Shown one piece after another: positions 1 to 35,872 of a DNA stretch of 35,872 nucleotides; position 1 is the stretch's first letter; each line of letters begins with the position of its first letter. The position numbers and the translations under genes are program-made. The notes below the pieces were generated by a model. That model was not told where the DNA came from and ran no database searches. It worked only from the letters and a program-made list of their open reading frames with translations. Source of the DNA: Akkermansia muciniphila (GTDB lineage: Bacteria > Verrucomicrobiota > Verrucomicrobiia > Verrucomicrobiales > Akkermansiaceae); the NCBI GenBank assembly GCA_945888515.1, contig CAMDAD010000030.1, positions 1-35,872 on the forward strand, in the 5' to 3' direction.

Positions 1-120
1 AATTATGAATTATGAATTATGAATTATGAATTATGAATTATGAATTATGAATTATGAATTATGAATTATGAATTATGAATTATGAATTATGAATTATGAA
101 TTATGAATTATGAATTATGA
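1..120. repeat. Heptamer tandem array (AATTATG)17
   Basis: Seventeen uninterrupted perfect copies of AATTATG plus one base run from the first base of the window, so the array may extend further left. On the minus strand it reads CATAATT, and its TCATAA supplies the stop codon of the RhuM gene. Because 7 is not a multiple of 3, all three frames are closed within about 21 bases on both strands. It is the longest and cleanest array here and should be prone to slippage. A window starting exactly inside it could also reflect a contig break. Confidence 0.97.
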
Positions 121-1155
121 GTTTTTTTGTATACGCTTGATGGCTTTATCGAAGTCCGAATCCAATTTCTGCTTTTTATTGAATTTTTCGTATTCGATGG
201 CGGCTTTTTGATCGGCTTGCTCGCGGGTGATGGTTCCGAACCCTTGAAGGACTTTGTATTCGTTGAACTCAAGGAATTTGTTCACGGAGGCGGCGAATTG
301 CTCCATGGTGAAAGTATTGCGTCGCTCGATGATGCCCTCAATGTAATCGAAAAACGCAGTGACAGTGCGCTCTAATTTTCCGATTTCTGTCTCGCTCAGG
401 TAGTTTTTGCCAATGAGGGCGTCTGATTTGAGAACGCGACCGGCAGGGGCATTTTTGTAGGTTTGCATGCCCATGAGTGGTTGTTTTGCATCCGCGTTTT
501 CGTAGATGATTTCTGCGGAGGTTTTACCAGTGATGGCAAAGTGGAATTTATCTTGAACGTGGGCGTAGAACTCGCGGGTGGTTTTTGCCTTGGGATCGTA
601 GTCGATGCTGCACTCGGCAAAAATGTCGGTGATTTGCTGATAAATACGGCGTTCGCTGGCACGGATGGAGCGGACGCGCTCGAGTAGCTCGCGGAAGTAA
701 TCTTTGCCGAAATAGCGGCCATTTTTGAGACGATCATCATCCATGGCGAAGCCTTTGATGATGTATTCCCGGATGAGCTGGGTCGCCCAGATACGAAATT
801 GGGTGGCCTTGGCAGAATTGACGCGGTAGCCGACGGAAATGACGGCATCGAGGTTGTAGTATTTGACGGCTTGCGTTTGCGTTTTGCCTTCCATGGCACC
901 GTGAGGAGTGGTGAGTTCCAAAATGGAACATACCACTTTTTCTTCGAGTTCCCCGGAATCAAAGATGTTTTTGAGATGCTTGGTGATGGCGGGGCGCTGG
1001 ACGCCGAAAAGTTCCGCCATACGCGGCTGTGTCAGCCACAGCGTCTCCTCGCTAAGAAAGACTTCCACCTTCGTCTCGCCATTGGGAGCGGTGTACAGCA
1101 GAAATTCCGTGCTCGCACCACTCGGCTTGAGCTTCTTTATCTCATCTTCTTTCAT
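115..1155 (-). CDS. RhuM family protein (virulence RhuM / DNA-binding)
   Basis: This 346-residue protein matches the RhuM family (Virulence_RhuM). That family is common in mobile and defence islands and is named after a Salmonella pathogenicity-island gene; its biochemical role is not known. The N-terminal part carries the family hallmark WLTQPRMAELFGVQ (about residues 40-53) followed by ITKHLKNI, which looks like a helix-turn-helix. The next conserved block includes YNLDAVISVGYRVNS, FRIWATQ and IIKGFAMDDDRLKN. Length is normal for the family. The start ATG is the last ATG of the heptamer array at 1153-1180 and the stop TAA comes from the array at 1-120, so the gene is framed exactly by the two arrays. 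It follows the methyltransferase gene on the same strand and may be cotranscribed with it. Family assignment is firm; a role in defence is inference from location. Confidence 0.9.
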   Translation of the reverse strand: MKEDEIKKLKPSGASTEFLLYTAPNGETKVEVFLSEETLWLTQPRMAELFGVQRPAITKHLKNIFDSGELEEKVVCSILELTTPHGAMEGKTQTQAVKYYNLDAVISVGYRVNSAKATQFRIWATQLIREYIIKGFAMDDDRLKNGRYFGKDYFRELLERVRSIRASERRIYQQITDIFAECSIDYDPKAKTTREFYAHVQDKFHFAITGKTSAEIIYENADAKQPLMGMQTYKNAPAGRVLKSDALIGKNYLSETEIGKLERTVTAFFDYIEGIIERRNTFTMEQFAASVNKFLEFNEYKVLQGFGTITREQADQKAAIEYEKFNKKQKLDSDFDKAIKRIQKNS

Positions 1156-1180
1156 AATTCATAATTCATCCTTCATCCTT
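1153..1180. repeat. Heptamer array between Mod and RhuM (4 units)
   Basis: On the minus strand this reads AAGGATG, AAGGATG, AATTATG, AATTATG. The methyltransferase stop TAA (1179-1181) touches its outer edge, and the last ATG (1153-1155) is the RhuM start. A five-codon minigene (MNYEL then TGA) begins at the ATG at 1167-1169, and its stop overlaps the RhuM start as ATGA. Its orientation is opposite to the array at 1-120. Confidence 0.95.
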
Positions 1181-3185
1181 AAATAAACTCCACGGTGTAG
1201 GCAGCTCCGAGGTCGCCGTGGTGTTTGTGGATCTCTGCCTTGAGGCGGCGGAAGGTTTCGTCCTTGAGAGCGATGTCCTTGCCGAAGGCGGAGTCGCGGA
1301 AGAAGTATTTGTTCGGCGTGGGCTCGATGGCGGCCAGCGCTTCCACGAGTTTCTGGGTGATTTTCTCCTCCAGGCAAATGAGATAGGCGTCCGCGTAAAG
1401 GTAGGTGCGCTGGGCGGTGGCGATGGGATGGGTAATGGTGCCCGTGAGGGGGATGTTTGATTGTCGGAGCATCAGTTCATAGACCACGTCGGTGTCCGTA
1501 TAGCCGGGCACGAAGTCGAGGGCGTCTTGGGTACTGAGGCCAGCTTCCGCAATGATGTCCTCGCCGCGTAGGTCTTTCTTGAGCCAGTTGATCTTGGTGT
1601 CTTCGATGCGAAAGGATTTGAAACCAATGTCGAGGGAGTTTGGGTCGATGATGTAGGGATTCGGGGCTTTCTCAGATTCTTCGTCATCTTTGATTTCGAG
1701 CTTTCCGCCTTTTTTGGTTTCGATAGCCTGTTGCTTCTGCCACTCAACGTGTTTTGCTTGCAGCTCTTCTTTGATTTTTTCCCCTGCACGGCGGATGCGT
1801 TCTTTGCTGATCTCGGAGATGGTTTTGTAACCGGCTTTGGCAGCATCGGAATCCTCTGCGCAAATTTCAGGGAGTTGCACCATGATGAACCGACGAGTCC
1901 CGCCATCCTGGGCGTTGAGTTGCATGACGGCGTGTGCTGTCGTTGCTGAGCCGGAGAAGAAGTCGAGAACGAGATCGTTTTCGATGGTCGCAAGTTTTAA
2001 AATTCTTTCTAACAACCTAACTGGTTTAGGTGTGTCGAAAGTGGCCGTTTCAGGAAACAGTGCATTCAGTTCTTTTTTGCCTTCTTGATTATGGCCGACA
2101 TCCGTGTATTTCCAAATTGTCTGACAGGCTGTCCCTTGCTTTACTTCTGTTAGAAAGCGTTTTACTGCTGGCACGTTATTGCCGGTTTCACCGAACCAAA
2201 TTCGGTTATCTTCGACCATTTTCTGATAGACGGGTTCCGTGTAAACCCAGCAACGACCATTTGGCAATTTGTGAGATTTGCCGTTCGGCGCGGCTACAGT
2301 GTAGAATTGGCTTTGTGTTCCATGTCCAGCTTGGGCAGTGGCGTCAGCTGGCTTCCATGGCCCTCTGGGGTCATTATCTAAATTTCTATACCGTGCGTTC
2401 ATTTCGTCAGAACGCTCCAGTAAATTCGGATACCAGTTTAGTTTCTCTTTCGCGTATATGAGTATAAAATCATGTGCTTCAGAAAACCATTTCACAGCAT
2501 TCTGTGGGCTGTATCTCTTTTCCCAAGCGATTGTGCTTACGAAATTATTTTCTCCAAATACATCATCGCACACCTGCCTTAGGTTAGCGACTTCATTGTC
2601 ATCGATAGATATAAAGATTACCCCGTCTTCACTCAGCAATTCTTTTGCTATTTTGATTCTTGGGTAGATCATATCAAGCCAGCGTGCGTGAAATCTGTTA
2701 GAAGATCGCTCATTTTTCGAAAACCGTTCGCCTTCCGATGATACTGAACCTTCTGCTTGTTCGCTCTCCTCACTTTTCGTGGTGAAGTTGTCCTTGTAAA
2801 CAAAGTCCTTGCCTGTGTTGTACGGTGGATCGATGTAAATCATCTTCACTTCCCCATAGTAGTTTTGACGAAGGAGTTTCAGGGCTTCGAGATTGTCGCC
2901 TTCTATGTAGATATTCTGTGATGTCTCGCTGTTCTTGCCGTCGTCCTTGAGAGAGAGTGTTTTCCCCAAGAGTGGTTTGAATGCTTCCTTTTTCGCCGCC
3001 TGTTTCCCGACCCAGTTGAGTTCGTAGGTTTCGTCACCAGGTTTGATTTCCTCGAATTCACCGAGTTCGGCGCGTAGCGCTTCCAAGTCAAGCGCGCCGT
3101 CCTTCACGGCGGCGGGAAAAAGTTCGGCGAGTTTGGCGAGGTTTTCCGAGATGGGATCGGAGATTTGTTGTGGGACGCGGGTCAT
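1179..3185 (-). CDS. Type III Mod-like site-specific DNA methyltransferase (beta-class N6-adenine/N4-cytosine)
   Basis: This 668-residue protein is an S-adenosylmethionine-dependent DNA amino-methyltransferase, modifying adenine N6 or cytosine N4 at a specific site. The catalytic motif IV, DPPYNTGKDF, is at residues 119-128. The AdoMet-binding motif I, DFFSGSATT, is at about 408-416. Motif IV before motif I is the beta-class order used by type III Mod subunits. The region between them (about 200-390) would hold target recognition. Length is typical for Mod. In type III systems Mod pairs with a Res helicase-nuclease; here the next gene downstream is RhuM and no Res gene is in the window. The start ATG (3183-3185) sits at the edge of the duplicated heptamer array. 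No long upstream alternative start was seen. Confidence 0.93.
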   Translation of the reverse strand: MTRVPQQISDPISENLAKLAELFPAAVKDGALDLEALRAELGEFEEIKPGDETYELNWVGKQAAKKEAFKPLLGKTLSLKDDGKNSETSQNIYIEGDNLEALKLLRQNYYGEVKMIYIDPPYNTGKDFVYKDNFTTKSEESEQAEGSVSSEGERFSKNERSSNRFHARWLDMIYPRIKIAKELLSEDGVIFISIDDNEVANLRQVCDDVFGENNFVSTIAWEKRYSPQNAVKWFSEAHDFILIYAKEKLNWYPNLLERSDEMNARYRNLDNDPRGPWKPADATAQAGHGTQSQFYTVAAPNGKSHKLPNGRCWVYTEPVYQKMVEDNRIWFGETGNNVPAVKRFLTEVKQGTACQTIWKYTDVGHNQEGKKELNALFPETATFDTPKPVRLLERILKLATIENDLVLDFFSGSATTAHAVMQLNAQDGGTRRFIMVQLPEICAEDSDAAKAGYKTISEISKERIRRAGEKIKEELQAKHVEWQKQQAIETKKGGKLEIKDDEESEKAPNPYIIDPNSLDIGFKSFRIEDTKINWLKKDLRGEDIIAEAGLSTQDALDFVPGYTDTDVVYELMLRQSNIPLTGTITHPIATAQRTYLYADAYLICLEEKITQKLVEALAAIEPTPNKYFFRDSAFGKDIALKDETFRRLKAEIHKHHGDLGAAYTVEFI

Positions 3186-3267
3186 GAAATTATGAAGTAT
3201 GAGTTATGAATTATGAAAAAAGAAGAGAGAGATGAAATTATGAAGTATGAGTTATGAATTATGAAAA
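3184..3267. repeat. Duplicated heptamer array: two perfect 36-bp direct repeats
   Basis: A 36-base block of ATTATGA-type heptamers (with variants AAGTATG and AGTTATG) occurs at 3184-3219 and is repeated without change at 3232-3267. The two copies are separated by a 12-base AAGAAGAGAGAG spacer. The array lies between the methyltransferase start and the four-helix stop. Bases 3185-3215 match the reverse complement of 3678-3648 at 29 of 31 positions, so it forms an inverted pair with the array at 3641-3675. Confidence 0.95.
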
Positions 3268-3277
3268 GAAGACAAGA

Positions 3278-3643
3278 TTAGAGGCTTTGTTTGGTTTTTT
3301 TGGAGATGGTGGTAAGGATGGCGAGGAGCTGGTTGGTTTCGTCTTGGAGGGATGCGAGTTTGGTGGGTGGAACGATGCCGGATTCTGTGAGGAGTTCTAG
3401 CCAATAAGACGTTTCGTCGAGTTCTTTTAGGCAATCGCCAAGTTTGGCAATGAACTCAGCCTTGGAGCGTGAGCGGTGAGCCTCGCGGTAATTCGCACCG
3501 ACAGAAGTTCCTGAGCGCAGCACTTGTTTTCCAAGAACCCGGGCCTCGTCCGTTTTTGGCAAAGCGACAAACATCCGCACAATCCGCAGCCCAAACAGCT
3601 TCGTCCTCTCGCGCAGATCATGTGGTGGCTCATCTTCATTCAT
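3278..3643 (-). CDS. Four-helix-bundle protein (S23 / TIGR02436-like)
   Basis: This 121-residue protein belongs to the small four-helix-bundle family related to the proteins encoded by 23S rRNA intervening sequences and to Avd of diversity-generating retroelements. Known members are basic helical bundles; some are suspected to bind nucleic acid, but the general function is unknown. Diagnostic blocks are LRERTKLFGLRIVRMF near the N-terminus, VLGKQVLRSGTSVGANYREA (about residues 38-57) and a C-terminal ELDETSYWLELL helix (about 74-85). The start ATG (3641-3643) overlaps the TGA of a five-codon minigene (MNYEV) in the upstream array, and that minigene's ATG in turn overlaps the VapC stop. Translation is therefore probably coupled to VapC. 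The stop is the gene's own TAA. Confidence 0.9.
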   Translation of the reverse strand: MNEDEPPHDLRERTKLFGLRIVRMFVALPKTDEARVLGKQVLRSGTSVGANYREAHRSRSKAEFIAKLGDCLKELDETSYWLELLTESGIVPPTKLASLQDETNQLLAILTTISKKTKQSL

Positions 3644-3675
3644 ACTTCATAATTCATAATTCATAATTCATAATT
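3641..3675. repeat. Heptamer array between VapC and the four-helix gene (5 units)
   Basis: On the minus strand it reads four copies of AATTATG followed by AAGTATG. It encodes the last residues of VapC (MNYEL and its TGA at 3654-3656), then one relay minigene (ATG at 3655-3657, MNYEV, TGA), then the four-helix start ATG (3641-3643). All three junctions are ATGA overlaps. Orientation is opposite to 3184-3267. Confidence 0.95.
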
Positions 3676-4082
3676 TCAGAAAATGGGTTGATGACGCGGA
3701 CGGTGTTGTAGTTTTGTCCGGGATTGAGGTCTTCGGAGAGGAGTTCGGTGCAGCCAGAGGACGCGGCGGCGGCGAGGATGGCGGCGTCCCAGTAGGAGGT
3801 TTGGTAGCGGTTTTTGATGTCGAGGGCATCCTGCATGACCTGCACGGTGAGCGGGACGATGCGGTGACGCAGCCAGTATTGGATCAGCGCGGTTGCCTCT
3901 TGGTGGGTTAGAGGATCGGTGCGTGTGGGGCGCGTGGCCTGGACGTAGAATTCCTGGAGCACCTGCACCGAGAGCGTGAGGTCGGGGTTTCTCAGGATCG
4001 CTTTGGCCTTTTGGTTTTTTTCCGCCTCACCGGGTTGGGTGGAGATGGCGTAGAGGAGGATGTTGGTATCGACGAAGGTCAT
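3654..4082 (-). CDS. PIN-domain ribonuclease toxin (VapC-like)
   Basis: This 142-residue protein is a PIN-domain endoribonuclease of the VapC type, expected to cut RNA with bound Mg2+ or Mn2+. The acidic residues that form the active site are visible: D5 (FVDTN), E44 (LQEFY), D99 (YWDAAI) and D118 (SEDL). The order and spacing are those of VapC proteins. The start ATG directly follows the TAA of the antitoxin gene with no spacer, so the two are translationally coupled. The last residues (MNYEL) are encoded by the heptamer array and are unlikely to be part of the ancestral fold; the natural end was probably near INPF. No active-site residue is missing. Confidence 0.9.
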   Translation of the reverse strand: MTFVDTNILLYAISTQPGEAEKNQKAKAILRNPDLTLSVQVLQEFYVQATRPTRTDPLTHQEATALIQYWLRHRIVPLTVQVMQDALDIKNRYQTSYWDAAILAAAASSGCTELLSEDLNPGQNYNTVRVINPFSEIMNYEL

Positions 4083-4331
4083 TTAGCGGCGGCTTTCGTA
4101 AAGGGCTTCGCGGGACAGGTTGTCCTGGCAGGAGAAGTTGGGGTGACGGCTGGCGATTTCCGCGAGCAGGCTTTCCAACTCAGGGGCGGGCTTTTCCGGT
4201 GCCACTTCCGTGGCCGCGAGGGTCTGGAGGTATTGCTTTACAAGGGATGATACGGAGGCATCCCGCCTCGCGGCGGCAATACGAGCCATGCGGTAGGTCT
4301 CCTCATCCAAGGCGAGTGTGATGTTTTTCAT
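4083..4331 (-). CDS. Ribbon-helix-helix antitoxin (VapB-like)
   Basis: This 82-residue protein looks like the antitoxin partner of the adjacent PIN toxin. Residues 1-40 have the pattern of a ribbon-helix-helix DNA-binding domain: a beta strand (MKNITLALDEE), then helix (TYRMARIAAARR), turn (DASVS) and helix (SLVKQYLQTL). The acidic and flexible C-terminal half (about 45-82) would wrap the toxin. It is the first gene of the pair and its TAA abuts the toxin ATG. Such antitoxins usually repress their own promoter, and an imperfect inverted repeat lies just upstream (4339-4365). Confidence 0.82.
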   Translation of the reverse strand: MKNITLALDEETYRMARIAAARRDASVSSLVKQYLQTLAATEVAPEKPAPELESLLAEIASRHPNFSCQDNLSREALYESRR

Positions 4332-4338
4332 GGGTTTA

Positions 4339-4365
4339 TGTGTATCACGGTTTCACAGTAACACA
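4339..4365 (-). promoter_or_regulatory. Imperfect inverted repeat upstream of vapB-like gene; possible autoregulatory operator
   Basis: TGTGTATCAC and an imperfect complement ending in AACACA flank a short spacer 8 to 34 bases upstream of the antitoxin start. The position suits the self-repression typical of ribbon-helix-helix antitoxins. Symmetry is incomplete and no strong promoter boxes were identified, so this is tentative. Confidence 0.28.
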
Positions 4366-4368
4366 AGA

Positions 4369-4403
4369 AATTATGAAGGATGAATGATGAATGATGAATG
4401 ATG
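4369..4403. repeat. Heptamer array upstream of the vapBC-like pair (5 units)
   Basis: On the plus strand it reads AATTATG, AAGGATG, then three copies of AATGATG. Bases 4376-4405 match the reverse complement of 4528-4499 at 27 of 30 positions, so it forms an inverted pair with the array at 4494-4528 around a 90-base non-coding core. The AATGATG variant is found only here and is repeated three times, which suggests that units copy within an array. Confidence 0.95.
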
Positions 4404-4443
4404 AAAATAGAGCCAAGAAGAGGAGGATTTTGGGCTTATTTCC

Positions 4444-4477
4444 GTAAAATAGGTAAAACGTGTTTTGCTTATTTTAC
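4444..4477. other. 34-bp near-perfect palindrome
   Basis: GTAAAATA at 4444-4451 pairs with TATTTTAC at 4470-4477, and the inner bases continue to pair (two G-T wobbles in RNA) almost to the centre at 4460/4461. It could be a terminator stem without a following T-run, a dimeric repressor site, or a structural end signal of the enclosing element. The choice cannot be made from sequence alone. Confidence 0.85.
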
Positions 4478-4493
4478 TCAATTCGCTGGAGTT

Positions 4494-4528
4494 CATAATT
4501 CATAATTCATAATTCATAATTCATCCTT
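4494..4528. repeat. Heptamer array at the 3' end of the DUF4391 gene (5 units)
   Basis: On the minus strand it reads AAGGATG followed by four copies of AATTATG. It encodes the C-terminal MNYEL and the TGA (4507-4509) of the DUF4391 protein. Its orientation is opposite to the array at 4369-4403. Confidence 0.95.
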
Positions 4529-5220
4529 ATCTTCTCGATGGTAGTTTTGATGGAGGTATTGAGCGCGGCTTTGTCAGCGAGTGAGCGGGCGCGGTCCTTC
4601 TTGGCCTTGAGGGATTCCAGCTCAGTGAGGGCCCGAAACAGGGCGAGGATGGTAGGGCCGTGAAACCAGAGCTTGGCATCGAAAAGCTGGACGGCACCGA
4701 TGAAGATCTTCGGGTGATCAAGCAGGAAGGCTTTGGCCATGGCCTCTAGGTAGTGATCGCGTTTGTTAAGGCGATTCAGGAGGGATGACTGGCGGAGTGG
4801 AGCCAGCGCGGCAGTGCTCACGTGGACCTCGGTGCAGTGCGCATCGGCGATGACGATGGCGCTATCGTCGAGGAGATTGAGCCTCTTGTGGGCGAACGAG
4901 AGGGCGAATCGATCGCCGCCTTCATGAAAGCGAATGACTGCGTGTGCCTTGATCTGGGGCTGGATGGTGCGGGCGGCGAAGTCCGCCTGGCGAAGGTCGG
5001 TGAGTTCGATGTCGAGGAAGAGAATGGCTTCGCAGCGGTATTCGTCCGTGATGAGTGACGGGATTTCCGGGCTGGTCAGCTGGTGGGTGAGTGTGGCCTT
5101 GCGGAGAATTTTGCGCAGGCGACTGCGCTGCGCGGTGGGCAGTGTGGCGGGAGTGAAGGATTTGAGGTTGAGGCGCTTGCCGTTGGTTTCGACGCGCCAG
5201 CTATCGGGAAGATCGATCAT
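4507..5220 (-). CDS. DUF4391 domain-containing protein
   Basis: This 237-residue protein resembles the DUF4391 family, whose genes are usually found beside helicase and DNA methyltransferase genes in restriction-like loci. No enzymatic motif is visible and its function is unknown. The recognisable region runs from about residue 10 to 150 and includes EYRCEAILFLDIEL and the block around IKAHAVIRFHEGGDRFAL. The C-terminal third (about 195-232) is charged and predicted helical (LTELESLKAKKDRARSLADK). Its ATG overlaps the stop of the upstream helicase gene as ATGA, so the two are coupled and probably form one complex. The last five residues, MNYEL, come from the heptamer array. Confidence 0.8.
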   Translation of the reverse strand: MIDLPDSWRVETNGKRLNLKSFTPATLPTAQRSRLRKILRKATLTHQLTSPEIPSLITDEYRCEAILFLDIELTDLRQADFAARTIQPQIKAHAVIRFHEGGDRFALSFAHKRLNLLDDSAIVIADAHCTEVHVSTAALAPLRQSSLLNRLNKRDHYLEAMAKAFLLDHPKIFIGAVQLFDAKLWFHGPTILALFRALTELESLKAKKDRARSLADKAALNTSIKTTIEKIRMNYEL

Positions 5221-8200
5221 GGGCGGAGAACGAGGAGGGAGATGAGTTCGAAGTCGTCGATGTCCTGGCCAGCAAAGGGGTTATCGTAGCCGCCGAAGTC
5301 GAAGACGGAGGATTCGGATTGGGCGGCTTCGTGACCTTGGATCGATTGGATGGCTTGGTTGAGCAGGCTGGAGCAGGCGGACATGTCCTTGCAGTGCTTG
5401 GTTTCCGCAAGGAAGCTGCGGACAAGTGGCTCGATGGGAACGTTTTGGCCTCGGGTGGCGCGGCGCATGAACTTGAGCAGTTCGCGTGCTTGACCCTTGC
5501 CGATGGCCGCGGAGCCTTCGTCTGAGACATAGACGAGGTAGTAGGGATAGAGAGAGCTGTCGCTTTTGGGTTTTTGATCGAGGTTACGGTGCTTGAAGCA
5601 GAAGAGGATGCCGTGTTTGCGGTCGGAGTCTTCTGGTGCGTGGGTGATGGAGTAAATACCGCTGGGGGTTTGGCGGATTTCCGGTGTGTGTTTCAGGTAT
5701 TCGCCGAGCTCATGAAGGTAATCGTTCATGTTGAGGTCGGTGAGCGAAATGTTTTCGTTGGCGTCTTCCAACTCGATGACTTCGTCCTTGAGACGGGCGA
5801 GCTGGCGGGAGCGGAACGAGATGTCGTTCATCTCCGGGCTGAGGTCGTCTTCGCCGCCGGTGGCTGTTATGTTAACGCCGATCATTTTGCTTTTCACCCG
5901 CTTTTCAAGGCTGAGGTATTCGTTGAGGGCAAGGTCCGGGAAGAAATTGACCATCTTGATCTGGGTATTGGTAGAGCCAATGCGGTCGATGCGCCCGAAG
6001 CGCTGGATGAGTGTGACGGGGTTCCACTGGACGTCGTAATTGATCACGCAGTCGCAGTCCTGGAGGTTCTGGCCTTCCGAGATACAGTCGGTGCCGATGA
6101 GGATGTCGACTTGTTCGCCGGAGGGCAGTTCGCGGCGGAGTTTGGAACGTGGGGAGAATGCGGAGAGAACGTTGTGGAAGGTGGGGATGATTTTTGGATT
6201 GTTCACCCGTGGGGTATCAGAGCCGTAAATGAGGGCAGTGGTGAGGCCTTGTGAGGTTTTGAGGTCATCGGCCAGTTGTTGGTAGAGATAGATGGCGGTA
6301 TCGGCGAAGGCGGAAAAGATCAGGATTTTACGGTTGCCGTGGTTGTAGGGCGTGGCAGCGACTTTTTCGGTGATAAGTCCGCGCAGAGTATGGAGCTTGT
6401 GGTCGCGCTTTCCATCGAGAATGGCCTTGGCATCGGCGATGATGCCGGTGAGAAGATGGCGGTCGGCATTGAGGTCGTTCAGATATTCATCGACCAGCAA
6501 GTGAGAGACTTTGATGTCGTATTTGTAGTCGAGCCCAGGCGCGTCTTCTTCGGGGTTTTCTCTGTATTCCGCACTGATTTCGCCGTCTTGGGTTTCGAGA
6601 GCTTTGATGAAAGCGTCGATTTTTACGGTAAGGCGTTGCAGCGTGAGATGGAATGCGGCGACGGAACTGTCCAAGCGCTTGAACAGGTTGAAGCGGTGCA
6701 TTTTCGCGGTTTGGAATTCGCGGTCTTCGTGACTGAAGATGACCTTGTCGTTATAGGTGGTCTGGTATTTTTCCCGATAGTAGGCGCGGTATTCCGGCTT
6801 GATGTACTTCATGGGAATGTAGACCGCGAGAATCAGCTCTTCGAGCCGGAGATTCGTGGTTTTGAAGTCGAGCAGCTCGTGGCGGGAGTCGATGTAGGGT
6901 GTGTAGGTGTCAGGCTTGAGTTTGGTGGGGAATGGGCCTACGTCAGAGGCGGAGTAGTGCTCCGTGATGTGCTTGCGGCTGCGGGAGATGGTGAGGAGTT
7001 CAAGGATTTTATAGAAATCCGAGGGGATGGCATCCAATAGCTCGGCTTTGTTTTTTTCTTCGCTGTCGTTCCAGGTGTTGATGGCACGGGTGGTGCGCTG
7101 GAGGGTGTTCTGAACACTGGGGATGCCCTCCTTCTCGAAGGCGGCGTCGTTGTCGGCCGTGATGATGCTGATCTGGTTGCGGAGGTCGACGAGCGAGTTG
7201 TTGACGGGGGTAGCTGATAGCAGAAGCACCTTGGTATTCTGGCTTTGCTGAATGACTTCTGAGAGTAGGCGCTGGTAGCGGGTGAAGCCTTCCTCCTTTT
7301 CGACCCGGTTGCGGAAATTGTGGGATTCATCGATGACAACCAAGTCGAACTTACCCCAATCGAAGCGGGAGAGGTCGAAGCCACTGCGCGAGTCTCCCCG
7401 CGTGCGGGAAAGGTCGGTATGGAACATGATCTTGTAATGGAAGGTCTCATTGAGCGTGCTGTCCTTATAGGCACCACGGAACGAATTCCAGTTGTCGTAG
7501 AGTTTGGCTGGAGTGAGGACGAGAACGTTGTCCTGGCGTAGCTCGAAGTATTTGATCACGGCCAGGGCCTCGAAGGTTTTTCCCAGTCCGACGCTGTCGG
7601 CGATGATGCAGCCGTTGTATTTGTTGATTTTCTGGATGGCGGAAAGAACGCAGTCTTTCTGGAAATCGTAGAGCATGTTCCAGATGGCTGTTTTTTTGAA
7701 ATGTAGCGCGTCTTGCTCAAAGCGGGCGACCCCTAGGTCAAGCTGGTGGCCGAAGAGCTCGTTGAGGGTGAAGTAGTAGAGGAACTCGGGCGAGTGCTCC
7801 TTGTAGAGTGCCTGGAGGCGTTGGAGGATCTGTTCCTTGTAGTCGAAAGCGAGGTCCGGGTTGTTCCAGATCATGTCGAATTTCGCACGAGCTGCCTCGA
7901 TCTGAGCCTTGTCCATCGACTCACTGATGATGCTATCGAAATTGATGCTGCGGTGTGAACTCCTGACCTCTGTGGCAAGTTCCAGGGAAGATGAACCCTG
8001 GATCATGAATTCCGCGTCAACAAGGAGTATGTTGCCCTTGATCGTGCATTTCGGGGTGGTGCGGCGGATGTCCACGTGGGAGCGGATGAAGTCCGCCATC
8101 TGCCGAGCCTGTTCGAAGTGCTGGAGCTTATTTTTCTGGGTGATGTCGTAGGTGTTGAAGAGGGCGTCGTTGGGATTGATCTCAAATTCGCGGGCAAGTT

Positions 8201-8384
8201 CGCCGACGGGAAGAAAGACCTCCTTGTCCCGGAGGAGTAGGTGAATTGCCCCTACGCGCTCCAAGCTAGACTCCAGCAGAGTAAAAACGGAGAGCGTCAG
8301 CTTGTCGTTGATGATGTTGACCGCGGATCCAGTCTCGTTCTTATGGAGGTTTTCGCGTAATTTTTCGAGGAGGGCGGTTTCCAT
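5217..8384 (-). CDS. SF2/SNF2-type DNA helicase with PLD-like N-terminal region
   Basis: This protein is about 1,055 residues long if started at METALLEK, with ATG at 8382-8384. An upstream ATG at 8463-8465 is in frame, but the extra 27 residues look non-conserved. The order is: an N-terminal region with a degenerate phospholipase-D-like segment (GSSSLEL near residue 130, where nuclease members have GSSNxT); a DExx helicase core with Walker A SVGLGKT (about 264-270), Walker B DESH (352-355) and SATP (390-393); a long insertion; and a C-terminal helicase lobe with GTDCISEGQNLQ and QRFGRIDRIGS (about 765-804). This is the architecture of PLD-type helicases in bacterial defence loci. The PLD motif lacks a clear HxK, so nuclease activity is doubtful. 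Likely role: ATP-driven DNA translocation with DUF4391 and Mod. The stop overlaps the DUF4391 start. Confidence 0.9.
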   Translation of the reverse strand: METALLEKLRENLHKNETGSAVNIINDKLTLSVFTLLESSLERVGAIHLLLRDKEVFLPVGELAREFEINPNDALFNTYDITQKNKLQHFEQARQMADFIRSHVDIRRTTPKCTIKGNILLVDAEFMIQGSSSLELATEVRSSHRSINFDSIISESMDKAQIEAARAKFDMIWNNPDLAFDYKEQILQRLQALYKEHSPEFLYYFTLNELFGHQLDLGVARFEQDALHFKKTAIWNMLYDFQKDCVLSAIQKINKYNGCIIADSVGLGKTFEALAVIKYFELRQDNVLVLTPAKLYDNWNSFRGAYKDSTLNETFHYKIMFHTDLSRTRGDSRSGFDLSRFDWGKFDLVVIDESHNFRNRVEKEEGFTRYQRLLSEVIQQSQNTKVLLLSATPVNNSLVDLRNQISIITADNDAAFEKEGIPSVQNTLQRTTRAINTWNDSEEKNKAELLDAIPSDFYKILELLTISRSRKHITEHYSASDVGPFPTKLKPDTYTPYIDSRHELLDFKTTNLRLEELILAVYIPMKYIKPEYRAYYREKYQTTYNDKVIFSHEDREFQTAKMHRFNLFKRLDSSVAAFHLTLQRLTVKIDAFIKALETQDGEISAEYRENPEEDAPGLDYKYDIKVSHLLVDEYLNDLNADRHLLTGIIADAKAILDGKRDHKLHTLRGLITEKVAATPYNHGNRKILIFSAFADTAIYLYQQLADDLKTSQGLTTALIYGSDTPRVNNPKIIPTFHNVLSAFSPRSKLRRELPSGEQVDILIGTDCISEGQNLQDCDCVINYDVQWNPVTLIQRFGRIDRIGSTNTQIKMVNFFPDLALNEYLSLEKRVKSKMIGVNITATGGEDDLSPEMNDISFRSRQLARLKDEVIELEDANENISLTDLNMNDYLHELGEYLKHTPEIRQTPSGIYSITHAPEDSDRKHGILFCFKHRNLDQKPKSDSSLYPYYLVYVSDEGSAAIGKGQARELLKFMRRATRGQNVPIEPLVRSFLAETKHCKDMSACSSLLNQAIQSIQGHEAAQSESSVFDFGGYDNPFAGQDIDDFELISLLVLRP

Positions 8385-8422
8385 AGGTAAGATACGTAAA
8401 GTAAGTTGACGGAATCGACAAA

Positions 8423-8451
8423 AATAAATCAGAAAATGAATTGGTAAGCAA
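8423..8451 (-). promoter_or_regulatory. Possible sigma70-like promoter of the helicase-DUF4391 operon
   Basis: On the minus strand TTGCTT (8446-8451) and TTTATT (8423-8428) are separated by 17 bases and lie about 40 bases upstream of the chosen helicase start. The match is modest (3/6 and 4/6). The region is more AT-rich than the genes on either side. Confidence 0.28.
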
Positions 8452-8562
8452 GACAGATATCCCATGTTGGGAGTCTAAGTGGACGGTATTCTTTTTCTCG
8501 CAAAGGTCGGAACTCTCAGCGCTGGATAACTTGCGGTGATTCTTTCATTTCGGCCGTGAGGC

Positions 8563-10578
8563 TTACTGCTTTTTAACGGACTGCAGGTAGTGCCAGATCG
8601 CGTTGAACTGATCGGCGGCGTTTCCATTGAGCGCGGGGTTCGGTGATTCGCCGCCGGGGGCGTATTGGGGCATTTTGGTGCCGGGGGTGACGCTGGCGGG
8701 GTTGTCCATCCAGCGATCATACCACTCGCGGCGCAGGCGTCCGCCGATGTGCTCTAGGTAGAGCCCCTGCACCTCAAAGGCGGCCGTGGGCGGGGTCTTT
8801 TCGAGGCCGTGGCATGTGGTGCAGCCGAAGCCTTTTTCCGCGGAGATCAGGTCCTTGCCGATGGCGACCAGGGCGGGATCGCTGGCGTGGGTGGTTTTTT
8901 CCTCGGGATCGATGCCGTGGAGTCGTGCGAAGCCATCGCTGAGCGAGGCGGCATGGGCACTGTAGGCGGGCATGCGCATGTCGAGCCAGGGGCGGGGCTT
9001 GGTGGTGAGGCTGCCGCTGATGATGCTCTGCATGAATTTCGTTTGCAGCATCTCGCCGATGAAGGTCAAGTGCGGGCGGGATTGATCGAGCTTTTCGTTC
9101 GCTCCGGCGATGTGTGCGGTGAGCGATTGTGTTTCCGCATGGGTGCTGTCGAGCAAGGCGGGCAGGCCATCGCGCGAGTGGCAGGCATCGCATCGCAGTG
9201 AGTGGAATTTCCGATCGGCGGCCTCGGCTTTATCGTTATGGCTCAGCGACTGACTGCCGGTTTTGGCGAAGGCGACGAGGGCGAGTCTGTCGTTTTCCGA
9301 TAGATGGTGAACAGGCGCGGCACCGCGTTTTTCCGCAGGGGCGACGCAGCCCTTTGCCTCCCAATCAGCGGTGAAAATTTTCTGCAAGCTGGAGACCGTG
9401 AGTTTTTCCGGGGTGGGCAGACCGGCGTGGCAATAGAAACAATGATGCGCGGCGGCGACGGATTTGCCGCGTGCGGCATCGCCCTTGAGCTCGGTTTGCG
9501 CGGGCAGGGGAGCCTTTGCCTTGGCAGTGAGAAACGCGCTCAGGCCTTTGATTTCCTCATCGCTGAGCTGGAAGTCCGGCATGCCACGGTGGGGGGCGTA
9601 GGCGTTGGGGCTTTTGAGGAAGGCGGCGAGGGCACCGGGCTTGAACTTCGCGGCGACGTGGTGAAGGGGGATGCGTTTGTTTTCGAGATCGGGCTTTTCC
9701 TGATCGGGTCCGCTGTGGCAGGCGGCGCAGCCGAGTTTGTGGAAATGGGCACCTCCGGCGAGAATCGTGGCTTCATCCGCAGCGGCTGCGGCGGCCTCGG
9801 TGCCGGATTGCATCGAGCTGAGAAAGGCCGCGAGGTCCGCGACTTGTTGGGCGCTTTCAGGATTTTTCGGATCAAACAATTGCGGCATGGTGGTGCCCGG
9901 GCGCAGGGTGTGCGGTTCGCTGAGCCAGGCGCGCAGCCAGGGTTCCTTCAATCGGTCGCCGGGATTGACCAGCAGCGGGGCGATTTCCTGCATTTCCTGC
10001 ATGGGATCCGCGCCGAGTGGTGACTCGCTTTGGTGGCACTTGGCGCAGTGTTGCGTGGCGAAAAGTTCGCGGCCACGGCGTTGCTGCAAGGAAATGGTAG
10101 CCTCGGGAGTGGGCGCGCTGACGAAGGCGGTGGGAGGAACACTTTGACGGGGGAAATCCTTTTCCTCCCAGAACAAGCGGAAGTGCGCCGCGCCATCCGG
10201 GCGGCTTTTGTAGGTGATGACGATGTCGTGTTCGCCGGGATTGATGCGGCTTTGGGCGGAGCGAGCGGTGCCGAGCTTTCCGGTTTCGACAAGAAGTTCC
10301 TCGCCATCGAGAGTCAGCTTCGCCTCGCCTTCGCCCTCGAAGGAAAAGATCAGCCGCTGGCGTTTGGCGATTTTGAGTTTGCCGGTCCAGGTGGTTTCGA
10401 AGGGCCCAGGAGCCAGAAAGGCGCTGGGGGTTTCGCCGGATTTCAGCCACAGGGCGGGCAGTCGGTCCAGTCGGGTGTCGGTTTTTCCGTTGGACTGAAA
10501 GGTGGCGATGAGTTGCGCTTGGCAGGCGAGGCTGCTGCCGAGGATGAGAATCGCTTGTGTGAGAGTGCGGAGCGGCAT
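8563..10578 (-). CDS. Secreted PA14-domain pentahaem cytochrome c
   Basis: This 671-residue exported protein has a Sec signal peptide (about residues 1-21, ending ACQA), then a PA14-like beta domain (about 25-145) recognisable from DGEELLVETG, INPGEHDIVITY and AHFRLFWEE. Five class I-type haem sites follow: CAKCH (178), CAACH (284), CFYCH (380), CDACH (463) and CTTCH (586). Candidate axial methionines occur in TTMPQ, GMPDF, RMPAY and TKMPQ. PA14 domains usually bind carbohydrate, and PA14-cytochrome fusions are typical of Planctomycetota and Verrucomicrobiota. A role in periplasmic electron transfer linked to sugar oxidation is plausible but not shown. It is transcribed away from pheS, and no redox partner gene is adjacent. 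Confidence 0.9.
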   Translation of the reverse strand: MPLRTLTQAILILGSSLACQAQLIATFQSNGKTDTRLDRLPALWLKSGETPSAFLAPGPFETTWTGKLKIAKRQRLIFSFEGEGEAKLTLDGEELLVETGKLGTARSAQSRINPGEHDIVITYKSRPDGAAHFRLFWEEKDFPRQSVPPTAFVSAPTPEATISLQQRRGRELFATQHCAKCHQSESPLGADPMQEMQEIAPLLVNPGDRLKEPWLRAWLSEPHTLRPGTTMPQLFDPKNPESAQQVADLAAFLSSMQSGTEAAAAAADEATILAGGAHFHKLGCAACHSGPDQEKPDLENKRIPLHHVAAKFKPGALAAFLKSPNAYAPHRGMPDFQLSDEEIKGLSAFLTAKAKAPLPAQTELKGDAARGKSVAAAHHCFYCHAGLPTPEKLTVSSLQKIFTADWEAKGCVAPAEKRGAAPVHHLSENDRLALVAFAKTGSQSLSHNDKAEAADRKFHSLRCDACHSRDGLPALLDSTHAETQSLTAHIAGANEKLDQSRPHLTFIGEMLQTKFMQSIISGSLTTKPRPWLDMRMPAYSAHAASLSDGFARLHGIDPEEKTTHASDPALVAIGKDLISAEKGFGCTTCHGLEKTPPTAAFEVQGLYLEHIGGRLRREWYDRWMDNPASVTPGTKMPQYAPGGESPNPALNGNAADQFNAIWHYLQSVKKQ

Positions 10579-10613
10579 AGGAGAAAAAATATCGTGTAAA
10601 ACGCAGGTCTGCT

Positions 10614-10642
10614 TTGACCTTTTAGCTTCCTACGGCTAAAGG
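10614..10642 (+). promoter_or_regulatory. Candidate pheS promoter with overlapping inverted repeat
   Basis: TTGACC (10614-10619) is followed 17 bases later by TAAAGG (10637-10642). An inverted repeat CCTTTTAGC (10618-10626) / GCTAAAGG (10635-10642), with one bulged T, lies between and across the boxes. It could be an operator or, if transcription starts further upstream, a leader hairpin. The -10 match is poor. An AAAGGAG sequence (10638-10644) is 15 bases from the pheS start, further than usual for ribosome binding. Confidence 0.35.
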
Positions 10643-10659
10643 AGCGCGCACATTACAGT

Positions 10660-11676
10660 ATGAAAGATCAAATTTTGCTAGTACAAAATAACGCCCTCGC
10701 CGCCATCACCGCGGCTCCGGATGCGCGCAGCTTGGAAGAGGCGCGGGTATCGGTGCTGGGAAAAAAAGGGTCGCTCACTGTACTTTCGGCAGGCATGAAA
10801 GATGTGCCTCCTGCGGAAAAGGGCGAAATCGGTCAACTGCTCAACAGCGCCCGTAATGCGATCACAGCCGCGCTCGACGCGAAACAAGCGGACCTGCAGG
10901 ATATCGCCGATCGCGCCGCGCTTGTCGGGATCGATCCCACCTTGCCCGCACGTGCCCTCCCCGCTGGGGCGGTGCATCCCTTGACCTTGTTGCGCGAGCG
11001 TGCGGTGGGGATTTTGCGCCGCATGGGTTTCGCACTGGCCGATGGTCCGGAGATCGAGGATGAGTTTCATTGCTTCGATGCCCTCAACACGCCTGCTGAT
11101 CACCCCGCGCGCAATGCGAAGGATACCTTCTACTTTGACTCCGGAAAGTTGCTGCGCACGCACACTTCCTCGGTGCAGATCCGCATGATGGAAAAATGCG
11201 CGCCACCACTTCGCATCACGGCACCGGGCACGGCGTATCGGCGCGATGAAATCGACAGCACCCACCTTTCCGCGTTCCATCAGTTAGAGGGCCTGTATGT
11301 GGATCAGGATGTTTCCCTGCCCGATCTGAAAGGCACGCTAGAGGCGTTTTTGCGCGAGATGTTTGGCGCGGATACAGCGGTGCGGTTTCGTCCGCACTTT
11401 TTCCCGTTTACCGAGCCGAGTTTCGAGATCGATGTGAAGCTCGAGGTGAAAGGTCAGGCACCGCGCTGGATCGAGGTGGCGGGCTGCGGCATGGTGGACC
11501 CCGCGGTGTTCGAGGCCGTATGTCAATCGCGCAATGATCGTGTGTATGACCCGGAAAAAGTCACCGGCTTTGCCTTCGGTATGGGCTTGGAGCGTCTGGC
11601 CATGATTCAGTGGGGGATTCGCGACATCCGCCTGCTGATTGAAAATGATGTGCGCTTCCTGCGTCAGTTCGCCTAA
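10660..11676 (+). CDS. pheS: Phenylalanine--tRNA ligase alpha subunit
   Basis: This 338-residue cytoplasmic protein is the catalytic subunit of the alpha2beta2 synthetase that charges tRNA-Phe with phenylalanine. A helical N-terminal arm (about residues 1-90) that contacts tRNA is followed by the class II catalytic core: HTSSVQIR (168-175), the motif 2 block around YRRDEIDSTH (193-202), FRPHFFPFTEPS (243-254) and motif 3 with FGMGLERL (306-313). Length is normal. The ATG gives the standard N-terminus. It is followed 20 bases later by pheT on the same strand, the usual two-gene operon. Confidence 0.98.
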   Translation: MKDQILLVQNNALAAITAAPDARSLEEARVSVLGKKGSLTVLSAGMKDVPPAEKGEIGQLLNSARNAITAALDAKQADLQDIADRAALVGIDPTLPARALPAGAVHPLTLLRERAVGILRRMGFALADGPEIEDEFHCFDALNTPADHPARNAKDTFYFDSGKLLRTHTSSVQIRMMEKCAPPLRITAPGTAYRRDEIDSTHLSAFHQLEGLYVDQDVSLPDLKGTLEAFLREMFGADTAVRFRPHFFPFTEPSFEIDVKLEVKGQAPRWIEVAGCGMVDPAVFEAVCQSRNDRVYDPEKVTGFAFGMGLERLAMIQWGIRDIRLLIENDVRFLRQFA

Positions 11677-11696
11677 CAACTTTTTTTGGATCAAGT

Positions 11697-14078
11697 ATGA
11701 ATGTCTCGTTGAATTGGTTAAGTGAGTATGTGGATCTTGCCGGGAAGTCGGTGCAGGAGTTGGATGATTTGTTGACCTTCGCGGGCATCGAAATCGAAGG
11801 GATCCATACCAAGGGCGTAAGCTCTGACAAAGTGGTGGTGGCGCAGATCATGGAGGCGGTACAGCACCCGAATGCCGACCGTCTCAAGGTCACGCAGGTG
11901 GATGCCGGAGAGGGGACTCTGCGGCAGATCGTTTGCGGCGCGCAAAATTACAAGGTCGGCGATAAGGTCCCTTGCGCCCTGCCCGGTGCCGCCTTGCCGA
12001 ACGGGTTCACCATCGGCGAGACGAAAATGCGCGGCGTGGAATCCAAGGGCATGCTTTGCGCTGGCTCGGAGATCGGACTCGCGGATCAGGAAAACGGCTT
12101 GCTCCTTTTGCAGGGCGATCCTGCCGTGGGCACGCCAGTGAAGCAGTTGTTCGCGTCGGACGTTTTGTTAGAAGTGGAAGTCACACCGAATCGCGCTGAC
12201 CTGCTCAGTCACCGGGGCCTAGCTTATGAATTGGCGGCTTTGTTAGAGCAAGAGCATCAGCCGCTGGAACTGCCTGCCCTGGCGACGCGCTGCGGCAGTG
12301 CGTGGATCGGGAACGAAGCGGAGGAAGCCTGTCCGTTTTATTCGTTGACGAAAATTTCCGGCGTGACCGTAAAAGACAGCCCAGACTGGCTGAAGGAGCG
12401 ACTCGTCTCGATTGGCTTGCGGCCGATCAATAACATCGTCGATATCACTAATTTTGTGCTGCACGAAATGGGGCAGCCGCTGCATGCCTTCGATGCCGCA
12501 CAAGTCGGCGTGCGCATGCACCTGCGCGGCGCGAAAGCGGAGGAAGCTTTTGCGGCGTTGAATGGATCCAGCTACGCACTGCGCGAGGGCGATCTAGTCA
12601 TTTCCGATGACCGTGGCGAAGTGCTGGCGCTCGCCGGCATCATGGGAGGGGCCACCAGCGGTGTTACTGCTACGACAACTGATCTTTTGCTAGAGTCGGC
12701 GTATTTTACTCCTACCTTGGTGCGCTCTACTTCGCGTGCGCATTTGTTGAGTAGTGACTCCTCCTATCGTTTCGAGCGAGGCGTCGATCCCGAAGGCGTG
12801 CTGCCAGCGGCGGCGCGTGCCATCCAGCTCATCCTCGAAATCGCCGGTGGCCAGGTCGAGGACGAGACGGCAGTGGTCGGCACGCTGCCCGTGCTGACGG
12901 GCGTGGTGGAGCTCGATACCGCACGCCTCGATCAATTGATGGGCGGCAGCATCGAGCTGGCTGCTGCGGAAAATATTTTGCTGCGTCTCGGCCTGAGCGC
13001 CGAGGGCGAAAATCTCTGGCGCGTGCCCAGCCGCCGTGCTGACTTGCAACGCCACATCGATCTCGTGGAAGAAATCGCGCGGGTCCATGGTCTCGAAAAA
13101 GTGCCTTCGCGCATGAGAGCGACCTTTGTGCCCGCCAGCGATATCGATGCTGCTGCCGACCTCGATATGAATCTCCGTCGTTCGCTCGCATCGCTCGGGT
13201 TCTATGAAGCGCAAACGATCAAACTCATTGCCGAAAAACAACTCGTCGATGCCTTACCACTGCGCCCCTTGCAAAACGGCGACCTCGTGGCTGTTCGTTT
13301 GCCGCTCAGTGAAGACCATGCCGTGCTGCGTCCCAGTCTCGTGCCAGGGCTCATTGCCACTGCCGAGCGCAACGTGCGTCAGGGTCTTAAGTCTCTTCGT
13401 TTTTTTGAATTGGGTCGTGTTTTTCGACATAATGGCGGCGGCAAATCCCGCGATCTGGAAAGCGAGTCGATCGCCCTTTTACTCTCCGGCCCGTTGTCTC
13501 CCGAGAGCTGGTCTGCTGCGCCTGCGGTGGCGACCGTTCACGATCTGAAAGCCGCCTTGCAAGCCATCCTGCCGGGCTGCCCGCTGCAGTTCACGCCGCG
13601 AGAGCGTCAGGGATTCGTCTTGGCCTGTGATGTGACGGGTGGCGATAGCAATCTCGGCGTGGCGGCACGACTACACCCCGCACGCGCGCGCGAACTCGAT
13701 TTCGCCCATCCTGTCTGGCTCGTCGAGCTGGACCTAACCAAGGTGCGCAAGTGGCTCGGACGGCGTCGGGTGGTGGAAGAACTCCCGCAGTTCCCTGGCA
13801 GCTCGCGCGATGCGGCGATGGAAGTGGACGCATCGCTCCCCGCAGCGGAGATCGATAAAGCTGTCGCCAAGGCGGGTCAGTCGCTGTTGCAGCACTTCGA
13901 ATGCTTCGATGTGTTTACCGATCCCACCGGGCAGAAGCTCGATGTGGCGAAAAAATCCATCGCTTACCGCTTCCACTATCGCGCCAGCGATCGCACCCTC
14001 AAGAACGAAGAAGTGGATGCCGCGCACAAGCAGGTGTTGGACACGCTTGTAAAAGAATGTGCCGTGGCGTTTCGCTAA
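11697..14078 (+). CDS. pheT: Phenylalanine--tRNA ligase beta subunit
   Basis: This 793-residue partner of PheS is needed for tRNA binding and editing of misactivated tyrosine. Domains in order: an EMAP/OB-fold tRNA-binding domain (about residues 40-150, with CGAQNYKVGDKV), the B3/B4 editing region (about 205-380, containing RPINNIVDITNFV), the B5 domain (about 400-470, with VPSRRADLQRHIDLVEEIAR), the catalytic-like core, and a C-terminal FDX-ACB anticodon-binding domain (about 700-793, ending in a lysine- and asparagine-containing YRASDRTLKNEEVD block). EVTPNRADLLSHRG (about 160-173) is a family signature. Full length and intact. Confidence 0.98.
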   Translation: MNVSLNWLSEYVDLAGKSVQELDDLLTFAGIEIEGIHTKGVSSDKVVVAQIMEAVQHPNADRLKVTQVDAGEGTLRQIVCGAQNYKVGDKVPCALPGAALPNGFTIGETKMRGVESKGMLCAGSEIGLADQENGLLLLQGDPAVGTPVKQLFASDVLLEVEVTPNRADLLSHRGLAYELAALLEQEHQPLELPALATRCGSAWIGNEAEEACPFYSLTKISGVTVKDSPDWLKERLVSIGLRPINNIVDITNFVLHEMGQPLHAFDAAQVGVRMHLRGAKAEEAFAALNGSSYALREGDLVISDDRGEVLALAGIMGGATSGVTATTTDLLLESAYFTPTLVRSTSRAHLLSSDSSYRFERGVDPEGVLPAAARAIQLILEIAGGQVEDETAVVGTLPVLTGVVELDTARLDQLMGGSIELAAAENILLRLGLSAEGENLWRVPSRRADLQRHIDLVEEIARVHGLEKVPSRMRATFVPASDIDAAADLDMNLRRSLASLGFYEAQTIKLIAEKQLVDALPLRPLQNGDLVAVRLPLSEDHAVLRPSLVPGLIATAERNVRQGLKSLRFFELGRVFRHNGGGKSRDLESESIALLLSGPLSPESWSAAPAVATVHDLKAALQAILPGCPLQFTPRERQGFVLACDVTGGDSNLGVAARLHPARARELDFAHPVWLVELDLTKVRKWLGRRRVVEELPQFPGSSRDAAMEVDASLPAAEIDKAVAKAGQSLLQHFECFDVFTDPTGQKLDVAKKSIAYRFHYRASDRTLKNEEVDAAHKQVLDTLVKECAVAFR

Positions 14079-14111
14079 TAAGAAAAATTTCGCAAAGATG
14101 AATTTCCTTGT

Positions 14112-14140
14112 TTGACATCAGGGGCGTTTTTGCGTTTCCT
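14112..14140 (+). promoter_or_regulatory. Possible promoter of the Pro-rich protein gene
   Basis: A perfect -35 hexamer TTGACA (14112-14117) is followed at 17 bases by TTTCCT, a weak -10 candidate. It lies between pheT and the next gene, which starts at 14164. Confidence 0.3.
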
Positions 14141-14163
14141 CAATTTCACACACCATAAGACCC

Positions 14164-14859
14164 ATGAGTGACGACCAAAACACACCATCCAAGCAGACTT
14201 CCAGCATTCCTTTGAAAAAGGAAACCGTTCGCGTGACTTTGAAAGCCAGTGATGCGCCTGCGACACCTTCCGCCGCTGTGACACCCATGGCGCCGCCTAC
14301 CGCTCCGATCGCCCCACCGGCTCCTCCCGTTGCTCCTAAGCCACCGACACCCACTGCGCCGATGACGCGTCCACCCGTGGCCACTGTTCCTGTTGCTGGT
14401 GTGCCGATTTCTGGGGCTCCTTCTGCTACCAGCGGCCCGCCCGCACCCGCTCCTACCATTCCATTGAAAACCGCAGGCCCGATGGCTCGACCTGCCCCTG
14501 CCCCTACGATCAAGCTCAACACTGGCACATCCACAGGTGCTCCTACGGTTCCGCTTAAAACCGCTGCTCCTATGCCCGGTCTTGCAGGTCCTGCGACGAA
14601 GCCTATGACGGCTCCTCTGCCAGGTAATACTGTAGCGTTACCGAAGGCGACGGTGCAATTAGCCCCGCCGACTCAGCCGATGACCACGTCCGGGTTGTCG
14701 TCTGCACTAGTGGATAAAGTTACGGAAGAAGAAGAAGATGCGGGTTCTGACACTCTCACTACTGTGCTCTCGATCTTCGGATTCTTTGCCGCTTGTGCGG
14801 TGTTGGCGTTCCAGTGCATGACTGTTACAGTCTGGGATGGCTGGAGTGAATTGTTCTGA
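14164..14859 (+). CDS. Pro/Ala/Thr-rich protein with C-terminal transmembrane anchor
   Basis: This 231-residue protein has no recognised domain. A low-complexity Pro/Ala/Thr region (about residues 30-175) contains a recurring T-[IV]-x-L motif: SIPLK (14), TIPLK (98), TIKLN (115), TVPLK (128), TVALP (156) and TVQLA (163). Two of these are followed by TA[GA]PM. An acidic EEEED patch (about 188-192) precedes one hydrophobic helix (about 197-220), with a short WDGWSELF tail. The N-terminal KKETVRVTL motif recurs, as far as I recall, in hypothetical proteins of Verrucomicrobiota. A tail-anchored topology with the Pro-rich part in the cytoplasm is likely because there is no signal peptide. It is followed 44 bases later by a 27-residue hydrophobic ORF and then terminators. 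Function unknown. Confidence 0.75.
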   Translation: MSDDQNTPSKQTSSIPLKKETVRVTLKASDAPATPSAAVTPMAPPTAPIAPPAPPVAPKPPTPTAPMTRPPVATVPVAGVPISGAPSATSGPPAPAPTIPLKTAGPMARPAPAPTIKLNTGTSTGAPTVPLKTAAPMPGLAGPATKPMTAPLPGNTVALPKATVQLAPPTQPMTTSGLSSALVDKVTEEEEDAGSDTLTTVLSIFGFFAACAVLAFQCMTVTVWDGWSELF

Positions 14860-14903
14860 AATGAGTCCTACGTTTCCTTAACCCATCCTCATCTTTTATC
14901 ATC

Positions 14904-14987
14904 ATGGCACTACCAATCATCAATATTCTTTTCGGCGCTGTCGCACTCGGGATTGCGATCCTCACCTGGATGGCTCCGATCGTCTGA
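14904..14987 (+). CDS. 27-residue hydrophobic microprotein
   Basis: A short open frame from ATG at 14904 to TGA at 14985-14987 encodes MALPIINILFGAVALGIAIL then TWMAPIV. This is a single membrane-spanning helix with almost no charge. It lies between the gene for the Pro-rich anchored protein and two strong terminator hairpins, in the same direction, with a clean AT-rich gap upstream. The composition, the complete frame ending just before the terminator, and the position in the transcript argue for a real small membrane protein, perhaps a partner of the neighbour's single helix. No homology can be claimed from sequence reading alone. Confidence 0.55.
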   Translation: MALPIINILFGAVALGIAILTWMAPIV

Positions 14988-14997
14988 TTCCAGCCTT

Positions 14998-15024
14998 ACA
15001 ACAGCTCTCGGATCTGTTGTTTTT
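14998..15024 (+). terminator. Rho-independent terminator after the microprotein gene
   Basis: A perfect 7-bp stem ACAACAG / CTGTTGT with a 9-base loop is followed by TTTT, 11 bases after the microprotein stop. Confidence 0.75.
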
Positions 15025-15030
15025 CAATCT

Positions 15031-15062
15031 ACAAAAAAGCGGTGGCAACATCGCTTTTTTGT
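15031..15062. terminator. Second, bidirectional terminator hairpin
   Basis: A perfect 11-bp stem ACAAAAAAGCG / CGCTTTTTTGT encloses a 10-base loop. On the plus strand TTTTTG continues after it. Because of the A/T runs at the base of the stem it can also serve the minus-strand gene ending at 15194. The remaining sequence to 15193 shows no gene or recognisable site. Confidence 0.75.
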
Positions 15063-15193
15063 TTTTGTAAGGACTGTCACAGAGCGAGCAATCGAGGCGA
15101 ACCAATACGATTTGCCAAGAAAAATCTGACGATGTGCAGATGACCCGTGCCGAGGGAAGACTAGTTCATCGGAAACGCAGAAATCTGTAGCTA

Positions 15194-16576
15194 CTAGGAA
15201 ATGATAGAGAGGGGCTTGGTGGTTTTCCAGTTGCCGCGTGTGAAGTCGGGGAAGTCCTGAGGCATGCCGTCTTCTTTGATGGATTTCTCACTCAATGGTG
15301 CCACAGACGACCAGAAGCAGCCTTCATACACATTTTGGTCCAGCGGTAAGCCGTTGCGCAGGCATTCGATGATGCGGAAGAGCATCAGGAAGTCCATGCC
15401 GCCGTGGCCGCCCATTTTTTTCGAGAGTTCGCCCATGCGCTTGAACAAGGGATGCTCGTATTTTTCGGCGATGGCGTTGAATTCCTCGGAGTTGGTCCAT
15501 TCGTGGAAGCTCTTGGTCATGCCCTCGATGGCCATGCCGTTCGGAAAACCTTTGAGCGTGCCCTTGGTTCCTTGGATGAGGTTGTGGCGGCTGTAGGGTC
15601 GGGGTGAGGTTTCATCCCACTGCACCATGATCGTGCGACCCAAAGTCGTCTTGATGATGGAGGTATTCATGTCGCCGCATGGGTAGTCGAGCGTTTTGAA
15701 TTCTGGATTGGTTAGATTCGTGGACTTCTCAGCCCACAGCTTGCGACCTCGTGCGGGGGAAGAGAAGGAAACGAGACGGCGGAAATTGTCTTCGCCGCGA
15801 GCCAAGCTCATGTATTGCGCGACGGGTCCGAGACCGTGGCACGGATACAGGTTGCCATTGCGATTGGCATAATGAAGTGTGCGCCAGGAGCCGGTGCTGT
15901 TACCTCCGTTCATTTGTCCGCGCAGCTCATGAATGTAGGCCGCCTCGCCGTGGAGTAATTCGCCGATGACTCCCTGACGCACCATGTTCAAATACAGTAA
16001 CTCTTCGCGACCGTAATTGACGTTTTCCATCAGCATGCAATGCCTGCCGGTAGATTCCGAGGTATCGATAATCTCCCACATTTCCTTGATCGTAAGTGCG
16101 ATGGGAATCTCGACAAACGTGTGAGCACCCGCTTTCATGCACGCCACCGCCTGCGGTCCGTGGAGTTGCCAGGGAGTCGCAATGAAAACGGCATCGGGTC
16201 TGGTCTCGGCAAGCATTTTTTGCCAGACATTTTCCTCACCGAAGTAGAGTTTCGGGCTGTGTCCCTTGCTCTTCACATTCGATTCCGAGCGCTTCGCCCG
16301 ACCTTCGTTCAGGTCGCAAATTCCTACGACCTCCACGCCTTCGATGGTCGCTAACTGAGTAATGTGTCCAGATCCGCGCGCGCCGACTCCGATGATGGCG
16401 ACCTTGACTTTTTCCAGCTTTGGTGCGGCGAAATCGCCCATATACTTTGCACCTGAGGCGCGAGAGGGAGCGTTTTGTGCCGCGAGTAGGCCGGGCAACG
16501 CGGCCATGCCAACGCTGAGGCCGCCTAGGCTTTTGAGGAAATTGCGGCGTTGTGAAGATGCTTGGGTGTCTTTCAT
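15194..16576 (-). CDS. Gfo/Idh/MocA-family protein, GH109-like, twin-arginine exported
   Basis: This 460-residue protein has an N-terminal twin-arginine signal (RRNFLKSLGG at 10-19, hydrophobic to about 33). The Rossmann NAD(H)-binding motif GVGARGSGH (63-71) and ICDLN (86-90) follow, with the family's ATPWQLH (133-139) and EIP in place of EKP (156-158). The C-terminal half has the block YPCHGLGPVAQYMSLARGE (about 244-262). That block is characteristic of GH109, a glycosidase family (alpha-N-acetylgalactosaminidase in characterised members) that uses NAD+ in a redox-assisted hydrolysis. Prediction: a periplasmic glycan-acting enzyme with bound cofactor. Substrate cannot be read from the sequence. 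It stands alone, with the double hairpin downstream. Confidence 0.87.
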   Translation of the reverse strand: MKDTQASSQRRNFLKSLGGLSVGMAALPGLLAAQNAPSRASGAKYMGDFAAPKLEKVKVAIIGVGARGSGHITQLATIEGVEVVGICDLNEGRAKRSESNVKSKGHSPKLYFGEENVWQKMLAETRPDAVFIATPWQLHGPQAVACMKAGAHTFVEIPIALTIKEMWEIIDTSESTGRHCMLMENVNYGREELLYLNMVRQGVIGELLHGEAAYIHELRGQMNGGNSTGSWRTLHYANRNGNLYPCHGLGPVAQYMSLARGEDNFRRLVSFSSPARGRKLWAEKSTNLTNPEFKTLDYPCGDMNTSIIKTTLGRTIMVQWDETSPRPYSRHNLIQGTKGTLKGFPNGMAIEGMTKSFHEWTNSEEFNAIAEKYEHPLFKRMGELSKKMGGHGGMDFLMLFRIIECLRNGLPLDQNVYEGCFWSSVAPLSEKSIKEDGMPQDFPDFTRGNWKTTKPLSIIS

Positions 16577-16643
16577 AAGAATCAGTGGGTGATATAACTG
16601 CTACGAAAATTGTTACAGGTTTTATTCGAACGACAAGCAAGAT

Positions 16644-17132
16644 TTATCGAATTTCCTGCCAGTCGGTGCTGTGGATTTTCCAACCTTGTTCGTTTTTTCG
16701 CCAGTGCATCATCACAGCGTATCGTCCATTCAGGCTCTGAAACCATTGCCTGACAGAGACTTTTGCATCGGCATCGAATTCCATGGTGGCATGATTGCCC
16801 TTGATGATGATGTTGATTTTTTTCGCTCGTTGGATGGAAATTTCCTGCGCGTTTTCAGCCAGTAGGGAGAAACCACTGTTGAGGTCTTCAGGTGAAAAAT
16901 TGCCGTTGATCTGATCGATGGGTGAGCAGATTTCCACTTGTTGATCGAAGTAATGTCCGATGGATGAGCTCTTGATGAGTCGTGAGCTGCGGGTCGAATG
17001 CGGGGCAATGCTGAGAGTGGAAATGAGTTGATCAAGCTTGCGTTCGAGGATCCGTTTGGGTTGGTAGAACCACCAAGCAAATAGGCCGAGTAAGAGAAGA
17101 GCGATGGCTGCGAATCGAAAAAGTGGTTTCAT
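16644..17132 (-). CDS. Small single-pass membrane protein of unknown function
   Basis: The start is taken at ATG 17130-17132 (MKPLFRF), 2 bases past the TAA of the upstream lipoprotein gene. A longer frame exists, but it only reads through that gene in another frame. The 162-residue product begins with one hydrophobic helix (about residues 5-20, ending FAWWFYQPKR). A soluble domain follows that ends in a beta-rich segment (ATMEFDADAKVSVRQWFQSL, then MMHWRKNEQGWKIHSTDW). The end pattern resembles NTF2/SnoaL-like small folds, but I do not assign it. The third gene of a probable operon with the phosphatase and the lipoprotein. Confidence 0.75.
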   Translation of the reverse strand: MKPLFRFAAIALLLLGLFAWWFYQPKRILERKLDQLISTLSIAPHSTRSSRLIKSSSIGHYFDQQVEICSPIDQINGNFSPEDLNSGFSLLAENAQEISIQRAKKINIIIKGNHATMEFDADAKVSVRQWFQSLNGRYAVMMHWRKNEQGWKIHSTDWQEIR

Positions 17133-17134
17133 CG

Positions 17135-17845
17135 TTAGGGTTCGGTGGCGATGTGATGATAACGTCTGGGTTGGTAGCGCTGGGCGAGCAAGATTTCTGT
17201 GGGAATGGCATTTGCGGACACTTTCCACATGGGATATGGCCCAGCTTCGTAGGCGAGTATGACGGAGCCGTATTTTTGCCACGAGGAGAAAAGTAGCACG
17301 TGTCGGTCATTCAGGAGGATATCGCCGGGCAACAATTGAGACCATGTGATTTCGTTTGTGATCAGAGGTAGTTCAGCGGTGGAGTAGGCGCGGGGCAGTC
17401 GCCAGCAACGAGAAACGAAGCCCGAGCAATCGATGCCGGCTGCTTCACTGCTGACGAGCGCATCGCCACCGCTTCGTTTGGTGGGGTTAGCGATATCTCC
17501 CGCCGCGGCACCGCGTTCGATTTTGTGAAGGAACGAGTGAGGGGTATCAAAGCCTCCCCATTGGTAGGGCATTCCTGTATTTGATTTTCCTGTGAGCCAC
17601 CAACCGCGGGCGTAGCCAAACTGTTGTAGACTTTGATCGGGCGTGTGAACTTCAATGCCTTTGCGATCTGCTCCGTGAAGAATATTTTTCTCCTGCGGGG
17701 TCCAAGAAAGATGGGTGTAAGCATGGGCGATGGCGAGAGCCTGAACGCGGCTGACACGGGAGAATGGCCCGGGGATGCGACCGACACCGAAAGGGTTAGT
17801 GGAGCAACTTTGAAGCAGAAAAAAAACGGCGAGCCAGCGGATCAT
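17135..17845 (-). CDS. NlpC/P60-like peptidase, lipoprotein
   Basis: This 236-residue protein has a short signal and a lipobox, FLLQSC, with lipidated Cys at residue 14, so it is probably membrane-anchored outside the cytoplasm. The catalytic region resembles NlpC/P60 cysteine peptidases that cut murein stem peptides: the nucleophile in GIDCSGFVSRCW (C140), PGDILL (173-178) and the histidine in DRHVLLF (H182). YQWGGFDTP (94-102) precedes the core, as in amidase-like members. The start ATG overlaps the upstream phosphatase stop (ATGA). The family call is reasonably firm; the substrate is inferred. Confidence 0.8.
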   Translation of the reverse strand: MIRWLAVFFLLQSCSTNPFGVGRIPGPFSRVSRVQALAIAHAYTHLSWTPQEKNILHGADRKGIEVHTPDQSLQQFGYARGWWLTGKSNTGMPYQWGGFDTPHSFLHKIERGAAAGDIANPTKRSGGDALVSSEAAGIDCSGFVSRCWRLPRAYSTAELPLITNEITWSQLLPGDILLNDRHVLLFSSWQKYGSVILAYEAGPYPMWKVSANAIPTEILLAQRYQPRRYHHIATEP

Positions 17846-18333
17846 GGAGCGGAGGAGCGGGCGGTGATTGATTGCAAAAATCCTTCGCAGGCGTCTTCGA
17901 TCAGGTCGATGACATGGACAAAGCCTTCCTCTCCGCCATAGTAAGGATCTGGAACACGATCGGCTCGGTAGCGAACGCCGAAGTCCGTCAGTTTACGGAT
18001 TTTATTTTTGTGAAGTCCGTCACGATCCATGCGGCGAACATCTTGTTCATTGTCTTCATCCATGACGAGAATCCAGTCGAAACAATTCAAATCATCCGCT
18101 TCGATTTTGCGGGCGGTGCCGAAAATCGGATAACCGCGTTCGGTTAAATGCTGGCGCATCCGGTGGTCGGGCGGATTTCCTTGATGCATGCCAATGGTCC
18201 CGGCGGAATCGATCAAAAATTCCTCCGCGCGCCCAGCATTGCGAGTCATGTGATCAAAAACCATTTCCGCCGCAGGTGAACGGCAAATATTACCCATGCA
18301 GACAAAAAGGATGCGAGTTTTGGGTGCTGGCAT
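17842..18333 (-). CDS. Low-molecular-weight protein-tyrosine phosphatase
   Basis: Starting at MPAPKTRILF (ATG 18331-18333) gives 163 residues, the normal size. A longer in-frame start at 18507 would overlap the divergent gene at 18418 and adds unconserved sequence. The phosphate-binding loop C(X)5R is CMGNICRS (C12 to R18), and the general acid aspartate is in VPDPYYGG (D129). The enzyme removes phosphate from phosphotyrosine through a cysteinyl intermediate; bacterial members often control capsule or exopolysaccharide kinases, but no such kinase is nearby. It is the first gene of an operon with the NlpC/P60-like lipoprotein, with a 4-base overlap. Confidence 0.93.
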   Translation of the reverse strand: MPAPKTRILFVCMGNICRSPAAEMVFDHMTRNAGRAEEFLIDSAGTIGMHQGNPPDHRMRQHLTERGYPIFGTARKIEADDLNCFDWILVMDEDNEQDVRRMDRDGLHKNKIRKLTDFGVRYRADRVPDPYYGGEEGFVHVIDLIEDACEGFLQSITARSSAP

Positions 18334-18417
18334 GGCAGGATACTGAAATGATTTGCCAATTTCACAAGCAACTTTTGTCACCGGCGGGGTTACAGTAATG
18401 AATCGACCACCATTGTT

Positions 18418-19806
18418 ATGAATCAAAAACTGCTCTATCCTGCACTCACCTTGTTTCTCGGAGCTGCTGGCGGATTTTTTGTCGGAAAAAGCGGCCAGCC
18501 AGCGCAAGCTGATGACTCGAATTCCGCAGCCGAGATGATCTCGCGGACCAGTCGCTCGGGATCGCTGGCGGACTCGAAGTCAAGCCGATCTGCCGGAAGT
18601 GGCCGTCCTCGATCGGCCGATGACATCAATCAGATGCCCGGGCAACTGCAGCGCATGCAATCTTTGTTAGAGTTCTACGCGGGGTTGAGTCCCGAACAAC
18701 TCGAAGAGGAGGCGAAAAAATTGGAGAGTATCGCCATGCCCGAACGCATGATGGCGTCCTATGTTTTATTCGCCAAATGGGCGGAAACCGATCCAATGAG
18801 CGCCATGGCGTATTCTGATAAAATGGGTTTCACGGGGATGTTTGTGCGTCCTACTATCATGCAGAGCTGGGCCAGTGTCGATCCCTTGGCGGCATCGAAA
18901 TACTACTCGGATAATCCCGGACAATTTGCCATGATGGGTATGTTTGGTGGTCGCGGTGGCGGTGGACCGATGGGGAATGGTGCTGCTTCGATCATTGCGG
19001 GCGAGTGGGCAAGACAAAATCCCGATGATGCGATGGCTTGGGCCAAATCCCTGAACGGCTCGGAAAAAGGAAATGCCCTTGGTTCCATCATTTCGCAGGT
19101 GGCGCAAAGTGACTCGACAAAAGCGATGTCCATGGCCGCTACTTTGGATGGAGATGAAAAAGCCCGGGCCAATCGTCAGATCGCAGAGGCGCTTGGATCG
19201 AAGAGCTGGGATGAGGCGCAGCAATTCATCGCCGGCCTTCCCACGGATCAGCAAGACGATGCACGCCGCCGCGCTTTCGAGGGGCTGGCGAACAAAAACC
19301 CCGCCGAGGCGGCAAAGCAGTTGGCATCTTTCAGTGATGAGGATCAGCGGAATCGCGCGACTGCGACTGTGGCCGAGCGCCTTTCTCGTGAAAATCCAGC
19401 TGAGGCTTTCGATCTCGTGATCTCTTCGGGAGCGGCCAAGCAAGATGATGCCATGCGCAATGTGATGATGAACTACGCCCGTCAGGACAGTGCCGGAGCT
19501 CTCAGTGCAATACAGAAAATCCCGCAAGGAGAAACACGCGACACGGCGATCGGCACTTACGTGTTTGCCAGCAATAGCACGAACTACTCAGAAAACTTCG
19601 CACTCGCGGAAACGATCACGGATGAGCGCGACCGCACCCGCGCTATCGGTGTGAGCGCCGCGAAGTGGATGACGACCGATCCAGAGGGAGCCAAGGCCGC
19701 GATCCAGCAATCAACCACACTCAGTGACGAGATGAAAACTCGCATCATCGAGGGCGGTGGCGCCATGCGTGATTGGGGTGGCCGTGGTGACCGTGACGGA
19801 CGCTGA
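18418..19806 (+). CDS. Exported helical-repeat protein of unknown function
   Basis: This 462-residue protein starts with a hydrophobic N-terminal segment (about residues 5-23, PALTLFLGAAGGFFVG) that is a signal peptide or anchor. A Ser/Arg-rich linker follows (about 35-68), then repeated helical units of 28-35 residues through the rest. Units share a pattern such as WAxxDPxxAxxY or NPAEAxxxxxS, seen at KWAETDPMSAMAY, SWASVDPLAASKY, EWARQNPDDAMAW, GLANKNPAEAAKQ and RLSRENPAEAFDL. They look like short TPR/Sel1-like alpha-alpha repeats. A Gly-rich stretch (about 178-190) interrupts them, and the C-terminus is Gly/Arg/Asp-rich. Such proteins are numerous in Verrucomicrobiota and are probably scaffolds. 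It is transcribed away from the phosphatase gene. Confidence 0.85.
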   Translation: MNQKLLYPALTLFLGAAGGFFVGKSGQPAQADDSNSAAEMISRTSRSGSLADSKSSRSAGSGRPRSADDINQMPGQLQRMQSLLEFYAGLSPEQLEEEAKKLESIAMPERMMASYVLFAKWAETDPMSAMAYSDKMGFTGMFVRPTIMQSWASVDPLAASKYYSDNPGQFAMMGMFGGRGGGGPMGNGAASIIAGEWARQNPDDAMAWAKSLNGSEKGNALGSIISQVAQSDSTKAMSMAATLDGDEKARANRQIAEALGSKSWDEAQQFIAGLPTDQQDDARRRAFEGLANKNPAEAAKQLASFSDEDQRNRATATVAERLSRENPAEAFDLVISSGAAKQDDAMRNVMMNYARQDSAGALSAIQKIPQGETRDTAIGTYVFASNSTNYSENFALAETITDERDRTRAIGVSAAKWMTTDPEGAKAAIQQSTTLSDEMKTRIIEGGGAMRDWGGRGDRDGR

Positions 19807-19867
19807 TTTCTCGCGCTCCATTCATTGACAATGCAGGATACCTGTCGCAGGGTGACCTACACTTTTT

Positions 19868-20323
19868 ATGAAGTCATCGCTGAGGGAAAATCATGGCATT
19901 GCCCGGATCGAACTAGCAAGTGTGGGCAGCTACGGCTGGCAGGTTCGCTTGCAATGTCGTGGGCAAAAGGTGTCGCGTTTTTTTGCGGATCGGACCTACG
20001 GCGGCATTGAGGCTTCCTTGCAAGCGGCTCGGCACTGGCGTGATGAGCAATGGGAGTTGTGGCGCAGAAGCGATGCACCGCGCACCTGCGTTACATCGCC
20101 GCGCAATGCTTCCGGTGTCGTAGGGGTGTCGCGAGTGATCGTTCGATCCAGCACCGGCGCGATCTATCACTTTTGGCAAGCGACCTGGTGTCCTGCACCC
20201 GGGCAGCGGCAGTCGGTCAAGTTTTCGGTCAAAAAACACGGCGACTCTATCGCCTATCATCTCGCCATCGAGGCCCGCCGAATTGGGATTGGGGAGATTC
20301 CATTGAACGGGGACTCTGCGTGA
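19868..20323 (+). CDS. Protein with two AP2/ERF-like DNA-binding modules
   Basis: This 151-residue protein appears to contain two copies of an AP2-like fold (three strands and a helix). The first is at about residues 12-62, with YGWQVRLQ, SRFFADRTYGGIEASLQAA and an amphipathic helix ending RHWRDE. The second is at about 82-142, with GVVGVSR, FWQATWC, KFSVKKHGD and a helix LAIEARRIG. The GV-x-GVS start and W-x-A core of the second copy are the more typical. In bacteria AP2-like modules are usually attached to HNH homing endonucleases or occur alone, and here no nuclease part is present. A DNA-binding role is inferred. It is convergent with the M23 peptidase gene, with stops 2 bases apart. Confidence 0.6.
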   Translation: MKSSLRENHGIARIELASVGSYGWQVRLQCRGQKVSRFFADRTYGGIEASLQAARHWRDEQWELWRRSDAPRTCVTSPRNASGVVGVSRVIVRSSTGAIYHFWQATWCPAPGQRQSVKFSVKKHGDSIAYHLAIEARRIGIGEIPLNGDSA

Positions 20324-20325
20324 CT

Positions 20326-21153
20326 CTATTTCTTTTCCAAAATTTCTAACAACTTCTCGCGGTTATGGCTGTTGTTGAGCTGGTTAAACAGAGTTTCCGC
20401 ATCGCGGTCCGCAAGATCTTTTTGCAGTAGAGTGCTCACAGCGGGGCGCAGGTCGTCAGGTGCGGCGGTCAGGGGCTTGCGGAAGCCTTGCGGATCGACA
20501 CGATTCAAGGGATGGGCCGCATAGCCCGCGCCGATGTCCACGCCGTCCCCGGTGCGGATTTCATAGTGCAAATGCGCCGGGTAAATGCCCTCCGCGCCGC
20601 CAACGGCACCGATGATTTGTCCGCGCCCGACCAAGCTTCCCAGTGCTACATCGATGCGCTGCAAATGCGCATACATCGTCTGAAACGCCTTGCCATCCGG
20701 CAGACGATGCGAGAGCACCAGCACACGACCCCAGCCAGGTGAGGGGATGCCGGAATAGGCGACAAGGCCATCCGCAGCCGCAAACACCGGATCGCCGAGA
20801 TCGGTATTCATACCACCTATGCCATTCAGATCATCGCCCGTGTGATGGCCGCCGCGCGTTTCGTTCATCGCCCAAAATGGCTGCGCGTTGTAAACCAGCG
20901 CACCGTTTTCCGAGCCCATCGGCTCATCGATGCGATCCACCATCGGCTGGGCGAGTCGCTGCCATGGGCTGAATTGGTGAAAGCGAAAATCTGGCTCGCC
21001 ATCTTGGGGCATCGAGAGCGGGCGGTTGACACCTTGTGCCGAGGAAAGATTAAAATCTGTTAGATTAAGCGATGGGTTGGAGAGATGCAAGGTCAGCCCT
21101 ATGACCAATCCGGCGGCGATGAGAATAAACAAAAACAGGGCAGGGCGTTTCAT
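20326..21153 (-). CDS. M23-family metallopeptidase (LytM-like), membrane-anchored or exported
   Basis: The start at MKRPALFLF (ATG 21151-21153) is preferred to an upstream ATG at 21195, because a hydrophobic signal/anchor follows at once (residues 4-22) and an AGGA lies 11 bases upstream of the ATG. The 275-residue product has a Zn-binding LytM core: GGHHTGDD (about 101-108), YAHL (161-164) and HLHYE (194-198). These enzymes cut peptide cross-links in murein. In this protein the first metal motif is HHTGDD rather than the usual HxGxD, but both ligands are present. The C-terminal 45 residues are charged and helical. Probable role in cell-wall remodelling. Confidence 0.88.
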   Translation of the reverse strand: MKRPALFLFILIAAGLVIGLTLHLSNPSLNLTDFNLSSAQGVNRPLSMPQDGEPDFRFHQFSPWQRLAQPMVDRIDEPMGSENGALVYNAQPFWAMNETRGGHHTGDDLNGIGGMNTDLGDPVFAAADGLVAYSGIPSPGWGRVLVLSHRLPDGKAFQTMYAHLQRIDVALGSLVGRGQIIGAVGGAEGIYPAHLHYEIRTGDGVDIGAGYAAHPLNRVDPQGFRKPLTAAPDDLRPAVSTLLQKDLADRDAETLFNQLNNSHNREKLLEILEKK

Positions 21154-21201
21154 GAATGATGTTCCTAGACTAGAGCGGATCGGAAAAAATGGCAAGCACC
21201 G

Positions 21202-22338
21202 TCAGCGCGCGAAATGATTCAGCAGGTAGGAAAGAACCAGCACTTGCGGGATCGAGAGCAGCGGTAAGATCAAAGCACAGACCCAGCGGCCCGTAGTGCT
21301 CTTCAGCGACATGATTTCCGTATAGTCGGTCGCGGCGCCCGCCATCAGGAAAGTAAACGCATTGCCCGGTGCATTCCCCTGGCGCAGCAATTCCGCCGCG
21401 AGTGGCGAGGAACCCTCGCTGCATACTTCGATAACTGTTGTAACGATCAAGGTCAGGCCGAGGCCCCAAAGCGTCGGACCGAAATGCTGATGCAGCAGAT
21501 GAGCCGGCAAAAACGCACGCACGGCCGCCGTGAGCACAAAGCCTAACAGAATCCAGCGCAGCACCATGCGCGAGTCGCGCAGCCCGGTCAGAAACAAGGC
21601 GCGCAGGTTGGCGCGAGTCGGGCGCAATGCGGGAGCCATGCTGCGGAGGGAGGCGCGGTAGGAAAAATGCTGCGGTAGAGCCACGGTGTGTGGATTCTGC
21701 GGCAGCCATTTCGCTTTGGTCAGCAACTCCACGAGATACCCCGTGACGATCCCTACCACGGCCGAGAGCACCACAAAACACAGCATCCATTTCCATCCGA
21801 TCAAGGCGGCTAATAACAAGGTGAGCGAAAACGAATTCCACGGGCTGGCGATGAGAAAAGCCACCGTTTGCCCGAGCGAGGCACCGCGTTTGTAGAGTCC
21901 CATCCCGACCATGAGAATCCCATGATTGCACAGATCCAGCATCACCCCGGCCCCCGTGGCGCGAAAGATGCCGCGCAGCGTGCCAGGTTTCCCGAGCAGC
22001 GCGGCCACCAACTCCTTCGGCGTATGCGCGAGCACCGCCATGAGACCGATGCCAAAAAGGATCGCCCACCAGGACTGGCGCAGTAATTGCACACAAGTGG
22101 CGGAAAATTCTCGCTGCCAGAGTGGTTGCTCCGTTTTTACCAGCGCAAACAAACAGCCTGTGAGAAAAAACATCAATGATACCCAGAGAACGGAGTCGAA
22201 CGATTTTCCAGAATCAGTACCGCAGCAAGAAGGTGCCTCGGTAGCAACGGGGTGCGTAAAGTCCGTCCGCAACAGATCGAACTCCGGCGGAGTAGGAGTT
22301 TTACGCGGGGCAGAAGGGCCACCACAACAATCAGGCAT
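21202..22338 (-). CDS. Permease, SO_0444-type Cu/Zn efflux / ArsP-like (DUF318)
   Basis: This 378-residue protein has about eight membrane helices and the ArsP_1/DUF318 permease signature, seen in ATGAGVMLDLCNHG and ASPWNSFSLTLLL in the first half and in VTTVIEVCSEGSSPLA and GAATDYTEIM in the second. The N-terminal cytoplasmic tail carries two Cys pairs (MPDCCGG, C4-C5, and SCCGTD, C38-C39) that suit binding of thiophilic metal. The family includes exporters of methyl-arsenicals (ArsP) and Cu/Zn transporters of the SO_0444 group; the Cys pairs favour the latter. No metal-responsive regulator gene was recognised nearby. It follows no operon partner and ends 48 bases before the M23 start. Confidence 0.85.
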   Translation of the reverse strand: MPDCCGGPSAPRKTPTPPEFDLLRTDFTHPVATEAPSCCGTDSGKSFDSVLWVSLMFFLTGCLFALVKTEQPLWQREFSATCVQLLRQSWWAILFGIGLMAVLAHTPKELVAALLGKPGTLRGIFRATGAGVMLDLCNHGILMVGMGLYKRGASLGQTVAFLIASPWNSFSLTLLLAALIGWKWMLCFVVLSAVVGIVTGYLVELLTKAKWLPQNPHTVALPQHFSYRASLRSMAPALRPTRANLRALFLTGLRDSRMVLRWILLGFVLTAAVRAFLPAHLLHQHFGPTLWGLGLTLIVTTVIEVCSEGSSPLAAELLRQGNAPGNAFTFLMAGAATDYTEIMSLKSTTGRWVCALILPLLSIPQVLVLSYLLNHFAR

Positions 22339-22437
22339 GCCTCAGGCTACACGTGAGGTTCCTTTCATGCGAATGATTTTTCTGTATTCTCGCCGAATCG
22401 GATTGACGCGACCGAGGCAGTCATGTGCATTGACGAC

Positions 22438-22875
22438 ATGAAACATTTGACATTCCTTCTGATCGCCAGTGCCTGTGGACTCAGCAGTGCTTGGGCCGGC
22501 TTTTCGGAAAAACGCATGGAGATGACGATGCGTTCTGCGGAGCGGACAGGGAAATTGGTGGCCTTTGTGTTCTATGAAGACACGACGCACCATCGCGAGC
22601 CGCGCGAGGTCAACGCCGCGATCGCACGCAATGCATCGGTCAAGCAAGCGATTCCGCGCGCGGATGTATTGCTGGTGGAGATTACTAAGGGCGATAAGGA
22701 TACTGATAAGATTCCCGAATGTGTTGCCCGAGAGGGTAAGACGCCGCGAGCAGTGATCACGGATGCAAAAGGAGAAAAAGTCATTTTGGAATTTCAAGGA
22801 ACACCGAATCGCGACAAGGAAAAAGAGATCAAAGACAAGGTCGCAAAAGCGACTGAAACTCCTGATCAAGAATAA
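22438..22875 (+). CDS. Small exported thioredoxin-like protein without CXXC
   Basis: With the start at ATG 22438 the 145-residue product has a clean Sec signal (MKHLTFLLIASACGLSSAWA). An upstream ATG at 22423 would add five residues before it. The mature part has the alpha/beta pattern of a thioredoxin fold: a helix, then the strand KLVAFVFYEDT, a helix, ADVLLVEITKGD and TPRAVITDAKGEKV. The active-site CXXC is replaced by DTTHHRE, and the only cysteine in the mature part is in IPECVARE. It therefore cannot act as a dithiol oxidoreductase. The tail is Lys/Glu-rich. Function unknown; fold assignment is moderate. The 205 bases after it, up to the convergent transporter gene, show no clear gene or terminator. 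Confidence 0.65.
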   Translation: MKHLTFLLIASACGLSSAWAGFSEKRMEMTMRSAERTGKLVAFVFYEDTTHHREPREVNAAIARNASVKQAIPRADVLLVEITKGDKDTDKIPECVAREGKTPRAVITDAKGEKVILEFQGTPNRDKEKEIKDKVAKATETPDQE

Positions 22876-23080
22876 TTTTCCAGCGTATCCCTGCTTGTCC
22901 TATCGTCACTTCTTCGATGGTCGATTCACTGTAGCATGAGGTGCCGTATGCGAACACTTGCGACGTGCGCTCGAAGCATGACAGTCCAAGTGGTCGGGAC
23001 TGGTGGCTCATACGGTGCGAGTGATCCATGGCTATGCATGGAAGTTACACACCGGAATGTACTCAAAATCTTGTGCTGGC

Positions 23081-24877
23081 TCAGAAGCTCCACACCAGAG
23101 GAATGATCACGGATGCCATCACCCATGTGATGACATTCATTGGAAGTCCGATGCGGATGAAGTCGCTGAATTTGTAGCCACCGGGGCCATAGACCATCAT
23201 GTGGGTCTGGTAGCCCATGGGCAGCATGAAGGCACAGGAGGCGCCGATGCAGATGCCGATAATAAAAGGCATGGGATTCACGTCTAACGATTTAGCTAGG
23301 TTTACAACAATGGGCACCATCATCAGGGCGGTGGCATTGTTTGAGAGAACTTCGGTCAGTGTCAGTGTGAGCAGGATGACAGCCGAGAGCGCGAAATACG
23401 GAAGAAACTCTGGTGAGGAGACAGCGCGCGCGCCGTTGACAAATCCGTCCGCCAACCATTTCGCAGTGCCTGTCTGATCCATCGCCATGCCCAGTGCGAG
23501 CATTCCGTAAAGCATGAAAATGATCGGCCAATCGACACCAGTGTAGGCCTCTCGCATGGTGATGATGCGCAACCACAGGATAGCTACTGCTCCGATCAGA
23601 CTAGCGATGTGCATTGATACGCCGGGGATGAGAGTCACACTCAGAACGACAGCGAGAAGGATGGCCCACGTCACAGAGGCCGAAGAGCGGAGTCCGGGTG
23701 CGGGCAAGGAATCGGCACTGTCCGTGAGGACGAAGTTGTGACTGTCTTGCAAGCTGCGCAGGTTGTTTCGTGGTGTCAGAACGAGTAGTGTATCGCCGTG
23801 ATCGAGCTCGGTTGTCGCGAGGCGCTCAGTGATGTTTTTGCCATTGCGGTGAACCGCCAAGACCACGCAATTGTATCGTTGGCGGAAATCTCGTGCGGCT
23901 AGAGTTTGATTTATCAGTTCCGATTCCTCGGTGATGACCAACTCAGTGACGACGCCCTCGATTTTCGATAAAGTCTGAATGCCCAGGTCCGGCAGTAGTT
24001 CTTCTGCCGAGGTCGCCTTGTTGCGTCGGCCGTGGACTCCGATGAGAAAACGATCGTTTGCTTCAATCACAATTTGGTTCACCTGAGCCATGACGCGCTC
24101 GCCATTGCGGCGGATTTCCATCATGTGAATGCCAGACTTGGGATTAAAAATGGGACTTTCTAGGAGGCGCTGACCGATGAGAGGAGAATGTTTATCCACA
24201 AGGATGTGAAAGAGCGGTGTGCTGCGTTCCTTGTCATCCAGCACACCAATGACAGAAGATCGGTTGGGCAGCAGTTTCGGTCCGAAAGCGATCATGTAGG
24301 CCAGCCCGACAAAGCTCAGAGGGATGCCGATCCAGGCAATATCAAACATTTGCATGGTCGGTAGACCGTAGTTTTTCAGCGCTCCGTTGACGACGATATT
24401 GGTGGAGGTGCCGATCAAGGTGCAGCAGCCGCCGAGGATGGAGGCATAGGAGAGAGGGATCAGTAATTTGGATGCAGGGATGTCCTTGGACCGCGCCAAG
24501 CCAAGCGCCACCGGCAGCATGATCGCGACAATGGCGGTATTGTTCATAAAAGCGCTGAAGAGAGCAGTAGTACCACAAAAGATCAATAGAGTGTAACGCA
24601 AACCGCCTCCTGCCATCTTTTGAATCAGCAACGATATCTGCCGTACCCCTCCCGATTTTTCCAGTGCCGTGCCAATGATGAAAAGCGCTCCAATCGTAAG
24701 CGGTGCCTCGTTCTTGAAAACATCCAGCACAGCCTTGGAGTCGACGAGGCCCAGTAAGACGGTGACGCACAGAATCGTAAGTGCGATCAGGTCTGCCGGC
24801 GCGATCTCTTTGACAAAAGCATACAAGGTTACTACGATGAGTAACAAAGTAAGGATTATGGGCGTAGAAGGAGCCAT
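23081..24877 (-). CDS. SLC13-family (DASS) transporter with two TrkA-C domains
   Basis: The start is taken at MAPSTPIIL (ATG 24875-24877). A longer frame to 24919 adds 14 residues not typical of the family. The protein is 598 residues. An N-terminal membrane half carries the substrate-site motif GTSTNIVVNG. A soluble insert holds two TrkA-C/RCK-C domains (about residues 205-285 and 300-385, ending in GDTLLVLTP). A second membrane half carries LSNNATALMMVP and the block MLPMGYQTHMMVYGPGGY. The order matches bacterial SLC13/ArsB-like permeases with TrkA-C domains, which move sulfate, phosphate or dicarboxylates with Na+. The substrate cannot be told from sequence. It is transcribed alone. Confidence 0.88.
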   Translation of the reverse strand: MAPSTPIILTLLLIVVTLYAFVKEIAPADLIALTILCVTVLLGLVDSKAVLDVFKNEAPLTIGALFIIGTALEKSGGVRQISLLIQKMAGGGLRYTLLIFCGTTALFSAFMNNTAIVAIMLPVALGLARSKDIPASKLLIPLSYASILGGCCTLIGTSTNIVVNGALKNYGLPTMQMFDIAWIGIPLSFVGLAYMIAFGPKLLPNRSSVIGVLDDKERSTPLFHILVDKHSPLIGQRLLESPIFNPKSGIHMMEIRRNGERVMAQVNQIVIEANDRFLIGVHGRRNKATSAEELLPDLGIQTLSKIEGVVTELVITEESELINQTLAARDFRQRYNCVVLAVHRNGKNITERLATTELDHGDTLLVLTPRNNLRSLQDSHNFVLTDSADSLPAPGLRSSASVTWAILLAVVLSVTLIPGVSMHIASLIGAVAILWLRIITMREAYTGVDWPIIFMLYGMLALGMAMDQTGTAKWLADGFVNGARAVSSPEFLPYFALSAVILLTLTLTEVLSNNATALMMVPIVVNLAKSLDVNPMPFIIGICIGASCAFMLPMGYQTHMMVYGPGGYKFSDFIRIGLPMNVITWVMASVIIPLVWSF

Positions 24878-25087
24878 TGCGAGGTGTTTTGTAGCGGATG
24901 TCGCGAAAAAAACAAGCACAGAGTGCGGTAATAAGAGCGTCTTGTGTCAGTTCGTTTCAGCGACGAAACCGAATTTCTCAGGTCGATTCCGGTTGATTTG
25001 AACAAAAAGGCGGCTGTAAACGATGTCGATCTGCCTGTAATGCGTGTCATCAGTGTTGCTTGGTCATGACAAGCATAGGACAGGCGC

Positions 25088-25120
25088 AAAAAAGCACCCA
25101 CCCGCGAAGGTGAGTGCTTT
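25088..25120 (-). terminator. Rho-independent terminator of lpdA
   Basis: On the minus strand AAAGCACTCACC pairs with GGTGGGTGCTTT around a short TTCGCG loop and is followed by a run of six T. It lies just after the lpdA stop. The rest of 24878-25138 is the upstream region of the transporter gene, where only a weak TGTCAT/ATGACA inverted repeat (25045-25071) is visible. Confidence 0.85.
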
Positions 25121-25138
25121 GTGGCGAAGCGGATGTTT

Positions 25139-26521
25139 TTAGAAGTGGATCGCGTGGCCTTCGGCGGCGAGGGTGGCTTCGTGGATGACCTCGGACATGG
25201 TCGGGTGGGCGTGGATGGTCGCGTGGATGTCCTCGGCGGTGAGTTCTTGGTCGAGCGCGAGACCCATTTCCGCGATGAGTTCGGTGGCGTTTTCGCCGAT
25301 GATGTGCGCGCCTAACAACTCGCCGTGTTCTTTGCCGTATAGCAGTTTGGCGAAGCCATCGGGCTCACCGGCGGCGATCGCCTTACCGATGGCGGCGAAA
25401 GGAATCTTGCCCACGGTATACGCGATGCCTTCTTCCTTGAGTGCGCGCTCGGTCTTGCCGACGGAAGCAACTTGCGGATGGCAGTAGGTGCAGCCGGGAA
25501 AATTTTTCACTTTGCGCGGCGTGTGGCCTTCCAGGTAGAGGCCTTCCACGGCTTGCACGGCCTCGAACGATGCGGTGTGGGCGAGCCAAGGTGGACCAGT
25601 GATGTCGCCTGCGGCATAGACGCCAGGGATGGAGGTCTGATAGCGCTCATCGACGTTGATGTAGCCACGATCGCTGAGGGCGGGCTGGATGCCGCCGGGA
25701 AGCACGGGTTGCACGCCGATGGCGACGAGGCAGACATCCGCGGTGATGGTCTCCGTGGTTTTGGGACCCTCGACGGAAATTTCCACGTGAGTGCCGCAGT
25801 CTTTGGTAGCGGTGATTTTGGTATTGGTGAGGCAACGCACGCCTTGTTTGGTGAAGGATTTCTCCAAAGCATCGCCGACTTCATCGTCCTCGACCGGCAG
25901 CATGCGTGGCAGCATTTCTACGACGGTAACCTTAGTGCCGAATGCGTTGTAAATGTAAGCGAACTCCACGCCGATGGCACCGGCGCCGATGATCACCATG
26001 GACTTCGGTTGCTGGGACAGCACCATGGCCTCTTTTGAGCCGATGACCGTCGTGCCATTGTAGGGCAGTGGAGGCAGCGGACGTGATTTGCAACCAGTTG
26101 CGATGAGGATGTGCTGGGTTTCGGCGATGGACTTGGAGCCATCGGCGGCGGTGACTTCGACCTTTCCGGAGGCGGGGATGGAGCCGTAGCCGCGCACGTA
26201 GTCAACTTTGTTTTTTTTCAGCAAGTATTCGATGCCTCCAGCGAGTTTGTCGGAAACCTTGCGCGACCGATTTACCACGGCGCTCCAGTCGTAGGAAAGT
26301 CCCTCGATCTTAAATCCGAACTCTGCCGCGCGATGGGCGAGGGTGTGATAGAGTTCGGCATTTTTCAACAAGGCCTTGGTGGGGATACAGCCCCAGTTGA
26401 GGCAGGTGCCGCCTGCGCGGTCCGCTTCGACGACGGCGACTTTTTTTCCGAGTTGAGCTGCGCGGATTGCAGCAACGTAGCCCGCAGGGCCGCCGCCAAT
26501 GACGATGAGATCGTATGCCAT
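25139..26521 (-). CDS. lpdA: Dihydrolipoyl dehydrogenase (E3)
   Basis: This 460-residue flavoprotein reoxidises dihydrolipoamide of the pyruvate/2-oxoglutarate dehydrogenase or glycine cleavage complexes, passing electrons through FAD to NAD+. Visible parts are the FAD-binding GGGPAGYVAAIRAAQ (about residues 8-22), the redox disulfide in GGTCLNWGCIPTK (C40/C45 region), the NAD-binding GAGAIGVEFAYI, the second FAD motif YAAGDITG, and the C-terminal interface histidine-glutamate pair in HAHPTMSEVIHE. Length is normal and no key residue is missing. No E1/E2 genes are adjacent; the gene stands alone with its own terminator. Confidence 0.96.
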   Translation of the reverse strand: MAYDLIVIGGGPAGYVAAIRAAQLGKKVAVVEADRAGGTCLNWGCIPTKALLKNAELYHTLAHRAAEFGFKIEGLSYDWSAVVNRSRKVSDKLAGGIEYLLKKNKVDYVRGYGSIPASGKVEVTAADGSKSIAETQHILIATGCKSRPLPPLPYNGTTVIGSKEAMVLSQQPKSMVIIGAGAIGVEFAYIYNAFGTKVTVVEMLPRMLPVEDDEVGDALEKSFTKQGVRCLTNTKITATKDCGTHVEISVEGPKTTETITADVCLVAIGVQPVLPGGIQPALSDRGYINVDERYQTSIPGVYAAGDITGPPWLAHTASFEAVQAVEGLYLEGHTPRKVKNFPGCTYCHPQVASVGKTERALKEEGIAYTVGKIPFAAIGKAIAAGEPDGFAKLLYGKEHGELLGAHIIGENATELIAEMGLALDQELTAEDIHATIHAHPTMSEVIHEATLAAEGHAIHF

Positions 26522-26653
26522 GATATTGTTAGAAGTGGTTCCGCGGGGAGGTTGGCGCGATTATGCACGATTGTCAAAACTTCGACGCAAGAAATTGCAG
26601 AAATTGACGGATTCTGAGGTTTTCAGGAAGCGATGCTGTGGTAGGATGCACCC

Positions 26654-26998
26654 ATGATGCAGCAGGGCGATGATTTCCGGATGGCGCGAAAGGTAGCGTT
26701 TGCCGACACGGACGCGAGTGGTCGCGCTCATTTTACGTCGATCCTGCGGTATGTCGAGGAGACCGAGCATGCGTTTTTTTCTTCGCTCGATCTAGAGGTA
26801 ATGAGTGACCGGCATGGCTGGCCGCGAGTTCATGTCGATTGCGATTATCGCGCGCCTATGTTCTTTGGTGATGAAATCACGGTGCAATTGGTGATCCAAG
26901 TCGTCGGAAAAACCTCTGTGAAATACACCTTCACCGTGAGAAAAGGTGAGATCCTGTGCGCAGAGGGATCGATGGTCATCGTCAACGTTCAGGTGTGA
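26654..26998 (+). CDS. Acyl-CoA thioesterase (4HBT hot-dog fold)
   Basis: This 114-residue protein has the 4-hydroxybenzoyl-CoA thioesterase-like fold. The N-terminal signature is FADTDASGRAHFTSILRYVE (about residues 16-35), with the catalytic aspartate in DTDASG, followed by the long helix EETEHAFF. Strands VHVDCDYRAPMFFGDEITV and KYTFTVRKGEILCAEGSMV complete the sheet. Members hydrolyse acyl-CoA or acyl-ACP; the substrate is unknown. It is shorter than the usual 130-140 residues, ending at the last strand without the typical Pro-containing tail. The start has a GGA about 9 bases upstream. It is divergent from lpdA. Confidence 0.85.
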   Translation: MMQQGDDFRMARKVAFADTDASGRAHFTSILRYVEETEHAFFSSLDLEVMSDRHGWPRVHVDCDYRAPMFFGDEITVQLVIQVVGKTSVKYTFTVRKGEILCAEGSMVIVNVQV

Positions 26999-27081
26999 GA
27001 ATGCGCGTCATCCCGCGCGACAATTTTGTTCAAGCAGGTCAAGACCGGCGAATTGAGCTGAAGGTTGATTGATCGCTGCGA

Positions 27082-27879
27082 TCAGCCCAAGCTGGCCCCC
27101 GCAGGGAAGACGAGGTTAAGCAAGAGGGTGAGAAAAAAGTTCGCTACCAGGATTAGCAAGGAGGAATAGACCATCGCACTGGTGGTGCCACGGCCTACGC
27201 CTGCTGCTCCTTGGCTCGCATTGAGTCCCTGATGGCAGGAGACGATGATGATGATCATACCAAAAAATACTCCTTTGATCAGCGCGAATGACACATCGGT
27301 GAGGTCGGTGAAATTTTCCATTTGATACTTCCAATACGCTTCACCAATGCCGAAGGCTTCGATGCCCACAACGTTGGCAGCAATGATGCCTAACGTAGCA
27401 GATTCACCGATGAGCAGAGGAATCGCTACGAGCATCGCGAGCAGTCGCGGAGTGACAAGGTAGTCGATGGGATTCACATTCATGACGCGCAGGGCATCAA
27501 TTTGCTCTGTGACTTTCATGGTGCCGATTTCTGCGGCGATGGAAGCGCCGACTCTGCCTGCAAGCATGAGCCCTGTTACGACAGGTCCGAGTTCGCGCAG
27601 CATTGCCACGCTCACCAGAGCTCCGCCCATGGTTTCCATGCCGAATTTGGAAAATTGAAAGAGGGATTGTGCGGTGAGCACGGCGCCGGTAAACGCGCCT
27701 GTGACCATGACAACGGGCTGCGAGCGATAGCCGATTTCGGCAATTTGTTGAAGGATGAGCCGCATGCGTTTTCGACCATGGCACAGCGATTCCGCCACGG
27801 TGGCAATGAGCAACGCCAGCGAGCCGAGGTAATTGACAAAGGCGATGACCACTCGACCAACCTGTGAAACAACAAACAC
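27082..27879 (-). CDS. mlaE: MlaE-family ABC transporter permease
   Basis: This 265-residue integral membrane protein is an MlaE/YrbE permease, part of ABC systems that move phospholipids between inner and outer membrane. Signature stretches are GAFTGAVLTAQSLFQF, RELGPVVTGLMLAGRVGA, IGTMKVTEQIDALRVM and, near the C-terminus, GAAGVGRGTTSAMVYSS. Five to six membrane helices are expected. The start is GTG (27877-27879); an in-frame TAA lies four codons upstream and no ATG lies between. The usual neighbours MlaF (ATPase) and MlaD are not in this window on either side, so the partners must be elsewhere. The 3' end overlaps a small TGATCG/CGATCA palindrome without a T-run. Confidence 0.92.
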   Translation of the reverse strand: MFVVSQVGRVVIAFVNYLGSLALLIATVAESLCHGRKRMRLILQQIAEIGYRSQPVVMVTGAFTGAVLTAQSLFQFSKFGMETMGGALVSVAMLRELGPVVTGLMLAGRVGASIAAEIGTMKVTEQIDALRVMNVNPIDYLVTPRLLAMLVAIPLLIGESATLGIIAANVVGIEAFGIGEAYWKYQMENFTDLTDVSFALIKGVFFGMIIIIVSCHQGLNASQGAAGVGRGTTSAMVYSSLLILVANFFLTLLLNLVFPAGASLG

Positions 27880-28049
27880 GGCTTTGTATTACACTGTCGG
27901 CAGAGGAAAGGAAAGCAGGGATTTTTCTCGCAGAAGGGGCGAGCGGTCATAGTTCTTGGATGAGCATCTATGCATCCCATTTTCTATAAAAATCATGTCA
28001 TTGGATGGAAAGTGATTGACGAGATACGCAACCTTTTTACGCTGTTGCC

Positions 28050-28574
28050 ATGTGGTATTACTCGCAGAACAATCAGCAGATGGGGCCGGTGGCGGAGGAA
28101 GAACTCAAGACCAAGCTGCGCAGCGGCGTTCTGGTGGCGAGCACTTTGGTGTGGAAAGATGGCCTGGGCGACTGGAAGCCGGTGAGCGAAGTTGCTGAAT
28201 TGGCGACGGCACTGAATACTGTAGCACCCTCTGCGACGGCTCCTCCAGCGATGAGCGGTGTCACCAATCCTTATACTCCGCCCATAAGCCAACCAGCCCC
28301 CTCGTATGCGCAACAAACGCCGATGGGGCCGCCGATCAATGGCGGGGCGATTTTGGGGTTTGCGATCGCGGTGACCCGGCTCTGCTGTCTGCCCTTTGGG
28401 GTGGCGGGCATCGTGTATGCCGCGCAAATCAATTCAAAACAATCCGTGGGCGACTATCTCGGCGCTGCGGAATCGGCGCGAAAGGCGAAGTTATGGACTT
28501 GGCTGGGTTTTGGTTTCGGTTTGCTGGTCTGTGTGCTCTACGGAGCGGCAGCCTTCGCTGGTTCGCTTAGCTAG
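28050..28574 (+). CDS. GYF_2 domain plus CD225/dispanin-like membrane protein
   Basis: This 174-residue protein joins an N-terminal GYF_2 domain (about residues 1-50: MWYYSQNNQQMGPVAEEELK, then LVWKDGLGDWKPVSE) to a Pro-rich linker (about 60-93) and a C-terminal dispanin/CD225-type double hydrophobic region (about 97-170). The last part contains the typical LPFGVAGIVYAAQ and a short loop with AARKAKLWTWLG-like residues (ESARKAKLWTWLG). Bacterial dispanins are small membrane proteins of unknown role; GYF_2 domains probably bind Pro-rich peptides. The gene is convergent with waaA, and the two stop codons overlap on the bases CTAG. Confidence 0.87.
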   Translation: MWYYSQNNQQMGPVAEEELKTKLRSGVLVASTLVWKDGLGDWKPVSEVAELATALNTVAPSATAPPAMSGVTNPYTPPISQPAPSYAQQTPMGPPINGGAILGFAIAVTRLCCLPFGVAGIVYAAQINSKQSVGDYLGAAESARKAKLWTWLGFGFGLLVCVLYGAAAFAGSLS

Positions 28575-29872
28575 TGATTCTCGAGCATGGCGATGCTGCG
28601 GGCGGTGGCTCCTGCGTGCTGTTGTAGGACGTGCAGCGCGCGCGCGCACATCGCTGCCGTTTTGCCGCGGTCATGCAAGAGGGTGGTGAGCGTTACGGTG
28701 AGTAAGGCGCTGTCGTTGATGCGAATGACACCCTCGGCAGCGAGCAACTGAGCGACCAAGGGCTCGAAGTTTTCCATGTGTGGGCCAACGATGACGGGCT
28801 TCGCGGCGAGGATGGCTTCGGCGGGGTTTTGCCCGCCCATGGAGAGGAAACTTTTTCCGATGATGACGACATCGGCGTGTGCGGTCCAGTCGCGCAACTC
28901 CCCCGTGCTATCGATGAGCAAGACGTCCACGTTTTCTCCCTCAGTCGGGATGCCTTCGCTGCGCAAGCGAACCGTAATGCCCTGCGCTTCCAGCGCGCTA
29001 CGCACTTCCTGACGACGCTCGGCATGACGAGGTACGCAGAGGAAGAGCGTGCCTGTAGGGCGCAGGGCCTGGGCCAGCAGAAGCTCTTCGCCGTCGTGGG
29101 TGCTAGCTCCCAAAATGAGCGTGCGATGCTTGCGGATCGGCGCAAGGATGGCAGAAAATTCCGGACGTTGACTGGGCGATGGCGCGTTTTCTGGATCGAA
29201 CTTGATGCTGCCCGTGACCGTCATGCGCTCGGCGACTATCCCTAACGAAGCGAAGCGCGCGGCATCTGCTGTATCCTGCACGCCGATGTGCTGGATTTTC
29301 TGGAATAAGGGGGCGACCCAGCGACGCACCTTGTGGTAGCGCCGTTCCGAGCGGGCGGAAAGGCGGGCGTTGATCATGCATACCGGAATGTCGCGCTGCT
29401 GGCATTGCTGCATCAGTTCCGGCCATGCCTCGGCCTCTATGAGGACGACCTGCGATGGTTCGAAGCGGCACAGATAAGAGCGCACGAAAGGCCACAAATC
29501 TAGCGGGGCATAGACAACTGTGAGAAGCTCCGTGCGCGCGGGGATTGCTAAGTGATACGCCGTGGCGGTGCTGACAGCGAGCACCACAGGATGGGGATGC
29601 TTTTTGTGCCAGGAGCGGAGAAATTTCAGTGCGATGAGCGTCTCTCCGACGCTGACCGCGTGCAGGTGCATGCGGCCTGAGGGGACCCACTCGCTGTCCT
29701 CCTTGTAGCAACCGAAGCGTTCGCTAAAAGGCGTGGACCAGCCACCGCGCGCGGCCATTTTGCGCAACCAGGCGGGCAGTGCCACGATGAGAAGAAGAGG
29801 GGAGAAGAGCCTGTAGAGGCTGAGCGCGACACGCCAGCGCCAGGAAGCGGATGCCATATCAGATACCATCAT
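28571..29872 (-). CDS. waaA: 3-deoxy-D-manno-octulosonic acid transferase
   Basis: This 433-residue inner-membrane GT-B glycosyltransferase adds Kdo from CMP-Kdo to lipid A precursor. An N-terminal hydrophobic anchor (about residues 15-36) is followed by the Kdo-transferase N domain with the catalytic region HLHAVSVGET (about 70-79). Further blocks are LIEAEAWPELMQQC and INARLSARSERRYH, then VTGSIKFD, and in the C-terminal domain GGQNPAEAILAAKPVIVGP. Length is normal. The ATG overlaps the stop of the upstream ABC permease gene (ATGA), so it is the last gene of a four-gene minus-strand operon. It shows that the organism makes a Kdo-containing lipopolysaccharide. Confidence 0.95.
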   Translation of the reverse strand: MMVSDMASASWRWRVALSLYRLFSPLLLIVALPAWLRKMAARGGWSTPFSERFGCYKEDSEWVPSGRMHLHAVSVGETLIALKFLRSWHKKHPHPVVLAVSTATAYHLAIPARTELLTVVYAPLDLWPFVRSYLCRFEPSQVVLIEAEAWPELMQQCQQRDIPVCMINARLSARSERRYHKVRRWVAPLFQKIQHIGVQDTADAARFASLGIVAERMTVTGSIKFDPENAPSPSQRPEFSAILAPIRKHRTLILGASTHDGEELLLAQALRPTGTLFLCVPRHAERRQEVRSALEAQGITVRLRSEGIPTEGENVDVLLIDSTGELRDWTAHADVVIIGKSFLSMGGQNPAEAILAAKPVIVGPHMENFEPLVAQLLAAEGVIRINDSALLTVTLTTLLHDRGKTAAMCARALHVLQQHAGATARSIAMLENH

Positions 29873-31368
29873 GCGTTGTGATTTTCCTTCGCTGGCGTGA
29901 GATACGTCAGCTCCGCTTCCTCCTCTGCGTTACGGATGGTTTTGAAGTTAGCCCACGCATGGAACAGCAAGGCGCCGAGATATAGGCTGGTGAAAATCAG
30001 GCTCGTTATCATGACGATTTCTTCCGTAAATGAAGAATCATCCACCATATACAAATGCACCGGAGGCAACCAGCAGAAGAGCCACATGGCTTCATCCACA
30101 TTCGTGCTCTCGGCCACGGCGATCAGTGCCAACATGAGAGAGAAAGAGCCGATCAGGATCGCAAAATACAAGCCGATGCGATTCTTGATACGCTTCTGAA
30201 ACAAGGCGAGAAACACGGCTGGAAAGAGTGCGCTGCCCAACAAACTGCAGAGCACAGTGAATTCCTCGACGCCAAAACGAAAGGACCCTGGCGGAACCAT
30301 AACCAGTCCACCGATGCCGAGCACGATCGCCGACAACAGAGCGGTGAAATGTACCCCGGAGGTCCAGCAGGGATAGAGAAAGATTCCCAGGAGCTTGCCG
30401 AGGCCGCCGCGCCGGATAAACGGCAAGGTGACCCGAGGCATCAGGAAATTTGATTCGCACAAGGCCAACACAAGCCCCGGAAACGCAATTACGCCGATGA
30501 GAAACGGCACCGCTTCTCTGTCCGCATTCGCGGCATACAGAATGACTCCAATCACGGCCATCGTGCCCAGAGTGACCAGTCGATTGAGCGTGCTGTGATT
30601 TTCCGCGGCCGGTGCGATCGCTGCCACGCCCAGCCCGAAAGCTGTCCAGGCAAGATACAAGGCTCCAGCGACCAGGCCGAGGAATATCGCTAGGTTGTCA
30701 TCTTCGAGTGCGAAAAATTCCAGAAATTCATCAAACTCCTCCATCATGAAGGTCATGAAAATGAACATCGATACCGCCAGGCCCAGTGGCAAAATGCCGC
30801 GCACGATGATGGCGGAATTCGAGGATAGTCCGACATTGAACGCCGTGAGGCAGGCCGAGAGCAGGCACAGCGAGCCCAGCGCCAGCAGCTCCGCAAACAG
30901 ATTCATGCCGCCGAAGAAATAGCGCAAAATCAGATAGGGAACGATCGAGACGAAGAGGAGCAGCGTTTGACCGACGATGGACGCCCACTTGCCCGCCACG
31001 ATGCGGCGGGCATTGAGCCGAGTGAGCACCATCATGTCGATGGTGGTCGTCTTGATTTCCGCATGCAGGGCATTCATCGCACGCAAGGGCTGCACCACCA
31101 GCACGGCGAGTGAGAAAAACAGAAAGATGATGCGCGAGACCGCTTCGCCCGCGCCATCGAGCCCGGAGGCCATGGTGGCGAAGAGCATGACGATGCCGAG
31201 GAACAACTGCAGCCCGAGAAAAACGCCGACGAAGGTGCGTGCGCGCAGGCCTTGGCGCAGTTCCTTCACGAGCATGGGCGGCAGGCGATCCGAAAAATCG
31301 TTCAGGCCGGCCGTGCTGCGATCCGCGGCGGACGTTTCAACCGTAGGAGTGATGGTGGGTGTGGTCAT
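29869..31368 (-). CDS. ABC transporter permease (ABC-2 type)
   Basis: This 499-residue polytopic membrane protein begins with a cytoplasmic segment holding LPPMLVKELRQGLRARTF (about residues 30-47), typical of ABC-2 permeases that pair with a separate ATPase. Ten or more hydrophobic helices follow. A loop with MHAEIKTTT-like sequence (LHAEIKTTTIDMMVLT, about 102-117), after helix two, resembles the coupling region of GldF/CcmB-like proteins. It overlaps the upstream ATPase gene and the downstream waaA gene by 4 bases each. The cargo is unknown; the link with waaA suggests an envelope substrate, which is inference. Confidence 0.85.
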   Translation of the reverse strand: MTTPTITPTVETSAADRSTAGLNDFSDRLPPMLVKELRQGLRARTFVGVFLGLQLFLGIVMLFATMASGLDGAGEAVSRIIFLFFSLAVLVVQPLRAMNALHAEIKTTTIDMMVLTRLNARRIVAGKWASIVGQTLLLFVSIVPYLILRYFFGGMNLFAELLALGSLCLLSACLTAFNVGLSSNSAIIVRGILPLGLAVSMFIFMTFMMEEFDEFLEFFALEDDNLAIFLGLVAGALYLAWTAFGLGVAAIAPAAENHSTLNRLVTLGTMAVIGVILYAANADREAVPFLIGVIAFPGLVLALCESNFLMPRVTLPFIRRGGLGKLLGIFLYPCWTSGVHFTALLSAIVLGIGGLVMVPPGSFRFGVEEFTVLCSLLGSALFPAVFLALFQKRIKNRIGLYFAILIGSFSLMLALIAVAESTNVDEAMWLFCWLPPVHLYMVDDSSFTEEIVMITSLIFTSLYLGALLFHAWANFKTIRNAEEEAELTYLTPAKENHNA

Positions 31369-32384
31369 ACGTCAGCGCTGGGTGGGTTAAAAGCTTTCAG
31401 TTCCGGCATCGGAGGTGGTTTACCACTGCCAATTTCCCCGCGGTCGATCTTGCCTAACATATCGATGAAGGCATCCTCCAGGTTGCGCTCCTCGCGATGA
31501 AACTCGGTGACCTTCAGGCCATCCTTGATCATGCGGTGAAGAATCTCCGCCGCATCGCCCAGCTCCGCAGAGGTGATGCGTAGGCGACCGCCTTGCTTGC
31601 GTGCCTCCATGAATTCCACTTTCGCTTGCAGCAAGCACCAAGCCGACAGGTCCTCGGGGTTACCCAACACCTGCACGTCATAGAGCAAGCCGCCGGCCGT
31701 ATCGGTGTCGCGTTTCATGCTCTCGGCATCGCCATGATGGACGATGCGCCCGCCGTTGATGAAGAGCAGCGAGTCGCACATTTCGCCGAGCTCGGAGAGG
31801 ATGTGGGAGGAAATGAAAATCGTCTTGCCCTCGTTCGCGAGCACTCGAATCAGGCTCTTCAGCTCCACGCGTGCTTTGGGATCGAGACCGGCGGCGGGTT
31901 CGTCCATGATCAGCACCTGCGGATCCTGTAACAGCGCGCGTCCCAGCCCGAGGCGCTGGGTGTTGCCCTTGGAGAGCTTGTTGGAAAATCGTTCGGCCAG
32001 CGGCACGAGGTCGGTGAACTCCATCACCTCCTGCACGCGTTGACGCCGCTCCTTGCCCTTGAAGCCGAGCGCCCGAGCGTAAAAGTCAAGGTATTCCACC
32101 ACGGTCATGTGCTCATAGTTTCCAAAATGATCTGGCATCCATCCAATTAAACGTCGCACTTCTTCTGGGTGGCTCACGACATTGTAGCCGCAAATTTCCG
32201 CCACGCCGAGCGTGGGGTAGTCCAGCGAGGCGAGGATGCGCATGGTCGTGGTTTTTCCCGCGCCATTGGCACCGACAAAACCGCAGACGGATCCATGCGG
32301 GATTTCGAAACTCACGCCATTGACCGCCTTGAGCGGGCCGAAGTAGCGGTAGAGGTTGTGAACACTGATCGCGTGCTGACTCAT
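31365..32384 (-). CDS. ABC transporter ATP-binding protein
   Basis: The start is set at MSQHAISVHN (ATG 32382-32384). The open frame runs 366 bases further, but that part is the neighbouring gene read in another frame. The 339-residue ATPase has Walker A GANGAGKTT (about residues 37-45), Q-loop region, the ABC signature LSKGNTQRLGLGRAL with Walker B LIMDEPAAGLDP, and the switch histidine in ISSHILSE. A C-terminal extension (about 225-339) resembles the DUF4162-type regulatory domain of ABC-2 ATPases and ends in a Pro-rich tail. It drives the permease encoded next, with which it overlaps by 4 bases. Confidence 0.95.
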   Translation of the reverse strand: MSQHAISVHNLYRYFGPLKAVNGVSFEIPHGSVCGFVGANGAGKTTTMRILASLDYPTLGVAEICGYNVVSHPEEVRRLIGWMPDHFGNYEHMTVVEYLDFYARALGFKGKERRQRVQEVMEFTDLVPLAERFSNKLSKGNTQRLGLGRALLQDPQVLIMDEPAAGLDPKARVELKSLIRVLANEGKTIFISSHILSELGEMCDSLLFINGGRIVHHGDAESMKRDTDTAGGLLYDVQVLGNPEDLSAWCLLQAKVEFMEARKQGGRLRITSAELGDAAEILHRMIKDGLKVTEFHREERNLEDAFIDMLGKIDRGEIGSGKPPPMPELKAFNPPSADV

Positions 32385-32406
32385 AAAATTGATAGTGGTA
32401 AAAGGG

Positions 32407-34230
32407 TTAGGGAGCTTCCGATTTCTGCACGAGTCCGGTGATGATCGTAGTGTCATTGCTCCACTTGATGGCGGAATAGGTTTCGAGCATGGGTGCCTTC
32501 GATGAGCTGGCGATGTAGCAGCCCTCGCGTTCGCTGAGTTGTCTGATTTTTTCTTGCTGCGACTTGCCGAGCAGTGTGACACGATCGTTGACGAATGTCT
32601 CAAACTCCGCCTGTGAGCATTCGCTAGCGAGGAAATTTTTTCCCGAAGCGATTTGCTGTGCCTTCCAGAATTTTCCGCCCTTGCCGCGCAGATAGAAGTC
32701 GGTAATTTCGTATTCGAAGTTCGATAATAACGCTGCCTCATTGGTGGCATCGCTCGATTCGATGCGGGCGCGACTGGGAATGATGGCCTTTAGCATTTGC
32801 GCTTGCTCTGAGCGCGACTGGAACCAATCACCGGACACTTGCAGTCCGTTGTCGGTGAAATTCATTTCATAGGATTGATCGTTGTTACTTGCAGGATTAA
32901 GCCGCGTCCATTGGCTGGGGGCTAGCGGGATCGGTGAGATCGCACTGGGATCGGTGAGCAGAAAACGATTGCCCACGAGCACACCCGAGCGAGAGATTTG
33001 TTCCTGATAGATGTATGCATTGTTGTCGCCATCGGCACGGACCAGTTCGATCCATTGCACGCGTTGGCCTCTGCCGCCCAGACCATCTTGGAGGAAAATC
33101 AGCAGAATCATGACGGCGCTGGCGCCTAATGCGATGATGGGAGTGGTGATGAAGAGCTTGTGGCGCACGCCGGATTTCGCAAAGACAAACAGGTTGATCG
33201 GTCCGACCAAGATGCCGAATGCAATGAGCACGAGGATGAACATCACAAAATGGAATGTCTTGGTGCCCAATTGGTTTTGTAGTCCCCACGAGGTGCTGCT
33301 GTATTCCGTACTGATCACTTCTGCTTGGCGCGTGGGCCCCGGATTGACCTTGAGGCATTCATTCACCAATGTCTTCGCATCGAGCGTGAGAGCGGGTGCA
33401 ATGCGGTTGAGTTGCACGTAGCCTTTGCCGCGCGGCGCGGGGTTAGCATCGCCATCGGTAGTAATCGATAATGTAGCGAGCGAGGTGACGCTGTTGCTCG
33501 TGAAAATCCGCAGAAATCCGCCATTGCGATTCCACTGCAAAATCGCCGAGCGAGCACCGGGAGAGAGGTTGCCCCAATCTAGATCGGTCAGCAGCATGCC
33601 ATCGTAGCCAACATAGGCACGCCAGTCTTCCGGCATTTGTGCGGGGTTGAATTTTCCGCCAAACACCAAATTGCTGGGCGAGTAGCCTCCGCTCGATCCA
33701 CTGATGGCGGCGTTGACTTCGGAATCGAGCGGGGATGCGTTCTTTGTGCTCAGAGCCTCCGAGATCAGCAGACTGGGAAGCCCAGACTTACCAGTGCTCG
33801 ATTGCACGTAAGAACCTGCCGTCACTCCCACCATCGTTAACTCTAACGTTTGCGAGTTGTGGTTGTAGCTGTGACCACTGTCCTTGACCACGGCTGCGAC
33901 AGGCACGAGGAAATCGGATGACGTCACTGTGCCTTTGGGCGAAGATGCCACAAAAGAGGACTTTGTCTTGAGCGCTCCGCTGCCGTAGCCACTGCCTGAT
34001 TCCGATTGAAACATCAGCGAAACACTAGCTGGCACATCGGTGCGGTTGGCGATGGTTACTCGCACCGGAGCGAAGCCGCTGGAGGGGAGTTTGCTCAAGA
34101 GTGAAACTACCTCAACGTAGGAACCGGACTTGGGTTCGTATATTCGGCGGAAAAACGTTTCCTGAGCAAGAAGTTTGCCTGAGAATAGACTTAGGCAGAA
34201 GTATAGAAGCAATCGGTGGAGAGAATTCAT
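32407..34230 (-). CDS. Exported membrane protein associated with ABC-2 transporter
   Basis: The start at MNSLHRLLLY (ATG 34228-34230) gives a signal peptide ending near KLLAQ; upstream ATGs would place it internally. The 607-residue product has a long periplasmic N-terminal region (about residues 23-320). Two adjacent membrane helices follow: about 326-350, with VLIAFGILVGPINLFVF, and about 359-380. Next comes a second soluble region that is predicted beta-rich. The GPxNxFVFxK motif between two helices is seen in proteins encoded beside ABC-2 transporters in Planctomycetota, Verrucomicrobiota and Firmicutes. It is the first gene of the operon, 22 bases before the ATPase start. It probably supplies the periplasmic part of the ABC complex. 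Function unknown. Confidence 0.8.
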   Translation of the reverse strand: MNSLHRLLLYFCLSLFSGKLLAQETFFRRIYEPKSGSYVEVVSLLSKLPSSGFAPVRVTIANRTDVPASVSLMFQSESGSGYGSGALKTKSSFVASSPKGTVTSSDFLVPVAAVVKDSGHSYNHNSQTLELTMVGVTAGSYVQSSTGKSGLPSLLISEALSTKNASPLDSEVNAAISGSSGGYSPSNLVFGGKFNPAQMPEDWRAYVGYDGMLLTDLDWGNLSPGARSAILQWNRNGGFLRIFTSNSVTSLATLSITTDGDANPAPRGKGYVQLNRIAPALTLDAKTLVNECLKVNPGPTRQAEVISTEYSSTSWGLQNQLGTKTFHFVMFILVLIAFGILVGPINLFVFAKSGVRHKLFITTPIIALGASAVMILLIFLQDGLGGRGQRVQWIELVRADGDNNAYIYQEQISRSGVLVGNRFLLTDPSAISPIPLAPSQWTRLNPASNNDQSYEMNFTDNGLQVSGDWFQSRSEQAQMLKAIIPSRARIESSDATNEAALLSNFEYEITDFYLRGKGGKFWKAQQIASGKNFLASECSQAEFETFVNDRVTLLGKSQQEKIRQLSEREGCYIASSSKAPMLETYSAIKWSNDTTIITGLVQKSEAP

Positions 34231-34450
34231 GAAAAATAAGTACAAACGCTGTAGCCATGCTGTCGGATAGAGGCGGAAAATCAAGCGGCGAATCATGAAA
34301 TTTTGATGAAGAGCCCGACAGAGCGAGTGGTGTGTTAACGCCAGTAGGCAGCGATGCCTCTCCGCTACCAATCGTCACATGATGCCCACAAAAGGAGCAA
34401 ACGTGCGATTCGTTTGTAAGTCATCGGAAGCACAACCGGTATCTGTTGGC

Positions 34451-35185
34451 ATGATGTATCGGTCTCTGCTGGTCTTTTGCATTCTCGTTACGGAAATCAA
34501 GGGTTTCACGATGTTTTCGTGGAACATTCATCGTGGTGTGGGCGCGGACGGGAAAATGGATCTGGAGCGCACAGCTGCCATCATCCGAAAGCAGCAGGCA
34601 GATGTTGTAGTGCTGCAAGAAGTGGATCAGGGCACGACGCGCTCGGGCAAGCAGTTTCTCGCTCAAGAACTGGGGAGCCGACTGGGCATGCAGGTTTTTT
34701 TTGGCAAGGCCATCGATTTTCAATCGGGGGAATATGGACAGGCGATCCTCTCAGCGCATCCGCTGCGCCAGAAGCGGATCGTTAGACTCTCTGAACAGGG
34801 AGAAGCGCGCATCGCCGTGCTGGCGGAGGTGCAGATCGGGACGGAATGGGTCACGGTGGGTGGTGTCCATTTCGATGCCACTTCTGCATCGCGTCGCGCC
34901 GAGGAGGGGAAAAAGCTGTTGGCGGCATTGGCGACAACTGCGGGGAAAATCTATGTGGCTGGTGACTGGAACGAAGCGCCGAGCGGGGAGGTGGGACGCA
35001 TGTGGGAAAAGAACGGTTGGATCTATCAGAAAAAATCTGGTGTGCCTTTCACGTTTCCTCAGGACCGTCCCCAGATTGAAATTGATTTCTTCTGGACCAA
35101 GGGCGCACCCCTTGCCATCGAGTGCCGTGTTGTCGATGTGTTAGGCGCATCCGACCACCGCGGAGTCGTGGCGCGATGGCTATGA
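34451..35185 (+). CDS. Endonuclease/exonuclease/phosphatase family protein, exported
   Basis: Two adjacent ATGs (34451 and 34454) precede a signal-like segment, MMYRSLLVFCILVTEIKGF. A further ATG at 34379 would add 24 residues of non-signal character. The product of about 244 residues has the EEP metal-dependent phosphoesterase motifs in order: SWNIHRG (Asn metal ligand), LQEVDQGT (Glu metal ligand), YGQAIL, GGVHFD, GDWNEAP (Asp/Asn) and the C-terminal catalytic ASDHRGV. The family covers DNases, sphingomyelinases and inositol phosphatases; the substrate is not evident. An exported position is likely from the leader. It is convergent with the next gene, with only 7 bases between stops. Confidence 0.87.
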   Translation: MMYRSLLVFCILVTEIKGFTMFSWNIHRGVGADGKMDLERTAAIIRKQQADVVVLQEVDQGTTRSGKQFLAQELGSRLGMQVFFGKAIDFQSGEYGQAILSAHPLRQKRIVRLSEQGEARIAVLAEVQIGTEWVTVGGVHFDATSASRRAEEGKKLLAALATTAGKIYVAGDWNEAPSGEVGRMWEKNGWIYQKKSGVPFTFPQDRPQIEIDFFWTKGAPLAIECRVVDVLGASDHRGVVARWL

Positions 35186-35192
35186 TCATTCC

Positions 35193-35783
35193 TCAGGGCA
35201 ATTTCCACGCTGTGCGAAGTCGTTGGTATTCGGTAGCAGGGAGAATGATGTAAAGCGGTTGTTGCGTGGGGTCGATGCTGGCGATCAGCGCCCGCAAACG
35301 CGCTTCCTCCATGGTCGTGCAGCCAGCCGTGGGAGAGCCGCCGCCATTGCGCCATACGTGAAAAAAAATCGAGCTGCCTGCCCCTTTAACAACCTGAGGC
35401 GGAGCGTTGTGCGCGATGAAAAGTTTCAGTTTGTGAGCAGCGTCGTTTTGTTTCATCTGCTGCTTTTTTTCCCAAGCCGTGCTCGGCTCATGTGGCAGGA
35501 CGACGTGTTGGTTGTAGAGGGGCGATGCAGGGTCTTCGACCCATAGGTCGCGCGAGGTGACTTGGCGGTAGGCGAGTTTCGGATGCTTGCGGATCTGGGC
35601 ATCAGCGCCCCATGCGCCGCCGATGCGGAATACTCCGGCAGGAGTGCGACCGTCTCCCTCTTTTTTGACGGCAGGTGCTGCGTACGCGGGTTGAAGACCC
35701 AGTCCCCAACTAAGTCCGTTTTTACCTAAAGAGGAAAATGGAAATCTCGCCAAGACGCTGGAAGTGTAATAACGTAAGGGCAT
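35193..35783 (-). CDS. L,D-transpeptidase-like (YkuD fold) protein, short N-terminus
   Basis: This 196-residue protein has the YkuD-type catalytic motif HVWRNGGGSPTAGCT, with His142 and Cys155, preceded by the family's GKNGLSWG (20-27) and EGDGRTPAGVF (42-52). Members form 3-3 murein cross-links or attach proteins to murein, outside the inner membrane. The frame opens only 10 codons upstream of the ATG at 35783 (TGA in frame) and has no signal peptide. Homologues carry a leader and about 40 more residues before GKNGL. A true start in a different frame, a frameshift or a genuinely cytoplasmic variant are all possible. The active site is intact. Confidence 0.8.
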   Translation of the reverse strand: MPLRYYTSSVLARFPFSSLGKNGLSWGLGLQPAYAAPAVKKEGDGRTPAGVFRIGGAWGADAQIRKHPKLAYRQVTSRDLWVEDPASPLYNQHVVLPHEPSTAWEKKQQMKQNDAAHKLKLFIAHNAPPQVVKGAGSSIFFHVWRNGGGSPTAGCTTMEEARLRALIASIDPTQQPLYIILPATEYQRLRTAWKLP

Positions 35784-35808
35784 GGAGCCGCTTGAGTCTT
35801 CGAATTCT

Positions 35809-35827
35809 ACTCACCCAAAAGGTGAGT
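35809..35827. other. Perfect 7-bp inverted repeat upstream of the YkuD-like gene
   Basis: ACTCACC and GGTGAGT flank a five-base CAAAA loop, 26 bases upstream of the start at 35783. Neither strand has a T-run after the stem, so it is not a classical terminator. It may be a repressor site or a leader hairpin. In one minus-strand frame it lies at the end of a short hydrophobic reading frame closed by TAG. Confidence 0.5.
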
Positions 35828-35872
35828 CAAAAAACACCTCAAAAACGCCACTGGGAAGCTGGCCACTCGACA

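Follow-up and report, generated by a model that had tools for sequence, protein, structure and literature searches.

Tandem repeats of seven bases between genes, and inverted repeats around a short core, have been described from several bacteria. The GGGAATC heptamers of Xanthomonas are intergenic and lie near the upstream gene, and the accessible portion of their description counts 70 convergent pairs in one species and 75 in a second; the pairs keep stable places and are generally not found with mobile elements (PMC4692102). The 23S rRNA of Coxiella contains an intervening sequence with a terminal inverted-repeat stem, an S23 ORF and GACAGAT tandem heptamers before that ORF; according to the available part of the same source, RNase III cleaves the stem of such intervening sequences (PMC4990558). 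TAACTGA heptamers are reported, in the accessible text, from Beggiatoaceae, cyanobacteria and some Bacteroidetes, where they stand next to start codons (PMC4679880), and strains of Porphyromonas gingivalis harbor the BrickBuilt MITE, which in the portion available carries a 23-nt tandem unit between a leader and a tail (PMC4596501).

The element described here resembles these systems in part. On balance, we lean toward regarding it, a stretch of 90 bases with a heptamer array at either end, as the gene-less form of a type of cassette that is bounded by heptamer arrays and carries a PF05635 gene, and that now constitutes the upstream region of a vapBC pair. The window, that is, the whole stretch of 35,872 nucleotides that was analyzed, is contig C30 of a genome of 3.36 Mb, and begins with a type III restriction operon, called an anti-phage operon, on the minus strand. 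The gene order runs from an SNF2-type helicase (5217-8465) and a DUF4391 gene (4507-5220), both part of the host operon, through the 90-base core (4404-4493), a vapB-like antitoxin gene (DUF6364; 4083-4331), vapC (PIN domain; 3654-4082) and a four-helix 23S_rRNA_IVP gene (PF05635; 3278-3643) to the type III methyltransferase gene Mod (1179-3185) and a RhuM gene (PF13310; 115-1155), all on the minus strand. The array that opens the window also closes contig C2 of this genome, where it lies directly upstream of a 1017-aa type III Res gene, and Res therefore probably follows RhuM. The break between the two contigs falls inside this array (window 1-120; L047 4186-4302), with the Res gene at the C2 end.

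Heptamer arrays stand at all junctions of the operon except helicase/DUF4391 and vapB/vapC. Their polarity alternates without exception, from array F on the plus strand (1-120, cut by the contig start) through E on the minus (1152-1176), D on the plus (3192-3264), C on the minus (3640-3671) and B on the plus (4373-4404) to A on the minus strand (4493-4524). The six arrays pair up to face inward on RhuM, on the four-helix gene and on the 90-base core, so that the third inverted pair named in an earlier, sequence-only reading of this DNA is indeed the third, the first running off the contig. Array B consists of ATGAAGG and ATGAATG units (the ATGANNN type); array A, with TTCATAA units, encodes the C-terminus MNYEL of DUF4391, and vapC has an array-encoded MNYEL C-terminus as well. 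The left end AAGGATGAA is common to array A and to array E, the left end of the RhuM cassette, and the right end TTCATAATTTC is common to arrays B and D; array C forms the left end of the four-helix cassette. The core thus has a left end like that of the RhuM cassette and a right end like that of the four-helix cassette, both facing inward, and no gene between them, which is what leads us to a gene-less cassette. It has the inverted tandem heptamers at both ends that mark the proposed class of heptamer-bounded PF05635 cassettes and is without the PF05635 gene, which is why we would call it a gene-less form. The differing units of arms A and B count against a cassette. RhuM and the four-helix gene, which encode unrelated proteins, have near-identical first 15 bases right after their arrays, ATGAAAGAAGATGAG and ATGAATGAAGATGAG (window 1141-1155 and 3629-3643).

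As in Xanthomonas, the units here are tandem heptamers, convergent and intergenic, and the core element works like one of the convergent heptamer pairs of that genus. We do not class it as one because the G-rich, quadruplex-prone GGGAATC unit is absent; the units here are ATGAATT/ATGAATG. Nor are there many genome-wide copies of the Xanthomonas kind, exact three-unit arrays being confined in this genome to contig C30 and the end of C2. The available part of the Xanthomonas report describes no gene cargo or moved cassette, and the stable places of the pairs there count against our arrays being cassette ends (PMC4692102). The TAACTGA repeats are likewise intergenic heptamers by start codons with a patchy distribution across phyla, but in the accessible text they are almost only direct, have one fixed unit and are proposed as sites of translational control (PMC4679880). 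BrickBuilt, also intergenic and composed of tandem and inverted repeats, differs in its 23-nt unit and small inverted-repeat ends in the portion described (PMC4596501). Among the features of MITEs, terminal inverted repeats are present at our locus in the form of the inward arrays, whereas the core is a single copy in its genome and its class shows no clear target site duplication. REP and REPIN sequences with their RAYT transposases are made of short inverted pairs around a variable core, with palindromic tagged units; the inverted pairs around a core are alike, but here they are heptamer arrays and no RAYT is linked to them. The intervening sequence of Coxiella, as described in the accessible part of its account, is similar in that terminal inverted repeats form a stem here too, by predicted folding. 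That sequence sits in 23S rRNA, whereas the present element lies between the protein genes DUF4391 and vapB, and its S23/IVP ORF has no counterpart in the 90-base core, though the neighboring cassette has one. Some 23S rRNA intervening sequences lack an S23/IVP ORF as well. A literature search under several spellings of the present heptamer unit found no occurrence of it, most subscription papers lying outside the search.

The history of the operon can be followed in two other genomes. Among 132 further genomes of close relatives, one (G050, 78% identity) has a relative of DUF4391, and in the phylum sample one of 386 others does (G434, 48%). The operon of G434 is bare: behind a helicase gene truncated at the end of the contig come DUF4391, Mod and Res, with junctions of 10 and 14 nt. 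It lacks ATGANNN-type arrays, and nothing in it matches VapB, VapC, the four-helix protein or RhuM. G050, in contrast, has array A, the core, array B and vapBC placed as in the window, and array A starts at the same codon with TTCATCC in place of TTCATAA units. G050 has nothing at vapC/Mod and the four-helix cassette at Mod/Res; the window has that cassette at vapC/Mod and RhuM at Mod/Res. The slot contents hence differ between the two operons, such that one slot has held different cassettes and one cassette different slots. In the window and in G050 alike, the four-helix gene is followed by units in the irregular order TTCATAACTCATACTTCAT, and since this order travels with the gene we assign array D to the cassette. 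The array D region (window 3188-3265) is duplicated with a 48-base step, like two cassette ends side by side. Because the more distant operon is bare, we infer from these comparisons that cassettes were inserted rather than lost. The absence of an array on the 3' side of vapBC in G050, which blurs the outer limits of the insertion, counts against a cassette. In viral contigs, eight relatives of RhuM were found, none with ATGANNN-type arrays in the available flanking DNA, and RhuM is therefore not generally a cassette gene; no relative of the window's four-helix protein was confirmed in viral contigs.

The sequence-only reading had seen no plausible gene within the 90 bases, and we agree: no ORF of at least 60 aa among those listed for the window overlaps 4404-4493, and while two of the six frames are free of stops over the 90 bases, 30 residues without a family are no gene. 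The palindrome at 4444-4477 of the plus strand does pair nearly to its center, as had been claimed, with pairs at 17 of 17 positions (14 Watson-Crick and three G-T on the plus strand) and a score of 10, above the maximum of 9 seen when the 90-mer was shuffled 500 times with its dinucleotides preserved. It ranks second among the inverted repeats of the 35.9-kb window; the strongest, ACAAAAAAGCGGTGGCAACATCGCTTTTTTGT at 15031-15062, looks terminator-like. The 40-nt hairpin has a folding energy of -13.4 kcal/mol as plus-strand RNA (z -5.3, equalled by none of 200 shuffles), the fold of the whole core being more modest (z -2.5 for the 90-mer, -2.2 for its inner 86 bases). On the gene strand the hairpin is weak (-4.8, z -1.2), since the G-T pairs turn into A-C mismatches. 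The location between two coding blocks would suit an intrinsic terminator of the DUF4391/helicase message, which the same reading had offered as an alternative, but the stem is A+T-rich, weak on the gene strand and not followed by a T run, and no terminator-like site was found; we consider a terminator extremely improbable.

Comparison with G050 shows where the core has been kept. A block outside the palindrome, TTTTGGGCTTATT (4428-4440), is identical at 13 of 13 positions and the inner dyad of the palindrome (4449-4472) at 22 of 24, whereas the outer arms of the palindrome agree at 3/5 and 1/5 positions and the remaining core at 7/23 and 6/14, a map drawn from two sequences, as one relative alone carries the core. 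The G050 core (L192, around 3560-3640) is longer by about 70 bases toward array A, where a motif like ACACGAAGA is repeated. The hairpin fold is lost in G050 (z -0.6 versus -3.5 for the matching stretch of the window). We tentatively read the conserved sequence, thin as a comparison of two sequences is, as DNA-binding half-sites rather than as an RNA hairpin, and the retention of the inner dyad in this one close relative suggests a regulatory DNA site. The outer arms may have another origin. It is possible, though we find it doubtful, that the palindrome is mutational, a quasi-palindrome made near-perfect by template-switch correction and without a function of its own. The conserved inner dyad, outer arms that are perfect in the window only, and the absence of the hairpin from G050 are what such a process would leave behind; the comparison involves two sequences only, however, and a loss in G050 is just as possible.

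Other copies of the core were sought in several collections. No second copy was found in the genome, which counts against a cassette, and none of nine genus mates gave a match below E 0.1; the further array-flanked copies that might have been expected did not appear. Plasmids, phages and viral contigs gave no match to the core or to the inner dyad, and no Rfam match was obtained in positions 1-9000 of the window.

With vapB downstream of the element, a plain regulatory region has to be considered, in which the core and its palindrome are the promoter/operator region of vapBC and the arrays are simple repeats grown by slippage. Polymerase slippage has indeed been proposed for changes in heptamer repeats, in the accessible part of the TAACTGA report (PMC4679880), and two conserved blocks within otherwise unconstrained DNA upstream of vapB are what one would expect of such a region. 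Relatives of vapB at E of at most 1e-6 occur in 11 of the 387 phylum genomes, the window's own included, and provided 11 copies outside the window, from 10 genomes, whose upstream regions could be compared. None of the 11 has arrays upstream, and the inner dyad is absent from all, with 8 to 12 of its 22 bases off; two have an unrelated upstream inverted repeat of similar strength. In nine of the 11, by contrast, a TGTG motif ([AC]TGTG[AC]) lies within 80 bases of the vapB start. The window has this motif at 4340-4364 on the minus strand, within a stretch (4336-4369) that agrees with G050 at 33 of 34 bases, and on these alignments 4340-4364 is a likelier candidate than the core palindrome for VapB autoregulation; the core palindrome is probably not the VapB operator. 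The repressor site that the sequence-only reading had proposed for the palindrome is thus better placed at 4340-4364, though the inner dyad, conserved in G050, may still be bound by a regulator, and its conservation upstream of related vapBC pairs extends to G050 and to none of the 11 distant relatives. No sigma-70-like promoter was found on the gene strand in the window or in G050, the strict alternation of six arrays and the array ends common to unrelated cassettes are not what slippage would produce, and the arrays are missing from the bare operon of G434. A core beside vapBC without arrays, the finding that would have spoken for a regulatory region and nothing more, was not seen; in G050 the core again lies between arrays. 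We therefore hold a plain regulatory region to be unlikely.

Pairs of arrays facing one another around short cores are not peculiar to this locus. A scan for facing ATTATGA arrays around 41-101 bases in a genome collection of 84,980 species found at least 120 stretches, mostly from Bacteroidota among the 80 loci listed. Fifteen genomes yielded 188 inward matches, with overlapping phases included, and no outward ones; these genomes had been picked for having an inward pair, and the inward figure is therefore too high by at least 15. Array pairs facing inward on a short core form a real, polarized class. One Parabacteroides contig of 400 kb has 13 arrays that make up six inward pairs and one lone array, and 800 kb of a second Parabacteroides species have 19 arrays, just four close inward pairs and no close pair in another orientation; many arrays there are hence unpaired, which counts against a cassette. 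Viral contigs gave one inward pair and no outward one, numbers too small to weigh. The mini-elements sit tightly between ORFs, and in a same-phylum genome, G400 (L049, L053), ATTATGA arrays adjoin arrays of a second heptamer, TGAATGC. In the window's own clade the array type is rare, again counting against a cassette: end-anchored three-unit arrays occur in three of 387 phylum genomes, and exact inverted mini pairs in none of 145 family genomes, by a pattern that also misses the window's own pair.

The cores of this class vary by genome. They are long, near-perfect hairpins of differing sequence in Chitinophaga solisilvae (L055, L073, L090, L116, L124), where at L116 the palindrome extends at least 25 bases beyond the arrays; in Parabacteroides they are unlike one another and of like length, and Parabacteroides PF5-6 (G544) has several mini-elements whose arms are near-identical and whose cores, about 22 bases each, vary in sequence and hardly in length. 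A Rikenellaceae genome has one core family dispersed at many sites. When 14 Parabacteroides elements were tested against a second species, both flanks were matched for three, of which one element is cleanly absent, one has a different, unrelated core between the same arms and one a different 7-base array. Dispersed families and a site of presence and absence would fit a MITE-like unit that is non-autonomous and still mobile, its arrays recognized in trans and its hairpin core acting as folded single-stranded DNA, and 15 of the 80 listed cores are strongly structured (z below -3), five of them from one genome. The window core reaches -2.2 in that analysis, its hairpin is not kept in G050, and it is a single copy. 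No clear target duplication was seen in the 80 listed mini-elements, which counts against a cassette too: identical flanks of 2-3 bases are not above shuffles, 4 bases occur in four of the 80 versus about one, 5 bases in one and 6-8 bases in none. Y1/RAYT transposases are absent from four of 11 array-rich genomes, and of 30 Y1 loci one has a lone array and none a pair of arrays. Continued mobility of the window's element is on these grounds very unlikely. The miniature element with array ends that the sequence-only reading had proposed is a fair description, then, in that the class exists, with no sign of current movement here, and a structured core is the mark of a minority of the class. A RAYT (Y1) enzyme as the mobilizer of the cassettes was rejected on the same counts.

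The four-helix gene provides a second line of comparison. Of 15 array-rich genomes 13 have PF05635, of 14 control genomes none, and 30 loci of the 62 matches in array-rich genomes were analyzed, of which 28 could be scored for inverted matches and 26 for a 7-base lag; default coordinates stood in at two loci that lacked a called ORF, and background genes came from a simple ORF rule. A first search with a degenerate array pattern found arrays near four of the 30 genes. With exact 14-base runs, six of 30 are enclosed by inward ATTATGA arrays and two have them on one side, versus two enclosed among 1369 background genes, one of which is itself among the six. With the unit left free, the two flanks share an exact inverted match of 11 nt or more at 21 of 28 PF05635 genes versus seven of 250 background genes; the best lag of these 21 matches is 7 in 18, 8 in two and none in one, and their units have many different sequences. 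A lag-7 excess is found on either flank at 13 of 26 (background 39/400) and on both flanks at six of 26 (background 2/400). The core of the window has a lag-7 match of 14/14 at both flanks, with an exact inverted match of merely 10 nt since its array units differ.

A sample that had not been chosen for arrays, plasmid-borne relatives of the window's four-helix protein (16 of 26 records; gene limits taken from the match at L350, which has no annotated gene, and at L345), gave the same picture. A lag-7 tandem repeat lies within 150 nt of 14 of the 16 genes, on both sides in 10, versus none of 119 control genes from three of the same plasmids (p 3e-17), and an inverted match of at least 11 nt is present at 13 of 16 versus three of 119 controls, all three transposase genes. 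Several of the plasmid genes are annotated inside defense operons (helicase/N6-methylase, DUF1156/Swt1-HEPN twice, DrmD/PglX, HsdS/HsdR, cas2/cas1 twice), and others lie outside. On two cyanobacterial plasmids (L344, L347) the four-helix gene lies amid co-directional cas2 and cas1, on the opposite strand. PF05635 genes are thus usually bordered by inverted heptamer arrays, in which the unit varies and the period stays 7. The literature search found nothing on this link beyond the note on Coxiella (PMC4990558), most subscription papers again lying outside it.

The name of the PF05635 family, taken from 23S intervening sequences, points to a further possibility, in which arrays A and B pair in the mRNA and RNase III cuts the stem, separating the helicase-DUF4391 message from that of vapBC-Mod. 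Folded on the gene strand, the whole element of the window has a z of -5.0 and that of G050 one of -2.95, although their array A units differ, and none of 200 shuffles equalled either fold; the four-helix cassette folds at z -4.6 (0 of 100 shuffles), and the listed mini-elements lie between co-directional ORFs in 49 of the 65 cases in which both neighbors were called. Nevertheless, any inverted array pair folds in this manner, the strict inward polarity is left unexplained and the proposal is one of predicted folding; we regard a processing site as quite unlikely.

We thus return to the gene-less cassette and to how it may have come about. The 90 bases would be the interior of an insertion bounded by two inward heptamer arrays, with the same build as the four-helix and RhuM cassettes of the operon and as the widespread mini-elements. 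This insertion would have entered the DUF4391/Mod junction of a bare helicase-DUF4391-Mod-Res operon, with or beside vapBC, either before the split from G050 or in a decorated operon that both lineages acquired. The arrays would later have changed unit and length in 7-base steps, and the core would now be the 5' region of vapBC. The conserved 13-bp block and the 24-bp dyad, in which three ATAAGC-like half-sites can be discerned by eye, would most simply be a site on the DNA to which a protein binds; the palindrome's outer arms, near-perfect in their pairing, would be a feature of the lineage, perhaps from template switching. A more ambitious proposal would have PF05635 genes travel as heptamer-ended cassettes, free in unit and fixed in period, that insert between the genes of operons, often of defense; these cassettes would be tolerated because RNase III, as it does in 23S rRNA, removes the paired arrays from the message, gene-less derivatives such as the 90-base element would arise from them, and the mobilizing machinery would read the period of 7 and not the sequence. 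Taken as a whole, that proposal is a speculative one and has little chance of being right.

To our knowledge, standalone PF05635 ("four helix bundle") genes are widespread yet unexplained, and the same may be said of intergenic heptamer repeats. A kind of cassette bounded by heptamer arrays has been little noticed until now. The link between PF05635 and heptamers joins these two open puzzles and makes both testable. It further suggests a way in which restriction operons and other defense operons may gain accessory genes at the junctions between their genes, bare and decorated versions of one operon being open to comparison base by base.
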